This document shows positions 1-64,000 of a DNA stretch of 64,000 nucleotides, one piece after another (the stretch's first letter is position 1; the number at the start of each line of letters is the position of its first letter). The notes beneath the pieces were generated by a model. It saw only the letters and a list, made by a program, of their open reading frames with translations. It searched no databases and was not told where the DNA came from. Source of the stretch: Alteromonas aestuariivivens (lineage in GTDB: Bacteria; Pseudomonadota; Gammaproteobacteria; Enterobacterales; Alteromonadaceae); assembly GCF_003367475.1 (NCBI RefSeq), contig NZ_QRHA01000007.1, positions 62,001 to 126,000 on the forward strand, in the 5' to 3' direction. Made by a program: the position numbers and the translations under genes.

Positions 1-1
1 G

Positions 2-130
2 CGTAAAGCCGTAGAGCTGTTGCTGGACAAACAGGCCCAGCAGGCCCAACAGAAGGCGCTTCAGGCGGAGCAGCGTCTGATGGATGAATTTGCCAGCCAG
101 AAGTATTTCCGGCAGAAATACAAAGCCTGA
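2..130 (+). CDS. fliJ: Flagellar export chaperone FliJ, C-terminal end
   Basis: Only the last 42 codons are in the window. The reading frame starts at base 2 and ends in TGA at 128-130. The peptide is Gln-, Lys- and Glu-rich, a helical coiled-coil composition (QAQQAQQKALQAEQRLMDEF), and ends in YFRQKYKA. FliJ is the soluble coiled-coil stalk of the type III flagellar export ATPase complex, with FliH and FliI. The call rests mainly on its place directly before fliK and on composition, because little sequence is visible. Confidence 0.75.
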   Translation, partial: RKAVELLLDKQAQQAQQKALQAEQRLMDEFASQKYFRQKYKA

Positions 131-166
131 TAGGCCTTGAACAAAAATTTTACTCTGAATACCCAG

Positions 167-183
167 TTGGAATGCTAATTGCT
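167..183 (+). promoter_or_regulatory. Candidate sigma-54 promoter of fliK operon
   Basis: TTGGAATGCTAATTGCT has the -24 GG and -12 GC exactly ten bases apart and a full TTGCT at the -12 element. The -24 half deviates from TGGCAC at two places. It sits about 90 bases before the fliK start. RpoN-dependent flagellar operons are usual in polar flagellates. This is a by-eye match only. Confidence 0.5.
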
Positions 184-271
184 CTTCCACTATCAGAATC
201 AGCAGTACAGCCCGGTCAAGCCCTTAAATCATCAAGCTATCAGAGGGATTGGCAGGGAGAGGAAATCGGAA

Positions 272-2113
272 ATGATGCAACAAGTTGCCGCCAAAAGTTC
301 AGAAATTGCCGCCTTGCCGTTTGAGACGGACAGCAATGCGAAAGGGCTGTCCGTTGACAACGCAGAGGGTCAGTTTTCCGACGTATTCAGACAGGTATCT
401 CAAAATCAGCCATCGTCGCAGCCAGGTGTTTCGAACAGTAAAGTAAGCCAGAATTCTGAAGCCGCTGCGCAACCTGTTGCTCAAGTAAGTACGGCTGAAG
501 AGAATGCAAAAACAGCAGGCGCAGCCCCTCAATCGGATGACGATAACGGGGCGGGCGATGGCGAAATTGTGTTTAACGATGCGGAACCAGCTGAAATCCA
601 TGAGGATACTGCAGGGCAGAAGATACCCGCAGATGATTTGGCCGAACAGGCTGCTTCTGAGCCAGACTGGCTGGCGCTGGTAGAAAGTATCCGCTCACTG
701 GCAGACACTGAACAGGCGCTGACAGGTGATCCGTCTGCAAGGGCGGAACAGATGCTCCAGGATGCGGACTTTCTGGCGCTGGTGAACGATGTTCAACCTT
801 TAGCGAGCGATGGAACAGCGGCAGAAATTCAGACTGAGGTTTCCGACGATACCGATAGCGGAAAGCTTGCTCCGGAAACGAAAGTAGCCGCATTACTGGT
901 CGGGTTACTGCAAGTAGCGAAGCAGAGCGAAGTGGCAGAGGAATCGGCAGGCCTACTGGAGGCTGCCCGGCAATTGCTTGCCCGCCAGCTTGAAGGCGCT
1001 GAAACGGGTAGAGCAGGGCAATCTGAACTGACGGCGACCCAGACAGCACTGGTGGCGCAGTTGAGCCCCGAGTCAGAGGTGGAACCCTCGCCGCTTTCTT
1101 CCCAGCAGCAAGAAGATGCAGAACTGATGCTTGCGCTGATGCAGGCGCAACTGGCAGGCGTGAGTGGAGCCGGCGCTAAGGAAGCAACTTCTTCCGGTAA
1201 CAGGCCGCTCTCCATACCGCAGGTTTCAGCTGTGAACGTTTTGGACGCCAGTAAGCTGGATGACATTTCTTTGACACTGCAGCAACTTACTGAGCCGGCC
1301 AGAGCGCAGGCGACCGAGGCGCTGGCAGATAAAATTGTTGCGGTGTTGCCTGTGAGTGTGTCAGAGGCCCAGCAGAGTGGTGTGAAAGGGGCTGTGATCG
1401 CTGGCGTACAGGAAATGCAGTCGCAGCTGGCACAGGGGCGTGAACCGGGTGTGAGCCTGCAGGACATGATCGCCACTGCCCTTCAACAGGCAAATATTCC
1501 GGCTGACGGAACGCTGGCCCAGGCAGTGGAGCAACAGTTGGGACAGTTTCAGTCAGTATTGAGTAACGCTCAGCAAGCCAGCGCCAGCGCGATACAAAGT
1601 TTGGCTTCTGCTGACACGGTAATTCAGGAAAACAGTCAGCTGAGAAGTGAGATAAGCAAAGCGCAGGCGCAGCGGGAAGGGCTGGAAAAACCGGTAAATA
1701 TTCACAATGCCGACGGCCAGCAACAACTGGGCGACAAAATTCGCTGGATGGTGAACAGTCGTAACAGCATGGCGGAAATACGCCTCGACCCGCCTGAAAT
1801 GGGCAGCATGCAGGTTCGGGTTAATGTGTCGGGCGACACCGCCAGTGTCAGTATTGTTGTACAGAACGCCGCCGCTAAAGAAGCACTGGCAGACGCAGTG
1901 CCGCGTTTAAGAGACATGCTGGCCGAGCAGGGGATCCAATTGGGCGAGTCTTCGGTACAGCAACAGAACAAGGAGTCTGGCGAACAGGCCGGGGAGCAGC
2001 AGTCTGGTGGCGCATCTCATGGGAGTCTTGCTGCCGATGCGGACGAAGACACCCAGGTGATTGAGCAGCGACTGAGCCGTCAGGCACAAGGTGGAATTGA
2101 CGATTATGCGTAA
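272..2113 (+). CDS. fliK: Flagellar hook-length control protein FliK
   Basis: FliK is a secreted molecular ruler that sets hook length and switches export from rod/hook to filament substrates. The 613-residue protein has a long low-complexity Ala/Gln/Glu-rich N-terminal and middle part. About residues 500-560 form the conserved C-terminal Flg_hook domain with the core IRLDPPEMGSMQVRV, which contacts FlhB. The frame is open from a TTG at 179, but ATG 272 is preferred because AGGGAGAGG lies just upstream; ATG 275 is an alternative. It opens the fliK-LMNOPQR-flhB run. The N-terminal part is expected to be poorly conserved, which is normal for the family. Confidence 0.9.
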   Translation: MMQQVAAKSSEIAALPFETDSNAKGLSVDNAEGQFSDVFRQVSQNQPSSQPGVSNSKVSQNSEAAAQPVAQVSTAEENAKTAGAAPQSDDDNGAGDGEIVFNDAEPAEIHEDTAGQKIPADDLAEQAASEPDWLALVESIRSLADTEQALTGDPSARAEQMLQDADFLALVNDVQPLASDGTAAEIQTEVSDDTDSGKLAPETKVAALLVGLLQVAKQSEVAEESAGLLEAARQLLARQLEGAETGRAGQSELTATQTALVAQLSPESEVEPSPLSSQQQEDAELMLALMQAQLAGVSGAGAKEATSSGNRPLSIPQVSAVNVLDASKLDDISLTLQQLTEPARAQATEALADKIVAVLPVSVSEAQQSGVKGAVIAGVQEMQSQLAQGREPGVSLQDMIATALQQANIPADGTLAQAVEQQLGQFQSVLSNAQQASASAIQSLASADTVIQENSQLRSEISKAQAQREGLEKPVNIHNADGQQQLGDKIRWMVNSRNSMAEIRLDPPEMGSMQVRVNVSGDTASVSIVVQNAAAKEALADAVPRLRDMLAEQGIQLGESSVQQQNKESGEQAGEQQSGGASHGSLAADADEDTQVIEQRLSRQAQGGIDDYA

Positions 2114-2197
2114 AAGTACCTACCTGCATACCGGAATTGCGTTGCCATTTTAGTGTGAACCCTGATAATACGCTCAGCAGACAGTTAAGAGGTCGTT

Positions 2198-2719
2198 ATG
2201 GCTGAACAAGAATTACAAATTGAAGACAGCGCAAAGAAAGGCAAGCTCATTATAATAGTGGCGGCCGTGATTGTGATTGCCAGTGGCATCGGTGGTTATC
2301 TGTGGCTGAGTGGCAGCTCTGATAGCAGTGCAACCCAGCAGTTGGCGGACGCCAAAGGCACCAGCCGCCCAACCACATCAACCCGGGGTGGAAAAGCCGG
2401 CACGGCCTTGTATGTGGCCATGCCGCGTCCGTTTGTGTTCAATGTACCGGGGACCGGTCGTGACCGCCTTGTTCAGATTAAGGTTCAACTGATGGTACGG
2501 GGCAGCGATAATGAAGAAACTGCCAAATCGCATATTCCGTTGATTGAAGGCACACTTTTGCACGTATTCAGCGCCAGCAATGCCGATGATCTGGTGACGG
2601 AAGCCGGTAAAATTGCCCTGCGTGAAAAGGCGCTGGGCGAAGTCCAGCAAGTATTGAAAAACATTGTTGGCGTTGAAGTGGTGGAGCAGGTGTTGTTTAC
2701 CGGCTTCGTAATGCAATAA
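2198..2719 (+). CDS. fliL: Flagellar basal body protein FliL
   Basis: FliL is a single-pass inner membrane protein that surrounds the stator units and supports torque. The 173-residue protein has a charged cytoplasmic N-terminus, one membrane segment at about residues 17-36 (LIIIVAAVIVIASGIGGYLWL), a Ser/Thr-rich linker, and a periplasmic domain from about residue 70 (YVAMPRPFVFNVPG). The C-terminus VEVVEQVLFTGFVMQ is typical of the family. It lies 84 bases after fliK and 13 before fliM. Confidence 0.93.
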   Translation: MAEQELQIEDSAKKGKLIIIVAAVIVIASGIGGYLWLSGSSDSSATQQLADAKGTSRPTTSTRGGKAGTALYVAMPRPFVFNVPGTGRDRLVQIKVQLMVRGSDNEETAKSHIPLIEGTLLHVFSASNADDLVTEAGKIALREKALGEVQQVLKNIVGVEVVEQVLFTGFVMQ

Positions 2720-2732
2720 GCAGGAACAGACT

Positions 2733-3791
2733 GTGAGCGATTTATTATCCCAAGACGAAATTGACGCCCTCTTACATGGGGTCGATGACGTTGAGGAAGA
2801 CGAGGCGGATCTCAATCCCTCGGACTCCTCAGCGCTGGAATATGACTTTTCCTCACAGGACAGGATTGTACGTGGGCGCATGCCCACCCTGGAAATTGTC
2901 AATGAACGGTTTGCCCGGCATATGCGGGTAAGCCTGTTCAACATGATGCGTCGCTCTGCGGAAGTGTCGATTAACGGTATCCAGATGATCAAGTTTGGTG
3001 AGTACATTCATACTCTGTTTGTACCCACCAGCCTGAACATGGTGCGCTTTCGCCCGCTTAAAGGTACCGGGCTGATTACCATGGAAGCACGCCTGGTATT
3101 TATTCTGGTGGACAACTTCTTCGGCGGCGACGGGCGTTACCACGCCAAAATCGAAGGGCGGGAGTTTACCCCCACTGAGCGCCGTATTATCCAGATGCTT
3201 TTGAAGATCATCTTTGAAGATTACAAGGAAGCCTGGGCTCCGGTTATGGATGTGTCGTTTGAATACCTCGACTCAGAAGTCAACCCGGCGATGGCCAACA
3301 TTGTCAGCCCTACCGAAGTGGTGGTGATCAGCTCGTTTCATATTGAACTGGATGGCGGAGGCGGTGACTTCCACGTGTCGCTGCCGTACTCGATGCTGGA
3401 ACCCATTCGGGAACTGCTCGATGCCGGGGTTCAGAGCGATAAGGAAGACACCGATCTGCGCTGGAGCAAAGCGCTGCGTGACGAGATCATGGACGTAAAA
3501 GTGGAGCTCAGCACCCACATGCTCGATCTGGAAGTGTCGTTACGGGAAGTGATGGAATTTAAAGAAGGGGATGTGCTGCCGATTGAAATGCCGGAGCATA
3601 TCACCGTATTGATAGAGGAGCTGCCTACCTTCAGAGCGAAGCTGGGGCGGTCCCGCGACAATCTGGCGCTGAAGATCACCGATAAGATCCCGCGTCCGCA
3701 GTCAGTCAAATCTGAGCTGCAGTTATTAACCCGCGGTGGGCGCATGATAGATAATGACGCCGAACTGCAAGTACTCGAAGAAGACCTGTGA
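2733..3791 (+). CDS. fliM: Flagellar motor switch protein FliM
   Basis: FliM is a C-ring protein that binds phosphorylated CheY and changes the direction of rotation. The 352-residue product starts at GTG 2733. Its N-terminal peptide LLSQDEIDALLHG is the CheY-P binding motif. The middle CheC-like domain begins near DRIVRGRMPTLEIVNERFARH, and the C-terminal SpoA-type domain (about residues 265-335) packs with FliN. Length and motif order match full-length FliM. It lies in the fliKLMN run, with CheY encoded 9 kb downstream in the same block. Confidence 0.96.
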   Translation: MSDLLSQDEIDALLHGVDDVEEDEADLNPSDSSALEYDFSSQDRIVRGRMPTLEIVNERFARHMRVSLFNMMRRSAEVSINGIQMIKFGEYIHTLFVPTSLNMVRFRPLKGTGLITMEARLVFILVDNFFGGDGRYHAKIEGREFTPTERRIIQMLLKIIFEDYKEAWAPVMDVSFEYLDSEVNPAMANIVSPTEVVVISSFHIELDGGGGDFHVSLPYSMLEPIRELLDAGVQSDKEDTDLRWSKALRDEIMDVKVELSTHMLDLEVSLREVMEFKEGDVLPIEMPEHITVLIEELPTFRAKLGRSRDNLALKITDKIPRPQSVKSELQLLTRGGRMIDNDAELQVLEEDL

Positions 3792-3820
3792 TCAGGTTGA
3801 CAGTTAAATGAGGCAATTCC

Positions 3821-4219
3821 ATGAGTGAACAAGACGGAATGGACGATTGGGCCGCAGCAATGGCCGAACAGGCTGAGTCAGAAGCGGATCAGGCGGAAGG
3901 CGTTCAGGCTGCAGAACTGGATGAACTGACCGATGATGCACCCATTTCCCAGGAAGAGAAGAAAAAGCTGGATACCATCCTGGACATTCCAGTGACCATT
4001 TCCATGGAAGTGGGCCGCAGTCAGATCAGTATTCGTAACCTGTTGCAACTTAACCAGGGCTCAGTGGTAGAACTGGACCGGGTTGCTGGAGAACCACTGG
4101 ACGTTTTGGTAAATGGCACGCTGATTGCTCATGGAGAGGTAGTTGTCGTTAATGAAAAGTTTGGTATCCGGTTAACCGATGTTATTAGTCAAATCGAGAG
4201 AATCAAAAAGCTCCGCTAA
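3821..4219 (+). CDS. fliN: Flagellar motor switch protein FliN
   Basis: FliN forms the lower C-ring with FliM and helps dock the export ATPase complex. The 132-residue protein has an acidic N-terminal extension (about residues 1-45, rich in Glu and Asp). It is followed by a SpoA domain with ILDIPVTISMEVGRSQISIRNLLQLNQGSVVELDR and the C-terminal EKFGIRLTDVISQIERIKKL. It starts at ATG 3821, 29 bases after fliM. Confidence 0.96.
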   Translation: MSEQDGMDDWAAAMAEQAESEADQAEGVQAAELDELTDDAPISQEEKKKLDTILDIPVTISMEVGRSQISIRNLLQLNQGSVVELDRVAGEPLDVLVNGTLIAHGEVVVVNEKFGIRLTDVISQIERIKKLR

Positions 4220-4247
4220 AAGTACAGTTCTTACAAGGGGTTGCGTT

Positions 4248-4664
4248 ATGTCGCCCCTTTTCCTCAGCCCTCAGGCATTCGCTGACAATACCCAGTCCAT
4301 CACCAATCCCGGTTCGGTAGTGTCAATTTTTCTATCACTTTTGCTGGTAGTGGCGATCATTTTCAGCCTCGCCTGGCTGATGCGTCGGTTTAATGTCGCT
4401 CACAGCAGCAGTGGTCAGATGAAGGTTGTCAGCAGCATGATTGCCGGTGCCAAAGAGCGCATTCTGGTGATTGAAGTGGGGCAGGAACAGCACCTGATTG
4501 GGGTGACTTCCCATACCATAACCCATCTGAGCAAACTGGAAACCCCCTTATCTTCAGACTCCCGCAAGGAAAACGGAGCTGAACATTTCAAACAAAAACT
4601 CATTCAAGCCATGGCCGGTAAAATGAATCCTGCAGTTAAGGGTGCCGGGCATGACAAAGACTAA
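4248..4664 (+). CDS. fliO: Flagellar export membrane protein FliO
   Basis: FliO assists assembly of the FliP ring of the flagellar export gate. The frame extends back to 4179 inside fliN, but ATG 4248 has AAGGGG seven bases upstream and gives a sensible 138-residue protein. The N-terminus ([14 protein letters not shown]) looks like a short signal-like stretch. A membrane segment follows at about residues 24-46 ([20 protein letters not shown]), then a cytoplasmic domain with [26 protein letters not shown]. Its end overlaps the fliP start by 14 bases, suggesting coupled translation. Confidence 0.88.
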
Positions 4665-5418
4665 ATCACTGTTCAGTTTATTGCTGTTGCTGGCGGGCGG
4701 GCTCATTTTTGCCGAACCGGCACTGGCTCAGCAGGGCATATCTGCGGTCACCGTGACCACCAACGCCGATGGTACCCAGGACTACAGTATGACGCTGCAG
4801 GCGCTGTTCATTATGACTGCGCTGAGTCTGATCCCGGCGTTCATCATGATGATGACCTCGTTTACCCGTATCATTGTCGTGTTGTCGATTCTGCGTCAGG
4901 CGATTGGTTTGCAGCAGTCACCTTCGAACCAGATCCTGATTGGGGTGAGCCTGTTTTTGTCACTGTTTATTATGGCGCCGGTATTCGACGAGATAAACGA
5001 GCGCGCACTGCAGCCCTATCTGGGTGAGCAAATCACCTCAAAACAGGCTTTCGAAGAGGCCAAAGGGCCGATGCGTGCTTTCATGCTCTCGCAAACCCGG
5101 GTGAAAGATCTTGAGACTTTCGTGCGCATCGCTGGCGACGAAGGCAAGTACGACAGCCCGGAAGAGGTGCCGCTGACCATTCTTATTCCATCGTTTGTGA
5201 CCAGCGAGCTGAAAACCGCATTCCAGATTGGCTTTATGCTGTTTATTCCGTTTCTGATCATCGACCTTGTAGTGGCTTCCATCCTGATGGCGATGGGGAT
5301 GATGATGCTGTCACCCATGATAGTGTCACTGCCCTTCAAGCTGATGCTGTTTGTGCTGGTGGATGGCTGGAATCTGATTTTCGGGACCCTGGCCACCAGT
5401 TTCGGTATGGGCATTTAG
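4651..5418 (+). CDS. fliP: Flagellar type III export gate protein FliP
   Basis: FliP is the main subunit (five copies) of the export channel in the centre of the MS ring. The 255-residue product starts at ATG 4651; AAGGG lies eight bases upstream, whereas the GTG at 4642 has none. A cleavable signal peptide ends near EPALAQQG. Hydrophobic segments include [21 protein letters not shown] and the C-terminal [27 protein letters not shown], both family hallmarks. It is followed after nine bases by fliQ. Confidence 0.96.
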
Positions 5419-5427
5419 GAGAGCCTT

Positions 5428-5697
5428 ATGTCACCAGAGGTGTTTGTCGAAATCCTGCGCGAATCCATGTTCATGGTGATCCTGCTGGTGTCGGCGGTGA
5501 TTGTTCCAAGTCTGATTGTGGGTTTGATTGTGGCGGTGTTTCAGGCCGCTACTTCCATCAACGAACAAACCATGAGTTTTTTACCCCGTTTGCTGGTTAC
5601 CCTGCTGGCCCTGAGCTGGGGCGGCAACTGGCTGGTGCAGAAACTGATGGACTTCACCTACCACATGGTAGAACAGATCCCGCAGGTGATTGGCTGA
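5428..5697 (+). CDS. fliQ: Flagellar export gate protein FliQ
   Basis: FliQ is a small subunit (four copies) of the FliPQR export channel. The 89-residue protein has two membrane helices: FMVILLVSAVIVPSLIVGLIV near residues 15-36, and a second around 52-72. Between them is the conserved FQAATSINEQTMSFLP motif. Length is exactly the family norm. An AGGAG site lies just before ATG 5428. Confidence 0.96.
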   Translation: MSPEVFVEILRESMFMVILLVSAVIVPSLIVGLIVAVFQAATSINEQTMSFLPRLLVTLLALSWGGNWLVQKLMDFTYHMVEQIPQVIG

Positions 5698-5698
5698 T

Positions 5699-6481
5699 AT
5701 GCAGGTCCCGCTCGATTCGGTGATGCAGTTTCTGGCCGACCTGCTGCTGCCGTTTATGCGCATCAGCGGTATGTTCGCTGCCATGATTGGTCTTAACGCC
5801 AAGTCTATCCCGCCGCCAGTGCGGGCGCTTTTGGCGATTTTTCTGACGCTGGTGATCATGCCTGTGGTACCACCATCACCGGTGACCGAGCTGGTGAACG
5901 CCGGCACCTTTCTGCTGGTTATTCAGCAATTGCTGATTGGCGTCGCCATCGGGTTTATCTCCATGATGGTGCTCAACACCTTCATACTGGCCGGCCAGAT
6001 CATTGCCATGCAGACCGGCCTGGGTTTCGCCTCGATTGTTGACCCCGTGAACGGCATTAACGTGCCCGCAGTGGGCCAGTTTTATCTGATCCTCGCCACT
6101 TTGTTGTTCTGGACCATGGACGGCCATCTGGCCATGATCCAGATGATGGTCATGAGCTTCAGTGCTTTTCCTATTGGGGCCGAATGGTGGGGGCCGGAAC
6201 AACTCCGGGCCATTGCACACTGGGGCGGCTGGATGTTTGTGTCTGCAGTTACCCTGTCGCTGGCACCCATTGTATCCCTGCTGATTGTGAACCTTGCCTT
6301 TGGGGTGATGACCAAGGCGGCGCCACAGCTCAACATTTTCAGTATCGGTTTTTCCATTGCCCAGATGATGGGGTTGTTGATCATCTGGATCACACTGGAT
6401 AACTTTACCGCTCACTTTGAAAGCCAGTGGCAACGGGCTGAACAGTTTATGTGCCAGTTGCTGTACATCTGTCCTGCTTAG
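5699..6481 (+). CDS. fliR: Flagellar export gate protein FliR
   Basis: FliR is the single-copy subunit that completes the FliPQR channel. The 260-residue protein is almost wholly hydrophobic with several membrane helices and the typical motif LGFASIVDPVNG. An in-frame TTG lies at 5690, inside fliQ, but ATG 5699, directly after the fliQ stop and preceded by AGGTGA, is the likely start. It lies between fliQ and flhB, as in most polar flagellar clusters. Confidence 0.94.
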   Translation: MQVPLDSVMQFLADLLLPFMRISGMFAAMIGLNAKSIPPPVRALLAIFLTLVIMPVVPPSPVTELVNAGTFLLVIQQLLIGVAIGFISMMVLNTFILAGQIIAMQTGLGFASIVDPVNGINVPAVGQFYLILATLLFWTMDGHLAMIQMMVMSFSAFPIGAEWWGPEQLRAIAHWGGWMFVSAVTLSLAPIVSLLIVNLAFGVMTKAAPQLNIFSIGFSIAQMMGLLIIWITLDNFTAHFESQWQRAEQFMCQLLYICPA

Positions 6482-6491
6482 GTGATTTTGG

Positions 6492-7616
6492 ATGGCTGAC
6501 GCTCACGAAAAAACAGAAGACCCCACGGGGAAAAAACTCGAAGACGCGCGAAAAAAAGGCCAACTGGCCCGTTCACGGGAACTGTCTACCACTTTGGTGC
6601 TGATTGTAAGCGGGCTGATGTTTCTGCTTATCGGCGGCGTGATTGCCAAAGCGGTATTTGAGATGACCAGAAGGGCCTTTACTCTTTCCCGGGACGAGAC
6701 CTACGACACTACCCACATGTTTTCAGCCTGGGGTGAATCGCTGCTTGGTGTTGGCGGGCCAGTGCTGCTTTACATGATAGTGGCCATGATAGCTGGCATT
6801 TACGGCAGCATTGCACTGGGTGGCTACAACTTTACCTGGGAATCGGCCAAACCCAAAGCCAGCAAAATGAGCCCTATCAGCGGTTTTAAGCGCATGTTTG
6901 GCAGCAACGGGATGGTGGAACTGTTCAAAGCGCTGGCCAAGTTTGTGGTGATTGCTGCGATGGCACTGTGCGCGCTGATGTATTTTCAGGACGAAGCTCT
7001 GCATCTGGACAGGGAGTTGTTTCCGCGCAATATATTTCACGCCCTGGACATGCTCGAATGGGCATTTTTGCTGCTTACCCTTGGGATGATCCCCATTGCC
7101 CTGTTTGATGTGCCGTATCAGATCTACAAGCACAACAAGGAAATGAAAATGACCAAGCAGGAGGTCAAGGATGAACGCAAGAACGCGGAAGGTGACCCGC
7201 AGGTCAAGGGGCGTATCCGGCGTTTGCAGTATCAGGCTGCAGCCAATCGAATGATGCAGGATGTGCCCACCGCCGATGTGGTGGTAACCAACCCGACCCA
7301 TTTCTCTGTTGCTATCAAATACGATGAAAACGGCAGTCGCGCCCCTGTGCTGGTGGCCAAGGGCACCGACGAACTGGCCATGCACATTCGGAAAATTGCC
7401 ACCGCCCACGACGTGCCGCTACTGCCATCGCCTATGCTGGCCCGGGCCATTTACTATTCAACTGAAGTCGATCACGAGATCCCCAACAAGCTGTTTATGG
7501 CAGTGGCTCAGGTACTGGCTTATGTGTATCAGTTACGGGCCTACAAAGCGGGTAAAGGTAAGCGCCCCAAACCGCTCAAAAAAGACCTGCCCATCCCGCC
7601 GGAGCTGCGCCGATAG
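6492..7616 (+). CDS. flhB: Flagellar export switch protein FlhB
   Basis: FlhB is an export gate protein that changes substrate specificity after autocleavage. The 374-residue protein begins EKTEDPTGKKLEDARKKGQLARSRE, the family signature, and has four membrane helices in the first 215 residues. The cytoplasmic domain contains the self-cleaving NPTH at residues 267-270. FliK, which triggers the switch, is encoded at the head of the same run. A 103-base gap with a sigma-54-like promoter separates flhB from flhA. Confidence 0.97.
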   Translation: MADAHEKTEDPTGKKLEDARKKGQLARSRELSTTLVLIVSGLMFLLIGGVIAKAVFEMTRRAFTLSRDETYDTTHMFSAWGESLLGVGGPVLLYMIVAMIAGIYGSIALGGYNFTWESAKPKASKMSPISGFKRMFGSNGMVELFKALAKFVVIAAMALCALMYFQDEALHLDRELFPRNIFHALDMLEWAFLLLTLGMIPIALFDVPYQIYKHNKEMKMTKQEVKDERKNAEGDPQVKGRIRRLQYQAAANRMMQDVPTADVVVTNPTHFSVAIKYDENGSRAPVLVAKGTDELAMHIRKIATAHDVPLLPSPMLARAIYYSTEVDHEIPNKLFMAVAQVLAYVYQLRAYKAGKGKRPKPLKKDLPIPPELRR

Positions 7617-7645
7617 CGGGATTTTTGCTCAGTTAGCCTGACAAG

Positions 7646-7662
7646 CTGGCACGCTAGTTGAA
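7646..7662 (+). promoter_or_regulatory. Candidate sigma-54 promoter of flhA-flhFG-fliA
   Basis: CTGGCACGCTAGTTGAA matches the -24 consensus CTGGCACG fully and has TTGAA for TTGCA at -12, so one key base deviates. It lies 58 bases before flhA in the only sizeable gap between fliK and fliA. It would start a flhA-flhF-flhG-fliA transcript, which fits RpoN control of middle flagellar genes in related bacteria. Confidence 0.6.
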
Positions 7663-7719
7663 CTGTACCATTCGTACAGGCGGTAAGCGTCAAAATTCTG
7701 ATAGTGAGATACACACACA

Positions 7720-9819
7720 ATGCAGTTATCAGGCTACCTGCAACGAGTCGACAAAAACCAGTTGCAACAATTTACCAGCGGGCTGGGTGCCCCCATCGTG
7801 CTACTGGCGATCATGGGGATGGTTATTCTGCCCATGCCGCCCTTCCTCCTTGATGTCTTGTTCAGTTTCAATATTGCCCTTTCTCTTGTGATCATCCTGG
7901 TGGCGGTGTTAACCCAGCGACCGGTGGATTTTGGTATTTTCCCTTTGGTACTGCTAATCGCCACCGTACTTCGGCTTGCGCTCAATGTAGCGTCAACCCG
8001 GGTGGTGCTGCTGTACGGTCATGAGGGTGGGGATGCCGCAGGTAAGGTCATTGAAGCCTTTGGCGCAGTGGTGATTGGTGGTAATTACGCCGTCGGGGTA
8101 GTGGTGTTTGCCATCCTGCTGATTATTAACTTCAAGGTAGTGACTGCCGGTGCCGGCCGTATTTCCGAAGTGAGTGCCCGCTTTACTCTTGATGCCATGC
8201 CCGGAAAGCAGATGGCCATCGATGCCGACCTTAACGCCGGTTATATTGACCAGGACGAGGCCCGTCGTCGCCGGGAAGAGATCACCGCTGAAGCGGATTT
8301 TTACGGCTCGATGGACGGTGCGTCAAAATTTGTAAAGGGTGATGCCGTTGCCGGTTTATTCATCATGCTCATCAACATTGTCGGCGGTTTGTTCATCGGC
8401 ATGATCCAGCACGATTTGTCGTTTGGCAACGCCATGGAAGTCTACACCATCCTCACCATCGGTGACGGTTTGGTGGCGCAAATCCCCTCATTGCTGTTGT
8501 CGGTTGCCACCGCCATCATTGTAACGCGGGAAAATGAAACCCAGGAAATGGGTAAGGAAATCCGCTCCCAATTGGGTAACCGTCAGGCGTTGTACATTGC
8601 CGCAGCGGTGCTGTTTGTAATGGGCATTGTACCGGGCATGCCGCATCTGGCGTTTTTGAGCTTTGCCGCCATGGCAGCGGGTTACGGCTACTGGCAGGGC
8701 AAGCAGGCTGAGAAGGAAGCCGAGCAGGCCAAAGTACCGGCCACGGTGCAAAAAGACGATGGTGGCATGCCTGAAATGAAAGAGTTGGGCTGGGATGATG
8801 TGCATCAGGTCGACACCATCGGGTTGGAAGTGGGCTATCGCCTAATTCCGCTGGTTGACAAAGCCCAGGGCGGAGAGTTACTGACCCGCATCAAGGGCGT
8901 ACGTAAAAAGCTGTCACAGGAACTGGGCTTTCTGGTGCCGGCGGTGCACATCCGCGATAACCTGGACCTGGACCCTAATGTGTACACAATTTCCATGATG
9001 GGGGTCACCATTGGAGACGCCCAACTGAGCCATGATGAAGAACTGGCCATCAACCCCGGTCAGGTGTTTGGCAAGCTCGACGGCCGGCCTACCAAAGACC
9101 CTGCGTTCGGGCTCGATGCGGTGTGGATCAAGCCGGCCAAGCGTGAACACGCTCAAACACTGGGTTACACAGTGGTTGATGCTGCGACGGTGGTGGCCAC
9201 TCACTTAAGCCAGTTGCTTACGAATAATGCGTACCAGTTACTGGGCCACGAAGAGGTTCAGCAGTTGCTGGATATGCTGGCCAAAAACCACCCCAAACTG
9301 GTGGAAGGGCTGGTACCTGACATCCTGCCTCTGAGTACCGTGGTGAAGGTGCTGCAAACCCTGCTGTTTGAAGGGGTGCCTATTCGGGATATGCGCACCA
9401 TTGTTCAGACCCTTTCAGAGTATGGCCCCAAGAGTCAGGACCCTGACGTCCTGGTGTCGGCAGTGCGCATCGCACTCAAGCGCCTTATCGCGCAGGAAAT
9501 TTGCCAGGGCGGCAAAGAAATCCCCGTCATAACCTTGGCGCCAGAGTTGGAACAGATGTTGCACAAGTCCCTGCAGGCAGGGGGAGAAGACGGCGCAGGC
9601 ATCGAGCCTGGTCTGGCCGACCGGATCCAGCAGTCGCTGCAACAGGCCAGTCAGCAACAGGAGCTGGCGGGAGAGCCCGCAGTACTGTTAACGTCCGGTA
9701 TGCTGCGTCCGGTGCTTTCTCGCTTCCTGAAGTATTCAGTCGCTGGCTTACACGTACTGTCTTACCAGGAAATCCCCGACGACAAACAAATCAAAATAGT
9801 CAGCTCAGTGGGTCAATAA
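7720..9819 (+). CDS. flhA: Flagellar export gate protein FlhA
   Basis: FlhA is the nonameric export gate that uses proton motive force and binds export substrates and chaperones. The 699-residue product has about eight membrane helices in the first 320 residues. The FHIPEP-family loop is recognisable as RISEVSARFTLDAMPGKQMAID followed by a DQDEARRRREE segment. A long cytoplasmic domain ends around FLKYSVAGLHVLSYQEIPDD. Start ATG 7720 gives the standard length. It heads the second flagellar unit after the sigma-54-like site. Confidence 0.97.
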   Translation: MQLSGYLQRVDKNQLQQFTSGLGAPIVLLAIMGMVILPMPPFLLDVLFSFNIALSLVIILVAVLTQRPVDFGIFPLVLLIATVLRLALNVASTRVVLLYGHEGGDAAGKVIEAFGAVVIGGNYAVGVVVFAILLIINFKVVTAGAGRISEVSARFTLDAMPGKQMAIDADLNAGYIDQDEARRRREEITAEADFYGSMDGASKFVKGDAVAGLFIMLINIVGGLFIGMIQHDLSFGNAMEVYTILTIGDGLVAQIPSLLLSVATAIIVTRENETQEMGKEIRSQLGNRQALYIAAAVLFVMGIVPGMPHLAFLSFAAMAAGYGYWQGKQAEKEAEQAKVPATVQKDDGGMPEMKELGWDDVHQVDTIGLEVGYRLIPLVDKAQGGELLTRIKGVRKKLSQELGFLVPAVHIRDNLDLDPNVYTISMMGVTIGDAQLSHDEELAINPGQVFGKLDGRPTKDPAFGLDAVWIKPAKREHAQTLGYTVVDAATVVATHLSQLLTNNAYQLLGHEEVQQLLDMLAKNHPKLVEGLVPDILPLSTVVKVLQTLLFEGVPIRDMRTIVQTLSEYGPKSQDPDVLVSAVRIALKRLIAQEICQGGKEIPVITLAPELEQMLHKSLQAGGEDGAGIEPGLADRIQQSLQQASQQQELAGEPAVLLTSGMLRPVLSRFLKYSVAGLHVLSYQEIPDDKQIKIVSSVGQ

Positions 9820-9847
9820 TCTGACGCCAGGCAGTAGAGAGGTTGAG

Positions 9848-11242
9848 ATGAAAATAAGACGGTTTTTTGGCAAGGATATGCGGGAGGCGCTCAGCCTGGT
9901 TAAAGCGGAACTGGGTAGCGACGCGGTAATCATGTCAAATCGTAAGGTAGCTGACGGCATTGAACTGGTGGCGGCCTACGACAAAGAGCCGGAAGCAAAA
10001 CTTTCAATGAAATCTGCCGGCGCCGCAACTCCTGCTCCCAAAGCAGCGAAGCCGGTACCCAGCCTAAGTGAAATCATTGGTGATGATGGCCCCGACAGTC
10101 TGATGGCGCTGCTGGAAAAGCAGTCCGAAGCAGCCAGCCGGGTTAACGAGCCTTCGGCCAGCACTTCGATTCATCCTCAGGCCCAATCTCAGGCCCCACA
10201 GCCTGCGGCCGGTTACGCGGCAGCGCAAAACCATCAGTCTGACTCACTGTTTAATTTTGAAGACTCGGCTGAACCTTCTTTTGCTCAGCCGGCACCCGCG
10301 GTGAACCAGGCTCCTCAAACCGATTTGTCTGCTATCCAGGCAGAGCTTGCTTCATTGCGCAGTGTGCTGCAGCACCAGGTGGCGGATTTAATGGAAGCCA
10401 AGCATCAGCGCCAGAAGCCGATGCATCGCTACCTCACCACTTGTCTGACGGACATGGGTATCAGCGGAAAACTGGCAGAACAGCTTGTAAGTTACACGCC
10501 GGTTGACAGCAACGAACGTGAAGCCTGGGTTTACCTGTTGAACTTGCTGGCAAATCGCGTGAACGTAACGGGTAACGACATTCTTACGCAGAGTGGTGTT
10601 GTCGCGCTGGTAGGCCCTACCGGTACGGGCAAAACCACCACGGTGGCCAAACTGGCAGCCCGCTATGCACAGAAATACGGTGCCGAGCAGGTGGCCATGA
10701 TCACCATTGACACCTATCGTATTGCTGCTTTTGAACAGCTGGCAACCTACGGAAAAATCATCGGATGTACGGTACGCAAGGCACAGAGCAGTGAAGAACT
10801 GGCTGAACAGCTGTTCCAGTTGCGGCACAAACGCCTCATTCTGATCGACACCGCAGGCTTCAGTCAGCGCGACAGCAGACTCATTCAACAGCTTGCCCAG
10901 TTTAACAATGGGCAAATGCAACCAGTAAAACGATACCTTGTTATGCAATCTAATACGCAATATCCAGCCATGCAACGTATCATCGAAGCCTATCAATCCG
11001 TTAAGCTTGAAGGCTGTATCTTCACCAAACTCGACGAATGTTATAGTCTTGGCGAGGTGTTAAGTGCGGCAATTGAATACCAGTTGCCAGTCAGTTACGT
11101 TACCGACGGCCAGAAGGTTCCGGAAGATATCAAGGTTGCAGAGGCAAAATCTCTGGTATCTGCTGCGGCAAGGCTTTATAAAAAGTATGGTTTGACTCAT
11201 ACTAGTGGCAATCAAGTTGTAAACGCAGCACGTGCAGTATGA
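9848..11242 (+). CDS. flhF: Polar flagellar placement GTPase FlhF
   Basis: FlhF is an SRP-type GTPase that places the flagellum at the cell pole. The 464-residue protein starts MKIRRFFGKDMREALSLVKAELGSDAVI, the conserved basic domain. A Pro/Ala/Gln-rich linker runs from about residue 55 to 165. The NG domain follows with the P-loop GPTGTGKTT at residues 256-264, then DTYRIAAFEQL, DTAGFSQRD and TKLDE. The stop overlaps the flhG start by four bases. Confidence 0.96.
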   Translation: MKIRRFFGKDMREALSLVKAELGSDAVIMSNRKVADGIELVAAYDKEPEAKLSMKSAGAATPAPKAAKPVPSLSEIIGDDGPDSLMALLEKQSEAASRVNEPSASTSIHPQAQSQAPQPAAGYAAAQNHQSDSLFNFEDSAEPSFAQPAPAVNQAPQTDLSAIQAELASLRSVLQHQVADLMEAKHQRQKPMHRYLTTCLTDMGISGKLAEQLVSYTPVDSNEREAWVYLLNLLANRVNVTGNDILTQSGVVALVGPTGTGKTTTVAKLAARYAQKYGAEQVAMITIDTYRIAAFEQLATYGKIIGCTVRKAQSSEELAEQLFQLRHKRLILIDTAGFSQRDSRLIQQLAQFNNGQMQPVKRYLVMQSNTQYPAMQRIIEAYQSVKLEGCIFTKLDECYSLGEVLSAAIEYQLPVSYVTDGQKVPEDIKVAEAKSLVSAAARLYKKYGLTHTSGNQVVNAARAV

Positions 11243-12105
11243 TCGAAGATCAAGCGAGTAGCTTACGAAAGATGAATCAATCGCGGTTAATCAAGGTTAT
11301 TGCCGTTACCGGTGGTAAAGGTGGTGTAGGGAAAACCAACATCACGTTGAATACAGCCATTTCCATGGCCAAACAGGGCAAAAGGGTGATGGTGCTGGAT
11401 GCCGACCTTGGTTTGGCAAACGTTGATGTCATGCTGGGTCTGCGGGTAGAAAAAAACCTGTCTCATGTACTCTCCGGGGAATGTACTCTGGATGATGTGC
11501 TGGTCACAGGGCCCCACGGCATCAAAATTGCCCCTGCCACTTCCGGCACCCAGGCCATGACAGAACTGACTCCCATTCAGCATGCCGGCCTAATTCGGGC
11601 ATTTGGCGAATTGCGTACACCAATAGATGTCCTGTTGGTTGATACTGCGGCGGGCATTTCGGATATGGTTCTGAGTTTCTCCAAGGCATCCCAGGATATT
11701 ATGGTGGTGGTGTGTGATGAACCCACCTCTCTGACTGACGCTTATGCCCTGATCAAACTGCTGAACCGGGAACACGGTGTGTTTAAGTTCAAGATCATCG
11801 CTAACATGGTGCGCGATGTTCGTGAAGGTCAGGAGTTGTTCAGCAAGTTGTCCAAAGTCACCAGCCGTTTTCTTGACGTTGCGCTGGAACTGGTGGCTAC
11901 TGTTCCCTTTGATGAGAACATTCGCCGTGCCGTGCGCCGGCAAACGGCCATCGTTGATGCCTTTCCGAATTCACCTGCAGCTAAAGCCATTTCGCAATTG
12001 GCTGCCAAAGCCGTTACCTGGCCGATTCCGAGTCAGCCTGGCGGACACCTCGAGTTTTTTCTTGAGCAACTGGTCAGCAACAAATCAACGGGTAGTCAAA
12101 GTTGA
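11239..12105 (+). CDS. flhG: Flagellar number regulator FlhG (FleN/YlxH)
   Basis: FlhG is a MinD-type ATPase that limits flagellar number and stimulates FlhF. The 288-residue protein carries the N-terminal activator helix EDQASSLRKM (DQAxxLR motif), the deviant Walker A GGKGGVGKTN at about residues 26-35, and DADLGLANVDVML. Its ATG overlaps the flhF stop and its TGA overlaps the TTG start of fliA, so the three are probably translated in a chain. Confidence 0.95.
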   Translation: MIEDQASSLRKMNQSRLIKVIAVTGGKGGVGKTNITLNTAISMAKQGKRVMVLDADLGLANVDVMLGLRVEKNLSHVLSGECTLDDVLVTGPHGIKIAPATSGTQAMTELTPIQHAGLIRAFGELRTPIDVLLVDTAAGISDMVLSFSKASQDIMVVVCDEPTSLTDAYALIKLLNREHGVFKFKIIANMVRDVREGQELFSKLSKVTSRFLDVALELVATVPFDENIRRAVRRQTAIVDAFPNSPAAKAISQLAAKAVTWPIPSQPGGHLEFFLEQLVSNKSTGSQS

Positions 12106-12827
12106 ACAGCAAAGCCGCAGCTTATCAACAGCATACGGACAAATCCCAGCTCGTAGAGCGGCATGCACCGCTGGTTAAGCGTATTGCCCATCACTTGATG
12201 GCGCGTTTGCCTGCCAGTGTACTGGTGGATGACCTGATTCAGGCCGGTATGATTGGTTTGCTGGAGGCGGCACGAAACTTTGACGGTTCCAAAGGAGCCA
12301 GCTTTGAAACCTTTGCCGGTATTCGAATTCGTGGCGCCATGCTGGATGAAATTCGTAAAGGCGACTGGACTCCCCGCTCTGTGCACAAAAACAGCCGGGC
12401 GATTTCAGAGGCCATTGCCCAGGTTGAAAGAGAAACCGGCCGGGATGCCCGGGACGCGGACATTGCCGCCCAGCTGAACGTGACTCTGGATCAGTATCAC
12501 CAGATGCTCAATGAGGTAAACGCTGGCAAGCTGGTGGGAATAGAAGATTTGGGTGTTTCCGAGGACGTTATCACTACCGAACATAACCGGGGCAGTGACA
12601 CACCGTTGGAAGACTTGATGCAAGGTGCTTTTCAAAAAGCCCTTGCTCATGCTATTACTACGCTACCTGAACGGGAAGCGATAGTGCTTTCCCTGTACTA
12701 CGACGAAGAGCTGAACCTGCGTGAGATTGGTGAAGTGCTTGATGTCAGTGAGTCCAGGGTCAGCCAGATACACAGCCAGGCGATGTTAAAGCTCAAAGCT
12801 CGCATGCAGTCCTGGCGGGCTGAATAA
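12102..12827 (+). CDS. fliA: Flagellar RNA polymerase sigma factor FliA (sigma-28)
   Basis: FliA directs transcription of late flagellar and chemotaxis genes. The 241-residue product shows region 2 (HAPLVKRIAHHLMARLPASVLVDDLIQAGMIGLLEA), region 3 and region 4 with LREIGEVLDVSESRVSQIHSQAMLKLKARM. The start is TTG 12102, overlapping the flhG stop; it yields the usual N-terminus (AAAYQQHTDKSQLVERHAPL), and no better ATG exists. The anti-sigma gene flgM is not in the window. Confidence 0.94.
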   Translation: MNSKAAAYQQHTDKSQLVERHAPLVKRIAHHLMARLPASVLVDDLIQAGMIGLLEAARNFDGSKGASFETFAGIRIRGAMLDEIRKGDWTPRSVHKNSRAISEAIAQVERETGRDARDADIAAQLNVTLDQYHQMLNEVNAGKLVGIEDLGVSEDVITTEHNRGSDTPLEDLMQGAFQKALAHAITTLPEREAIVLSLYYDEELNLREIGEVLDVSESRVSQIHSQAMLKLKARMQSWRAE

Positions 12828-12847
12828 TAAAATAATAATAGCGATAA
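12821..12847 (+). promoter_or_regulatory. Weak sigma-28-like promoter before cheY
   Basis: TGAA, fifteen bases, then AGCGATAA resembles the FliA consensus TAAA-N15-GCCGATAA, with three mismatches in total. It begins at the fliA stop codon and ends 38 bases before cheY. The position is right for a chemotaxis promoter, but the local sequence is AT-rich and a chance match is possible. Confidence 0.28.
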
Positions 12848-12884
12848 ATTACTTATAACGAGCAATTCCTCACTGGAGGCTATT

Positions 12885-13268
12885 TTGAACAAGAGTATGA
12901 AAATTCTCGTGGTAGACGACTTTTCGACCATGAGACGAATCATAAAGAACTTGCTTAAAGATTTGGGGTTTTCCAATATTCAGGAAGCGGACGACGGCAA
13001 TACGGCGCTGCCAATGTTGCAGCAGGGCGACTTCGATTTTGTGGTAACCGACTGGAACATGCCGGGTATGCAGGGGATTGACCTGCTGCGGGCCATCCGT
13101 TCAGACGCCAAACTGAAACATCTGCCAGTGTTGATGGTTACTGCAGAAGCCAAAAAGGAACAGATTGTGGCTGCGGCACAGGCGGGCGTTAACGGGTACG
13201 TTGTGAAACCCTTTACCGCCGCCACATTGAAGGAAAAACTGGAAAAAATCTTCGAACGTTTAGGTTAA
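12885..13268 (+). CDS. cheY: Chemotaxis response regulator CheY
   Basis: CheY is a single receiver-domain protein phosphorylated by CheA that binds FliM. The 127-residue product shows the acidic pair in [10 protein letters not shown], the phospho-accepting Asp in VTDWNMPGM, the switch Thr in VTAEAKKE and the Lys in VVKPF. Translation probably begins at TTG 12885, because GGAGG lies six bases before it. ATG 12897 (MKILVVDD) is farther from that site but gives the same domain. Confidence 0.95.
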
Positions 13269-13300
13269 TCCGGACGCTCTGTATTACCAAGGATTACCGG

Positions 13301-14050
13301 ATGTCGATTAAAGCTAACGTCCCTATTTCGCTTGAGGAAGCAAAGCAGTTGGTGACGTACCTGGAGCAGGGAGACAGCGCCTCGGCCAATGCTCTGCTCG
13401 AAGCCGCTTCTATGAAAGAGTCCATCGAGTTGTTTGCCGAAGTTGGCAAGCTAACCCGCCAGTTGCACGATGCGCTAAACAGTTTTCAGCTTGACGAGCG
13501 CATCGTCGATCTTGCCAATGATGACATTCCAGACGCACAAAGCCGTCTGACGTATGTGATTGAAGAAACCGAAAAGGCTGCCAATACCACCATGGATGCG
13601 GTGGAAGCAAGCATGCCCATTGCGGAAGGCCTGACTGAGCAAATTGACACCATCATGCCGGAATGGAAAAAGCTGATGACCCGTCAGATTGAGTTGGGCG
13701 AATTCAAGGTATTGTGCAATGAGCTCGACACTTTCCTAAGTGATGCCTCGCAAAAATCCAACAAACTCACCAGCTTGCTGACGGAAGTTCTGATGGCGCA
13801 GGGGTATCAGGATTTGACTGGGCAGGTTATTCGCCGTGTTATCGACCTGGTGAAAGAAGTTGAAGACAGCCTGGTAAACATGCTGACCATGTTTGGTGAG
13901 CCCGGAGAAATTGCAAATACACCTAAACAATCCCGCAAACAGACCGATAAGGTTGAAGCGGAGGGTCCCATCATTGACGCTGATCAGCGTGATGACGTGG
14001 TTAAGGGCCAAGATGATGTGGATGACCTCTTGTCTAGCTTAGGTTTTTAG
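13301..14050 (+). CDS. cheZ: CheY-P phosphatase CheZ
   Basis: CheZ dephosphorylates CheY-P. The 249-residue helical protein has the long hairpin region and the catalytic-Gln segment QGYQDLTGQVIRRVIDLVKEVE. The C-terminal peptide DDVDDLLSSLGF is the CheY-tethering helix. It lies between cheY and cheA, with 12 bases before cheA. Confidence 0.95.
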   Translation: MSIKANVPISLEEAKQLVTYLEQGDSASANALLEAASMKESIELFAEVGKLTRQLHDALNSFQLDERIVDLANDDIPDAQSRLTYVIEETEKAANTTMDAVEASMPIAEGLTEQIDTIMPEWKKLMTRQIELGEFKVLCNELDTFLSDASQKSNKLTSLLTEVLMAQGYQDLTGQVIRRVIDLVKEVEDSLVNMLTMFGEPGEIANTPKQSRKQTDKVEAEGPIIDADQRDDVVKGQDDVDDLLSSLGF

Positions 14051-14062
14051 GAGAGCGGACGC

Positions 14063-16306
14063 ATGTCGTTTGATGTCGACGAGGATATATTGCAGGACTT
14101 TCTGGTTGAAGCCGGAGAGATCTTGGAACAACTACAAGAACAGTTAGTGGACCTGGAAAACCATCCAGAGGACGCCGATCTCCTTAACGCGATTTTCCGT
14201 GGCTATCATACCGTAAAAGGCGGTGCCGGATTTTTGTCGCTCACCGAACTGGTGGAAATTTGCCACGGTGCGGAAAACGTCTTTGACGTAATGAGAAACG
14301 GTCAGCGTACCCTCACGCCTGAACTGATGGACGTGATCCTACAGGCCACCGATGTGGTTGTGGATATGTTCGCTAAGGTTAAAGCCCGGGACCCATTGGA
14401 ACCTGCCGATCCCGCCCTTGTGGAGCTGTTGCATAAACTCAGTAAGCCTGAATCTGCCGACGAAGCAGGTTTCAAAGCCGATACCGAATCGGCCCCCTCA
14501 GTTGACTCATTCGCTGATCAGCAGGAATTCACTATCGAAGAGACCAGCTCGGTTGCTGATGAAAAATCTGTTGTTGGTGATGCCAGTATTGATGAGATCA
14601 CCGAAGCCGAATTTGAAGCCTTGCTGGATGAACTTCACGGCTCTGGTGCTCCGGGGCGCCCGGTGACAGACACTAAGGTGACAGAACCGGTTGAAGATGT
14701 CAGTGATGACATCACTGACGACGAATTTGAAGCCTTGCTGGATGAATTACACGGTAAGGGCAAGTTTGGCAGCGATGACAGCGCGGCACCTCAAAAGGCA
14801 GAGCCAGTTGCTCCGGATGCTTTGGCTATCGGCAATGATGAAGAAATCACTGATGATGAATTTGAGGCGCTACTGGATCAGCTTCACGGGCAGGGGCAAG
14901 GGCCCTCTACCGGTAAAACTGAAGAACAGAGTGTTGAGTCACCGACGTCTCAGCCGCAGGCCAGTAAACCGCGTATTAAAGTTGACCAGCAGGCTACGCA
15001 GGCCGTAGAGCAGGCGAAAAAGGCACAGACACAGGCGCAGCCACAATCGGCTTCACCCAAACCTGAAGCGGTGCCGGCTTCGGTTGTAACGCCCAAAAAA
15101 GATGACAAGAAAGCGTCACAGAACGCGCCCCAGGCGGAGACCACCGTTCGGGTTGACACCAAACGTTTAGACCAAATTATGAATATGGTCGGTGAACTGG
15201 TTTTGGTGCGCAACCGTTTACTGAGCCTTGGCATCAATGTCAATGATGAAAGTATGTCCAAGGCAATTGCCAATCTGGATGTGGTGACCGGGGATTTGCA
15301 GGGTGCGGTAATGAAAACCCGCATGCAGCCCATCAAGAAAGTTTTTGGCCGATTCCCACGGGTTGTGCGTGATCTGGCCCGCAGTCTGAAGAAAGAAATT
15401 ACCCTCGAGCTTGAAGGTGAAGAAACCGATCTGGACAAGAACCTGGTTGAGGCGCTGGCCGATCCATTGGTGCATCTGGTGCGAAACTCGGTGGATCACG
15501 GCATTGAAATGCCGGACGAGCGTCTGGCAGCAGGCAAACCCAAAATGGGAACCGTCAAGCTATCAGCCTCCCAGGAAGGTGACCATATTCTGTTGGTTAT
15601 CGAGGATGACGGCAAGGGCATGGATCCTGAAAAGCTCAAGTCTATCGCCATTAGCCGTGGTGTGCTTGACGCTGATGCAGCAGCCCGAATGTCAGATGTG
15701 GAAGCCTTTAATCTTATTTTTGCCCCGGGCTTTTCGACCAAAACGGAAATCAGTGACATTTCCGGTCGCGGCGTGGGCATGGACGTTGTAAAAACCAAAA
15801 TTGCCCAACTCAATGGTACGGTGAATATTGATTCTCAACTGGGTAAAGGGACCCGGCTTGAGATTAAGGTACCGTTAACACTGGCGATATTACCCACTCT
15901 GATGATCGTTGTCGGCAAGCAGACATTTGCGTTGCCGCTTGGGGCCGTGAACGAAATCATCAACATGGACATCAGGAAAACCAATACGGTAGATGGCCAG
16001 TTGACAATGATAGTACGCAAAAAGGCCATACCGCTGTTTTTCCTTGGTGAGTGGCTGATACGCGGTCCGAAAAACATAGAACGGGACAAAGGCCATGTGG
16101 TTGTGGTCCAGATTGGGACCCAGCAGGTCGGCTTTGTGGTGGATGCGCTGATAGGCCAGGAAGAAGTGGTAATCAAGCCGCTGGACGCCCTGTTACAGGG
16201 AACACCGGGTATGGCCGGGGCAACTATCACCTCAGATGGTGGTATTGCCTTGATCCTGGATATTCCGGGCTTGCTGAAACGATACGCGCGTAAAACATTA
16301 AAATAG
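14063..16306 (+). CDS. cheA: Chemotaxis histidine kinase CheA
   Basis: CheA is the receptor-coupled kinase for CheY and CheB. The 747-residue protein has an HPt domain with the phospho-His at residue 49 (YHTVKGGAGF). A long acidic linker covers about residues 130-355. Dimerisation, ATPase (HLVRNSVDHGIE, GRGVGMDVV) and C-terminal CheW-like domains follow. The linker carries three near-identical units, D/EIT(E/D)xEFEALLD(E/Q)LHG, at about residues 177-193, 216-231 and 261-276. No clear CheY-binding P2 domain is visible there. In Vibrio this linker region binds ParP, and parP lies three genes downstream. Confidence 0.96.
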   Translation: MSFDVDEDILQDFLVEAGEILEQLQEQLVDLENHPEDADLLNAIFRGYHTVKGGAGFLSLTELVEICHGAENVFDVMRNGQRTLTPELMDVILQATDVVVDMFAKVKARDPLEPADPALVELLHKLSKPESADEAGFKADTESAPSVDSFADQQEFTIEETSSVADEKSVVGDASIDEITEAEFEALLDELHGSGAPGRPVTDTKVTEPVEDVSDDITDDEFEALLDELHGKGKFGSDDSAAPQKAEPVAPDALAIGNDEEITDDEFEALLDQLHGQGQGPSTGKTEEQSVESPTSQPQASKPRIKVDQQATQAVEQAKKAQTQAQPQSASPKPEAVPASVVTPKKDDKKASQNAPQAETTVRVDTKRLDQIMNMVGELVLVRNRLLSLGINVNDESMSKAIANLDVVTGDLQGAVMKTRMQPIKKVFGRFPRVVRDLARSLKKEITLELEGEETDLDKNLVEALADPLVHLVRNSVDHGIEMPDERLAAGKPKMGTVKLSASQEGDHILLVIEDDGKGMDPEKLKSIAISRGVLDADAAARMSDVEAFNLIFAPGFSTKTEISDISGRGVGMDVVKTKIAQLNGTVNIDSQLGKGTRLEIKVPLTLAILPTLMIVVGKQTFALPLGAVNEIINMDIRKTNTVDGQLTMIVRKKAIPLFFLGEWLIRGPKNIERDKGHVVVVQIGTQQVGFVVDALIGQEEVVIKPLDALLQGTPGMAGATITSDGGIALILDIPGLLKRYARKTLK

Positions 16307-16333
16307 GCTAAATGCGTAAGGAAAAATAACTTC

Positions 16334-17467
16334 ATGGTGTTTAAAGTCCTGGTTGTGGATGATTCCACCTTTTATCGTCGGCGGGTTCGGGAAATTCTCG
16401 ACGAAGATCGGGAACTGGAAGTGGTTGGCGAAGCCCGTAACGGCCAGGATGCACTGGATAAAATCAACGAACTGGCGCCGGATGTGGTAACCATGGACGT
16501 AGAAATGCCGGTTATGGATGGCATCGCTGCGGTTAGGGCTATTATGCAAAAGCGCCCGTTGCCGATTCTGATGTTCTCTTCGCTGACCCATCACGGTGCC
16601 CAGGCAACCCTGGATGCGCTGGAAGCTGGCGCGCTGGATTTTCTGCCTAAAAATTTTGAAGATATCGCCAAGGATCGCAGGGAAGCGGTTAGCCTGCTGC
16701 GAACCAAGGTGCGTTTGATCGCCAGACGGGGTGTGGGTATTCGTCGTCCTGTCATGTCAACGCTGCGCCAGAATGTGAGCATGCCTGATAATGCTCCCAA
16801 AGGCCGTTTTTTCCGCTCTTCCGGTGTTCTGACCGGCCGCACAGATGCGCAGACACAACCGACAGTTTCCACCGTCAAACGTTCTGGCAAAGATTATCAG
16901 TGTCTGGCGATTGGTGCTTCCACCGGCGGCCCCGTAGCGCTGCAAAAGGTGCTTACCCAGTTACCGGCGTCTTTCCCTTACCCGATTTTACTGGTTCAGC
17001 ATATGCCCGGTACCTTTACCCAGGCGTTTGCCCAAAGGCTGAATACCCATTGCAAAATTGAGGTGAAAGAGGCAGAGCACGGTGATGTACTCAAGCCGGG
17101 TCACGCCTATCTTGCGCCCGGGGGCAAGCAGATGTTGGTGGACGGTGACAGTAAGTTGAGCAAAATCGTCATAAGCGAAGCCGCCATCAGTGACAAAATC
17201 AGTTATAAGCCAAGCGTTGATGTGACATTCGGCAGCCTGAGCAAGATTTTTCAGGGCGACGTGCTGGGAGTCATACTGACAGGAATGGGGGCAGACGGCC
17301 GGGAAGGGTCTCGGTTGCTGAAATCCAAAGGAGCAAAAATCTGGGCCCAGGATCAGGACTCTTGTGTTGTTTATGGTATGCCCCAGGCAGTGGCCAGTGA
17401 AAACATATCCGAAAAGAGTATTCCTATCGATAATATGGCTGAATGCATACTGACAGAAATGGGCTGA
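16334..17467 (+). CDS. cheB: Chemoreceptor methylesterase/deamidase CheB
   Basis: CheB removes methyl groups from chemoreceptors and is activated by CheA. The 377-residue protein has an N-terminal receiver domain ([11 protein letters not shown], with the acceptor Asp in [12 protein letters not shown]). After a linker at about residues 125-185 comes the methylesterase domain with the catalytic Ser in GASTGGP, His in [18 protein letters not shown] and Asp in [11 protein letters not shown]. The partner cheR is not in the window. Confidence 0.96.
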
Positions 17468-17519
17468 GGCGGATGCACCGATACTGTATGCGCAGCGATG
17501 ATAGAGAGGGCTTCAGACG

Positions 17520-18296
17520 ATGAAGGTCTGGACCATTTCCAATCAGAAGGGCGGTGTGGGAAAAACCACAACCACCGTGAGTCTGGGGGGGCTTCTGGCC
17601 CAGCGGGGAAAACGTGTTCTTCTTGTGGATACCGATCCGCACGCCTCGCTGAGTTATTATTTTGGCGTTAATTCGGAGCAGTTGTCCGCATCTGTCTACG
17701 ATATTTTCATTAACGATAAGCCCCTGACCGCCGATACAGTACTCGATTGTCTGTGTCCGACCAAGCTGGACAGTCTGTTTATATTGCCGGCCAATATGGC
17801 ACTGGCAACGCTGGACCGCCAGATGGGCAATCAAAATGGTATGGGGTTGGTGCTGAAGCGGGCGCTGGAGGCAGTACGTAATGAGTTTGATTATGTCCTT
17901 ATTGACTGCCCCCCAGTACTCGGAGTGCTGATGGTTAATGCACTGGCTGCCTGTGAAAAAGTGGTGGTGCCGGTGCAGACGGAATTTCTTGCCCTGAAAG
18001 GGCTGGAGCGGATGATGCACACGTTGGTGATTATGGGGCGCTCGCTGAACAAGCAGTTTGACACCCTCATTGTGCCAACTATGTTTGATAGGCGCATTAA
18101 GGCGGCTATCGAGGCACTGGCGACCCTGCAAAAAGATTATGGTGATGCGGTGTGGCAGGAGGTGATCCCGGTGGATACCCGTTTCAGGGATGCCAGCCAG
18201 GCCCAGGCTCCAGTTTCACTGATATACCCCCGTACCCGGGGTGTTTACGCCTACGCCAAGTTACTTAAAGAGCTGGAACAAAAAACGAATTTATGA
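17520..18296 (+). CDS. parC: Polar chemotaxis ParA-like ATPase ParC
   Basis: This is a ParA/MinD-type ATPase of 258 residues with the deviant Walker A NQKGGVGKTTTTV at residues 7-19, DTDPHASLSYYFG, and the Walker B-like IDCPPVLG. In Vibrio the ParA homologue in this exact position, ParC, recruits chemotaxis arrays to the flagellated pole and segregates them at division. The call as ParC rather than a chromosome-partition Soj rests on its place between cheB and the ParP-like gene. GAGAGGG precedes ATG 17520. Confidence 0.88.
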   Translation: MKVWTISNQKGGVGKTTTTVSLGGLLAQRGKRVLLVDTDPHASLSYYFGVNSEQLSASVYDIFINDKPLTADTVLDCLCPTKLDSLFILPANMALATLDRQMGNQNGMGLVLKRALEAVRNEFDYVLIDCPPVLGVLMVNALAACEKVVVPVQTEFLALKGLERMMHTLVIMGRSLNKQFDTLIVPTMFDRRIKAAIEALATLQKDYGDAVWQEVIPVDTRFRDASQAQAPVSLIYPRTRGVYAYAKLLKELEQKTNL

Positions 18297-19066
18297 CGAC
18301 CCCGACGCCGTTCGCCCGCGAAGATGTCATGCAGGATTACCTGGACAGCTTGCTGACGCCACAGGATGAGCCTGATGAGGTAAGTGTCACTGCCGCCAGA
18401 TTGTTGGAGCAGGCCAGCCTAGCTGCGCTGAAAGCGGTTCCTGAACCTGCAGAGGTTACAACCGTTATTTCCGCTCCTCCTGTGAGCGTTGAACCCGAAG
18501 CGGTATGGGAAGAGCCCGAGGAGGTTTGCTTACCGGAACCGGCCGTCATTGAAACCCCTGTGGTGAAATTGGTGCCGCCTGTTGTGAGCAGCAGCGCCTT
18601 GCACGAGCGTCTGGATTCGAAGTTTCAGGCCCTGTTTTTTGAAGTTGCCGGTTTGACGTTGGCGGTTCCCCTGATCACTTTGGGTGGAATTCATCAACTT
18701 GAAAAAATCGGCCCTTTGATCGGCAAGCCGGACTGGTTCAAAGGGGTAATGTTGCACCGTGAACAAAAATTAAGCGTGGTGGACACAGCCCGTTGGGTAA
18801 TGCCGGAAAAGTGCAATCCATCCCTGATTGAAGGGTTGGATTATCAATATTTAATTATGCTCGGCGACAGTAATTGGGGCTTGGCCAGCGAAAAGCTGGT
18901 CAATACCGTGACTTTAAAGAAAGATGAAGTAAAGTGGCGGGAATCCAGTGGAAAACGGCCCTGGTTAGCGGGCATGGTCAAGCAGCGAATGTGTGCGCTG
19001 ATTGATGTGGAACAGTTAATATCAATGCTAAACAATGGCTTGGGCAGTAATGACCAGATGCCTTAG
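18293..19066 (+). CDS. parP: CheW-domain polar array protein ParP
   Basis: The 257-residue protein has a Pro/Glu/Val-rich N-terminal part (about residues 1-105) and a divergent CheW-like domain from about residue 107 (FQALFFEVAGLTLAVPLITLGG) to the end. ParP in Vibrio links ParC to CheA and stabilises arrays at the pole. The start ATG overlaps the parC stop (ATGA), so the two are probably coupled. Identification comes from domain plus context; the N-terminal part is not recognisable by eye. Confidence 0.82.
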   Translation: MTTPTPFAREDVMQDYLDSLLTPQDEPDEVSVTAARLLEQASLAALKAVPEPAEVTTVISAPPVSVEPEAVWEEPEEVCLPEPAVIETPVVKLVPPVVSSSALHERLDSKFQALFFEVAGLTLAVPLITLGGIHQLEKIGPLIGKPDWFKGVMLHREQKLSVVDTARWVMPEKCNPSLIEGLDYQYLIMLGDSNWGLASEKLVNTVTLKKDEVKWRESSGKRPWLAGMVKQRMCALIDVEQLISMLNNGLGSNDQMP

Positions 19067-19083
19067 CGATGGGAGTCAGCTTA

Positions 19084-19572
19084 ATGAATGACAAAATGAC
19101 AAGTAATACCGTTGATGGCAACGACGAAATCCTGCAATGGGTTACCTACCGCCTGGGTGAGGAAACGTATGGCATCAACGTAATGCAAGTACAGGAAGTC
19201 TTGCGTCACACCGAAATTGCGCCAGTACCAGGTGCACCAGACTATGTTCTGGGGATCATCAACCTGCGTGGCAATGTGGTAACGGTGATTGATACCCGCG
19301 CCCGATTTGGCTTGCCGCCAACAGAAACTACCGATAATACCCGCATTGTGATCATTGAATCTGATGAGCAGGTGGTAGGGATCTTGGTCGACAGCGTGGC
19401 CGAAGTGGTTTATCTGAATTCTTCCGACATCGACAGTGCGCCGAATGTGGGTACAGAGGAAAGCGCCAAGTTTATCCAGGGCGTTAGCAATCGGGATGGT
19501 GAGCTTCTGATCCTGGTTGATCTCAACAAACTGCTCAGTGATGAAGAGTGGGACGAAATCAGCAATCTGTAA
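19084..19572 (+). CDS. cheW: Chemotaxis coupling protein CheW
   Basis: CheW connects chemoreceptors to CheA. The 162-residue protein is a single CheW domain with WVTYRLGEETYGINVMQVQEVLR, the PGAPDYVLGIINLRGNVVTVID core and the C-terminal ILVDLNKLLSDEEW. ATG 19084 is preferred over ATG 19069 because GGGAG lies eight bases before it. The space to the DUF2802 gene holds only a weak AAGCCC/GGGCTT hairpin (about 19600-19621) without a U-run. Confidence 0.95.
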   Translation: MNDKMTSNTVDGNDEILQWVTYRLGEETYGINVMQVQEVLRHTEIAPVPGAPDYVLGIINLRGNVVTVIDTRARFGLPPTETTDNTRIVIIESDEQVVGILVDSVAEVVYLNSSDIDSAPNVGTEESAKFIQGVSNRDGELLILVDLNKLLSDEEWDEISNL

Positions 19573-19711
19573 TTTCGTTGCCTGCTCAAGCACAGATAAG
19601 CCCGGCAAAGGGTTGGGCTTAGTGTGTTAAGTCGTCGTCAACGCTCCCTTTTTCCGGCAAATAGGTTAAGATGCAGTACATGACTTCTGTTCTTACCTCC
19701 CACTGAATCGT

Positions 19712-20128
19712 ATGGATTATTCACAACTCACCGTCATCAGTTTTGCGGTGGCGCTGATTGCCCTGTTGCTGGTTGTTGTTAGCCTTTTGAGACTGAAATC
19801 CCAAGCCCGTTTGGTGGCCAGGGAGCTTGCGCAGAGTGAATCCAGATTCAAACAACTCAAACTTGAACTTACACAGGCACTGAATCAGCGAGAAGAGGAT
19901 CACGCCCGTTCGGTGGCGCTGGCCAAACACATACAGGATTTGCAACTTGCCCAAACCCAGCTTGAAAACCAGTTGCGGGAAGCCAAACAGCAAGACCCAT
20001 CAATGCGCCTGTATCAGAGAGCTGCAGATTTGGTGAAGCAGGGGGCCAGCCTTGAAGAGGTGATGCAGGCCTGTGACCTGCCAAGAGCTGAAGCCGAACT
20101 GATGATGAGTTTGCACCGGCAGCCCTGA
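19712..20128 (+). CDS. DUF2802 family protein of chemotaxis operons
   Basis: The 138-residue protein has one N-terminal membrane segment (about residues 6-27, VISFAVALIALLLVVVSLLRL), a coiled-coil middle rich in Gln, Glu and Leu, and a C-terminal part with YQRAADLVKQGASLEEVMQACDLPRAEAELMMSLHR. That last part resembles a DUF2802 helix-turn-helix-like end. Such genes regularly follow cheW in Vibrio and Alteromonas. The molecular role is unknown to me; anchoring near the polar array is a guess from context. Confidence 0.7.
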   Translation: MDYSQLTVISFAVALIALLLVVVSLLRLKSQARLVARELAQSESRFKQLKLELTQALNQREEDHARSVALAKHIQDLQLAQTQLENQLREAKQQDPSMRLYQRAADLVKQGASLEEVMQACDLPRAEAELMMSLHRQP

Positions 20129-20285
20129 TATTCTGGTAGTTGAAGTTAACACGCCTGCCCACCGAAGCCCCCGCTATTATCACATCTTCAAAGCAAAAAC
20201 TGACACCGAATTCGCAGCGAAGAAATCCGCTTAGCGGTCGGCCTGGACTATACTGACGGTTAACCGGCCGTTCAGTGAGTTTCCA

Positions 20286-20924
20286 ATGAAAAAGCAGATA
20301 GCAGGAATGTTGGCAGTGTTGGTGTTGACCAGCTGTTTGAGCTGGGTGTTGGCAAAAGCGGACTTCGTTGACATGCCTCAAGGTACCTATGTGCTGGACA
20401 CCACTCACGCCAGCGTGGTCTGGAAAGTGTCCCACATGGGGTTGTCGAATTACACCGCATTATTCACCCGCTTTGAGGCCAGCATCGAACTCAATCCCGA
20501 AGATCTGGAGAAAAGCAGAGTCACCGCACGGATCGACCCCCTGTCCATTGAAACCCATTACCCCCACCCGGATGAGGAGGATTTTAATTCCACCCTGGCA
20601 CAGGACCCAGAGTGGTTTAATGCCGGTGAATTTACCAGCATTGATTTTGTTTCCACCAAAATCGAGATGATTAGTGCCAATACCGCTTTAATGACGGGAA
20701 CCTTGACCTTACTGGGCCAAACCCGGCCGATAACCTTTGATGTTATCCTGAACGGCGGGTTGCCCAGGCATCCGCTCTCAGGTAAACCCGCTTTGGGGGT
20801 ATCGGCAACCGCGGTAATTCAGCGCTCACAGTGGGGAATGAGCAAGCATGTACCTACCATTGGTGATGATGTGACCGTCCAGATTGAAGCAGAATTTTAC
20901 CTGCCCTCCTTCTCCAGAAAATGA
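20286..20924 (+). CDS. YceI-family lipid-binding-like protein
   Basis: The 212-residue exported protein belongs to the YceI family, an extended lipocalin-like fold thought to bind isoprenoid-type lipids. It has an N-terminal signal whose end is ambiguous. LTSC at residues 14-17 could be a lipobox, but a signal peptidase I site after VLA is equally possible. The family pattern is clear: TYVLDTTHASVVWKVSHMGLSNYTALFTRFEASIEL, then DPEWFNAGEFTSIDFVST and GTLTLLGQTRPITF. A TATACT at 20249 may be its -10 element. The downstream side is the Rhs array, transcribed toward it. Confidence 0.85.
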   Translation: MKKQIAGMLAVLVLTSCLSWVLAKADFVDMPQGTYVLDTTHASVVWKVSHMGLSNYTALFTRFEASIELNPEDLEKSRVTARIDPLSIETHYPHPDEEDFNSTLAQDPEWFNAGEFTSIDFVSTKIEMISANTALMTGTLTLLGQTRPITFDVILNGGLPRHPLSGKPALGVSATAVIQRSQWGMSKHVPTIGDDVTVQIEAEFYLPSFSRK

Positions 20925-20940
20925 AATCGGAATTTCTATG

Positions 20941-21140
20941 TCTATAGTTCCATCATCATTGTGAACTGTTCTTGCGTCTTTACCATCCGGATCGATATAT
21001 TAATACGGATTGTTATTTGCGTATGAATACCTGTTAAATCCGTGAACATTCCCTCTATTGAGAAAAGTCGCCGCATCAACCGGATCATTCGAATAGAACC
21101 GACCAATGACGGGATCATAGTATCGTGCCTGCATATACAT
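20941..21140 (-). pseudogene. Decayed orphan Rhs C-terminal cassette (C)
   Basis: Read on the minus strand from ATG 21140 the frame gives MYMQARYYDPVIGRFYSNDP and then NRYSYANNNPY, the end of an Rhs core. A TAA at 21002-21000 replaces the Lys codon expected in PYKYTDP. Beyond it the frame continues YIDPDGKDARTVHNDDG and IPISFSGEG, a toxin-tip beginning that runs directly into the 3' end of the yceI-like gene. Both the premature stop and the missing remainder make this a relic. Confidence 0.8.
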
Positions 21141-21164
21141 TCAACGACACTACGAACCATTGTG
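21082..21164 (-). repeat. Rhs core-end direct repeat, copy 1
   Basis: This block of about 83 bases matches copies at 22184 and 23221. It encodes the MQARYYDPVIGRFYSNDP end of an Rhs core. In copies 1 and 2 the likeness extends about 24 bases upstream of the ATG (CGACACTACGA on the + strand), so it is not limited to coding sequence. Confidence 0.85.
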
Positions 21165-21238
21165 AAAATATCAATAAACCTCATTTATTCAGTGCTTTAG
21201 TGGTATAGCTTACTTCTTAAAGTCAGTTGGTTTGTGGG

Positions 21239-21268
21239 CAAAAAACAAAGCCCCGCGAGTGCGAGGCT
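21239..21268 (-). terminator. Rho-independent terminator (minus strand)
   Basis: On the minus strand AGCCTCGC, loop ACTC, GCGGGGCT form an 8-bp stem with one G-U pair, followed by TTGTTTTTT. It has no gene directly upstream, because another terminator stands 70 bases away. It may be what remains of a deleted cassette's 3' end. Confidence 0.75.
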
Positions 21269-21338
21269 CTGGGGTTATTCAATGCGGGCAAGCCCGGTCA
21301 CCCAGCATTGGTAACAACCCTCACCAGCATTCCAAGGC

Positions 21339-21372
21339 AAAAAAAGCCCCACCATCGAAGGGCAGGGCTTTG
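21339..21372 (-). terminator. Terminator after Rhs immunity gene B
   Basis: On the minus strand AAAGCCCTGCCCTTCGA and the facing TGGTGGGGCTTTTTTT form a GC-rich hairpin followed by a T-run. It lies 38 bases after the 63-codon gene. Nearly the same sequence recurs at 22365, so cassettes A and B share the type of 3' end. Confidence 0.85.
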
Positions 21373-21409
21373 GATTCAAACTTCTTAGTTCCCTGTCAAA
21401 CTCGCAGTA

Positions 21410-21601
21410 TTATAGAAGGCCGAATAGCTTTAATACTCCAGTCATCATGACCAATAAGAAGCCAACCATCATTAACTTATTTCCATTCAAAAATCGCGCA
21501 AGATGGGAGTTAGCGATTTCCGTTGATATTGTTTTTCCCTTCCCCAAACACAACGCTAAACCACAGATAGCTATCACTATTAGTACCGATCCATTCAACA
21601 T
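21410..21601 (-). CDS. Small two-helix membrane protein, likely immunity B
   Basis: This 63-residue protein has two membrane helices, about residues 3-20 (NGSVLIVIAICGLALCLG) and 43-63 (LMMVGFLLVMMTGVLKLFGLL), with a polar loop between. It begins 11 bases after the stop of the orphan Rhs tip B and is followed by a terminator. A tip gene tightly followed by a small gene is the usual toxin/immunity arrangement. The membrane location suggests the partner acts on the envelope. No family is recognised; the role is inferred from context only. Confidence 0.55.
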   Translation of the reverse strand: MLNGSVLIVIAICGLALCLGKGKTISTEIANSHLARFLNGNKLMMVGFLLVMMTGVLKLFGLL

Positions 21602-21612
21602 ATTACTTCGCC

Positions 21613-22242
21613 CTATCTTTGCTCTTCTAATTTATTCGTTATTTTTTCTATTTGCTCAGCTTTTGATGCTACATCACCAGCGGTATTCAACCCCTCAATA
21701 ACTTTCATGCCATTTGTTGCACTTGAAGCATTTTTGCCAGCGACCATTTCAATACCCTTATCGATTGTTCCCGCAACTTTCTGACAATCTGAAGAACACC
21801 CCAGTGTACTTGCTGTAGCTTCTAGAGGGCCTTCGGGTGTGTTTCGATTATTTTTACCTGTTTCATTATTCCACGCATCTTTAATCTTATTGGCACCATT
21901 CTCAAATGTATATTTGGAGTCATGGATAAGGTACAAACCTCCTGCCATCGATAAAGAGCCTAGAACTTTAGATCCTGCTAATAGATCTGCTGCTCCATAA
22001 GCTACACCGACGGTCCCAGTAAGAGGTTCTCCTACTGAACCTGCAACACTTAAAGCTCCTATTCCTAAGTTCTTCCACTCATCAAAAGATTCAGGAATAC
22101 GACCAGTAGGATCTGTATAGCGATAAGGGTTATTGTTAGCATATGCATATCTGTTAAAGCTATGTACATCACGAAATCCGATAGGATCATTTGAATAGAA
22201 GCGACCTATGACGGGATCATAGTATCGTGCCTGCATATACAT
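21613..22242 (-). CDS. Orphan Rhs C-terminal tip, putative toxin B
   Basis: The 209-residue ORF starts with the last 48 residues of an Rhs core (MYMQARYYDPVIGRFYSNDP to NPYRYTDPTGR) and continues into a variable tip. The tip has a long Gly/Ala-rich hydrophobic stretch at about residues 60-106 and a charged helical C-terminus. In Rhs systems the tip is the toxin delivered into neighbours. The hydrophobic stretch plus a membrane-type partner hints at a membrane target, but no toxin family is recognised. It has its own ATG but no visible strong ribosome site, and it lacks the Rhs shell needed for delivery. Confidence 0.65.
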   Translation of the reverse strand: MYMQARYYDPVIGRFYSNDPIGFRDVHSFNRYAYANNNPYRYTDPTGRIPESFDEWKNLGIGALSVAGSVGEPLTGTVGVAYGAADLLAGSKVLGSLSMAGGLYLIHDSKYTFENGANKIKDAWNNETGKNNRNTPEGPLEATASTLGCSSDCQKVAGTIDKGIEMVAGKNASSATNGMKVIEGLNTAGDVASKAEQIEKITNKLEEQR

Positions 22243-22265
22243 TAATCGACACTACGATCCACTGT
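22184..22265 (-). repeat. Rhs core-end direct repeat, copy 2
   Basis: Second copy of the block, spanning the start of tip B and about 23 bases upstream. It differs from copy 1 at only a few positions (for example GACCTATGAC for GACCAATGAC on the + strand). Confidence 0.85.
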
Positions 22266-22364
22266 ATCACTTATAAAAATTCAAATAATACAGTTGGTTA
22301 TAAGTCTAGCTTATCTTTTTGCAGTCAATTCATAGAATGTGATGTTTTCAGGTAGATATTTAAC

Positions 22365-22398
22365 AAAAAAGCCCCACTTCATTGAAGGGCGGGGCTTT
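22365..22398 (-). terminator. Terminator after Rhs immunity gene A
   Basis: On the minus strand AAAGCCCCGCCCTTCAAT faces GAAGTGGGGCTTTTTT, a strong hairpin with a T-run 18 bases after the immunity gene A stop. With flanking TTTGGATTCAAA it is a near duplicate of the element at 21339. Confidence 0.87.
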
Positions 22399-22415
22399 GG
22401 ATTCAAAAACTTAAT

Positions 22416-22721
22416 CTATATAAATTTCAATAACACTATCCCTAAAATAAAAAATATATATTCAATAAAAATTAGCCATTTGAGTTCCTTCATTTCTTTA
22501 GCAATTTTGATTAGTTGAAATACTGTAATCACTATGAATATAACTAAAATAACTAACATAATAGCCATTACTGTTATTTGCGGTGAAGCTCCAGCACTTC
22601 CTCCTAACGCGTTAATGCTCTTTCCAACTAGGGAAGAGATCCTGTCATCAAAGATTAGGAAAAATGAACATAATATCTGCGTCACAATCAATTTAATGAA
22701 GCTCATTGGTATTTTAACCAT
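22416..22721 (-). CDS. Three-helix membrane protein, likely immunity A
   Basis: The 101-residue AT-rich gene encodes three hydrophobic segments: about residues 8-24 (FIKLIVTQILCSFFLIF), 49-72 (ITVMAIMLVILVIFIVITVF) and 79-100 (LKWLIFIEYIFFILGIVLL). It starts eight bases after the stop of tip A and is followed by a terminator. By position it should neutralise tip A. No known family is recognised; codon use and base composition differ from the housekeeping genes nearby. Confidence 0.55.
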   Translation of the reverse strand: MVKIPMSFIKLIVTQILCSFFLIFDDRISSLVGKSINALGGSAGASPQITVMAIMLVILVIFIVITVFQLIKIAKEMKELKWLIFIEYIFFILGIVLLKFI

Positions 22722-22729
22722 TACTTTTC

Positions 22730-23272
22730 CTAGTCAATTAGTTCATCTTTTAGTTTTTGAGGCGTGTTTATAGGATCATCCTTTGGTGTATTTACTCCTC
22801 CAGCATTGATCACCGACTCAACGGTATCAGCACAATTATCTGTTACATCCCAAGTTTGTTCAGGATCTTTCAGTAAAGTATCAGCAAAATCGTCAGCTGC
22901 ATTTTCATCTGGTAAATCTAAGTCGATTACAATATCTGCATCCCTACCATAAAACTCTTTATCTTGTTCGTAAGTTTTAAAGTTAGCTTCAGACTTCCAA
23001 GGCACCTGTTTAGTAGGAAATTTACTAATATATTTGGGATTCTTTCCTTCAGTCTGTATTGAAACATGCCCGAAAGAACTGTCATTACCGGGCGTCGCTG
23101 TTGGCCCTTTGTTCCAAATATATACTTTAGATTCACCTGCTGGGTCGGTGTATTTATAAGGATTATTCGCAACATAAGAATACCTGTTAAATGTATCGAC
23201 CTCTCCCGTAAACCCAACAGGGTCATTACTATAGAAACGACCTATGACTGGATCATAGTATCGTGCCTGCAT
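22730..23272 (-). CDS. Orphan Rhs C-terminal tip, putative papain-like toxin A
   Basis: From ATG 23272 the 180-residue ORF has the Rhs core end (MQARYYDPVIGRFYSNDPVG to NNPYKYTDPAGE) and a tip of about 130 residues. The tip holds FGHVSIQTEG with His69 and, later, TDNCADTVESVINAGG with Cys147. A His before the Cys in such settings is the order seen in circularly permuted NlpC/P60-like papain folds. A peptidase, amidase or acyl-hydrolase toxin is therefore possible; this is inference. The frame is open back to 23362, but the extra residues do not look like Rhs. Confidence 0.65.
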   Translation of the reverse strand: MQARYYDPVIGRFYSNDPVGFTGEVDTFNRYSYVANNPYKYTDPAGESKVYIWNKGPTATPGNDSSFGHVSIQTEGKNPKYISKFPTKQVPWKSEANFKTYEQDKEFYGRDADIVIDLDLPDENAADDFADTLLKDPEQTWDVTDNCADTVESVINAGGVNTPKDDPINTPQKLKDELID

Positions 23273-23275
23273 ATA
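23221..23275 (-). repeat. Rhs core-end direct repeat, copy 3
   Basis: Third copy, about 55 bases. Likeness stops at the ATG of tip A, so unlike copies 1 and 2 the upstream 24 bases are not shared. This marks the outer edge of the array. Confidence 0.8.
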
Positions 23276-23398
23276 AAGTGGACTTAATAATCTTCTTATT
23301 GATAAGGCTTGCAGCCTGATCTCACAGTTGGCACCGATCTCAAATCCAATGTCGTTGTACAAAACTTGCCGGATTCAAGACAGCTCAATTATCCATTT

Positions 23399-23422
23399 AG
23401 ACGTCTAGACGTAAAGATGTTG
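23399..23422 (+). promoter_or_regulatory. Tandem MetJ boxes before metA
   Basis: Three consecutive 8-mers, AGACGTCT, AGACGTAA and AGATGTTG, follow the met-box consensus AGACGTCT; the first is perfect. The last box overlaps the -35 element, as expected for repression by MetJ with S-adenosylmethionine when methionine is plentiful. Confidence 0.88.
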
Positions 23423-23447
23423 ACAATCAGATTGATTGCGCCACAAT
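23420..23447 (+). promoter_or_regulatory. metA promoter
   Basis: A perfect -35 TTGACA (23420-23425), a 16-base spacer and CACAAT (four of six) at 23442-23447. The transcript would start near 23455, close to the metA ATG, giving a very short leader. Confidence 0.6.
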
Positions 23448-23478
23448 AACCCAACGTCAATTTTTCGTTGGAGCTGAC

Positions 23479-24417
23479 ATGCCGATCCGAATTCCTGAAC
23501 AACTCCCTGCCCAGGGTGTCCTGTTGGGGGAAAATATTTTTACCATGGACAGTGCCCGAGCCTCCCATCAGGACATTCGTCCACTGGAGGTTGGCATCCT
23601 CAACCTGATGCCCAACAAAATTGAAACCGAAATTCAATTGCTGCGGCTGTTGTCAAACACACCGCTGCAAATCAATGTCGACCTGATTCGCATTGATGAT
23701 CAGGCACCCAAGCATACGCCCCAGTCGCACATGGACGCCTTCTATCACGATTTTTCCGCCGTAGCAGACAAAAAATACGATGGTCTGATCGTGACCGGGG
23801 CACCGCTGGCATTTCTGGATTACGAAGACGTCAAATACTGGGACACCATGAAAACCATACTGGAATGGGCCCAGCGCCATGTGCAGTCCACCATGTATCT
23901 GTGCTGGGCAGCGCACGCGGCCATGTATCATTTTTACGGGATCCAGCGAAAGCTTCGCGAGGACAAACTTTCCGGAGTATTTGAGCATCGGGTGCTGGAC
24001 CCATACAATGAGATCCTGCGGGGGTTCGACCCGGTGTTCTATGCACCGCATTCCCGCTACGGTCACATTGAGTCTGAGCAGTACAACAGTGTTGCCGGTC
24101 TGCAGGTGATCGCCGAGTCAGACAAAGCCGGTGCCTATATTGTTGCTTCCGAAGACAAGCGTATGGTATTCGTAACCGGGCACCCTGAGTACGATCCGGA
24201 AACATTGAACGATGAATATGCCCGCGATCTGAATGCCGGGCAGCAACCGGCTATACCTGAAAATTACTACCCCGGCGATGACCCTTCACAGCCGCCTGTT
24301 GTGCGCTGGCGTTCCCATGGTAGTCTTCTGTTTACCAACTGGTTAAATTATTGTTTGTATCAGACCACTCCGTTTGATTTGAGTCAGCTGTCAGAAAAAG
24401 CACAGCCAAAGAGGTAA
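23479..24417 (+). CDS. metA: Homoserine O-succinyltransferase-type MetA
   Basis: MetA acylates homoserine, the first committed step of methionine synthesis. The 312-residue protein shows MPNKIETEIQLLRLL, the catalytic Cys142 in YLCWAAHAAMYHFYGI, the His/Glu part VTGHPEYD, and WRSHGSLLFTNWLNY. Residue 111, which in this family helps choose between acetyl- and succinyl-CoA (Glu in acetyltransferases, Gly in E. coli MetA), is Ala here (TGAPLAF). Succinyl-CoA is therefore the likelier donor, without certainty. GGAG precedes ATG 23479. A CCAACG/CGTTGG hairpin (23451-23471) lies right against that site. Confidence 0.93.
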   Translation: MPIRIPEQLPAQGVLLGENIFTMDSARASHQDIRPLEVGILNLMPNKIETEIQLLRLLSNTPLQINVDLIRIDDQAPKHTPQSHMDAFYHDFSAVADKKYDGLIVTGAPLAFLDYEDVKYWDTMKTILEWAQRHVQSTMYLCWAAHAAMYHFYGIQRKLREDKLSGVFEHRVLDPYNEILRGFDPVFYAPHSRYGHIESEQYNSVAGLQVIAESDKAGAYIVASEDKRMVFVTGHPEYDPETLNDEYARDLNAGQQPAIPENYYPGDDPSQPPVVRWRSHGSLLFTNWLNYCLYQTTPFDLSQLSEKAQPKR

Positions 24418-24420
24418 CCC

Positions 24421-25476
24421 GTGTCACTTGATTTGTTACATCAGTTAAACCAAGCCGCCCTGCAGCGTATTTTGGTTCTGGACGGCGCCATGGGCACCAT
24501 GATCCAGCGTCACAAGCTCGACGAAGCCGCATACCGGGGCGAGCAGTTCGCCAACTGGCACTGCGATGTTAAAGGTAACAACGATTTGCTGGCCATCACC
24601 CAACCGAAAATCATTTACGATATTCATTGTGCGTATCTTGAAGCCGGTGCCGATATCATTGAAACCAATACCTTTAATGCAACCACCATTTCCATGGCCG
24701 ATTACGACATGCAGGCCCATTCGCGGGACATCAACCTGGCCGCTGCCAGGCTGGCTCGCAAAGCAGCGGATGAATTTACCCGCCGTACACCGGAAAAGCC
24801 CCGTTATGTGGCAGGAGTATTGGGGCCGACCAACCGAACCGCTTCCATATCGCCGGATGTAAATGACCCGGGTAAGCGCAATGTTACCTTCGACCAACTG
24901 GTAGAAGCCTATGTTGAGTCCTGCGAAGCGCTGATTGAAGGTGGCAGTGACTTGATTCTGGTGGAAACCATTTTCGATACACTGAACGCCAAAGCCGCAG
25001 TGTTTGCTGTCGATGTTGTGTTTGAAAAGCTTGGTAAGCACTTACCGGTGATGATTTCCGGTACCATAACCGATGCCTCCGGCAGAACGTTGTCAGGGCA
25101 GACGGCCGAAGCCTTCTATTACTCTTTGCGCCATATTGCGCCGTTTTCATTCGGCCTGAACTGTGCGCTTGGCCCTGATTTGCTGCGCCAGTATGTTGAT
25201 GAAGTCTCGAATGTAGCGGAAACCCTGGTGTCGGCACACCCGAATGCCGGGTTGCCAAACGAATTTGGCGAATACGACCTCGAAGCCGATGAGATGGCAG
25301 CGCACGTCAAAGAATGGGCGCAGTCGGGGCTGGTCAATATTGTGGGTGGCTGCTGTGGCTCTACGCCGGAACACATCAAAGCGATTGCCGACGCGGTTGC
25401 GGGCATTGCACCTCGCAGTGTGCCGCACTTTGAGCCTAAAATGCGCCTTTCCGGGCTGGAACCCTTTGTACACTAA
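24421..25476 (+). CDS. metH: Methionine synthase, homocysteine-binding part (split MetH)
   Basis: This 351-residue protein is the first domain of cobalamin-dependent methionine synthase. It has [23 protein letters not shown] at the N-terminus, the zinc Cys in FGLNCALGP and the paired Cys in [14 protein letters not shown]. It ends at TAA 25474-25476, where the linker to the pterin domain would be. Downstream the same frame resumes at GTG 25486. It begins three bases after metA, so metA and both metH parts look like one MetJ-controlled unit. Confidence 0.92.
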
Positions 25477-25485
25477 GGTGGTATT

Positions 25486-28110
25486 GTGACAGCTGAGTTT
25501 TCTAAATTTATCAATATCGGCGAACGGACCAACGTAACCGGTTCGGCGGTATTCAAGCGCCTTATTCTGAATGGCGACTATGAAACTGCACTGGATGTAG
25601 CCCGTCAGCAGGTTGAAAATGGTGCCCAGATCATCGACATCAACATGGATGAAGCCATGTTGGACTCGGTTGCCGCCATGCGCACGTTTTTAAACCTGAT
25701 AGCGTCTGAGCCTGATATTTGCCGTGTTCCAATCATGATTGATTCTTCCAAATGGGAAGTCATTGAGGAAGGGTTGAAGTGCGTTCAGGGCAAAGCCATC
25801 GTAAACTCCATCAGCCTTAAGGAAGGCGAAGAAGCCTTTGTGCACCATGCCCGATTGATTAAGCGATATGGCGCGGCAGCGGTGGTGATGGCGTTTGATG
25901 AAACCGGTCAGGCCGACACCCAGGCCCGCAAGGTGGAAATTTGCCAGCGTAGCTATCGGATCCTCACTGAGCAGGTAGGGTTTGCGCCGGAAGATATCAT
26001 TTTTGACCCGAATATCTTTGCTGTCGCAACCGGTATTGAAGAGCACAACAACTATGCGGTGGACTTTATAGAGGCCACCCGCATCATCCGCCAGACCTGC
26101 CCGCACTGCCACGTTTCCGGTGGGCTCTCGAATATTTCATTTTCGTTCCGTGGTAACAACCCGGTGCGCGAAGCCATGCACTCAGTCTTCCTGTATCACG
26201 CCATTCGTGCCGGGCTGGATATGGCAATTGTGAATGCCGGCCAGTTGGAAGTGTATGACGAGATCCCGGCAGCGCTCAGAGAAGCAGTTGAAGATGTGAT
26301 CCTCAACCGCCGGGATGATGCCACTGAGCGCTTGCTGGAAATTGCACCCAACTATCAGGGCGACGGAAAGGCGGCCGCAGCGGAAGATTTGAGCTGGCGC
26401 GAACTGCCGGTAAACAAGCGCCTGGAACATGCGCTTGTTAAAGGGATCACCGATTACATTGTCGATGACACGGAAGAAGCACGCCTGGCGGCAGAGAAAC
26501 CGCTACACGTGATTGAAGGCCCGCTGATGGACGGCATGAACGTGGTTGGCGACCTGTTTGGTGAAGGCAAGATGTTCCTGCCGCAGGTGGTTAAATCTGC
26601 CCGTGTGATGAAGAAAGCCGTGGCTCATCTTCAGCCTTTTATTGAGGCCGAAAAGTCCGGTGATGCCCGCAGCAACGGCAAGATTCTGCTTGCCACTGTG
26701 AAAGGTGACGTACACGATATCGGTAAAAACATTGTTGGTGTGGTGCTGCAGTGCAATAACTTTGAAGTGGTGGACATGGGCGTAATGGTGCCGTGTGCGG
26801 CCATTCTGCAAAAGGCCCGAGAAGAACAGGTTGACATGATTGGCCTGTCGGGTCTGATCACACCGTCACTGGACGAAATGGTACACGTTGCCAAAGAGAT
26901 GGAACGGGAAGGGTTTGATTTACCGCTGCTGATTGGCGGCGCTACCACATCGAAAGCCCACACAGCGGTTAAAATTGAGCAGAATTATCATGCGCCAGTG
27001 GCGTATGTACCGAATGCCAGCCGTGCTGTAGGCGTGTGTCAGAAATTGCTCAACCCGCAATCCCGTGCTGAATTTGCTCAGGTGCTGAGTAAAGAGTACG
27101 ACACGGTGCGGGAGCAGCACGCCAGAAAGCAGCCACGCTCACGCCCGGTTTCATTACAGGAAGCACGGGACAATGGCTTTGTGGCAAAATCGAAGTATGT
27201 GCCTACGGTTCCGGCCCAGCCAGGGGTCACACCGGTTAGTGCCAGCATTTCGGTATTGCGTGACTACATCGACTGGACGCCGTTTTTCCTGACCTGGTCG
27301 CTGGCGGGCAAGTTTCCACGAATTCTAGATGATGAAGTGGTTGGGCAGCAGGCCAGAGAACTGTACGCTGACGCCAACGCAATGTTGGATAAACTGGTAG
27401 CTGAAGGCGGCCTGGAAGCCAAAGGGGTGATTGGGTTGTTCCCAGCCAACCGAAGTGGCGACGACATTGAAATTTATGATTCGGAAGCTCGTGAACAGAT
27501 CATTGGGGTTGCCCATCACCTGCGGCAGCAAACATTGAAAGAGAAGTTTGCCAATTATTGTCTTGCCGATTTTATTGCCGACAAGCGCAGTGGAGTGCCC
27601 GACTACGTAGGGGCCTTTGCAGTCACCGCAGGTATTGGCGAGGATGAACTGGCTGAGGCCTACAATAAGGCGGGTGACGATTACAACGCCATCATGGTGA
27701 AAGCCGTGGCCGATCGTCTGGCTGAAGCTTTTGCCGAATATCTGCACCAGCAGGTGCGCAAGGTCTATTGGGGGTATGCACCGGATGAGAGCCTCGACAA
27801 TGACGCGCTGATCAGGGAAAAATACCAGGGCATTCGCCCTGCACCGGGTTACGCCGCATGCCCAGAGCATACCGAAAAACAGCTGATATGGGATTTACTC
27901 TCGGTGGAGCAACACACCGGTATGAGCCTCACCGAAAGCTACGCCATGTGGCCCGGGGCATCAGTATCCGGCTGGTATTTCGCGCATCCGGAAAGCCGCT
28001 ATTTTGCGGTGGCAAAAATTCAGCCCGATCAGGTTGAGGATTATGCCAAACGCAAAGGGTGGGAGCTGGATGAAGCAGAAAAATGGCTGGCTCCCAATCT
28101 CAGTGACTGA
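25486..28110 (+). CDS. metH: Methionine synthase, folate/B12/activation part (split MetH)
   Basis: The 874-residue product contains the pterin-binding domain ([41 protein letters not shown]). It is followed by the cap and cobalamin domains with the B12-ligand motif [10 protein letters not shown] and the AdoMet reactivation domain ([12 protein letters not shown] near the end). It starts at GTG 25486 with AAGGTGG immediately after the preceding stop. Its frame is the same as the upstream part, so readthrough would give one protein of about 1229 residues, close to the E. coli MetH length as I recall it. Confidence 0.93.
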
Positions 28111-28136
28111 CCGGCTACGGGCGGTGGCTCATAAAT

Positions 28137-28721
28137 ATGAATAAACCGTTCAGCCAGGCCTGTGAGAACAACAAAGAGCCGATACTTGAGCAACTCAGGC
28201 GGCTCTTTGTAACTAGCTCAAAGGTACTGGAAATTGGCAGTGGAACCGGTCAACACGCGGTACATTTTGCCGGCCACCTGCCGCATCTGCAATGGCATAC
28301 CAGTGACCAGCCGGATTACCATAGCGGAATTCTGGCCTGGTTGAGTGAAGCTCAACTGCCCAATCTGCAAGCCCCGGTGGCGTTTAAAATTGGTCATCAT
28401 GCTTTTCCCCAAGGGAGCTTTGATGCCGTTTTTACCGCCAATACCGCCCACATAATGCAAATGGCAGAAGTACAAACCATGATGGAACTGGTCGCAAATG
28501 CTCTGCCGCCCGGAGGGGTCTTTTGCCAGTATGGCCCATTTACCCAAGAGGGGCAGTTCAGCAGCAACAGCAATGCCGCTTTTCATGCACGATTGCTGGA
28601 GCAGGGCTATGGCGGTTACCGCGATCTGAGTGAGTTGCTCATTTGGGCTAACCCCATGATTTTGAGTGAAGTCATAGACATGCCCGCCAACAACCTGATG
28701 TTGGTTTGGTGTAAACAATAA
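28137..28721 (+). CDS. DUF938 family methyltransferase-like protein
   Basis: The 194-residue protein carries a class I AdoMet-binding motif I, VLEIGSGTGQHAVHFAGHLPHLQW, and continues TSDQPDYHSGILAWL and FTANTAHIMQM, the pattern of the DUF938 family. The substrate is unknown. It starts 26 bases after metH, so cotranscription with the methionine genes is possible, but such genes occur in other contexts too. Confidence 0.72.
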   Translation: MNKPFSQACENNKEPILEQLRRLFVTSSKVLEIGSGTGQHAVHFAGHLPHLQWHTSDQPDYHSGILAWLSEAQLPNLQAPVAFKIGHHAFPQGSFDAVFTANTAHIMQMAEVQTMMELVANALPPGGVFCQYGPFTQEGQFSSNSNAAFHARLLEQGYGGYRDLSELLIWANPMILSEVIDMPANNLMLVWCKQ

Positions 28722-28768
28722 TCCAAAAAAAATCTTCCAATTAACAGTGACTTAACTATTTGTTTGAG

Positions 28769-28798
28769 TTCAGCTTTTTTTGCTGAAGATGGCTTTTT
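28769..28798 (+). terminator. Possible terminator after metH/DUF938
   Basis: TTCAGC, seven T, GCTGAA, then GATGGC and eight T. The stem is only six pairs and AT-rich, but a T-run follows. The rest of the 204-base space to the chemoreceptor shows no clear sigma-28 promoter; a partial ACCGATGT lies at 28821 without a matching -35. Confidence 0.4.
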
Positions 28799-28925
28799 TT
28801 CTTTTGTCATATTGGGTATAACCGATGTTATAAGAGGAAAAAAGGGTGTTTTTCCGCAACGATAAGAGCAACTTGGCGACAGGCCGACGCAAGAGTTGCC
28901 GCAGCAAAAAATACCGGGTAGTAAT

Positions 28926-30947
28926 ATGAAGTCTCTGAGTCTCCAGCAGAAATTTTTACTTATCGTCGGTGGCAGCACCGCCATCCTGCTAGTACTTACC
29001 GCTATCGGTGTTGTCAGTTTTATTGGCAACCAGACCCGTCAGCAAGTTGAAAATGAAGTGCAGGCACTGGTTAACCAGGAAGCCGGTGCGGTGGAGCGAT
29101 TTTTTAATGGTTACGGCGGCACAGCCAAGGGATTCCTGAGCAGCCCCTTTGTTCAGAATTTTTTCGCAGCCAATCATCGTCGTGGCGCCCCCGAGTCTCA
29201 GATAGAGGATATTGGCGAAGTTTATAAAGTATTTACCAATATCAGTTCGGCGGATGAAAACATCAAGTCAGCATTTTTTGGGTCGGCGATCACAGGGGAA
29301 TATTTCTTTGAAGACGGTCGGGTAGGTGTGGACGAGACCGGCCCTGACGCAGGCGACCCCAAAAAAGGATATTTTACCACTGAGCGCCCGTGGTTTAACA
29401 CCGCCGTACAGACCGGAGAGCTTTACGTTACACCTCCGGCAGTGGACTCTCAGGACGGCAGTGTATCTGCGGTGGTGCAGGGGCCGGTATACCGGGAAGG
29501 CAAACTGATAGGGGTTGGTGGGGTCGATATTCTCATCAGTACCATTGGTGAAGTCATCGACAGCATTCAGTACAAAGGGCAGGGGACGGCGTTTTTGGTC
29601 GACTCCGAGCAAAAAATCGTTTACTTCCCAAGCAAGCAGGCCGAGCTGCCATTGAGCACCGAACTGTCCAGCTTTGATCAGCGATTTGACCATACCCAGG
29701 GGTTTGCCGAACTTAGCCGCAAGATAGCCCAGCGGCCCTATGGTCTGCAGGCGCTGGAATGGAATGGTCAGCCCCATGTAGTGGTATTCAAACACGCCAC
29801 TCTGACGTCGCCAAAAATGGATTGGACACTGGCCGTTCTCATCCCTGAATCGGTGATCAGCGATCCTATATTCGATGCGATCACATCAGCTATTCTGGCA
29901 TCGGCCGTAATCATTGCACTGATAATGCTGATTACCTGGTGGGCAACTAAACGCATTACTTCTCCATTGCTTACGATGAGGCTGGCGATGGCGGATATTG
30001 CCAGTGGCAATGGCGATCTGACTCAGCGGCTTGTCGTTCAGACTTCTGATGAGATCGGTCAACTGGCTGCCGAATTTAATCGCTTTACTGACCGCTTACG
30101 CAGTTTGCTCCAGCAAACCAGCCGGCATACCCAGGCCGTGGCGGAAGCATCTGCGCATTTGCGCGAGGTCTCACAGAATTCCAATACAGAAATACAACAG
30201 GAGCGGCATCTGATCGACAATGTTTCTTCTGCCGTAACGCAAATGGCAGCAACGGTTGTGGAAATTTCCAACAACGCGGCGGAGTCGAGTAAAGCGGCTA
30301 CAGATGCCGAATCACGGGTGCACGAAGGCAAGGCTATTGCAGGCGACGCGATGGCGGAAATCCGTGGCCTCGCCAAGTCCATTCATGACGGCGTGGAGTT
30401 GGTCAGCGGCCTAAGTGAAGAATCCGAGAACATCGGTGCAGTAATCGATGTTATCAATAGTATTGCCGATCAAACCAATCTGTTGGCTCTGAACGCTGCT
30501 ATCGAAGCTGCCAGGGCGGGTGAACTGGGCAGGGGCTTTGCGGTGGTAGCCGATGAAGTCCGTTCCCTTGCCAGCCGCACCCAGGATTCAACTGATGACA
30601 TTCGCAAGATGGTAGAGCGTCTGCAATCCATGGCTCTCAGAACCGACAGTATGATGCAGCAGGGACGCGATCAGTCACTGCGGGTGGTGGAGAAAACCGA
30701 AAGCGTAGTGGAATCTCTGGAGCAAATTAATACCGGTATCAGTACCGTTCAGGCTCAAAGCAGCCATATTGCGCTGGCAACGGAGCAACAAACCATTGCA
30801 GCAGAAGAAATTCACAGCTCTCTAGTTACCATCAGCGGGCTGAGTGACAAAACCAGCCAAAACGCAGAAGCTTTGGCGGTAGAAGCTACGCAGCTAAGCG
30901 GGGTATCTTCTGAGCTCAAGGAGCTGGTGAGCCAGTTCAAAATCTGA
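28926..30947 (+). CDS. Methyl-accepting chemotaxis protein (dCache-type)
   Basis: This 673-residue transmembrane chemoreceptor has TM1 at about residues 11-33 and a periplasmic region of about 285 residues with features of a double Cache sensor ([25 protein letters not shown]). TM2 is at about residues 319-340, followed by a HAMP domain and a signalling domain with the hairpin tip [37 protein letters not shown]. It signals to CheW/CheA. The ligand is not predictable here. No CheR-tethering pentapeptide is present at the C-terminus (LVSQFKI). ATG 28926 is preferred to TTG 28896, which would add residues before the membrane anchor. Confidence 0.92.
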
Positions 30948-31292
30948 TTGTTTAACTCTTGCGGCCGGGAAGGTAGCGCCCCCGGTCAACTTCCTTCACT
31001 CCCGATAGCAGAAAATGGATTCGATTTTCCGCAGACAATCTTCCTGCCGTCACCAGCCTTACCTGAAAATCTTCGGCCCACGGTGTGTAATGCGAGAGGC
31101 TTAGTCGGCAGTTTGGATTATTCCGCATGCGCCGAGTGCCTTGAAAATGTTCGCCTGTCCGCTTTGTGGTATGTGAGTTTTATGTTTTGTAGGTTAATAT
31201 TAATTAAATTAAATGTTATTGTAATATTAATTGAGTGTTGCGGCGCTCAATGTTGAATGAAAGCAATAGACCTACACGACTGAGGCTAGAAT
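30948..31292 (+). other. 345-base space without a convincing gene
   Basis: One frame stays open through most of this space, but it simply continues the end of the chemoreceptor gene region without a ribosome site or a recognisable protein. The stretch 31190-31235 is very AT-rich (repeated TTAATATTAATT) and could hold the promoter of the downstream gene. GAGTGTTGCGGCGCTC is a short inverted repeat at about 31234. No clear terminator is seen. Confidence 0.5.
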
Positions 31293-33320
31293 ATGAAAAG
31301 TACGATTTTTGGAGTGGTGGCACTCGCTTGTTTGAATCTGCAGACAGTTGCGCACGCGGAGTTGGTTCGTCCAAACCTGCCAGCCCCTATCAGTTCAAAC
31401 TTTAAAAATTCACTGATATACACTGCACAGGTAAAGCAAGGCAGCGGAAGCTGGCAGACACTCTACGTCAAACGGACGGAGTCTCAGGATGAGTTGATGA
31501 GTTCCAATAACGGCGGTATTTACAAAAACCGACAGTTTCATTTTACCCCCCTTTCGTTTGACCCTGCTGAGGGGGCTCTGACCATACGGATTACCAAGGA
31601 CCCGCAGGATATTCCGGAATCGGTTTCCTCAAATGCGAGTAACGTCGAGGTAGTAAATGCCGATTCAGGTCCGGTATTTATTGACGCCAATACGGTGGAA
31701 TTTACTCTGAATGAACCCAAGTATGTGATGGTGAATTTTGACGTTAATAGCAACAAAAACGTGAATTCCGCCAACGGACTCTCGGTTATCAAATATCCAT
31801 TGGCGATATTTGCAGACCCCGACGACAGCGATCTTGTTGAACCCGTTGCTTCTTCAGGTCAGACCAAGCTGGTTTATTCCAGCACCGTCACTCATCAGCA
31901 GATGCAGGACGCTGACATTATCGTGTTTAGAGGGGGATTCCACGATGTTAAAAATCACCCTGCTGCGGGGGCCATTCCGGCCAATAATAATAAAATAATC
32001 TGGCTGCACCCTGAGGCCCTGGTTACAGGGCACATAGAGCGAGCGGGCGGCGGACTGGGTGATGATACCCTCATTTACGGGCGCGGTGTTTTGTATCAGG
32101 GCGACTTTCGTAATGATCCCAGTAATCCCTCTGTTGGTCCTTATTGGTCACCGAACTGGAAAAACGTCGTGCCTGTGCCGGATATGTTTGAAGCTATCAT
32201 TGCGGGGGATCGGGCCACCATCCGGGGGATCATCGTTGCCGATACCATGTGGCATGGTATTGTTACCCGCACCGATTCGACCATTTCCCGCGTCAAACTT
32301 TGGGGCTGGCACGGTAATAACGACGCGTTCCGTCCCAGTGACGGCTCTCTGGTTGAATACAATTTTATGCGCGCGGTGGATGATGCCTTATACAGCAAAG
32401 ACATAACGGTGAACAATAACCTGATTTACCAAAGCTACAATGGCGCCGTGCTGACCTGTGGTTGGGAGAATGTAGAAGATTCCGGCGGTACAGTTTTCAA
32501 CAACAATATTATTTATCGTCCGGAATGGGGTGGTCTGGGTGAAAACAATGGCATTATGGTTTCGCAAATTGGGCCTTACGCCGAATGTAAAGACATCACT
32601 TTCAACAATACACAAATATACGGTGATATAGCGGGTATCACCAATCTCAAGGAATCCAGCCGATTGAGTCAGGCTAATTACGACCCGGCCAAGCACCAGG
32701 GGGTGCCTGGGATCCGTAACATTACCTTTAATAACACCACCCTTAATGGCAACCTGTTCGATAAAAGCCGTATTGACCCAACGTCAAATATCGTAATTGA
32801 GAATGTCGAATTTAATAATCTGGTGGTGACGGGGTATCAGTCGGGACCCGTGGATAACAGCGATCGTGCTTCACTGTTTGATGGCAGCGGTGCACAGGAC
32901 GATACGGTACTGAATCTGTTCACCGGAATTCCTTCCGGCCCTCAGTTTCTTACTCATGGAGTAGCAAGTGAACGCTTACGTTACCGATCGTCAACCGATG
33001 ACTTCATTCTGGATTCCGGGGTGGGCACCTGGTTTCAGTGGGATGTGATCCCCGTTGGCAACGGCTGGTTCCGGCTGGAGCATTTGCCAACCGGGAAAGT
33101 TCTGGGGTCTGCCAACGATACCGATGTCGTGCATCTTGCCAATACGACCACGGGTGACACCGTAGAGTGGATGTATCAGGACGAAGGTGAATGGGGGCGC
33201 CTGATTCATCGCAAGACCGGGCTTCGCATGCACATGCAGGAGGACGATACGCGGTTTATTCTGGGCTCCAACAGCTGGGAAGGAAACCGCACCAAATGGA
33301 AATTTGAAGCTGCAAACTAG
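31293..33320 (+). CDS. Secreted right-handed beta-helix protein, GH49-like
   Basis: The 675-residue protein has a signal peptide ending near TVAHA (residue 22) and an N-terminal beta domain. A long repeat region with Asn/Val/Ile rungs (FNNTQIYGD, FNNTTLNGN, FNNLVVTG) is typical of a parallel beta-helix. A C-terminal domain (about residues 550-675) with GNGWFRLEHLPTGKVLG and LIHRKTGLRMHM resembles a ricin-type sugar-binding trefoil. Asp344, Asp363 and Asp364 (NNDAFR, VDDALY) have the spacing I recall for the catalytic Asp of GH49 dextranases. A polysaccharide hydrolase is likely; the substrate is unknown. Confidence 0.6.
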   Translation: MKSTIFGVVALACLNLQTVAHAELVRPNLPAPISSNFKNSLIYTAQVKQGSGSWQTLYVKRTESQDELMSSNNGGIYKNRQFHFTPLSFDPAEGALTIRITKDPQDIPESVSSNASNVEVVNADSGPVFIDANTVEFTLNEPKYVMVNFDVNSNKNVNSANGLSVIKYPLAIFADPDDSDLVEPVASSGQTKLVYSSTVTHQQMQDADIIVFRGGFHDVKNHPAAGAIPANNNKIIWLHPEALVTGHIERAGGGLGDDTLIYGRGVLYQGDFRNDPSNPSVGPYWSPNWKNVVPVPDMFEAIIAGDRATIRGIIVADTMWHGIVTRTDSTISRVKLWGWHGNNDAFRPSDGSLVEYNFMRAVDDALYSKDITVNNNLIYQSYNGAVLTCGWENVEDSGGTVFNNNIIYRPEWGGLGENNGIMVSQIGPYAECKDITFNNTQIYGDIAGITNLKESSRLSQANYDPAKHQGVPGIRNITFNNTTLNGNLFDKSRIDPTSNIVIENVEFNNLVVTGYQSGPVDNSDRASLFDGSGAQDDTVLNLFTGIPSGPQFLTHGVASERLRYRSSTDDFILDSGVGTWFQWDVIPVGNGWFRLEHLPTGKVLGSANDTDVVHLANTTTGDTVEWMYQDEGEWGRLIHRKTGLRMHMQEDDTRFILGSNSWEGNRTKWKFEAAN

Positions 33321-33333
33321 CTGCCCGCCTTCA

Positions 33334-33358
33334 GTCGGTGTAATGCTCTTACACCGAC
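33334..33358. terminator. Perfect hairpin between convergent genes
   Basis: GTCGGTGTAA, loop TGCTC, TTACACCGAC: a 10-bp perfect stem. It covers the last codons of the LysR gene on the minus strand and follows the beta-helix gene by 13 bases. No T-run is present on either side, so termination is possible but unproven. Confidence 0.5.
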
Positions 33359-34302
33359 GACATATCTGTGACCATCACTGAACTGGACAGCTTATCCTGG
33401 GTGATTTGCCGAATCAGGCTCGCCAGTTCGCGAAAAAACGTTCTGGCCGGGGCGGTATTCCGCCACGCCAGCAAATGCTGCCGGACAATCGGCATATCGG
33501 CCAGTTCGCATACGTGAAGTGCCTCAGGGTCGTGCAGTTCAGAATGCACGTATAAGCCGGGTAAGAACGCCACGCCCATGCCCATAACCACCATTTGACG
33601 CAAAGTATCCAGACTTGTGCCTTCATAGTCGCGGTCGATTTTTACGCCCAATTGGGTACATATTTCCTGTACCTGATAGTGAAAGTGATGGCGATCTTCC
33701 AGTGTGAGCACCTTTTCCCCGCGAATTTTCTCCGGATCAATATAACTGTCACCGGCCAACGGGTGGTCTGAGGGCATAACAAATTTTAACGGCTCCAGAA
33801 ACAAAGGTTGTACCTGGATCTGGCTGCTTTTGCTGGATAAAGGTGACAGAATTAAATCATATTCACCGGCCAACAGACCTTGCTGAAGGTTGGCCGGCGC
33901 CGCCTCCCGTACATAGAATTTCAGCCCGGGCTTCAGACGGTGAATTTCGGGTAAAATATGTGGCAGAAGATAGGGGCCCAGAGTGGGTGGTATGCCGAGC
34001 CGGTAGGTGGTATTTTCACCTTCTGATAACGAGCGCGCTTCTTCTATGAATCGTAATGAGGCACCGAGCATGTCTTCGGCACTATGCAGTAAAGCCTGAC
34101 CCTGCGGAGACAAAAATGTTCCGGAGCGTGAACGTTCAAACAGGGTCAGCCCGAGGCTGGTTTCCAGCGCATTGATTTGGGCAGTTAGTGTGGGTTGGCT
34201 TATGCCAAGTAGTTGCGCGGCCCGGCGAAAATTGAGGTGTTTTGCTACGGTCATAAAGTAGCGAATTTGATTTAGTGATGGCATTTTGCCGGTGTGTTGC
34301 AT
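33349..34302 (-). CDS. OxyR-like LysR regulator without the peroxidatic Cys
   Basis: The 317-residue LysR-type regulator has an N-terminal winged helix (LNQIRYFMTVAKHLNFRRAAQLLGISQPTLTAQI) and a substrate domain close to OxyR (GTSLDTLRQMVVMGMGVAFLPGLYV). The segment corresponding to the E. coli OxyR redox site reads EDRHHFHYQVQEIC. Cys199 is replaced by His206, while the resolving Cys is kept as Cys215. It therefore should not sense peroxide the usual way. ATG 34302 has GAGG eight bases upstream; the frame is open to 34338. It is divergent from the carbonic anhydrase genes and probably controls them. Confidence 0.85.
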   Translation of the reverse strand: MQHTGKMPSLNQIRYFMTVAKHLNFRRAAQLLGISQPTLTAQINALETSLGLTLFERSRSGTFLSPQGQALLHSAEDMLGASLRFIEEARSLSEGENTTYRLGIPPTLGPYLLPHILPEIHRLKPGLKFYVREAAPANLQQGLLAGEYDLILSPLSSKSSQIQVQPLFLEPLKFVMPSDHPLAGDSYIDPEKIRGEKVLTLEDRHHFHYQVQEICTQLGVKIDRDYEGTSLDTLRQMVVMGMGVAFLPGLYVHSELHDPEALHVCELADMPIVRQHLLAWRNTAPARTFFRELASLIRQITQDKLSSSVMVTDMSSV

Positions 34303-34342
34303 TACGAGGACCTCATATACTCGGAGGGTAAGTATCACTTTA

Positions 34343-34394
34343 ATAGCTAAAGGCTATCACCAATATGCAATAAAATCTATAAAGCTATCAGAGG
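34343..34394 (+). promoter_or_regulatory. OxyR-like operator between lysR and carbonic anhydrase 1
   Basis: ATAG-N7-CTAT at 34343-34357 is followed, after a half-degenerate site, by CTATAAAGCTATCAGAG (34377-34393). ATAG-N7-CTAT repeats are the OxyR-type recognition pattern. The same arrangement and the CTATAAA/CTATCAGAG end recur before the second carbonic anhydrase gene. It lies in the divergent space, so it could also serve autoregulation. Confidence 0.7.
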
Positions 34395-34450
34395 GGCCAT
34401 CTATAAAAATTGAAGGTGCTCGCCCTCAAAACTAACTCGAGGAAAAGTGT

Positions 34451-35092
34451 ATGGACCATGTAATCACTGGCGTAAGCAAGTTTCAAAAAGATGTCTATCC
34501 AGGCAAAAAAGCGGCCTTTCAGAAACTTGCCAGTGGCCAAAACCCTGAGGTGTTGTTTATTACCTGTTCAGACTCGCGGATTGATCCAAATCTGGTTACC
34601 CAGACTGAGCCTGGCGAGTTGTTCATATGTCGTAATGCCGGCAACATAGTGCCGCCGCACAGCAACCAGACCGGAGGTATGACAGCGTCTATTGAGTTTG
34701 CCGTAGCCGCTCTGGGCGTGAAGCACATTGTGCTATGCGGGCATACTGACTGTGGCGCTATGAAAGGCGCGCTGGACCCGGATTCTCTGGAGGGTTTACC
34801 ACACGTGAAAGAATGGCTGGGCCATTGCCGCAGTGCCACCGAAGTACTGCGTGAAAAGCATGGTGAACTGGGGTGTCAGCACCTGGAAGCATTGACTCAG
34901 GAGAATGTACTGCAGCAGTTACAACATCTTAAAACCCACCCTGCAGTCGCCGCAAAACTGGCCACCGGGCAGGTTCAGTTGCATGGCTGGGTGTATGACA
35001 TTGGAACTGGAAAAATGCTTTGTTTCAGTGACCAAAGTAATGGATTTGAAGCCATGGAAAGTGTTTACAAAGAAGGTAAACTTCGCACTTAG
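34451..35092 (+). CDS. Beta-carbonic anhydrase 1
   Basis: Carbonic anhydrase interconverts CO2 and bicarbonate. The 213-residue protein has the beta-class zinc ligands Cys39 (CSDSRID, with the Asp-Arg dyad), His98 and Cys101 (CGHTDCGAMKG). It is very close to the second copy 200 bases downstream; both start with MxHVI(S/T)GV and share most of the sequence. The start ATG 34451 follows GAGGAAAAGTGT. Lack of a signal peptide implies cytoplasm. Confidence 0.95.
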   Translation: MDHVITGVSKFQKDVYPGKKAAFQKLASGQNPEVLFITCSDSRIDPNLVTQTEPGELFICRNAGNIVPPHSNQTGGMTASIEFAVAALGVKHIVLCGHTDCGAMKGALDPDSLEGLPHVKEWLGHCRSATEVLREKHGELGCQHLEALTQENVLQQLQHLKTHPAVAAKLATGQVQLHGWVYDIGTGKMLCFSDQSNGFEAMESVYKEGKLRT

Positions 35093-35189
35093 TGACTTTT
35101 CTGTTCGCAATTTTTTGCAACGAAGGTGGCAGGATTACCCTGCCAGACAAATTTTTGACTCGAATCCCACCCTTGTAGTGATCAATTTG

Positions 35190-35242
35190 ATAGTTAAATG
35201 CTATCTCGACAATGTATATTTTTCTATAAATCTATCAGAGAC
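35190..35242 (+). promoter_or_regulatory. Second copy of the OxyR-like operator
   Basis: ATAG-N7-CTAT at 35190-35204, then CTATAAATCTATCAGAG at 35224-35240, with the same spacings as the element at 34343. The two elements agree at nearly all of these motif bases but differ in between, suggesting conserved protein contacts after a promoter-plus-gene duplication. Confidence 0.7.
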
Positions 35243-35298
35243 ACTGATGTTCAATCGAATCTTAAACTTATGTTAACAATTATAATTTCGGAGGTTCC

Positions 35299-35943
35299 AT
35301 GGAACATGTCATTTCTGGCGTCGCTAAATTCCAAGAGGAAGTGTTTCCAGGCAAGAAGGCTACATTCGCGAAGCTTGCAAACGGCCAAAGCCCGGAAGTC
35401 TTGTTTATCACCTGTGCTGATTCTCGTATCGACCCGAATCTGGTAACCCAGACAGGCCCGGGTGATTTGTTTATCTGCCGTAACGCGGGCAACATTGTAC
35501 CGCCACACAGCAACCAGACCGGAGGCATGACAGCTTCCATTGAGTTTGCTGTTGCGGCTCTGGGTGTGAGTCACATAGTGGTGTGCGGGCATACCGACTG
35601 TGGTGCGATGAAAGGTGCGCTTAACCCTCAGGGACTGGATGCATTGCCACATGTTAAAGAATGGCTGGGTCACTGCCGGGTTGCCACTGAAGTGGTGAAA
35701 GAGCGTTGTGGTGAACTGAATCATTCCCACCTGGATGAGGTAACCCGTGAAAACGTGGTTCAACAACTTCAGCACCTGCGTACTCACCCTGCGGTGGCGG
35801 CCAAGATTGCCACTGGTCAGGTAAAACTGCATGGCTGGGTTTATGACATCGAGAAAGGCGAAATTCTATGCTTCGATGAAGCTTCTCAAAGTTTCAACCC
35901 GATGGACGAGGTTTATGCGAAGCAGCAACTTGCTTCTGCTTAG
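35299..35943 (+). CDS. Beta-carbonic anhydrase 2
   Basis: The 214-residue paralogue of the preceding gene has zinc ligands Cys39 (CADSRID), His98 and Cys101 (CGHTDCGAMKG). Differences cluster in surface regions (for example NPQGLDALPHVKEW). It has its own copy of the operator upstream and GGAGG before ATG 35299. Thirty-three bases after it begins the SulP transporter, so it probably supplies or uses the bicarbonate that transporter moves. Confidence 0.95.
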   Translation: MEHVISGVAKFQEEVFPGKKATFAKLANGQSPEVLFITCADSRIDPNLVTQTGPGDLFICRNAGNIVPPHSNQTGGMTASIEFAVAALGVSHIVVCGHTDCGAMKGALNPQGLDALPHVKEWLGHCRVATEVVKERCGELNHSHLDEVTRENVVQQLQHLRTHPAVAAKIATGQVKLHGWVYDIEKGEILCFDEASQSFNPMDEVYAKQQLASA

Positions 35944-35976
35944 TTCTGCATTGCATTCCAAATCAGGAGAAGGTTC

Positions 35977-37626
35977 ATGATGAAATTGGATTTGTCCAAT
36001 CTGCGTGGTGACATTACCGGTGGGGTAACCGCCGGCGTTGTCGCCTTGCCGCTGGCTCTGGCGTTGGGCGTCGCCTCAGGTCTGGGCCCTATGGCTGGCC
36101 TTTATGGTGCTATCGCAGTAGGTTTTTTTGCTGCATTGTTTGGCGGAACGCCATCCCAGATTTCTGGCCCCACCGGCCCCATGGTGGTGGTTCTGGCAGG
36201 CTTGTTTGCCAGCTTGTCAGGTGATGCTTCGCTGATATTCACGGCTGTAATGTTGGCCGGATTATTTCAGATTCTGTTTGGCTTCCTGGGCATCGGTCAA
36301 TACATCCGACTTGTTCCGTATCCGGTAATATCCGGGTTTATGACCGGTATCGGGGCCATCATAATCATATTGCAGCTCAGCCCATTGCTGGGGCATGACT
36401 CACCAAGCGGCACCATAGGTGCTTTAAGCTATTTGCCCACCGCTCTGTCAAATATTGATTATGCGACATTGGGTTTGGGAATTGGCTCATTAATTATTGC
36501 CCTGAAGTGGCCTCCAGCTCTGGGTAAATATATACCAGGTCCTCTGGCCGCATTGATCATCGGCACTCTTGTCGCACTGACAATGTCAAATATACCGGTT
36601 CTGGGAGACATTCCAACAGGGCTTCCTAGCCTGCATATGCCAGTGTTTGAACAGTCTATGTTCTGGTTGGTGCTGGAAGCAGCGTTTATTTTGGCACTGC
36701 TGGGGGCGATAGACAGCCTGCTGACCTCTCTGGTAGCCGATAACATGACCCGAACCCGTCATGACAGTAAAAAGGAATTGATTGGTCAGGGGATCGGCAA
36801 CACCGTAGCTGGCCTGATTGGCGGCATTGCCGGCGCCGGGGCGACCATGCGTACTGTGGTGAATATCCGCAGTGGAGGTAAGCAGCGCTTGTCGGGAATG
36901 ATCCACGCTCTGGTTCTGCTGGCGGTGGTTCTGGGGTTGAGCCCTCTGGCGGCCAATATCCCTCATGCGGTACTGGCGGGCATTTTGGTGAAAGTGGGTC
37001 TGGACATCATCGACTGGAGTTACATTAAGCGCGCTCACCAAGGGCCTCGTTGGGATTTTGCCTTGATGGTTCTTGTGCTGGGTCTTACCGTATTTGTTGA
37101 CTTGATTACCGCTGTTGGCGTTGGTGTTGTGCTTGCGGCCTTGGCTTACGTGAGACAGGTTGCACATCTTCAAATTGAAGAACTGAAGAAAATTCCAGAA
37201 ACGCTCAATGATCCGGAAGAAAATGCTCTGCTTGCCAAAGCCAAGGGCAAGGTCAACATCTTCAGTTTTGGCGGCCCTTTAAGCTTTGGAGCGGCCGCAG
37301 ACCTTGGTCACCATGTGCGGGAGAAAGTGAAACCGGGCTCTCAAGTTCTGATACTGGACTTTGCCAGAGTACCGGCCATGGATGTTTCAGCGGCGATGGC
37401 AGTGGAAAATGTCACAGCCGATGCCATTGCTGCAGGTCGCACACTGTTTATCTGTGCAGCGAGTAAAGAAGTGCAGCAAGTGCTCGACGGTATTAACGCA
37501 CATCAGTCCGGGGTTCAGGTTTTTGAAACGCGTCATCAGGCGTTGCACAAAGCCCTGGAGGTGATTGACTCAAAGAAGTCGGATAAAGCCAGCGCCGTTA
37601 GCGGTGAAATGGCTCAGGCCTCATAA
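35977..37626 (+). CDS. SulP-family anion (probably bicarbonate) transporter
   Basis: The 549-residue SulP/SLC26 protein has the N-terminal signature DITGGVTAGVVALPLALALGVASG, the GPTGPM motif, about 12 membrane segments, and a C-terminal STAS domain (about residues 425-530, QVLILDFARVPAMDVSAAMAVE). SulP proteins carry sulfate, bicarbonate or dicarboxylates. Its place behind two carbonic anhydrase genes favours bicarbonate, as in BicA-type systems; this is inference. AGGAGAAGG precedes ATG 35977. Confidence 0.88.
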   Translation: MMKLDLSNLRGDITGGVTAGVVALPLALALGVASGLGPMAGLYGAIAVGFFAALFGGTPSQISGPTGPMVVVLAGLFASLSGDASLIFTAVMLAGLFQILFGFLGIGQYIRLVPYPVISGFMTGIGAIIIILQLSPLLGHDSPSGTIGALSYLPTALSNIDYATLGLGIGSLIIALKWPPALGKYIPGPLAALIIGTLVALTMSNIPVLGDIPTGLPSLHMPVFEQSMFWLVLEAAFILALLGAIDSLLTSLVADNMTRTRHDSKKELIGQGIGNTVAGLIGGIAGAGATMRTVVNIRSGGKQRLSGMIHALVLLAVVLGLSPLAANIPHAVLAGILVKVGLDIIDWSYIKRAHQGPRWDFALMVLVLGLTVFVDLITAVGVGVVLAALAYVRQVAHLQIEELKKIPETLNDPEENALLAKAKGKVNIFSFGGPLSFGAAADLGHHVREKVKPGSQVLILDFARVPAMDVSAAMAVENVTADAIAAGRTLFICAASKEVQQVLDGINAHQSGVQVFETRHQALHKALEVIDSKKSDKASAVSGEMAQAS

Positions 37627-37647
37627 TACTTTTTCAAGTTAAGTCCC

Positions 37648-37680
37648 AAAGGCCACTTCAACTCAGAAGTGGCCTTTTTT
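37648..37680. terminator. Bidirectional terminator
   Basis: AAAGGCCACTTC, loop AACTCA, GAAGTGGCCTTTTTT: a strong stem with a T-run for the SulP transcript. On the minus strand the stop codon of the acyltransferase-like gene lies in the loop region, with an A-run becoming a T-run farther on. Confidence 0.9.
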
Positions 37681-38859
37681 GTTTTCGGGGCTCGATATCA
37701 ACTGAGCGCGAAAAGTTGCATTAAATGGCAAAACATTATGTGCCTGATGATAGTAATTGGTTATAACCGGGGCTTCCCTATCCAAAAATTCACCGACTGC
37801 TGCGTCGAATTCAGAAGCAAACAATCGGTGGAGTGAGCAACAATAGATGGGCTCAAAACCACGCAGTATCTTGTGCTCACCCTGTGTTCCCGGGTTGAAC
37901 AGGGGAATGCGGTTTTCTATCGCAAATTCAATACCCTGAAAGTAACAACATTCAAAATGCAATCCATTGACGTCTCTTAGGCTCCCCCAGTACCGACCGT
38001 AAAGTCCCTTGTCGTCATAAAGAAACAGGGCACTGGCAACGGGCACATCGCCCTGACGCGCAATAACCAGCATCAGCCGGTTTTTCAGGGTTTTCAGCAA
38101 GTGTTCAAAGAACTCCTGATTTAGGTAACCGGTATGGCCACTGCGTTTTAAATAGGTTTGTTGATAGCAGCTCAGAAAAAATGCCATGTCCTGCGGGCGA
38201 ATCTGCCCGTCGCCCCGTCGTTCAATGCAAATACCACTGGCCTGTAGGAATTGACGGGATTTGCGGATGTCTTTGCGCTTCCTTGAGGTCAATGCGGATA
38301 AGAACCCATCGAAGTCGGTGTAATCGTAGTTGTGCCACTGGAACTGCACACTCCATCTGGCCCGATACCCAGCGTGACAGGCATTGTGTCGTTCAAAATC
38401 CTGTGCGAACAACAGGTGGCAGGATGATGCGCCAAATTGTTCAAGGCGACCTGCCTGTTCAAGTAATTTCTCCACAATGATCTGTTTGTCAGCGTTGGGG
38501 TGAATCAGCATTCTGGGGCCGGTTACAGGCGTGAAAGGAACGGCTGAAATCCACTTTGGATAATAGTTCAGCCCATGATGATGATACGCGTTGGCCCAGC
38601 TGTGATCGAACACGTATTCGCCGTAACTGTCTGACTTCAGGTAGCCCGGCATGGCGCCGACCAAAGTTCCGTGACGATGTACGGTAATAAAATGAGGTTG
38701 CCAACCGGTGGTGCCGCCGACACAGCCACAGGTTTCAAGCCCGTTTAAAAACGAATATTGTAGAAATGGTCCACAGTGTTGCGCCAGAGCTTGCCATTGA
38801 TCTTGTGGGATAGGGGCAATGCCAGCGCTGAAGTTAGTCAGGTATTCGCTCGTTTGCAT
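37663..38859 (-). CDS. GNAT/FemAB-like acyltransferase (DUF482-type)
   Basis: The 398-residue protein fits the COG3146/DUF482 group, which has a tandem acyltransferase fold related to FemAB. Recognisable parts are FLQYSFLNGLETCGCVGGTTGWQPHF, the RKRKDIRKSR segment, and GRYWGSLRDVNGLHFECCYFQGIEFAIEN. The substrate is not known for this family. It ends inside the terminator hairpin of the SulP gene and is divergent from recX with 84 bases between. Confidence 0.75.
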   Translation of the reverse strand: MQTSEYLTNFSAGIAPIPQDQWQALAQHCGPFLQYSFLNGLETCGCVGGTTGWQPHFITVHRHGTLVGAMPGYLKSDSYGEYVFDHSWANAYHHHGLNYYPKWISAVPFTPVTGPRMLIHPNADKQIIVEKLLEQAGRLEQFGASSCHLLFAQDFERHNACHAGYRARWSVQFQWHNYDYTDFDGFLSALTSRKRKDIRKSRQFLQASGICIERRGDGQIRPQDMAFFLSCYQQTYLKRSGHTGYLNQEFFEHLLKTLKNRLMLVIARQGDVPVASALFLYDDKGLYGRYWGSLRDVNGLHFECCYFQGIEFAIENRIPLFNPGTQGEHKILRGFEPIYCCSLHRLFASEFDAAVGEFLDREAPVITNYYHQAHNVLPFNATFRAQLISSPENKKGHF

Positions 38860-38943
38860 AGAAGATCCGTTGCGATAAATGCCCGTTTGTCCGAAGATGG
38901 CCGGTTGCAGGTATTTAGACTGATTCCAGCCAAGGGCATTACC

Positions 38944-39393
38944 ATGTCAGATTCCAATCGAAAAATCATTATTGACGCAATTACCCGTATGCTCGCACGG
39001 CGGGAGCACAGTGCGGTTGAAATTATTCGCAAGCTCGCTGACAAGGGCATAGGAGAGCAGGACAGCCGGGGGGCCGTTGAAGAGTTTCGCAGCGCTGGTA
39101 TTCAGAGTGATTACCGATTTGCGGAAATGAAAATTCGCGCCGCGTACAACAAAGGGCAGGGACCGCAAAGGATAATAGGTGAATTGGCGCAACATAAAAT
39201 CAGCGGTGATTGTATCAAAATGGCAATGGATGAATTAAGCCTAGACTGGTTTGCCTTGGCTGCTCGGGTCAGGGAAAAAAAGTTTGGTGAACAACTGCCA
39301 GAGGATTTCAGGCAACGTCAAAAACAGCAGCAGTTTTTGCAGTATCGGGGCTTTAGTTCAGAACACATTCAGGAAGCGGTAAATGGTGACTAA
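38944..39393 (+). CDS. recX: Regulatory protein RecX
   Basis: RecX modulates RecA filaments. The 149-residue helical protein shows the family pattern MLARREHSAVEIIRKLADKGI, RIIGELAQHKISGDCI and the final RGFSSEHIQEAV. The frame is open upstream to 38776, but ATG 38944 gives the normal N-terminus and length. In most gammaproteobacteria recA stands directly before recX; here that place is held by the opposite-strand acyltransferase gene. The alaS and csrA genes follow as usual. Confidence 0.9.
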   Translation: MSDSNRKIIIDAITRMLARREHSAVEIIRKLADKGIGEQDSRGAVEEFRSAGIQSDYRFAEMKIRAAYNKGQGPQRIIGELAQHKISGDCIKMAMDELSLDWFALAARVREKKFGEQLPEDFRQRQKQQQFLQYRGFSSEHIQEAVNGD

Positions 39394-39554
39394 AATCAAC
39401 CCAATCCCTTAACAATACCGTATATTCCATGCTATCGTTGCGCCCTTCCGGAAGGTATGTCCGGCCGAATGCCAAAGCGGGCTCAGGCTGAATCGAACGC
39501 CGAATCGGAATCAACATCTATTGTGACTGTTTGAAATAGGAAGTTAGGATCTCA

Positions 39555-42152
39555 ATGACATTATCAACTGCTGACATTCGCCAAAAGTTCATCGATTATT
39601 TCAAGACACATGGCCATCAGCCAGTGGCAAGTTCATCGCTGGTACCCGCAGATGATCCTACCCTGTTGTTTACCAACGCCGGTATGAACCAGTTTAAAGA
39701 TGTGTTCCTTGGCAGCGAAAAGCGCTCCTATAGCCGGGCGGTATCATCGCAGCGCTGCGTGCGCGCCGGTGGCAAGCACAATGACCTGGAAAATGTGGGT
39801 TATACCGCACGTCACCATACCTTTTTCGAAATGCTGGGTAACTTCAGCTTTGGTGATTACTTTAAAAAGGAAGCGATTGAATTTTCTTGGAATTTCCTGA
39901 CCCAGGAATTAAAGCTGCCCAAAGACAAGTTGCTGGTTACCGTATTCGCAGAAGACGACGAAGCGTTCGATATCTGGGAAAAACACATTGGTGTTCCCAA
40001 AGAAAAAATTATCCGTATCAATACCTCAGATAACTTCTGGTCAATGGGCGATACCGGCCCCTGTGGCCCCTGTTCTGAGATATTTTACGACCACGGTGCG
40101 CATATCTGGGGAGGCCCTCCCGGTACTCCGGAAGAAGATGGCGATCGCTTTATTGAGATCTGGAACCTGGTTTTCATGCAGTTCAACAAGCAGTCTGATG
40201 GCACCATGGAACCCTTGCCCAAGCCGTCTATCGATACCGGCATGGGGCTTGAGCGTATTTCTGCAATCATGCAAAACGTGCACAGCAACTATGAAATTGA
40301 TCTGTTCCAGAACCTGATCAAAGCTGCTGCTGATGTAGTAGGCACCACTGATCTTGAAGACAAATCCCTGCGGGTGATTGCGGATCATATCCGTTCCTGC
40401 GGATTTTTGGTGTGTGATGGCGTAATGCCAAGCAATGAAGGCCGTGGCTACGTGCTGAGACGCATTATTCGCCGGGCTGTACGCCATGGCTATAAACTGG
40501 GCGCCAGTGACATTTTCTTCTACAAACTGGTGGCAGCTCTGTGTAATGAAATGGGCCAGGCCTACCCGGAACTGGTTGATCAACAACCGGTGATTGAAAA
40601 AGTATTGCGCGTTGAAGAAGAGCAGTTCAGTAAGACCCTTGCCCGCGGTATGGCGATGTTGAACGACACACTGGCCGGCCTTGAAGGCGACACTGTACCT
40701 GGCGACGTTGTGTTTAAACTTTATGATACCTATGGTTTTCCGGTTGACCTTACCAATGACGTTGCCCGTGAACAGGATTTGAAGATTGATGAAGCCGGAT
40801 TTGAGGCGGCCATGCAGGCTCAGCGTGAACGGGCACAGCAAGCCAGCCAGTTCGGAACCAATTACAATGAAATGCTCCGCATCGACCAGCAGACCGAGTT
40901 TACGGGTTACAGTGGAGTGGAAGGGCAAGGTAAGGTTGTCGAGCTGATTTTTGACAACCAGTTATGTGACAGCCTTCAGGATGGTCAGGAAGGTGTTGTG
41001 GTGCTTGACCAGACTCCGTTTTATGCAGAATCCGGCGGTCAGATTGGTGACAAGGGCATTCTGAAAGTTGCCAATGGTGAGTTTGCGGTCACCGATACCC
41101 AAAAGATGGGTAACGCTTTTGCTCACAGAGGGAGAGTTATCGGTGAAATTCGCAAAGGTGAAACGGTAACCGCGACGGTGGATGCATCAAACCGTGATGC
41201 AATTAAAAAGAACCATAGCGCAACCCACTTGTTGCATGCCGCGCTGCGGGAAATTCTGGGTGAACACGTTACCCAGAAAGGCTCTTTGGTGGAAGCGTCT
41301 CGAATGCGTTTTGACTTTTCCCATTTTGAAGGGGTTACCGCTGATCAGTTGCAGCACATTGAAGCACGGGTTAACGAGGAAATTCGTGCGAACCACCAGT
41401 TAAATACTGAACTGATGGAGTTGGATGAAGCCAAGGCCTCGGGTGCCATGGCCCTGTTTGGTGAAAAATACGATGAGAAGGTTCGGGTTGTGACCATGGG
41501 CAACTTCTCGGTTGAGCTGTGCGGGGGAACTCACGTAGCCCGTACCGGTGAAATTGGCCTTTTCAAGATCATTGCTGAAAGTGGTATTGCTTCGGGCGTG
41601 CGCCGCATAGAGGCAATAACCGGTGAAGCTGCCGTTGCCTACGTCCAAAGCCAGCAAAGCCTGTTGAACAGGCTTGGTGGTTTGTTAAAAACGGATGCTC
41701 AGGGGCTTTACGAACGCGTTTGCGGCTTGCAGACACAAAACAAAGAACTGGAAAAAGCGCTCAATAGCGCCAAGCAAAAACTGGTTAGCCAGCAGGGCGC
41801 TGACATGCTCAGCCAGGCAAAGGACATCAATGGCGTGAAGGTTCTGGTTGCCCAGTTGGAGGGTGTCGAGGCCAAAGCGCTGCGTGGCATGATGGACGAC
41901 TTAAAAAACCGGATTGGTGAAGGCGTACTGGTGCTGGGAGTTGCTGCAGATGGAAAAGTTAATCTGATTGCCGGTGTAACCCAGGGTCTCACCAATAAGG
42001 TGAAAGCGGGTGAGCTGGTGAATATGGTTGCCGCCCAGGTGGGTGGAAAAGGTGGTGGTCGGCCCGATATGGCGCAAGCTGGCGGTGATTCTCCAGAAAA
42101 TCTGGCTTCTGCCCTTGAGTCTGTTACCCCTTGGTTGGCAGATAAGCTATAA
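39555..42152 (+). CDS. alaS: Alanine--tRNA ligase
   Basis: AlaRS charges tRNA-Ala. The 865-residue protein has the catalytic N-terminal domain ([50 protein letters not shown]), the editing domain with the zinc motif [11 protein letters not shown] plus [10 protein letters not shown], and a C-terminal Ala-type domain with [15 protein letters not shown]. Length is normal. ATG 39555 follows GGAAGTTAGGA. Confidence 0.98.
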
Positions 42153-42201
42153 TCCTCTCTGTGTTAATAAACGGTGAGTCTTTGAAGTGACACAAAGACA
42201 G

Positions 42202-42288
42202 GGAATCACTGTTGCCAGCACCGGGTCGTGCCGGTGGACTGGCGGGAATCAAGGGATATGTTCTTAAGTAAGGATCAGGAGCAAGCGA
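42202..42288 (+). promoter_or_regulatory. csrA leader with six GGA motifs
   Basis: GGA occurs at 42202, 42236, 42245, 42254, 42272 and 42278, the last in the AGGAG ribosome site nine bases before ATG 42289. CACCGG-GTCGTG-CCGGTG (42219-42236) forms a strong hairpin extended by GCCAG/CTGGC. CsrA binds GGA in or near hairpin loops, and autoregulation through the leader is known in E. coli. Binding here is inferred. Confidence 0.5.
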
Positions 42289-42486
42289 ATGCTTATATTG
42301 ACTCGTCGTGTTGGTGAAACTCTTATGGTTGGTGACGATGTAACCGTGACTGTACTTGGAGTGAAGGGGAATCAGGTGCGTATTGGAGTAAACGCTCCAA
42401 AGGAAGTCTCAGTCCACCGGGAAGAAATTTATATGCGCATCCAGGCGGAGAAGAGTGGCCAGCCTGGCAGCCCAGATAAAGAGTAA
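42289..42486 (+). CDS. csrA: Carbon storage regulator CsrA
   Basis: CsrA is a small RNA-binding dimer that controls translation of metabolic, motility and biofilm genes. The 65-residue protein begins [52 protein letters not shown], the complete family core including Leu4 and Arg44. It stands after alaS as in most relatives. Confidence 0.98.
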
Positions 42487-42500
42487 CCAAAACGTTAGTA

Positions 42501-42527
42501 AAGGCTGGTTTGTACCAGCCTTTTTTA
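42501..42527 (+). terminator. Terminator after csrA
   Basis: AAGGCTGG, loop TTTGTA, CCAGCCTTTTTT: a compact GC-rich stem and a T-run 15 bases after the csrA stop. The 240 bases from here to the tRNA-like sequence show no gene; TTGACT at 42726 may be a -35 element for the tRNA group. Confidence 0.93.
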
Positions 42528-42768
42528 GTTTCAGCATCAAACTGCCAATTGTGAAGAGTGTTGTGCTGAGCTGAGACGGAAATTTACCCATCTACCATTT
42601 TCACACCTTTACTGTGCTCATACATGAATTCCATGACTCATGGGGTTAGTTTGGTACTGGCTTGGTGTTTTTTTGCCCTATTGTCTAAAATGCCGTCAGG
42701 TGTGCTTAATTCTGCTAAAAAAGGTTTGACTTCCCTGAGCGAATCATTAAACTGCGGCTCCACGTTAA

Positions 42769-42840
42769 GGAGAGGTCTCCGAGCGGATTAAAACGCTCCC
42801 GAGCTAAGGGAGAGTAGGGTTTCAGGCTCTATGGAAGTTA
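42769..42840 (+). pseudogene. Degenerate tRNA-Ser-like sequence
   Basis: The sequence starts GGAGAGGT like the true tRNA-Ser at 42907, has a D-arm-like CCGAGCGGATTAAAA, and an anticodon stem CTCCC/GGGAG with loop GAGCTAA (GCT at the anticodon place, but A instead of the invariant T33). The T-arm GGTTCGAATCC is lost and no matching 3' acceptor strand or CCA follows. It looks like a decayed duplicate of tRNA-Ser(GCT). Confidence 0.55.
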
Positions 42841-42906
42841 TAATCTAAATACGCTCAAAGCGTAAACGAAGCTCTCTGATACGTTGTCAAACGTTAAGTT
42901 TGTTCC

Positions 42907-42999
<93 letters not shown>

Positions 43000-43035
43000 T
43001 GATTTCGTTGGCGTGGCAACCAACATAAGTTTTGC

Positions 43036-43112
43036 GCGTGCGTAGCTCAGCTGGATAGAGTACCTGGCTACGAACCAGGCGGTCGGAGGTTCGAATCCTT
43101 CCGCACGCGCCA
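43036..43112 (+). tRNA. tRNA-Arg (ACG), copy 1
   Basis: 77 bases with CCA: acceptor GCGTGCG/CGCACGC, anticodon stem CCTGG/CCAGG with loop CTACGAA (ACG), T-arm GGAGGTTCGAATCCTTC. The A34 would be edited to inosine to read CGN codons. Confidence 0.96.
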
Positions 43113-43159
43113 CTTAATTTTTGCCACCTTTTACACTAAACTGTAAAAGTACGTTTTAT

Positions 43160-43236
43160 GCGTGTGTAGCTCAGCTGGATAGAGTACCTGGCTACGAACC
43201 AGGCGGTCGGAGGTTCGAATCCTTCCACACGCGCCA
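43160..43236 (+). tRNA. tRNA-Arg (ACG), copy 2
   Basis: Same length and body as copy 1. The acceptor is GCGTGTG/CACACGC: one base pair of copy 1 (C-G) is changed to T-A on both sides, a compensated difference that keeps the stem. Confidence 0.96.
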
Positions 43237-43245
43237 TTTACAGAA

Positions 43246-43273
43246 AAGGCTCACCATCAGGTGGGCCTTTTTT
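43246..43273 (+). terminator. Terminator of the tRNA group
   Basis: AAGGCTCACC, loop ATCA, GGTGGGCCTTTTTT, nine bases after the second tRNA-Arg. The pairing includes one G-T pair. Confidence 0.9.
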
Positions 43274-43388
43274 GTGCTCGCCCTTTCGACGGTTTGTTGT
43301 GATATCTCCCGGAAGGCTATTGCCTGATACCCTGTCAAGACAACAAAGATCAACAGGCCCCGACCATTTCTTACTGTTTTTGCATAAA

Positions 43389-43430
43389 CACCATTAATTA
43401 TGAAAATTAATTCACTCATAATGGTTTTTT
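43389..43430 (+). other. AT-rich hairpin before oadG
   Basis: ATTATGA and TCATAAT pair around a 12-base loop, and alternatively ACCATTA pairs with TAATGGT, followed by TTTTTTA. It may be a weak terminator for upstream transcription or an attenuator of the oad operon. The remaining space 43274-43516 shows nothing else clear. Confidence 0.35.
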
Positions 43431-43516
43431 ATTCAGTTTGGCGGGGCTCGGAGTTGTGTTTTCCCTGCTCACATGTTACTTATCTACATCTCAAAATTGC
43501 TTGAACGGAAATTGGC

Positions 43517-43783
43517 ATGGCAGCAGAATCCATTAACGACTTGCTCTTCGAAGCCGGAACACTTCTGGTGGTGGGCATGTGTGTTGTATTTGCGTTTTTA
43601 GGGCTGCTCATTGTTGGCATAAACCTTATCGCATGGTTCTGCCGCAAGTTTCCCGGTCAGGAACCTCAAACGCCGCTTAGAGCGTCAAAGCCAAAATCAC
43701 CTTCGACAGATCACGGATTGAGCGATCACGTTGTCGCTGCCATCAGTGCAGCAGTGCACTCGCATCATAAAAAGAACCAATAG
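43517..43783 (+). CDS. oadG: Oxaloacetate decarboxylase Na+ pump, gamma subunit
   Basis: OadG is the small membrane subunit that holds the alpha and beta subunits of the sodium pump together. The 88-residue protein has one membrane helix at about residues 16-38 (LLVVGMCVVFAFLGLLIVGINLIAW), a basic/Pro-rich cytoplasmic tail and a C-terminal HxHHKK stretch of the sort that binds zinc. Its place ahead of oadA-oadB secures the call, as sequence conservation in the family is low. Confidence 0.88.
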   Translation: MAAESINDLLFEAGTLLVVGMCVVFAFLGLLIVGINLIAWFCRKFPGQEPQTPLRASKPKSPSTDHGLSDHVVAAISAAVHSHHKKNQ

Positions 43784-43801
43784 AACACACTAGGAGTTAC
43801 C

Positions 43802-45607
43802 ATGTCCAAGCCTAAGGCACAGCCACTGGCCCTAACTGAATTGGTCCTGCGCGATGCACACCAGTCTTTACTGGCTACCAGAATGCGCCTGGAAGATATG
43901 CTTCCTGTCGCTGAAAAACTGGATAAGGTTGGGTATTGGTCCATTGAGTCCTGGGGGGGCGCTACCTTTGATGCCTGTATTCGTTATTTGGGTGAAGACC
44001 CGTGGGAGCGAATTCGGGCGCTTAAAAAGGCAATGCCGAACACCAGACAGCAAATGCTTCTGCGGGGTCAAAATCTGCTGGGCTATCGCCATTATGCAGA
44101 CGATGTAGTAACACGATTTGTAGAGCGGGCTCACGACAACGGGGTTGACGTATTTCGAATTTTCGATGCCATGAATGATGTGCGCAATCTGGAAACCGCA
44201 GTGAAAGCTGCAGTGAACTGTGGCGCCCATGCCCAGGGGACCATCTCCTACACAGTAAGCCCGGTACACAGTGTGGATTCCTGGGTGGATTTGGGCAAAC
44301 AGCTCGAAGACATGGGCGTTCATTCCATATGCATAAAAGATATGGCCGGATTGCTTAAGCCATACGACTGTGAGGAGCTGGTAACTCGTCTGAAAGCATC
44401 GGTGGATGTGCCGATTGCCATGCAGTGTCACGCCACCACAGGCTTGAGTACCGCAACGTATCAGAAGGCCATTGATGCCGGCATTGACATGCTGGATACG
44501 GCGATTTCATCAATGAGTATGACCTACGGCCATTCCGCGACTGAGACCATCGTATCCATTCTTGAGGGCACAGAGCGGGATACCGGTTTATCTTTGCCGG
44601 AACTGGAAAACATTGCCGGATACTTCCGCGAAGTACGTAAAAAGTACAGTCAGTTTGAAGGTAGCCTGAAAGGTGTGGATGCCCGAATTCTGTTGGCTCA
44701 GGTACCCGGAGGTATGTTGACCAACATGGAGAATCAGCTGAAGGAACAGGGCGCATCTGAAAAGTTTGACGAGGTGTTGCAGGAAATTCCCAGAGTGCGT
44801 GAAGATCTGGGTTACATTCCGCTTGTTACCCCTACATCCCAAATTGTTGGTACCCAAGCAGTGCTGAATGTACTCACCGGGGAGCGATACAAAAGCATTA
44901 CCAAGGAAACCGCAGGGGTGCTCAAAGGCGAGTATGGTGCGACGGCTACCGCGGTGAATGCTGAACTGCAAAAACGCGTGCTGGATGGCGAAGAGCCGGT
45001 AACCTGTCGCCCGGCAGACTTGTTAAAGCCAGAGTTGCAGACGCTGTCTGAAGAGCTGGAGCAACTTGCAGCGGATAAAGGCATTCGTCTTGCCAGCGAG
45101 AAGGTGGATGACGTTCTGACCTACGCCCTGTTTCCACAGGTCGGTCTCAAATTTCTGCAAAACAGAGACAATCCTGATGCGTTTGAGCCAGCCCCCGGTA
45201 CCCAGCAACCTGAACCAGTAGAGCAGACCAAGGGCCAAACTGTGAGCCAGTCCGGCTCTGCGGTTTATGATGTTAAGGTAGACGGTAAAATCTACAGCGT
45301 GGAAGTTGGGGCATCCGGCACCTTAAGTGGTATAACCCCGCAAACCGCGCCGCCAGTTTCACAGAGCACACCCGAGCAACACACCGGTTCCGTTGGTGCA
45401 ACCATTGATGCTCCATTGGCAGGTACAGTATTTAAAGTACTGGTAGCTGAAGGTGACAGTGTAGCCAACGGTGACGTTGTGATGATTCTGGAAGCGATGA
45501 AAATGGAAACCGAGATCCGCAGTGCCTATGACGGTATCGTCAGCAGTGTGCTGGTCGCCGAAGGTGCTGCCGTTACCAGTGGTCAGTCACTGATCGAACT
45601 GGGGTAG
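43802..45607 (+). CDS. oadA: Oxaloacetate decarboxylase Na+ pump, alpha subunit
   Basis: OadA transfers the carboxyl group of oxaloacetate to biotin. The 601-residue protein has a carboxyltransferase domain ([40 protein letters not shown]) and a conserved middle association domain. A Pro/Gln linker is followed by a biotinyl domain with the biotin-accepting Lys in [11 protein letters not shown] near the C-terminus. It lies 18 bases after oadG and 5 before oadB. AGGAGTT precedes ATG 43802. Confidence 0.97.
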
Positions 45608-45612
45608 CGGGT

Positions 45613-46740
45613 ATGGAAAAGATTCTTGTTCTGTGGGACAGCACAGCGCTGGCTCATTTTCAGCCCGGCCAACTGGTCATGATGGCGGTAGGGTGCCTGT
45701 TGCTCTTCCTTGCTATCGTCAAAAAGTTTGAGCCCCTTCTGCTGTTGCCGATTGGGTTTGGTGCATTACTGACCAATATTCCGCTGGCCGGATTTTCCGA
45801 AGCCGGCGGGCTGTTGTATTACATTTACAAGGTGGGTATTGATACTGGCGTTTTTCCACTGCTGATTTTTATGGGAGTGGGCGCCATGACAGACTTTGGT
45901 GCACTGATAGCAAATCCCAAAATGTTGTTGCTGGGCGCCGCTGCTCAGTTTGGGATCTTTACTACGTTGTTTGGGGCAATTGCGCTTAATTTTGTCCCCG
46001 GCTTCGAATTTACCCTCAAAGACGCCAGCGCCATTGCCATTATTGGTGGTGCGGACGGGCCAACAGCAATATTTCTTGCTTCCCGGCTTGCTCCTGAATT
46101 ACTGGGTGCAATTGCTGTGGCGGCCTATTCGTATATGGCATTGGTACCCATTATTCAGCCACCTATTATGAAAGCGTTAACGTCTAAAGAGGAACGGCAA
46201 ATTCAAATGGCGCAGCTTCGGCATGTATCAATGCGGGAAAAAATCATCTTTCCGCTTGCCGTGCTGTTTATGACCATTCTGTTTTTGCCCTCCGCGACCC
46301 CCTTGGTAGGAATGTTCTGCCTGGGTAATCTGATGAAAGAATGTGGCGTGGTAGACAGGCTCAGTAAGACTGCTCAAAACGAATTGATAAATGTGGTAAC
46401 CATTTTTCTTGGTTTGGCGGTGGGCTCCAAGTTATCGGCTGAGAAATTTCTCACCGTTGAAACACTCGGCATACTGGCTCTTGGCGCTATCGCTTTTGCA
46501 ATAGGTACTGCTGCAGGGGTATTAATGGCAAAACTGATGAACAGGATCAGCGGTGGTATTAATCCGCTGATAGGCGCTGCGGGCGTATCCGCGGTGCCCA
46601 TGGCGGCAAGGGTCGTGAACAAGGTTGGGCTGGAAGCCAATCCGCATAACTTTTTGCTGATGCACGCAATGGGACCCAATGTGGCGGGTGTCCTTGGGTC
46701 GGCAGTTGCAGCCGGTATTCTGCTTTCGCTGGTTGGTTAG
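45613..46740 (+). CDS. oadB: Oxaloacetate decarboxylase Na+ pump, beta subunit
   Basis: OadB is the integral membrane subunit that decarboxylates carboxybiotin and exports Na+. The 375-residue protein has about nine to eleven membrane segments and the family motif [21 protein letters not shown] around the essential Asp, and further on [15 protein letters not shown]. Its TAG stop overlaps the convergent sapF TAA stop (bases 46737-46740). Confidence 0.97.
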
Positions 46741-47543
46741 CGAAGGGTCTGTTGTGGAACCAAAGACTGATAAGACAAAATCAGCTTTTTGGTCATCGGA
46801 TGCTGAGGCCATCGAAAGATGGTCTCGGTTTTCCCGGATTCTACAATCTGACCGTTTTCCATGACTATCACCTTGTCAGCCAGGTGACGGACGATACCGA
46901 GGTTGTGGGAAATAAAAATGAATGCCAGGCCCAGTTCTTTTTGCAGTTGCAGGATCAAATTGACTGTCTGTGAGCGTATGGATGGGTCAAGCGCTGCAAA
47001 AGGCTCATCGGCAACCAGAATTTTGGGTTGAAGAATAATGGCCCTGGCCAGTGCAACACGCTGCTGCTGGCCGTCAGAGAGCATGTGGCGGTAAAAAAAG
47101 TAATGCTCTCTTAGCAGACCCACCTTAACCAATGTATTTTCAATCAGCTGTTTGCACTCCACCTCGTCCAGATTGGTGTTCAGCCTTAATGGTTCGTTCA
47201 ATATTTTCCCAACAGTGATCCCTGGGTTCATCGCTTCACTGCTGTGCTGAAATATCATGCGGATGTCATTGCTGCGATGGTGGCTTTTGGGTGATGGAGT
47301 CTGGGCAGCATTGTAGCGCTGGCTGTTGAGACAAATTTCGCCGCTGTCGGCGGCAATGGTGCCTACCAGCATTTTAGCCAGCAGTGACTTGCCAGCACGG
47401 TTTTCTCCGATGATAGCGACTGTTTCGCCTCTTTGTACAGACAGTTCGATGGGCCCCAGACGAAATATTTCCGGTTTTTTGAGCCAGCGTTTTTTACGGC
47501 TGTGTTCAAACACCAGGTCGGAAACCCGCATGACCTCGTTCAT
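46737..47543 (-). CDS. sapF: SapF ABC transporter ATPase
   Basis: SapF is one of two ATPases of the SapABCDF peptide/putrescine-type importer. The 268-residue protein has Walker [15 protein letters not shown] (Arg-Ala where Gly-Ser is more usual), the signature [15 protein letters not shown] and Walker [13 protein letters not shown]. The frame is open to 47573, but ATG 47543 forms an ATGA overlap with the sapD stop and has GGAGA just before it. Confidence 0.9.
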
Positions 47544-48535
47544 AGTTTCTCCATGTGCAACGGGAAATGGCACGAGTAATTGTGATCATGTATGCGTCGT
47601 ACCACCGGCGTTATAACGCAATCCCTCTGTGCCCGCGGGCAGCGGGGCCCAAGCCGGCAGCCAATCGGAAGATGTTGCAGCGTTGGGATGGTTCCGGGTA
47701 ACGTGGGCAGTGTCGACTTGGGTGGCAAATCGTTACGAAAGCTCGGTGCACTGTCAAGTAAGGCCTTGGTATAAGGATGAAGGGGGCGTTTGCGCAGATG
47801 CTTCATATTGCCGGATTCCACGGTCTGGCCACAGTACAGTACAGTCATGGTATGGGACATACTCGCAATGGCCAGCAAATCATGGCTGACAAACAGAATC
47901 GCCAGCGCTTTTGTTTGATTCAAACGGGTAAACAGTTTGAGCAACTGAGTTTTGGTGGTGGTTTCCATACCACGGGTTGGATCGTCGGCGATCAATAATT
48001 TGGGCTGGGATATCAGTGCCATGGCAATCATGAACTTTTGACCGATATCCGTTGAAATCTGGTGTGGGTAGGCACTCAGGTATTGCTGGTGTTGTTTTAT
48101 ACCCACTTTATGCAGAGTGCTGATGGCGGTGCTGCGCCGGCTTTGCTTTCGTTGCCAGAACCAGGAACCCTCGACAAATTCATCGGGGATACTTTCCTCG
48201 AGTTGTTCTCCAAGCGTGGCAGACGGGTCCAGTGCCGATATGGGGTGCTGAAAGACCACAGCGATATCTCTTCGCATAACTTCCCTGCGTTCGGCAGAGG
48301 ACATGCTGAGCAGGCTTTGGCCCTGCCAACTCATACGGTCAGCAGTAATGTGCCAGTTAGACGGTAACGAGCCGCTGATGGCTGAAACGATCAGGCTCTT
48401 TCCCGAGCCTGATTCACCTACCAATGCCCGAATCTCACTGCTGTTGACGGTAAGGCTTACTTTGTCCAAAGCTTTTACTCTGCTGGTCCCGGTATCAATT
48501 TCCAGCGTCAGGTTTTTTATGTCCAGCATCGGCAT
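47540..48535 (-). CDS. sapD: SapD ABC transporter ATPase
   Basis: The 331-residue ATPase begins MPMLDIKNLTLEIDTG and has Walker A GESGSGKSLIVSAI, Walker B LLIADDPTRGME (Asp-Pro where E. coli SapD has Glu-Pro) and the C-terminal oligopeptide-transporter part LPIGCRLGPRCPRAQRDCVITP. It pairs with SapF below the SapBC permease. Beyond import, SapD is linked to potassium uptake in E. coli. It overlaps sapC by one base. Confidence 0.93.
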   Translation of the reverse strand: MPMLDIKNLTLEIDTGTSRVKALDKVSLTVNSSEIRALVGESGSGKSLIVSAISGSLPSNWHITADRMSWQGQSLLSMSSAERREVMRRDIAVVFQHPISALDPSATLGEQLEESIPDEFVEGSWFWQRKQSRRSTAISTLHKVGIKQHQQYLSAYPHQISTDIGQKFMIAMALISQPKLLIADDPTRGMETTTKTQLLKLFTRLNQTKALAILFVSHDLLAIASMSHTMTVLYCGQTVESGNMKHLRKRPLHPYTKALLDSAPSFRNDLPPKSTLPTLPGTIPTLQHLPIGCRLGPRCPRAQRDCVITPVVRRIHDHNYSCHFPLHMEKL

Positions 48536-49428
48536 TATCGGCTCAACCTTTTTCTGAGGGCAGACCGCAAGCCGTCTCCCACTACATTAATTGAAAGTAC
48601 AATGAGGAAAATCGCCAGCCCGGGCAGAGCTACGTTCCAGGGAGCCAGGTACGCTACATCCAGCCCGTCAGCCAGTATTGCACCTAATTCCGGTAGCGGT
48701 GGTTGAGCGCCAAGATTTAAAAAACCCAGTGCTGAAATGTCGATAACCGCAATCGACAGCGCAAGTGTCCCCTGAACCACCAGCATTTCAATCATATTTG
48801 GGAGTATGGAGTGAAAAAACAGTTGCCAGTGATTTGCTCCATCCAGCTTGGAAGCCAGAATGTATTCCTTCTTCATTTCATTACGCACGAAAGAACGGGT
48901 GTGGTGAATGAATTGTGGAGTCAGTGCCAGTGTTATGGCCCACATGCTGTTTACCAGGCCGGTACCGAGTATGGCAACTATGATGATCGCGATAAGCAGG
49001 GTAGGGATTGCCATCAGGGCATCCAGAAGGTGGTTTACGATGCTTGAACGCACGCCCCGCAGCATACCGGCAATGGTGCCAATTGTTACGCCTGTCATTA
49101 ATGCAACCAGGACCAGAAGCAGGCTGCTTCCCAGAGTGACCCGGCAGCCGTAAACAATGCGTGAGAACAGATCCCTTCCCAGTGAGTCGGTACCGAACAG
49201 GTGTGAGATGGTACCGTTCATGTTCCAGCTGGGCGGGATCATCAAAGCATCAATATTCTGTGCAATGGGATCATAGGGGGCGACTAACGGAGCAAAAAGG
49301 GCAAAACAGACAAACAGACCTAAGATAAACAGGCCAATAAACGCGGCGTGACTTGTCCTGAACTCCCGCCAGGTCTGTTGCCAGGGAGAGGGCTGGAATT
49401 CTTCTTCGTAGAGACTAAACTGTGGCAC
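48535..49428 (-). CDS. sapC: SapC ABC transporter permease
   Basis: The 297-residue membrane protein shows about six helices, the DPP/OPP permease motif GTDSLGRDLFSRIVYG and the EAA-like loop ASKLDGANHWQLFFHSILPN. The frame reaches TTG 49455, but GTG 49428 is chosen because VPQFSLYEEEF from there aligns end to end with the E. coli SapC N-terminus as I recall it. The start lies 14 bases inside sapB. Confidence 0.9.
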   Translation of the reverse strand: MPQFSLYEEEFQPSPWQQTWREFRTSHAAFIGLFILGLFVCFALFAPLVAPYDPIAQNIDALMIPPSWNMNGTISHLFGTDSLGRDLFSRIVYGCRVTLGSSLLLVLVALMTGVTIGTIAGMLRGVRSSIVNHLLDALMAIPTLLIAIIIVAILGTGLVNSMWAITLALTPQFIHHTRSFVRNEMKKEYILASKLDGANHWQLFFHSILPNMIEMLVVQGTLALSIAVIDISALGFLNLGAQPPLPELGAILADGLDVAYLAPWNVALPGLAIFLIVLSINVVGDGLRSALRKRLSR

Positions 49429-50446
49429 GTTCGAATTTTTCCCTGCTTGGATCAATCAATCGGTTAATCAAATCGATGGTAATGGTCAGAGTAATGACTA
49501 CCGACGATACAGCCAGCATACCTATTCTCAATGCAGGGTAGTCACGCTGATAGATGGCCTGGATCAGCCAGTTACCAATGCCTGGCCATGAAAATAAGGT
49601 TTCCACAATCATTGCGTTGGTGATCAGTGTCGTAATTTGCATCGCCATTAGAGGTAAAATTGGCAGCAGCGCATTTCTCAGAATGTGACGGAAAAATATC
49701 TGCCACTTGGAAAGCCCACGCGAACGCGCCGCAGTGATGTATGGGCGATTGAGTACGTCAATCACCGAACGGCGGGTAAGCCTGATCATGGCTGCGGTGC
49801 TTATCAGGGCAATCGAAAGTGTGGGCAGTAACAGGTGGTGTAATGCGTCGGTAAATGCCAGCTTTCTATTAATGCCATCGGCCAGCAGAATATCCAGCAA
49901 CACGAACCCGGTGCGATGTGGGACGTCAAACAGCAAGCTGACTCTCCCGGACAAGGGGGCCACGCCCAATTCCAGGCTAAAGACCAGAATAAACACCAGG
50001 GCCAGCCAGAAAACCGGAAAAGAGTAACTCAGTATGCTGCCGGTATTAATGGCATAGTCTGCCGTGGAGTAGCTGCGTAGGCCTGCATAGCAACCTAATG
50101 GAACACCAACAATAACTGCAATCAGCATTGCATAGGCACTGAGTTCTATGGTGGCCGGCAACGCGATGGCCACTTCATTTCTAAGCGGTAAACCCGATAT
50201 GAAACTGTAGCCCCAGTTACCGGTGACTAACTGCTGTAAGTAAAAAGCAAACTGGACGATATAAGGCTGATCCAGCCTGTATTGTTGAATCAGGGCGCTT
50301 CGCTGAATGTCGTTTTGTGGGGTGATCCCGGTAAGATTAACCAGTACGTCCCCCGGAAACAGATAAGCGAGTGAAAATGACAACGCAGCCAGAACCAGCA
50401 AGGTCAGGACAAACAGTGTGGTATATCTAATCATTGCGCTTATCAC
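49415..50446 (-). CDS. sapB: SapB ABC transporter permease
   Basis: The 343-residue permease partner of SapC has an N-terminal helix (TLFVLTLLVLAALSFSLAYLF), six helices in all and the EAA-like loop AARSRGLSKWQIFFRHILRNALLP. The GTG 50446 start overlaps the sapA stop (GTGA), so translation is coupled. ATG 50434 is the alternative start. Confidence 0.9.
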   Translation of the reverse strand: MISAMIRYTTLFVLTLLVLAALSFSLAYLFPGDVLVNLTGITPQNDIQRSALIQQYRLDQPYIVQFAFYLQQLVTGNWGYSFISGLPLRNEVAIALPATIELSAYAMLIAVIVGVPLGCYAGLRSYSTADYAINTGSILSYSFPVFWLALVFILVFSLELGVAPLSGRVSLLFDVPHRTGFVLLDILLADGINRKLAFTDALHHLLLPTLSIALISTAAMIRLTRRSVIDVLNRPYITAARSRGLSKWQIFFRHILRNALLPILPLMAMQITTLITNAMIVETLFSWPGIGNWLIQAIYQRDYPALRIGMLAVSSVVITLTITIDLINRLIDPSREKFERATV

Positions 50447-52077
50447 AGTGTTTTACTCACTCCGCCAAATCTGACGCCACCGTAGGGATTAATGGTCATA
50501 CCCTGCAGTTCGGTGCGATAAGCCTGATAACGATACGCATGCGCTATGGGAACAATGGGTAGCCTTTCGTAAAGCAACCGATTCAACTGCTGATAGATGG
50601 CACGACGCTTTACGATGTCGTCTGTTGCCAGAGCCTGATTGAGAAGCCGGTCGTAGTCCTCGTTGCACCACATTGCGCGATTGGTGCCGGAGGGAATGGC
50701 ATCACAACTGAGCAAAGGCCGGTAAAAATTGTCCGGGTCACCATTGTCTGCTGACCAGCCAATCAGCACAGAATCGTGCAGCCCCTCCCGCAAGTGACGC
50801 CGGAATGTGGTCCAGTCGTAGGTGACTATGTTTGCCCGAATACCCACGTTGGCCAGGTAGCGTTGAATCAGTTCGGCCATTTTCGCCGCATTGGGATTGT
50901 ATGCACGCTCTACCGGCATCGCCCAGATTGTCATGGTAAAGCCTTCTTCCACACCAGCGTCATCCAGCAGATTTCTTGCCAAAACCGGGTTGTAAGCCGT
51001 GTCGTCTGCATCGCTCTGGTAGGCCCAGCTTGCTGCAGGGAGAAGCGTTTTGGCTCTTGTTGCTCCGTCAAAATAGACGGCTTCGAGTAGCGTATTTTTG
51101 TCGATAGCAAAAGCCAGAGCCCGCCTCACATCCGGATTATCGAAGGGAGGACGTTGAGTGTTGAATGCCCAGAATCCTATATTAAGCCCAGGCTTTTCAG
51201 CCAGTTCCAGGTTAGGGCGGTTGCGAATAATATCCAGTTCCGTCTGGGCAGGAAAGGCAATGGCATCACATTCACTGGTTATCAGCTTGGCCAGCCTCAG
51301 CGAACTTTTGGGCGTAATGTCGAAAATCAGACGGTCAGCCGTATTCAGGTTGCCCCAAAATTCGTCATGGCGTTGATACCGGATGAAATGGTCCTTGCGA
51401 TAACTTTCAAATTTGAACGGGCCAGTTCCAACCGGGAAATAATCAACCCGCTCGGGTGTACCGGCTACCATCATTTGTGCGGCATACTCGGCTGAGAGGA
51501 TCACTGAAAAATCGGTCGCCAGATTCGACAGGAAGGAACTGTCCCGATTATTCAGGGATATCTGTACCCGGTATTTGTTCAATTGCTTTACATCAGCAAT
51601 ATTGTCGGCCAGGCCCAGACTTTCAAAATAGGGGTAGCGACCTCCGGAAACCTGATGATAGGGATGTTCAGGAACTCTCCAGCGATTGATGCTGAAAATC
51701 ACGTCTTCAGCATTGAAATTTCGGCTCGGCGTGAAATAGTCGGTGGCATGAAACTGGACATCCCGACGCAATTGAAATGTGTAAGTCAGTCCGTCTTCAG
51801 AAATCATCCAGCTACTCGCCAGGCTCGGCATAATACGCCCCGAATCGGGATTAAAATCCAAGAGGCGTCCGTATATCTGGTGGGCCGTGGCATCGGCGGT
51901 AGTGCCTGAGGTATCCAACTGTGGATTGAAATTTACCGGGTTACTTTCAGAACAGTACACCAGACCTGTTTGATAAAAGGGATCCTGACGGTGTTCGGTG
52001 CAGGCTGGCAGTGCGGAAAGAAGAGCAATTGTTGCAAGCCCTTTGCACGTATTAGCGACCCACCCGGTTGATTTCAT
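50443..52077 (-). CDS. sapA: SapA peptide-binding lipoprotein
   Basis: SapA is the solute-binding component. The 544-residue protein has a lipoprotein signal with LPAC at about residue 26 and a family 5 binding fold (LVYCSESNPVNFNPQLDTSGTT, YTFQLRRDVQFH, GPFKFESYRKDHFIRYQRHDEFW). Sap transporters take up cationic peptides or putrescine; which applies here is unknown. ATG 52077 overlaps the pspF stop (TGATG), and CAGGAG lies eight bases before it, so pspF and the sap genes form one operon. Confidence 0.9.
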   Translation of the reverse strand: MKSTGWVANTCKGLATIALLSALPACTEHRQDPFYQTGLVYCSESNPVNFNPQLDTSGTTADATAHQIYGRLLDFNPDSGRIMPSLASSWMISEDGLTYTFQLRRDVQFHATDYFTPSRNFNAEDVIFSINRWRVPEHPYHQVSGGRYPYFESLGLADNIADVKQLNKYRVQISLNNRDSSFLSNLATDFSVILSAEYAAQMMVAGTPERVDYFPVGTGPFKFESYRKDHFIRYQRHDEFWGNLNTADRLIFDITPKSSLRLAKLITSECDAIAFPAQTELDIIRNRPNLELAEKPGLNIGFWAFNTQRPPFDNPDVRRALAFAIDKNTLLEAVYFDGATRAKTLLPAASWAYQSDADDTAYNPVLARNLLDDAGVEEGFTMTIWAMPVERAYNPNAAKMAELIQRYLANVGIRANIVTYDWTTFRRHLREGLHDSVLIGWSADNGDPDNFYRPLLSCDAIPSGTNRAMWCNEDYDRLLNQALATDDIVKRRAIYQQLNRLLYERLPIVPIAHAYRYQAYRTELQGMTINPYGGVRFGGVSKTL

Positions 52078-53189
52078 CAAAGTGACTCCTGTTCCTCAGA
52101 AGCGGAATCCAGCAGATTGTACTTTTTCAGATAACCTCTCAACTGATGGTAGGTAAGGCTCAGTTTTTCTGCGGTTTTTTTCTGGTTGAACTGGCTGTCT
52201 GTCAATGCATGGCGGATCATGTCTATTTCGTATTGCTGCGATCGCTCTTTCAGATCAATGGGAAAGTTGAGTGATCTGGCCTCCGGAAGTGACACCAAAG
52301 GCGCGGATACCTGACTTTCTCCATTTGTGCCGCTGGCCTGTGTTTGCGGGGCTTCATTTGCAACCGATACCATCCTATCCTGAGTTTTTATTCGTGAAGT
52401 CGGACGGTAATCCGATTCAAATGGATTCAGGATGATTTCATGAACCGGCAGATGGGGATTGTTGCATCGGTAAACTGCCCGTTCTATAACGTTTTTGAGT
52501 TCCCGAATATTACCGGGCCAGTCATAATCCAGCAGTGTACGACGGGCTTTCTCGGTGAAACCACTGAAAAGTTCCATCTCGAGCTCACGTGCCATATTGA
52601 TGGCAAAATGTTCTGCCAGCAACAGAATATCTTCCCGCCGGTGACGCAAAGGCGGGATGGTGATAACGTCAAAGGCCAGGCGATCAAGCAAATCAGCCCG
52701 AAACTCCCCGGCTTCAGCGAGCGACGGCAAGTCTTCGTTCGTGGCGGCAATTAACCGCACGTCAGTTTTAAGTGTTTTGGTGCCACCCACCCGCTCAAAT
52801 TCACCGTACTCTATTACTCTGAGCAACTTTTCCTGAATCAGGCCGGATGTGTTCGCCAACTCATCCAGAAAAAGCGTACCGTTATGAGCAACCTCAAATC
52901 GCCCTTCACGTCGCTTGGCGGCGCCGGTAAAAGCGCCCGCTTCATAGCCAAAAAGTTCACTTTCAAGCAAATTTTCGTTTAAAGCCGCACAATTGAGTTT
53001 GATGTAATTCTGGTCCCAGCGCTGAGACAAAAAATGCAGACGGGCTGCGATCAACTCCTTGCCCGTTCCGCGTTCACCGATCACCAAGACGGGTTTGTTC
53101 AAAGGCGCAATTTGCGAGATTTGCTCGAGGACTTCCAAAAAACTGTTGGCCTGGCCCAACAAATTATCTTGTTGGCGAAATCTACTCAT
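52077..53189 (-). CDS. pspF: Phage shock operon activator PspF
   Basis: PspF is a sigma-54 enhancer-binding protein that activates pspA and is held inactive by PspA. The 370-residue protein lacks a receiver domain, has Walker A GERGTGKELIAARLH, the sigma-54 contact loop FGYEAGAFTGA, and ends in a Fis-type helix-turn-helix (FNQKKTAEKLSLTYHQLRGYLKKYNLL). A linker of about 80 residues (about 245-325) is longer than usual. It is divergent from pspA with the target promoter in between. Confidence 0.94.
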   Translation of the reverse strand: MSRFRQQDNLLGQANSFLEVLEQISQIAPLNKPVLVIGERGTGKELIAARLHFLSQRWDQNYIKLNCAALNENLLESELFGYEAGAFTGAAKRREGRFEVAHNGTLFLDELANTSGLIQEKLLRVIEYGEFERVGGTKTLKTDVRLIAATNEDLPSLAEAGEFRADLLDRLAFDVITIPPLRHRREDILLLAEHFAINMARELEMELFSGFTEKARRTLLDYDWPGNIRELKNVIERAVYRCNNPHLPVHEIILNPFESDYRPTSRIKTQDRMVSVANEAPQTQASGTNGESQVSAPLVSLPEARSLNFPIDLKERSQQYEIDMIRHALTDSQFNQKKTAEKLSLTYHQLRGYLKKYNLLDSASEEQESL

Positions 53190-53312
53190 TTATTTCCTCA
53201 AAAATTAGTCATATCGACCAATTATTAGTGTAGATGAAAAATGGTTCCGGTTCGATAGTTATTTTACCTCTAAAAACACTTTATTTAACAGTGGGTTAAA
53301 AATTCTTTTAGG

Positions 53313-53329
53313 TTGGCAGGGTTATTGAA
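53313..53329 (+). promoter_or_regulatory. Candidate sigma-54 promoter of pspA
   Basis: TTGGCAGGGTTATTGAA has the -24 TTGGCA and the right spacing, with TTGAA in place of TTGCA at -12, the same deviation as the flhA site. It lies 62 bases before pspA. PspF-activated psp promoters are sigma-54 dependent, which makes this the expected place. Confidence 0.65.
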
Positions 53330-53390
53330 TATAAAACTCCCAGATATTGCCAACGGGCATGTTTTTTAACTCGAGTGTGAGGTAATGATT

Positions 53391-54080
53391 ATGGGTATCT
53401 TCTCGCGTTTCACCGATATTGTGAATTCGAATATTAATGCTTTGCTGGATAAGGCAGAAGATCCGGAGAAAATGGTTCGTCTGATTATTCAGGAAATGGA
53501 AGACACTTTGGTAGAAGTGCGGTCTGCTTCTGCCAAGACTTTGGCAAGTAAGAAAGAAATTGTGGCTCAGATCAGTAAGTACCAGTCAGACGCTGAAGAC
53601 TGGCAGTCAAAGGCCGAACTGGCTTTGAGCAAGGACAGGGAGGATCTGGCACGGGCAGCGTTGCAGGAAAAGAAAAAGTCCAGCGAGGCAGCTGATGCAC
53701 TGGCCAGGGAACTTGAGGTAGTAGAAGAGCAAATTTCGAAACTGCAGGACGAAATTGGTCAGTTGCAGGAAAAACTGGCGGATGCGAAAAGCCGTCAAAA
53801 AGCCATTATCATGCGTCAGAAAACAGCCAGCTCGCGTCTGGAAGTTAAGCGCACTCTGGACAGCAGTAAGGTTGATGCAGCGATGGGCCGGTTCGAGCAA
53901 TACGAACGCAAGATTGATGATCTTGAATCTCAGGTCGAAGCATACGATCTTGGCAAGAAGACCTTGCATGACGAATTTGCTGAATTAGAAGGCGGTGATA
54001 AGATTGATGAAGAGCTGGCTGCACTAAAAGCAAAAGTGCAGGGAAGCAAAAAGCCAAGTAAGGCGACATCAAAAAAATAG
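53391..54080 (+). CDS. pspA: Phage shock protein A
   Basis: PspA is an ESCRT-III-like coiled-coil protein that protects a leaky inner membrane and inhibits PspF. The 229-residue product starts MGIFSRFTDIVNSNINALLDKAEDPEKMVRLIIQEMEDTL and continues as an almost unbroken charged helix of about 180 residues. ATG 53391 is chosen because GAGGT is seven bases upstream; ATG 53385 is too near that site. PspB and PspC follow. Confidence 0.96.
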   Translation: MGIFSRFTDIVNSNINALLDKAEDPEKMVRLIIQEMEDTLVEVRSASAKTLASKKEIVAQISKYQSDAEDWQSKAELALSKDREDLARAALQEKKKSSEAADALARELEVVEEQISKLQDEIGQLQEKLADAKSRQKAIIMRQKTASSRLEVKRTLDSSKVDAAMGRFEQYERKIDDLESQVEAYDLGKKTLHDEFAELEGGDKIDEELAALKAKVQGSKKPSKATSKK

Positions 54081-54151
54081 GTTGTTCACTCACACGGGGG
54101 CCTCAGGGGCCGCCGATGTGACACTCACCGTCTGTTAGAGGAGGTAAAAAA

Positions 54152-54391
54152 ATGGAAGAGGGAATCGTCGCCTTAATAATTGCGCCACTGATTATTTTCA
54201 TGATCTTTGTAGCGCCCATCTGGCTGATTTTGCATTATCGAAGCAAAAAACAGGTGAATCAGGGGCTGAGTTCGGAAGAGTATGCGTCATTGCAGGAACT
54301 GGCCGACAAAGCTGAAAAAATGGCTGACCGAATTCAAACACTGGAAGCAATTTTGGACAGCGAGGCTCCGGAGTGGAGGAATCGGGCATGA
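54152..54391 (+). CDS. pspB: Phage shock protein B
   Basis: The 79-residue protein has one membrane helix at about residues 5-28 (IVALIIAPLIIFMIFVAPIWLIL) and a cytoplasmic helix (SLQELADKAEKMADRIQTLEAIL). PspB helps PspC relieve the inhibition of PspF by PspA. A GAGGAGG site precedes ATG 54152. Its stop overlaps the pspC start by ATGA. Confidence 0.93.
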   Translation: MEEGIVALIIAPLIIFMIFVAPIWLILHYRSKKQVNQGLSSEEYASLQELADKAEKMADRIQTLEAILDSEAPEWRNRA

Positions 54392-54834
54392 ATACAACCA
54401 AGGCTCTTTACAGGGATACCGAGCATGCCAGGATTGCCGGTGTCTGTGCGGGCGTTGCCAATTATTTCGGCATCGAACGCTGGTTGGTACGAATACTGTT
54501 CGTAACAGGCTTTTTCCTCCTGGCAGGGCCCTTCATGCTGGTAGCCTACATTGCGTGTTGGTTTATATTGGACAAACAACCATTAAACCAGCCAAGAGCT
54601 GCTTCAGGTTTCGTTTTTCAGCAATCCGGAAAGGGTTGGCGCAACCGCAGTGGTGAGCAGAGTAGTCAAAAGGTAGAGGTGAAAACCAAGGTTTGGCAGG
54701 CAGGTGAACCTCCTCGCCAGGCATTCCATGATATAAGTAAACGTTTTTCTGACGCAGAACATAGGCTGCGGAAAATGGAAAAATACGTAACCTCAAAGGA
54801 ATATCAACTAAATCGCGAAATAAGTCGCCTTTAG
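54388..54834 (+). CDS. pspC: Phage shock protein C
   Basis: The 148-residue protein has the PspC domain RIAGVCAGVANYFGIERWLVRILFVTGFFLLAGPFMLVAYIACW with two membrane helices, then a cytoplasmic tail with a C-terminal coiled segment (FSDAEHRLRKMEKYVTSKEYQLNREI). GGAGG is eight bases before ATG 54388. It ends the pspABC operon; pspD and pspE are not seen. Confidence 0.93.
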   Translation: MNTTKALYRDTEHARIAGVCAGVANYFGIERWLVRILFVTGFFLLAGPFMLVAYIACWFILDKQPLNQPRAASGFVFQQSGKGWRNRSGEQSSQKVEVKTKVWQAGEPPRQAFHDISKRFSDAEHRLRKMEKYVTSKEYQLNREISRL

Positions 54835-54861
54835 ATCCGGTTTCCCGATTATGAAGACTAA

Positions 54862-54888
54862 AAAGACAGCAAGTTGCTGTCTTTTTTA
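54862..54888 (+). terminator. Terminator after pspC
   Basis: AAAGACAGCAAGTTGCTGTCTTTTTT: an 8-bp stem (AGACAGCA/TGCTGTCT) with a tiny loop and T-run, 28 bases after the pspC stop. Confidence 0.92.
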
Positions 54889-54915
54889 GTTTTTCGCCTT
54901 CAGTTTCACATTAAA

Positions 54916-54933
54916 TGTAAAAATCCTGTTACA
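54916..54933 (+). promoter_or_regulatory. TyrR box before phhA
   Basis: TGTAAA-AATCCT-GTTACA matches the TyrR consensus TGTAAA-N6-TTTACA with one mismatch. It lies about 95 bases before phhA, consistent with activation of aromatic amino acid breakdown by TyrR/PhhR. Confidence 0.72.
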
Positions 54934-55027
54934 GCTATTGGGAGGGTTGGATTTACCCAGCTACTTTTTCTGCGGTCAAATCGTTTTAGACTCAACCTAA
55001 CGGAAATGACTGAGCGGTAATTTAGTG

Positions 55028-55822
55028 ATGAAGGAATCAAAGTATCTTTCCAGACAGGCGGATGCACTGGGATTTATACATTGGACCGAAGACGAACATC
55101 GTATTTGGTCAGACTTGTATTGTCGTCAGATTGAGGTAATACGGGGGCGGGCCTGCCCGCAATTTTTGTCCGGGCTAAAATTGCTCGATTTGCCTCCTGA
55201 TCAGATTCCACAATTACCCCATGTCAATAGTGCACTGGAACAGGCCACAGGCTGGACAACGGTCCAGGTACCCGCCCTGATCAATTTTTCCGAGTTTTTC
55301 CGGTTGCTAGCAAACAGGCAGTTTCCGGTTGCTACTTTCATTCGTTCCAGGGAAGATTTCGACTACCTGCAGGAACCGGATATTTTTCACGAAGTATTTG
55401 GGCACTGTCCGTTGCTTACCAACCCGGCTTTTGCACATTTTACTCATACCTATGGAAAGTTAGGTTTAGCCGCGAGTAAGGAAGATCGGGTAATTCTCGC
55501 ACGACTCTACTGGTTTACAGTGGAGTTTGGTCTCGTTACCAGTGCTGAAGGGTTGAGAATTTACGGAGGTGGTATACTTTCTTCGCCTGGAGAAACAGTC
55601 TATGCGCTTGAAAGTAATCAACCTTTGCGTTTGCCGTTAAATCCGGTTGAGGCAATGAGAACCCCTTACCGAATCGATATTATGCAGCCCCTCTACTATG
55701 TGCTTGCAGATTTCGAACAGCTATTCCATTTGGCGCAGTCTGACATTATGGCTTTGGTGCAACAGGCCAAACGGTTAGGGCTGTTTGTACCCAGATTCCC
55801 CCCTAAACGACAAGCCAGCTGA
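55028..55822 (+). CDS. phhA: Phenylalanine 4-hydroxylase
   Basis: PhhA converts phenylalanine to tyrosine with tetrahydropterin and iron. The 264-residue protein is a bare catalytic domain of the bacterial type. Iron ligands are His121 and His126 in FHEVFGHCPLL and Glu166 in WFTVEFGLV. GTG 55025 directly before ATG 55028 is an alternative start. The usual partner phhB, which recycles the pterin, is not in the window, so it must lie elsewhere if present. Confidence 0.95.
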   Translation: MKESKYLSRQADALGFIHWTEDEHRIWSDLYCRQIEVIRGRACPQFLSGLKLLDLPPDQIPQLPHVNSALEQATGWTTVQVPALINFSEFFRLLANRQFPVATFIRSREDFDYLQEPDIFHEVFGHCPLLTNPAFAHFTHTYGKLGLAASKEDRVILARLYWFTVEFGLVTSAEGLRIYGGGILSSPGETVYALESNQPLRLPLNPVEAMRTPYRIDIMQPLYYVLADFEQLFHLAQSDIMALVQQAKRLGLFVPRFPPKRQAS

Positions 55823-55924
55823 ATTGCTGACAGAAAACCTGACCCCGTATCGAACACTAATACGCTGGTCAGGGTAATGAATTCTCCACTGACCGACTTT
55901 CTTAGTTACAAAAATGTGATATTC

Positions 55925-55942
55925 TGTAAAAATACCTTTACA
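55925..55942 (+). promoter_or_regulatory. Perfect TyrR box at the tyrR start
   Basis: TGTAAA-AATACC-TTTACA is a full consensus match. It ends 8 to 14 bases before the tyrR start codon. A repressor bound there would cover the promoter or leader, which points to autoregulation. Confidence 0.82.
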
Positions 55943-55955
55943 ATCAAACATGGTT

Positions 55956-57512
55956 ATGCGCTTAGAAATTTCCTGTCAGGACAGATTAGGCATCACGCAG
56001 GATGTGCTGGACATTCTGGTGGCTCACAACATCGATTTACGCGGAATTGAAATTGATGAGGGGGGCAAAATTTTCTTGAACTTCCCTAATATTGAGTTTG
56101 CTGACTTTCAGCATTTGATGCCAAAAATTCGTCGAATAAATGGTATCGACGATGTAAAAACAACCCCCTTTATGCCCGGTGAGAGGGAGCGTAACCAACT
56201 GGCAGCGATTTTACGAACATTGCCAGACCCGGTGTTCTCGGTAGACGTCAGAGGTGCAATTCTGATGTGCAATGATGCTGTGACCAGCAGTCTGGAAATG
56301 CCATTTATTGAATTGGAAGCTACAGAAATCTCTGAATGGGTGAAAGGGTTTAATTTTCACCGCTGGCTGGAGGCTGGTGCTCCCCAGGCGCAAACTACGA
56401 AAGTGCAGTTCGTTCAGCAGGATTATCTGGCGGATTTGTTGCCGATAGTCGTGCCGGACGGAGGCGAAAACACCATTCTTGCCGGCGCTGTGGTGATGCT
56501 TAAGTCTGAAATTCGGCTTGGACAGCAATTCACCGCGTTTCATCAAACTGAATCCAACAGTTTTGACCGTTTCGTAACTCATTCTCCTGCCATGCATAAA
56601 GCCATCAACGATGCGAAGCGAGTGGCAGATCTTGATGCACCGATCCTGATATTCGGTGAGACTGGCACTGGTAAAGAAATGATCGCCCGGGCCTGCCATC
56701 AGGCCAGTCGTCGAAGCAGTGGTGAGTTTCTGGCCCTCAATTGTGCTTCGTTGCCAGACAGCGTGGCAGAAAGCGAACTTTTTGGTTATGCCGCAGGTGC
56801 GTTTAATCAGCCGGTAGGCAAGGCTGGGTTGCTGGAACTCGCTGCAGGAGGAACCTTACTGCTGGACGAAATCGCCGACATGTCCCCTCAGCTTCAGGCA
56901 AAATTGTTACGAGTTTTGGAAAACGGAGAGTACAGACGGGTTGGCGGCGACAAACCAGTGTCTGTAGATGTGCGGTTTATCTGTACAACCTGCAGAGATT
57001 TGGGGCAACTGGTGGAAGAAGGTAAGTTCCGTAAAGAACTCTACTACCGTCTGAATGTATTAAGCCTGGTGGTGCCTTCGCTGAAGGAGCGTCGCGCAGA
57101 CATTGTTGCGTTGGCTGAATCGTTTATCGTACAGCATAGCAATAAACTGGGCCGCAGACCTGCTAAGCTGAGTAAATCCTGTGTGGAATACCTGCAGCTG
57201 TACCCTTGGCCTGGCAACGTCAGGCAACTGCAGAATGCCTTGTACCGGGCGCTTTCATTATTGGACGGCAATGAAATTACCAAGGAAGACATTCAGCTTC
57301 CCAGTTGCACACCCAGTCTGAGTTACATTGACGAAAACTTTGAAGGCACTTTGGACGAAGAAGTAAAAAAATTCGAAAAAGATTTACTCAGGCGCCTGTA
57401 CCCTTCTTACCCCAGTACACGGCAATTGGCCAAAAAGCTGGGGCTGAGTCACACCGCAATTGCCAATAAGCTCAGAGAATATGGCATTAACAAGGCGACC
57501 GTAAAGCTGTAA
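55956..57512 (+). CDS. tyrR: Aromatic amino acid regulator TyrR/PhhR
   Basis: The 518-residue regulator has an N-terminal ACT domain (MRLEISCQDRLGITQDVLDILVAHNIDLRGIEID), a PAS domain, an AAA+ domain (GETGTGKEMIARACH) and a C-terminal helix-turn-helix (STRQLAKKLGLSHTAIANKLREYG). The sigma-54 contact loop reads GAFNQP instead of GAFTGA, as expected for a TyrR that works with sigma-70. ATG 55956 matches the E. coli start; ATG 55950 is also possible. No good ribosome site precedes either. The genes around it are its likely targets. Confidence 0.93.
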   Translation: MRLEISCQDRLGITQDVLDILVAHNIDLRGIEIDEGGKIFLNFPNIEFADFQHLMPKIRRINGIDDVKTTPFMPGERERNQLAAILRTLPDPVFSVDVRGAILMCNDAVTSSLEMPFIELEATEISEWVKGFNFHRWLEAGAPQAQTTKVQFVQQDYLADLLPIVVPDGGENTILAGAVVMLKSEIRLGQQFTAFHQTESNSFDRFVTHSPAMHKAINDAKRVADLDAPILIFGETGTGKEMIARACHQASRRSSGEFLALNCASLPDSVAESELFGYAAGAFNQPVGKAGLLELAAGGTLLLDEIADMSPQLQAKLLRVLENGEYRRVGGDKPVSVDVRFICTTCRDLGQLVEEGKFRKELYYRLNVLSLVVPSLKERRADIVALAESFIVQHSNKLGRRPAKLSKSCVEYLQLYPWPGNVRQLQNALYRALSLLDGNEITKEDIQLPSCTPSLSYIDENFEGTLDEEVKKFEKDLLRRLYPSYPSTRQLAKKLGLSHTAIANKLREYGINKATVKL

Positions 57513-57520
57513 GTACTGGG

Positions 57521-57538
57521 TGTAATGTATTAATTACA
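57521..57538 (+). promoter_or_regulatory. TyrR-box-like palindrome before hpd
   Basis: TGTAATGTATTAATTACA keeps the TGTAA-N8-TTACA symmetry with one change in each half. It is flanked by GGG and CCC, so it could form a 9-bp hairpin after tyrR, but no T-run follows. It may be both an operator for hpd and a weak 3' hairpin of tyrR. Confidence 0.5.
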
Positions 57539-57717
57539 CCCTATTCCTCTGCAGGCGGCGGTCATGTTGCCCTGAGAGTTGTTTGCTCCCAAATGTCAAT
57601 TCAACTGTACACCGACTCAGCAATGCAGATTGAGGTGCACTTCCGGCCCCTGCTTCCCTGATTGTTAATAATGTTGTTTATTGTGAAAACAGATTGTTAA
57701 TTAGAAGGGGCTGAGTT

Positions 57718-58818
57718 ATGTCTGCGCCAGATTCATCATCCACATTCAATCCCCTCGGGACAGACGGCTTTGAGTTTGTTGAATATACCGCTGCCGATGA
57801 AAGCGGCATTAAAGCGTTGAAACAATTGTTTGAGTCTTTGGGGTTTGCCGAGGTCGCTCAGCATAAATCCAAGCGGGTATGGCTGTTCAGGCAGGGTGAC
57901 ATTAATTTTATTGTCAACGCAGAACCCGCATCCCAGGCAGAGGAATTTGCAAGACTCAGAGGGCCCAGTGTTTGCGGTATGGCTTTTCGGGTTAGAGATG
58001 CCGGTAAGGCACTTGAGCATGCATTGAATCACGGTGCAAAGCAGTTTGTCGGAAATCTCGGGCCTATGGAACTGAATATTCCCGCAGTCTATGGAATTGG
58101 TGAGAGCACATTGTATTTTGTTGATCGCTATGGTGACACCAGCATCTACGACGTTGATTTTAACTTCTATCCGGGCTGGCGCGAAAAAATGGCAACCGCC
58201 GATTCCGGGCTACTTGTGATTGATCACCTAACTCACAACGTGCGCCGGGGAAATATGGCGGTGTGGGCAGATTTTTACGAACGCGTCGGTAATTTTCGCG
58301 AGATTCGGTATTTCGATATTGAAGGAAAATTAACCGGTTTGGTCAGCAAGGCTATGACATCGCCATGTGGAAAAATTCGCATTCCGATAAATGAATCTTC
58401 TGACGATAAGTCTCAGATTGAAGAGTTTATCAAGCAGTACAATGGTGAGGGAATACAGCACATTGCACTGTCAACCGAGGATATTTACGCAACGGTAAGA
58501 GATCTAAAGTCTCGAGGTCTGAACTTTATGGATACACCGGAAACCTATTATGAGGGAGTCAATGCGCGCGTGCCCGGCCATGGGGAAGATCTGGATGAAT
58601 TGCGGGAGTTGCGCATACTTATTGATGGTGCCCCGCTAAAAGACGGTATTTTGCTGCAAATATTTACCGATACCGTTATCGGCCCGGTATTTTTTGAAAT
58701 TATTCAGCGTAAAGGCAATGAGGGATTTGGTGAGGGCAACTTTAAAGCCTTGTTTGAATCCATAGAACTTGACCAAATTCGCCGTGGTGTCATTTCGGAA
58801 GAGCAGGAAAATGCGTAA
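57718..58818 (+). CDS. hpd: 4-hydroxyphenylpyruvate dioxygenase
   Basis: HPPD turns 4-hydroxyphenylpyruvate into homogentisate. The 366-residue protein has two vicinal-oxygen-chelate halves. Iron ligands are in LLVIDHLTHNV, GIQHIALSTEDI and PVFFEIIQRKGNEGFGEGNF, the last also a family signature. Length fits the bacterial enzyme. AAGGGGC precedes ATG 57718. It overlaps hmgA by eight bases. Confidence 0.96.
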   Translation: MSAPDSSSTFNPLGTDGFEFVEYTAADESGIKALKQLFESLGFAEVAQHKSKRVWLFRQGDINFIVNAEPASQAEEFARLRGPSVCGMAFRVRDAGKALEHALNHGAKQFVGNLGPMELNIPAVYGIGESTLYFVDRYGDTSIYDVDFNFYPGWREKMATADSGLLVIDHLTHNVRRGNMAVWADFYERVGNFREIRYFDIEGKLTGLVSKAMTSPCGKIRIPINESSDDKSQIEEFIKQYNGEGIQHIALSTEDIYATVRDLKSRGLNFMDTPETYYEGVNARVPGHGEDLDELRELRILIDGAPLKDGILLQIFTDTVIGPVFFEIIQRKGNEGFGEGNFKALFESIELDQIRRGVISEEQENA

Positions 58819-59983
58819 CTGGATCCGCCTACCAGCAGCACAGGGTACCCATTCCCGCCAGGCTCACGCAGATCTTCCTGCTGAGGCAAAATTTGAGCGC
58901 GAGATTGGCCGGGAAGGTTTTTTTGGTCCGGCAACTCATATGCATCACAAGCATCCTCCAACTGACTGGATTTCATGGGAGGGGGAGTTGCGCCCGCGAG
59001 CTTTTGATCTCAATCGGTTGGATGTGTCAGGGCACCAGTCTGATGAACCGAATCCGTTTACGGCACCAACAATTTTGCATAATCCGTACTGCCAGTACCG
59101 GTTGTGGCAGTGCAAGTCCAACATGACATTTCTGGTGCGCAATGCCGACGGTGATGAACTGATGTTCATACATGAGGGCGAAGGGGAACTGTATTGTGAT
59201 TACGGCAGACTGTATATTCGCGAAGGGGATTATGTGGTGTTGCCAAGATCCACTATGTGGAGACTGGAACCCCATTCTCCGATGTCAATTTTGATGATTG
59301 AAGCGACCAATGACAGTTATCAGCTGCCGGAAAAAGGCATGTTGGGGGGGCACGCAATATTTGATCCGGCAGTATTGGATACACCGAAGATAGATAGCCG
59401 GTTTTTGCAACAACAGGATGAGAATCCCTGGAAAATCGTTGTAAAGCGGCATGAAAAACTGTCGTATATATCCTATCCCTTTAATCCTCTTGATGCCCAG
59501 GGCTGGCATGGAGAACTGTCGGTAGTAAGGCTTAACTGGCGGGATATCCGGCCCCTGATGAGTCATCGATACCATCTTCCACCGTCTGTCCATACAACAT
59601 TCGTAGCGAGTCGCTTTGTAGTGTGTACGTTTGTTCCACGGCCAATAGAGAGCGACCCCGGAGCGCTAAAAGTGCCTTTCTATCACAGCAATGATGATTA
59701 CGATGAAGTTCTGTTTTATCACCGGGGAGATTTCTTCAGCCGGGACAATATCGAACGTGGGATGGTGACCTTTCATCCAGCGGGGTTTACTCACGGGCCT
59801 CATCCCAAAGCGTTTCAATCCGCTGAAGCCAGCGAAAAAACTTTTGCCGAAGAGGTTGCTGTGATGCTGGATACCCGTGACGCATTGAATATCGGGGAGG
59901 CAGCGCTGGCAGTGGAAAACCCTAATTACGTAAACAGCTGGCGAAGCCAGCTTAACCAAACCGCGGAGTTCAGTGAACGATGA
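58811..59983 (+). CDS. hmgA: Homogentisate 1,2-dioxygenase
   Basis: HmgA opens the homogentisate ring to maleylacetoacetate. The 390-residue cupin protein shows HMHHKHPPTDWISWEGELRPRAFDL, EGELYCDYGRLYIREGDYVVLPRSTMWRLE, and the iron-site region DDYDEVLFYHRGDFFSRDNIERGMVTFHPAGFTHGPHP. It is shorter than the about 430-440-residue enzyme of Pseudomonas, in line with a distinct bacterial branch. ATG 58811 lies inside the hpd end with GAGCAGG upstream; the frame is open from 58769. Confidence 0.92.
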   Translation: MRNWIRLPAAQGTHSRQAHADLPAEAKFEREIGREGFFGPATHMHHKHPPTDWISWEGELRPRAFDLNRLDVSGHQSDEPNPFTAPTILHNPYCQYRLWQCKSNMTFLVRNADGDELMFIHEGEGELYCDYGRLYIREGDYVVLPRSTMWRLEPHSPMSILMIEATNDSYQLPEKGMLGGHAIFDPAVLDTPKIDSRFLQQQDENPWKIVVKRHEKLSYISYPFNPLDAQGWHGELSVVRLNWRDIRPLMSHRYHLPPSVHTTFVASRFVVCTFVPRPIESDPGALKVPFYHSNDDYDEVLFYHRGDFFSRDNIERGMVTFHPAGFTHGPHPKAFQSAEASEKTFAEEVAVMLDTRDALNIGEAALAVENPNYVNSWRSQLNQTAEFSER

Positions 59984-61002
59984 AATTGGCGAGTTATCAC
60001 AATAATACCCGTGATGGTCAACTGATGATGGTTTCCAGAGATTTGGGCCGAATCTGTGACGCTTCGGATATCGCGCCAACCTTGCAGCAGGCTTTGGACG
60101 ACTGGGACAACGTCGAGCCCAAACTGCAGCAGCGTTATGATGCGCTCAACGATGGTACGGTGCTGAGTCAGATTTTTGAGCCTGAGCGGTGCCATTCTCC
60201 GTTGCCCAGAGCTTATCAGTGGGCGGATGGCAGTGCGTACGTTAACCATGTGGAACTGGTGCGCAGGGCGAGAGGGGCTGAGATGCCCGAAAGCTTCTGG
60301 ACCGACCCTTTGATGTATCAGGGAGGGTCGGATGACTTCATTGCTCCACGAGCAGATATCGTGCTTCCCAGTGAGGAGCATGGTATTGATTTTGAAGCTG
60401 AAGTCGCTGTAGTGACCGGTGATGTGCCGATGGGGGTTACTGAGGAGAAAGCGGCAGGCAATATTCGCCTGCTTATGTTAGTGAATGATGTTTCGTTGCG
60501 TGGGCTTATTCCCCAAGAACTGGCGAAAGGTTTCGGCTTTTTCCAGTCCAAGCCTGCATCTTCGTTCTCTCCTGTTGCCGTGACGCCCGACGAGTTGGGG
60601 GACTGCTGGCAGGATAACAAGCTACACTTACCCTTACTGACGACTTACAACGGCAAACTGTTTGGCAGGCCGAATGCTGGCAAGGACATGACGTTTAATT
60701 TTGCGCAACTTATTGCCCATGCAGCAAAAACCCGACATTTGAAAGCTGGTGCCATAATAGGCTCTGGGACGGTATCCAACAAGCAGGGAACTGACTTCGG
60801 GTCTGCCATCGCAGACGGTGGAGCAGGGTATTCATGTATAGCCGAAGTTCGGATGATAGAGACCATTCGTGATGGCAGGCCGTCAACGGAGTTTATGAAA
60901 TTTGGTGACACCGTCCGAATCGAAATGCTGGATGCATCTGGGCGAAGTATTTTTGGTGCCATTGAGCAAAAGGTTAGGCGTTTTGAAGCTGAAGCGCCCT
61001 AA
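59980..61002 (+). CDS. Fumarylacetoacetate hydrolase family protein
   Basis: The 340-residue protein hydrolyses fumarylacetoacetate to fumarate and acetoacetate by context, being placed between hmgA and maiA. The FAH fold is visible in DIVLPSEEHGIDFEAEVAVVTGDVP (metal-ligand Glu pair), LVNDVSLRGLIPQELAKGFGFFQSKPASSFSPVAVTP, and GTVSNKQGTDFGSAIADGG. It belongs to the short bacterial branch rather than the about 420-residue eukaryotic-type enzyme. The ATG overlaps the hmgA stop (ATGA). Confidence 0.9.
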   Translation: MKLASYHNNTRDGQLMMVSRDLGRICDASDIAPTLQQALDDWDNVEPKLQQRYDALNDGTVLSQIFEPERCHSPLPRAYQWADGSAYVNHVELVRRARGAEMPESFWTDPLMYQGGSDDFIAPRADIVLPSEEHGIDFEAEVAVVTGDVPMGVTEEKAAGNIRLLMLVNDVSLRGLIPQELAKGFGFFQSKPASSFSPVAVTPDELGDCWQDNKLHLPLLTTYNGKLFGRPNAGKDMTFNFAQLIAHAAKTRHLKAGAIIGSGTVSNKQGTDFGSAIADGGAGYSCIAEVRMIETIRDGRPSTEFMKFGDTVRIEMLDASGRSIFGAIEQKVRRFEAEAP

Positions 61003-61047
61003 GGTTTATAGACAAAGTGTGCCCGTGAAAGGCATTGGAGGGGCTGA

Positions 61048-61701
61048 ATGAATTTGAAATTGTATGGCTATTGGCGTTCTTCAGCCACCTACCGCGTACG
61101 TATTGCGCTCAATCTTAAAGGCTTGGAATACGAATATGTTCCGGTGCACCTGGTGCGCGAAGGCGGGCAACAGCACTCTCCTGATTATCAAGGGCTAAAC
61201 CCGGCTGAACTGGTTCCTACTCTGGTTGATGAGGATGAGGATCTCATTCTCAATCAGTCTATGAGCATAGTGGAATTTATCAATGAACGCTATCCGGAGC
61301 CGTTTCCTCTGTTGCCGGAGCATGCATCAGATAAGGCTAGGGTCCGCGGTCTGGCGCAGGATATTGCCTGCGATATACAGCCGCTGGCAAACCTGAGAGT
61401 GCTCAATCGTTTACGCGAGCAATTCGACGCGGGTGATGAAGCGGTGAGAATCTGGGCCGCTAACTGGATTGAAAAGGGTTTTAGTGGCATTGAGAAGCGG
61501 CTTCAAACCCAGGCAGGAAAATATTGCTTTGATTTTAATGTAACTCTGGCAGACGTATGCCTGGTTCCGCAGGTTTATAATGCAATTCGGTTCGGTGTTA
61601 ACATGGAACAGTTCCCCTTGATTAATCGCATTTGGCATCACTGTGAGGAACTGGAAGCTTTTGCCCGAGCCAGGCCGGAAAACCAGCCTGATGCTCAGTG
61701 A
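61048..61701 (+). CDS. maiA: Maleylacetoacetate isomerase
   Basis: MaiA is a zeta-class glutathione S-transferase that isomerises maleylacetoacetate to fumarylacetoacetate. The 217-residue protein has the active-site motif YWRSSATYRVRIALNLKGLEYEYVPVHL, the glutathione site NQSMSIVEFINERYP, and LADVCLVPQVYNA in the C-terminal domain. GGAGGGGC precedes ATG 61048. It ends the hpd-hmgA-fah-maiA operon. Confidence 0.95.
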   Translation: MNLKLYGYWRSSATYRVRIALNLKGLEYEYVPVHLVREGGQQHSPDYQGLNPAELVPTLVDEDEDLILNQSMSIVEFINERYPEPFPLLPEHASDKARVRGLAQDIACDIQPLANLRVLNRLREQFDAGDEAVRIWAANWIEKGFSGIEKRLQTQAGKYCFDFNVTLADVCLVPQVYNAIRFGVNMEQFPLINRIWHHCEELEAFARARPENQPDAQ

Positions 61702-61741
61702 TCAAGAGGAATAGTGCTTAATCGCACCCTCCCTTGATTCT
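61699..61741. terminator. Imperfect hairpin between maiA and lrp
   Basis: GATCAAGAGG...GTGC, loop TTAATC, GCAC...CCCTTGAT: a long stem with two mismatched stretches between convergent genes. It may end both transcripts, but no clear T-run is seen. Confidence 0.4.
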
Positions 61742-61744
61742 CGG

Positions 61745-62212
61745 TTACGGATTTTTAATTGGAAGCTCAGTCGTATTCTTTACCTGTTTGAGTGCAAATG
61801 TTGAACTCAGATGGTCGACAAGAGGCAAATGTGTCAGCTTTGACTTCAGCAAATATTCATATTCTTCAATACTTTCTACCACCACTTTGAGAAGGTAATC
61901 TTTCTCTCCGCTGGTGGTATGACATTCAACGATTTCGTTGATTGACTGAACCGCATTCTCAAAATCTGTAAGAGAGTCACCATCGTGGTTCTTTAACGTA
62001 ACGAAAATAAATACCGACACACCAAGGTTGAGCTTTTTGCTGTTTAACAAGGTGACCTTACGCAATATGATGCCGTCTGCCTCCATGCGCTTTACTCTGC
62101 GCCAGCAAGGGGTGTGAGACAATCCAACTCGCTGGCTGAGGTCTGCCATTGAGACGGTCGCGTCCTGCTGCAGGACATGGAGAATTTCACGATCAAATTT
62201 GTCGAGTTTCAT
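61745..62212 (-). CDS. Lrp/AsnC-family regulator
   Basis: The 155-residue protein starts MKLDKFDREILHVLQQDATVSMADLSQRVGLSHTPCWRRVKRMEADGII, the winged helix of the family. A RAM effector domain follows (TLKNHDGDSLTDFENAVQSINEIVECHTTSGEKDYLLKVV). It is divergent from the Leu/Phe dehydrogenase gene, with 189 bases between, and most likely controls it in response to an amino acid. Confidence 0.92.
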   Translation of the reverse strand: MKLDKFDREILHVLQQDATVSMADLSQRVGLSHTPCWRRVKRMEADGIILRKVTLLNSKKLNLGVSVFIFVTLKNHDGDSLTDFENAVQSINEIVECHTTSGEKDYLLKVVVESIEEYEYLLKSKLTHLPLVDHLSSTFALKQVKNTTELPIKNP

Positions 62213-62263
62213 TCCAAGCTAATCCACGATAGTTATGATGTGCATTATATAATAAAAATAAAA

Positions 62264-62281
62264 CTAGGATAGCCATCCTAG
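62264..62281. promoter_or_regulatory. Inverted repeat operator candidate
   Basis: CTAGGATAGCCATCCTAG is a perfect 7-bp inverted repeat with a 4-base centre, in the space between the divergent regulator and dehydrogenase genes. A TATAAT at 62319 may be the -10 element of the dehydrogenase gene. A second short palindrome, CGTCCTTCAGGACG, lies at about 62327. Confidence 0.5.
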
Positions 62282-62401
62282 ATAAGAATCATTCTTCGAT
62301 GATGAAATTTTACGTTTTTATAATCTCGTCCTTCAGGACGCAAAAAACGTCCTCGAATACTTTTAGTACCATATTGCAAAATTACCACTCTTCGAGAACC
62401 T

Positions 62402-63460
62402 ATGTCCGTATTTGATCACCCAGAATTCGACAACCATGAACACGTTGCTTTTTATCACGATGAAAAAGCTGGACTAAGCGCGATCATTGCGGTTCACAAC
62501 ACCAATCTTGGTCCGGCTTTGGGCGGATGCAGAATGTGGCCTTATGTCAATAGCAGCGAAGCCCTTAACGATGTTCTGAGGTTATCTAAGGGGATGACCT
62601 ATAAGGCTGCGATGGCAAATTTGGCTCTGGGCGGCGGAAAATCGGTCATTATTGGCGATCCGCGCAGAGATAAAACCCCAGAAATGATGGCGGCGATGGG
62701 GAAATTCGTGGATTCGTTGGGTGGTAAGTATTTTACTGCAGAGGATTCAGGCATAGCGGTAAGCGACTTACAACAAATGGCAGAACATTCTCAGTACATT
62801 GCTGGTGTAAAGGCGCAGTATCATTACGCCGGTGAGACGGCCGATGGAAATCCGGCTCCTTCTACTGCTTACGGGGTGTTTGTTGGTTTGCGTGCGGCAG
62901 TTGAGCATGCACTGAGGACGGATTTGAAAGGTGTTCGGGTAGCAATTCAGGGTATGGGGCATGTTGGCTACCGGTTAGCGAAACACTTGCATCATGCCGG
63001 AGCTGAGCTGGTTGTCACCGACATTTATCGCGAAGGTGTTGAGCGGGCAGTGGCTGAGTTTGGTGCCATTGCAGTGGACCCTGCAGACATTTATGCCACA
63101 GATGTGGATGTGATTGCACCTTGTGCTCTGGGAGCGACCATTAATGATGAAACACTACCAACTATCCGCGCCAAGGTGGTAGCCGGGGCTGCCAACAATC
63201 AATTGGCGCGGGAAGAAATGGGTGACTTACTTCGTCACCATGGGATCCTTTATGCACCTGACTACGTGATCAATGCCGGTGGTGTAATTGATATTTATCA
63301 TCAGCGCATAGGAAATTCCTCCAATCAGGCATTGCGAGAGCACATTGAAAGAATTGGCGAAACACTCAGGGAGATTTTTGTCCGCTCGGAACAAGCGAAT
63401 ATGGCAACTAACCGTATTGCCAACCAAATTGCTGTGGAGCGATTCGGTAGCAAGGCTTGA
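62402..63460 (+). CDS. Leucine/phenylalanine-type amino acid dehydrogenase
   Basis: The 352-residue enzyme of the Glu/Leu/Phe/Val dehydrogenase family deaminates an amino acid with NAD+. It shows the substrate-binding Lys in SKGMTYKAAMANLALGGGKSVI, the catalytic Asp region AEDSGIAVSDLQQM, and the Rossmann motif IQGMGHVGYRLAKHL. The substrate cannot be fixed by eye. Leu dehydrogenase is the commoner annotation; the neighbouring aromatic genes allow Phe. Confidence 0.88.
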   Translation: MSVFDHPEFDNHEHVAFYHDEKAGLSAIIAVHNTNLGPALGGCRMWPYVNSSEALNDVLRLSKGMTYKAAMANLALGGGKSVIIGDPRRDKTPEMMAAMGKFVDSLGGKYFTAEDSGIAVSDLQQMAEHSQYIAGVKAQYHYAGETADGNPAPSTAYGVFVGLRAAVEHALRTDLKGVRVAIQGMGHVGYRLAKHLHHAGAELVVTDIYREGVERAVAEFGAIAVDPADIYATDVDVIAPCALGATINDETLPTIRAKVVAGAANNQLAREEMGDLLRHHGILYAPDYVINAGGVIDIYHQRIGNSSNQALREHIERIGETLREIFVRSEQANMATNRIANQIAVERFGSKA

Positions 63461-63535
63461 AAGTTTGTGAATGAGTCGGCATAATGCGCCCCTCATTCAG
63501 GGCGAAGTTTTTTTCTTCGCCTGCACAGTTTCAAT

Positions 63536-63647
63536 GGTAGGCCTTCGGTCCTCTCGCAATGATACTCTGTGAACCCGGTCAGGCCTGGAAGGGAGCAGCC
63601 GCAGCAGACGACTCATGTGCCGGGATGTGGCTGGGGGCTTGCCACCC
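63536..63647 (+). ncRNA. ffs: Signal recognition particle 4.5S RNA
   Basis: The conserved SRP domain is present: ACTCTGTGAACC, GGTCAGGCCTGGAAGG, GAGCAGCCGCAGCAGA and GTGCCGGGATGTGGCTGG, including the GGAA-type tetraloop. The ends GGTAGGCC (63536-63543) and GGCTTGCC (63636-63643) pair to close the rod, giving about 110 bases as in E. coli. The exact ends are estimates. A GGCGAAG/CTTCGCC hairpin at 63501-63520 stands before it. Confidence 0.92.
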
Positions 63648-63862
63648 AAATTCGCACACACTTTTTTCGGTTCGTTTCTTTCTCTGTATTGCATACGCGG
63701 TGGCGATTCCGGAATAAACTTTTCGTTATTTTTTCTAACTTGCTTTTTTCGTCTTTCACGGCCATTCGAGCTCATAACAGCAGTATGCAGCTTTGCCGTG
63801 TCTGTCGACATCGAAGGCTGAGTGGTAAAATACCCGTAACCCTACTGTAAAAATCAACAAGC

Positions 63863-64000
63863 ATGAAAAGAAATATTTCTCCCGTCTATTATGGCGATTA
63901 CCTGCAACTTGATAAAATTCTGTCCGCGCAATCTCTACAGAGCACCCGTTACGGTGAACCAGCCCATGATGAGATGCTGTTTGTTATCGTGCATCAGGTC
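63863..64000 (+). CDS. kynA: Tryptophan 2,3-dioxygenase, N-terminal part
   Basis: The first 46 codons are in the window: MKRNISPVYYGDYLQLDKIL, then SAQSLQS and YGEPAHDEMLFVIVHQV, the heme-pocket start of tryptophan 2,3-dioxygenase with the YGDYL...HDEMLFI(V)xHQ pattern. The enzyme opens the indole ring of Trp at the start of the kynurenine path. The gene continues past the window. The 215 bases before it show no other gene; TGTAAA at about 63846 is half of a TyrR box only. Confidence 0.88.
   Translation, partial: MKRNISPVYYGDYLQLDKILSAQSLQSTRYGEPAHDEMLFVIVHQV

Follow-up and report, generated by a model that had tools for sequence, protein, structure and literature searches.

The analysed window, a 64 kb stretch of Alteromonas aestuariivivens DNA, encodes an OxyR-clade regulator of the LysR type. 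This protein lacks the peroxidatic cysteine and is probably a non-peroxidatic regulator of inorganic-carbon homeostasis, perhaps also of pH or Na+ homeostasis. The coordinates of the regulator, of its neighbours and of the predicted operators are collected in Table 1. The sequence-only reading had described the regulator gene as divergent from duplicated beta-carbonic anhydrase (CA) genes and a SulP transporter gene, and the four open reading frames and their orientations were recovered as described. A GTG at position 34338 is a possible alternative start of the regulator.

Table 1. Features of the regulator-carbonic anhydrase-SulP locus (positions in the window).
Feature	Position	Strand	Remark
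LysR-type regulator, OxyR clade, without peroxidatic Cys	33349..34302	-	317 aa from ATG 34302
Arg274-x-His276 (kept Arg266 plus an extra His)	33475..33483	-	alignment
Cys215 codon (E. coli OxyR Cys208 position)	33658..33660	-	alignment; 91/91 in family
His206 codon (E. coli OxyR Cys199 position)	33685..33687	-	alignment
Pro136 codon (Thr129 position of peroxide pocket)	33895..33897	-	alignment
Operator 1, predicted, ATAG-N7-CTAT, between regulator and CA1	34343..34357	+	
Operator 1 second part, CTAT-N4-CTATCA, probable activation site	34377..34390	+	CTATCA 31 bp from first
Beta-carbonic anhydrase 1 (CA1)	34451..35092	+	Pfam PF00484
Operator 2, predicted, ATAG-N7-CTAT, before CA2	35190..35204	+	
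Operator 2 second part, CTAT-N4-CTATCA	35224..35237	+	
Beta-carbonic anhydrase 2 (CA2)	35299..35943	+	Pfam PF00484
SulP transporter with STAS domain, probable bicarbonate importer	35977..37626	+	closest solved chain 6ki1

The regulator shares the fold of OxyR, as judged by structural comparison with chain 6g1d_B (Z 24.7, rmsd 9.8, 300 aligned residues) and with the reduced E. coli domain 1i69_B (Z 23.9, rmsd 2.1, 205 aligned residues). Both proteins also have the recognition-helix core SQPTL, fall into a common larger tree group and are associated with ATAG-N7-CTAT sites. The replacement of Cys199 by His, with the other cysteine kept, had been read from the sequence alone and is borne out by the alignment with E. 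coli OxyR, which additionally places His208 at Arg201 and shows that Thr107 (Thr100) and Arg274 (Arg266) are retained. The regulator thus differs from OxyR in the absence of Cys199, Thr129 and Arg201 and in its CA and SulP neighbours; it also scores 178 bits on the NCBIfam OxyR equivalog, under a cut-off of 329 that is itself narrow, being reached in only one of 14 control genomes.

These replacements are a property of the whole family. Cys199 was found in none of the 91 aligned family proteins and in all 26 comparison OxyR proteins, a set chosen by similarity to the window regulator. The pocket columns were counted over 43 family representatives and the same 26 Cys199-bearing OxyR. At the Thr129 position, whose role in the peroxide pocket is described in PMC7038661, the family has Pro (41/43) and OxyR has Thr (24) or Ser (2). 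His occupies the Arg201 position in 39 representatives and the Ile268 position in 42, the latter being I, V, M or L in OxyR, and Glu225 is replaced by Asp in all 43. Arg266 is retained throughout (43/43), and the Thr100 position holds Thr in 41 and Ser in two. The conserved change of the pocket toward Arg plus His suits a small anion or protons, and a metabolite would still be compatible with it. The invariance of Cys215 counts against a non-redox reading, since a non-redox sensor does not need such a cysteine.

A phylogeny with OxyR, CynR and CbbR, the check proposed in the sequence-only reading, supports the regulator family as a clade of its own (100/99) that stands beside the Cys199-bearing OxyR (100/99) and not among them, both lying within a 98/98 group without CbbR and CynR. 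When Cys199-less sisters were added, the family held together (95/100, recovered in 94% of bootstrap trees), and the backbone of the larger group was not resolved; Cys199 may have been lost once or more than once, the Cys199 rows needing two changes on the best tree and one change in 30% of the bootstrap trees. Membership in the CynR or CbbR groups suggested itself, since LysR proteins of these two kinds likewise adjoin CA or CO2 genes. Both assignments were rejected: EcCynR, the sole CynR used, lay outside the OxyR plus family group in both trees, and the 12 CbbR-like rows, all of which score below the cut-off of the CbbR model, formed a separate clade. A total loss of OxyR from the genome was likewise set aside in view of a separate OxyR-like protein (L015) with both cysteines, which groups with the Cys199 OxyR on a long branch.

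CA1 and CA2 are 74% identical, match PF00484 (7e-51 and 2e-51) and retain the C-x-D-S-R and H-x2-C motifs. The SulP protein resembles the cyanobacterial bicarbonate transporter BicA, with matches to the BicA model (9e-167) and to chain 6ki1 (4e-113), which we take to be BicA; it differs in its score of 555.8 bits, under the equivalog cut-off of 880, and in standing under an OxyR-clade regulator. The arrangement recalls E. coli cynR, a LysR gene divergent from the beta-CA gene of cynT-cynS-cynX, and six relatives of the window locus have CAs that are 45-47% identical to CynT; however, the operon of the window has SulP and no cyanase.

The linkage was then followed in the best 80 of 143 relatives from one degenerate-pattern scan, and a CA or SulP gene was present on the divergent side in 80/80 of these loci. 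The gene adjacent to the regulator encodes a beta-CA in 64 loci, an iota-CA in six and a CaMKII_AD protein in three, and SulP lies on the divergent side in the remaining seven. The iota-CAs in the six CA slots are of the metal-free class. Two family members (L127 and L129) had no CA or SulP within the 3.9 kb of sequence around each. The regulator was detected at E 1e-40 or better in 34 of 36 genomes of the genus. In the two genomes without it (G011 and G014), no SulP exceeded 209 bits against the BicA model, while SulP scored 530-557 bits in seven tested genomes carrying the regulator; each of the two has a single distant CA (26-30% identical), whose surrounding 3.4 kb contain no perfect ATAG-N7-CTAT.

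Sites of the form ATAG-N7-CTAT, which we take to be the OxyR consensus, had been claimed before both anhydrase genes, and they are indeed found there (Table 1), among four matches in all within the window. The comparison was extended to stretches of 300 bases at the regulator start, namely that of the window and those of 79 of the 80 loci (L079 was left out, being too close to a contig end). A perfect site occurred in 55 of these 80 stretches, which are related and therefore do not represent 80 independent events. It occurred in only two of 265 control stretches, taken from the same loci at other ORFs of at least 200 aa (not checked genes), with CA and SulP excluded, and in 0.45% of dinucleotide shuffles. 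The N7 core varies freely across loci, and in most of them a second CTATCA lies 31 bp further on.

Conservation of the operator extends to CA copies away from the regulator, 17 of 18 of which carry their own perfect site; the second element is not universal there, reading CTATAA at seven of the 17 sites and being altered at one. In the whole genome, the composite two-part pattern was matched exactly only at the two promoters of this locus, with one further match at three mismatches against three matches for the reversed control. Across the genome, ATAG-N7-CTATC alone gave 11 matches versus 12 for its reversed control and was thus uninformative; its matches off the locus are inside ORFs and without a second element. 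A perfect upstream site was also present at 5 of 26 Cys199-bearing OxyR genes (0/10 in another set, within 200 bases), so that the OxyR of the genome itself may exert cross-control.

Cys199-less sisters outside the family were taken from other Pseudomonadota; a second set of 30 loci comprised 14 Cys199-less proteins outside the family, 10 with Cys199 and six family members. Among 20 sisters examined, 11 have on the divergent side NhaA (L193, L194, L195, L207), Mrp antiporter subunits (L192, L197, L199, L200, L201) or TerC (L202, L216), and eight adjoin other or no recognised genes. All six plasmid sisters examined, from 30 rows listed, have a perfect ATAG-N7-CTAT. Some Cys199-less proteins are labelled "hydrogen peroxide-inducible genes activator" by automated annotation.

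The proposal that an OxyR-clade regulator was reassigned to inorganic carbon, made in the sequence-only reading, is supported by synteny, the exchange of beta-CA for iota-CA, the conserved operator (present at distant CA copies too), the loss of peroxide-pocket residues and the separate clade. Linkage, operator conservation, CA-class exchange, loss of Cys199 and Thr129, and the separate clade come directly from sequence comparison; DNA binding, an activating and not a repressing action, and the nature of the signal are inferred. Most probably the regulator binds a two-part operator before each CA copy, TGATAG-N7-CTATCA followed 31 bp on by another CTATCA, the activating role of the second element being assigned by analogy with LysR-type regulators at large. 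It would activate CA1 and the CA2-SulP unit when the supply of CO2 or bicarbonate, or the internal pH linked to it, drops. The signal may be sensed in what was the peroxide pocket; there, in the alignment, Arg266 and His198 are kept and two further His are near-invariant; binding of bicarbonate or a proton in that pocket is the favoured possibility.

The sisters beside Na+/H+ antiporter genes mean that pH or Na+ may be the signal, and E. coli alx (TerC) and nhaA respond to alkali and sodium. A regulator primarily of pH or sodium, a reading that overlaps with the explanation preferred here, would induce CA and SulP because alkaline, sodium-rich conditions lower CO2. The neighbours of the family itself, however, are CA and SulP and not antiporters, and we regard this version as rather unlikely. 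Less likely again is that the regulator responds to a metabolite indicating carbon status (2-oxoglutarate or 2-phosphoglycolate, for example), in the manner of the CbbR-type CcmR, and not to CO2, bicarbonate or pH. CbbR, CcmR and CmpR are LysR regulators of inorganic-carbon (CO2 fixation or concentration) genes with a similar fold, and their known ligands are carbon metabolites. CcmR with 2-oxoglutarate was among the structural matches (5y2v_A, Z 20.8, rmsd 6.8, 301 aligned residues), and an excerpt of PMC3401165 has it serving cyanobacterial CO2-concentrating genes. The family nevertheless lies outside the CbbR clade, and the shift of the pocket described above fits small anions or protons.

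The main rival, which we consider improbable, is a one-cysteine peroxide sensor in which Cys215 would be oxidised to sulfenic acid, as reported for Deinococcus radiodurans DrOxyR, with CA and SulP belonging to a redox regulon. According to passages of PMC2225504, the single sensing cysteine of DrOxyR is C210, and the mutagenic primer reported there encodes FDQVMHW(A)ADAGFT, a stretch that by eye corresponds to that of E. coli Cys208; placed in this way, DrOxyR resembles the window regulator in its cysteine, and the presence of the cysteine in the whole family and the retention of Thr100 and Arg266 agree with such a sensor. As a point of difference, the same passages report that DrOxyR positively regulates catalase and resistance to peroxide. 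Thr129 and Arg201 are, moreover, replaced in the family, the 208-position Cys is also missing in five of 20 members of the wider Cys199-less group (L196, L198, L205, L216, L220), and CA and/or SulP adjoin the regulator throughout the best 80 of 143 loci. The loss of the sensing cysteine might also mark a degenerate, signal-less OxyR paralogue that binds DNA constitutively and adjoins CA genes by chance, which is very improbable indeed: 44 of the 56 columns invariant in 29 diverse sequences lie beyond residue 100, in the ligand domain, and both operator and gene linkage are conserved.

Inorganic-carbon sensing in heterotrophic marine bacteria is, to our knowledge, poorly understood, and the genus Alteromonas features in work on pCO2 and on Prochlorococcus helpers. 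A search of the open-access literature turned up no description of an OxyR-type regulator without Cys199 that controls CA or SulP, and work on SulP/CA operons of chemolithoautotrophs may lie beyond that literature. A link to CO2-dependent catalase changes in Alteromonas was sought in the main texts of three papers on the genus (PMC9723591, PMC11748131 and PMC12021255), two of them on pCO2, and none mentions CA, SulP or OxyR. An excerpt of PMC4757865 lists a carbonic anhydrase, not specified further, among genes raised in seawater.

More broadly, and tentatively, since we put its chances at somewhat below even, Cys199-less OxyR proteins may form a second, widely distributed lineage within the OxyR clade, with members in marine Gammaproteobacteria, Alphaproteobacteria and some bins assigned to Myxococcota and Planctomycetota. 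Their pocket would read bicarbonate, CO2 or pH in place of peroxide, and they would use the old operator of OxyR to drive genes for CA, BicA-type transporters, Na+/H+ antiporters and TerC. If this is true, some proteins named as hydrogen peroxide-inducible genes activators would be misnamed. The replacement of beta-CA by metal-free iota-CA under a shared regulator would speak for a physiological role of iota-CA in bacteria. For Alteromonas, a candidate regulator would be defined together with its operator, and the best-studied bacterial redox switch would have a non-redox branch that reads the CO2, bicarbonate or pH state.

By sequence as well as by fold, OxyR was the top PDB match of the window regulator, whose AlphaFold model has a mean pLDDT of 87.6. 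The sequence-only reading had described an OxyR-like protein without the peroxidatic cysteine that keeps the other one, and this holds: His206 occupies the Cys199 position and Cys215 is the equivalent of Cys208. In an alignment of 91 members of the family (the window regulator, 80 proteins of a named collection and 10 others), the Cys199 position is occupied by His (66), Leu (23) or Gln (2), and Cys is found at the Cys208 position in all 91. A phylogeny with OxyR, CynR and CbbR, proposed in the same reading as a check, sets the family apart from Cys199-bearing OxyR. In this tree of 92 proteins, 43 family members form one group (support 100/99) and 26 OxyR proteins a separate one (100/99), both within a 98/98 group outside which lie 12 CbbR-like proteins and E. 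coli CynR; the midpoint root serves for drawing only, and the term "clade" relies on CbbR and CynR as the outgroup. The second OxyR-like protein of the window's genome (L015), with both cysteines at canonical spacing, falls with Cys199 OxyR on a long branch. Two other genomes, G084 and G178, each contain one 45-47% relative and one 31-32% match, and G294 contains two relatives, both at 45-47%.

The regulator is indeed divergent from a duplicated beta-carbonic anhydrase (CA) and a SulP transporter, as first proposed. CA1 and CA2 are 74% identical, keep the beta-CA motifs and are the only Pro_CA matches in the window's genome (completeness 99.83%). The SulP protein matched the BicA model at 9e-167 with 555.8 bits, below the model cut-off of 880, and the solved chain 6ki1 (Synechocystis BicA) at 4e-113; a second, weaker SulP, with a score of 208 bits against the BicA model, is encoded elsewhere in the genome. 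The genome is one of the Alteromonas group, the closest named orthologues (74-77%) being from Alteromonas, Aestuariibacter and Salinimonas.

Features of the window and of four variant loci, with positions on the respective sequence
Sequence	Feature	Position	Strand	Remark
Window	LysR-type regulator	33349-34302	-	divergent from CA1, CA2 and SulP
Window	CA1, beta-CA	34451-35092		divergent from regulator
Window	CA2, beta-CA	35299-35943		divergent from regulator
Window	SulP transporter	35977-37626		divergent from regulator
Window	675-aa protein	31293-33320		signal-like start; converges on regulator 3' end; no Pfam match at 1e-3
Window	cobalamin-dependent methionine synthase	24421-28110		by eye, split into two adjoining frames (351 + 874 aa)
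Window	two frames with RHS-type tips (ARYYDPVIGRFYSNDP)	21613-23362	-	differing C-terminal ends; by eye resemble RHS polymorphic-toxin tails; ATAG-N7-CTAT match inside each
L053 (Alteromonas lipotrueiana)	CA remnant with the region up to the regulator	3800-5000		adjoining CA broken by stops; SulP on the divergent side
L112 (Luminiphilus)	CaMKII_AD protein in CA slot	2443-2811		
L121 (Luminiphilus)	CaMKII_AD protein in CA slot	4298-4666		by eye, gamma-CA-like hexapeptide protein past SulP
L125 (Luminiphilus)	CaMKII_AD protein in CA slot	4389-4757		by eye, gamma-CA-like hexapeptide protein past SulP

Among the loci of the best 80 of 143 relatives, a beta-CA is the divergent-side neighbour of the regulator in 64, with an iota-CA taking this place in 6 loci and a CaMKII_AD protein in 3; in the other 7 a SulP gene is located on that side. 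It lies directly by the regulator in L100, L103, L104 and L105 (L105 also has a CA beyond), is accompanied by a CA farther away in L052 and by a diverged CA-like frame in L099; the seventh is L053, where the region from the CA remnant to the regulator resembles a tandem array by eye, with repeated peptides in translation. SulP is visible in 76 of these 80 loci and is not within the stretch covered in the remaining 4. In 13/80 there are two or more CA-SulP pairs, and a second type of SulP lies between them, so that the CA-CA-SulP order of the window could be the remnant of such an array from which one SulP was lost. In the family members L127 and L129 (45-47% identity), which may represent a paralogue with another target, neither CA nor SulP is present in the stretch covered; an aspartyl-protease-like gene was seen by eye to adjoin them.

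Six marine gammaproteobacterial bins (L108, L109, L111, L114, L115 and L123) have a metal-independent iota-CA instead of a beta-CA between regulator and SulP. This identification is based on the matches of NF047901 to L108 and L109 (1e-55 and 8e-60, under the equivalog cut-off of 350 bits), on that of the iota-CA chain 7c5x to L108 (9e-76) and on the 80-85% likeness of the other four to L108. The CaMKII_AD protein is perhaps a short iota-CA, a weaker case, with 7c5x matching the one protein tested at 3e-6.

Linkage extends to loss within the genus. The regulator was found at E 1e-40 or better in 34 of 36 genomes, the window's included, and all seven regulator-bearing genomes tested contain a SulP that scores 530-557 bits on the BicA model. 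In the regulator-less genomes, G011 and G014, no SulP exceeds 209 bits on that model, and the single CA present is a different one, which shares 26-30% identity with CA1 and CA2 and lacks a perfect site in the surrounding 3.4 kb. These two genomes represent two joint losses.

The OxyR-type sites reported before both CA genes were confirmed and extended. Of 80 stretches of 300 bases at the start of the regulator (from the window and 79 loci), 55 contain a perfect ATAG-N7-CTAT and 72 a site with at most one mismatch; perfect sites arose in 0.45% of dinucleotide shuffles, and 265 control stretches of the same kind, located at other ORFs in these loci with CA and SulP genes left out, gave 2 perfect and 14 one-mismatch sites. 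An anchored alignment of 31 representatives widens the motif to TGATAG-N7-CTATCA, with a second CTATCA at +42 on the CA side, 31 bp from the first, each base being common to 18-26 of the 31. Such a two-part layout is usual for operators of LysR regulators. Of 18 CA genes away from the regulator, 17 have a perfect site of their own (a distant CA in L105 lacks it), the second element there being CTATCA in 9, CTATAA in 7 and altered in 1. The exact composite of both elements occurs in the window's genome only at the CA1 and CA2 promoters, and the regulon therefore looks local. A perfect upstream site was also found at 5/26 Cys199 OxyR genes and, within 200 bases, at 0/10 of another set, which is consistent with related DNA-binding specificities of Cys199 OxyR and the family.

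The strongest competing explanation is that the window regulator is a one-cysteine peroxide switch. According to PMC2225504, Deinococcus OxyR senses peroxide via a single Cys; judging from a primer described there, this Cys corresponds to Cys208, which the family keeps and which is Cys215 in the window regulator. Against such a switch stands the altered pocket. The peroxide environment of OxyR includes Thr129, Thr100 and Cys199 (PMC7038661), and Arg266 is near Cys199 (PMC2881104). Comparing 43 family representatives with 26 Cys199-bearing OxyR, we found the exchanges Thr129 to Pro (41/43), Arg201 to His (39/43), Glu225 to Asp (43/43) and Ile268 to His (42/43), with retention of Thr100 (41/43, Ser in 2), His198 (42/43) and Arg266 (43/43).

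The neighbouring genes of the regulator also argue against a peroxide switch, as do Cys199-less sisters outside the family, 5/20 of which lack both cysteines. Six of these, all alphaproteobacterial, were examined from 30 plasmid relatives listed (37-42% identity); none has Cys199, 5/6 have Cys208, all six have a perfect site by the gene, and 3 of the 5 annotated ones are named "hydrogen peroxide-inducible genes activator". The other 14, from Pseudomonadota of other classes than the window's, have Cys208 in 10, Pro at Thr129 in 13 and a perfect site within 200 bases in 8. Divergent-side neighbours across the 20 sisters (L191-L203, L205, L207, L209, L211, L214, L216 and L220) are Mrp antiporter genes in five (L192, L197, L199, L200 and L201, a universal stress protein intervening in L192 and L197), NhaA in four (L194, L195, L207 and L193, in the last with a CA and a small gene in between) and TerC in two (L202 and L216). 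L198 has only a universal stress protein there, and the remaining eight (L191, L196, L203, L205, L209, L211, L214 and L220) have members of other families or of none that was recognised. With NhaA, Mrp antiporter or TerC beside 11/20, handling of Na+, H+ and HCO3- appears as a pattern across about half of the sisters, not as a rule.

Genomic comparison shows conserved linkage, a conserved operator and loss of peroxidatic residues in the family, and these support the proposed reassignment of an OxyR-fold regulator to inorganic carbon or pH. The regulator would bind both operators before CA1 and CA2 and would activate CA1 and CA2-SulP under inorganic-carbon shortage or a pH shift, the signal possibly being read in the old peroxide pocket by Arg274, His205, His208, His276 and Thr107. 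We found no paper describing such a branch in the open-access literature searched. As supported by this comparison, the family would represent a branch of the OxyR clade that is non-peroxidatic and linked to inorganic carbon.
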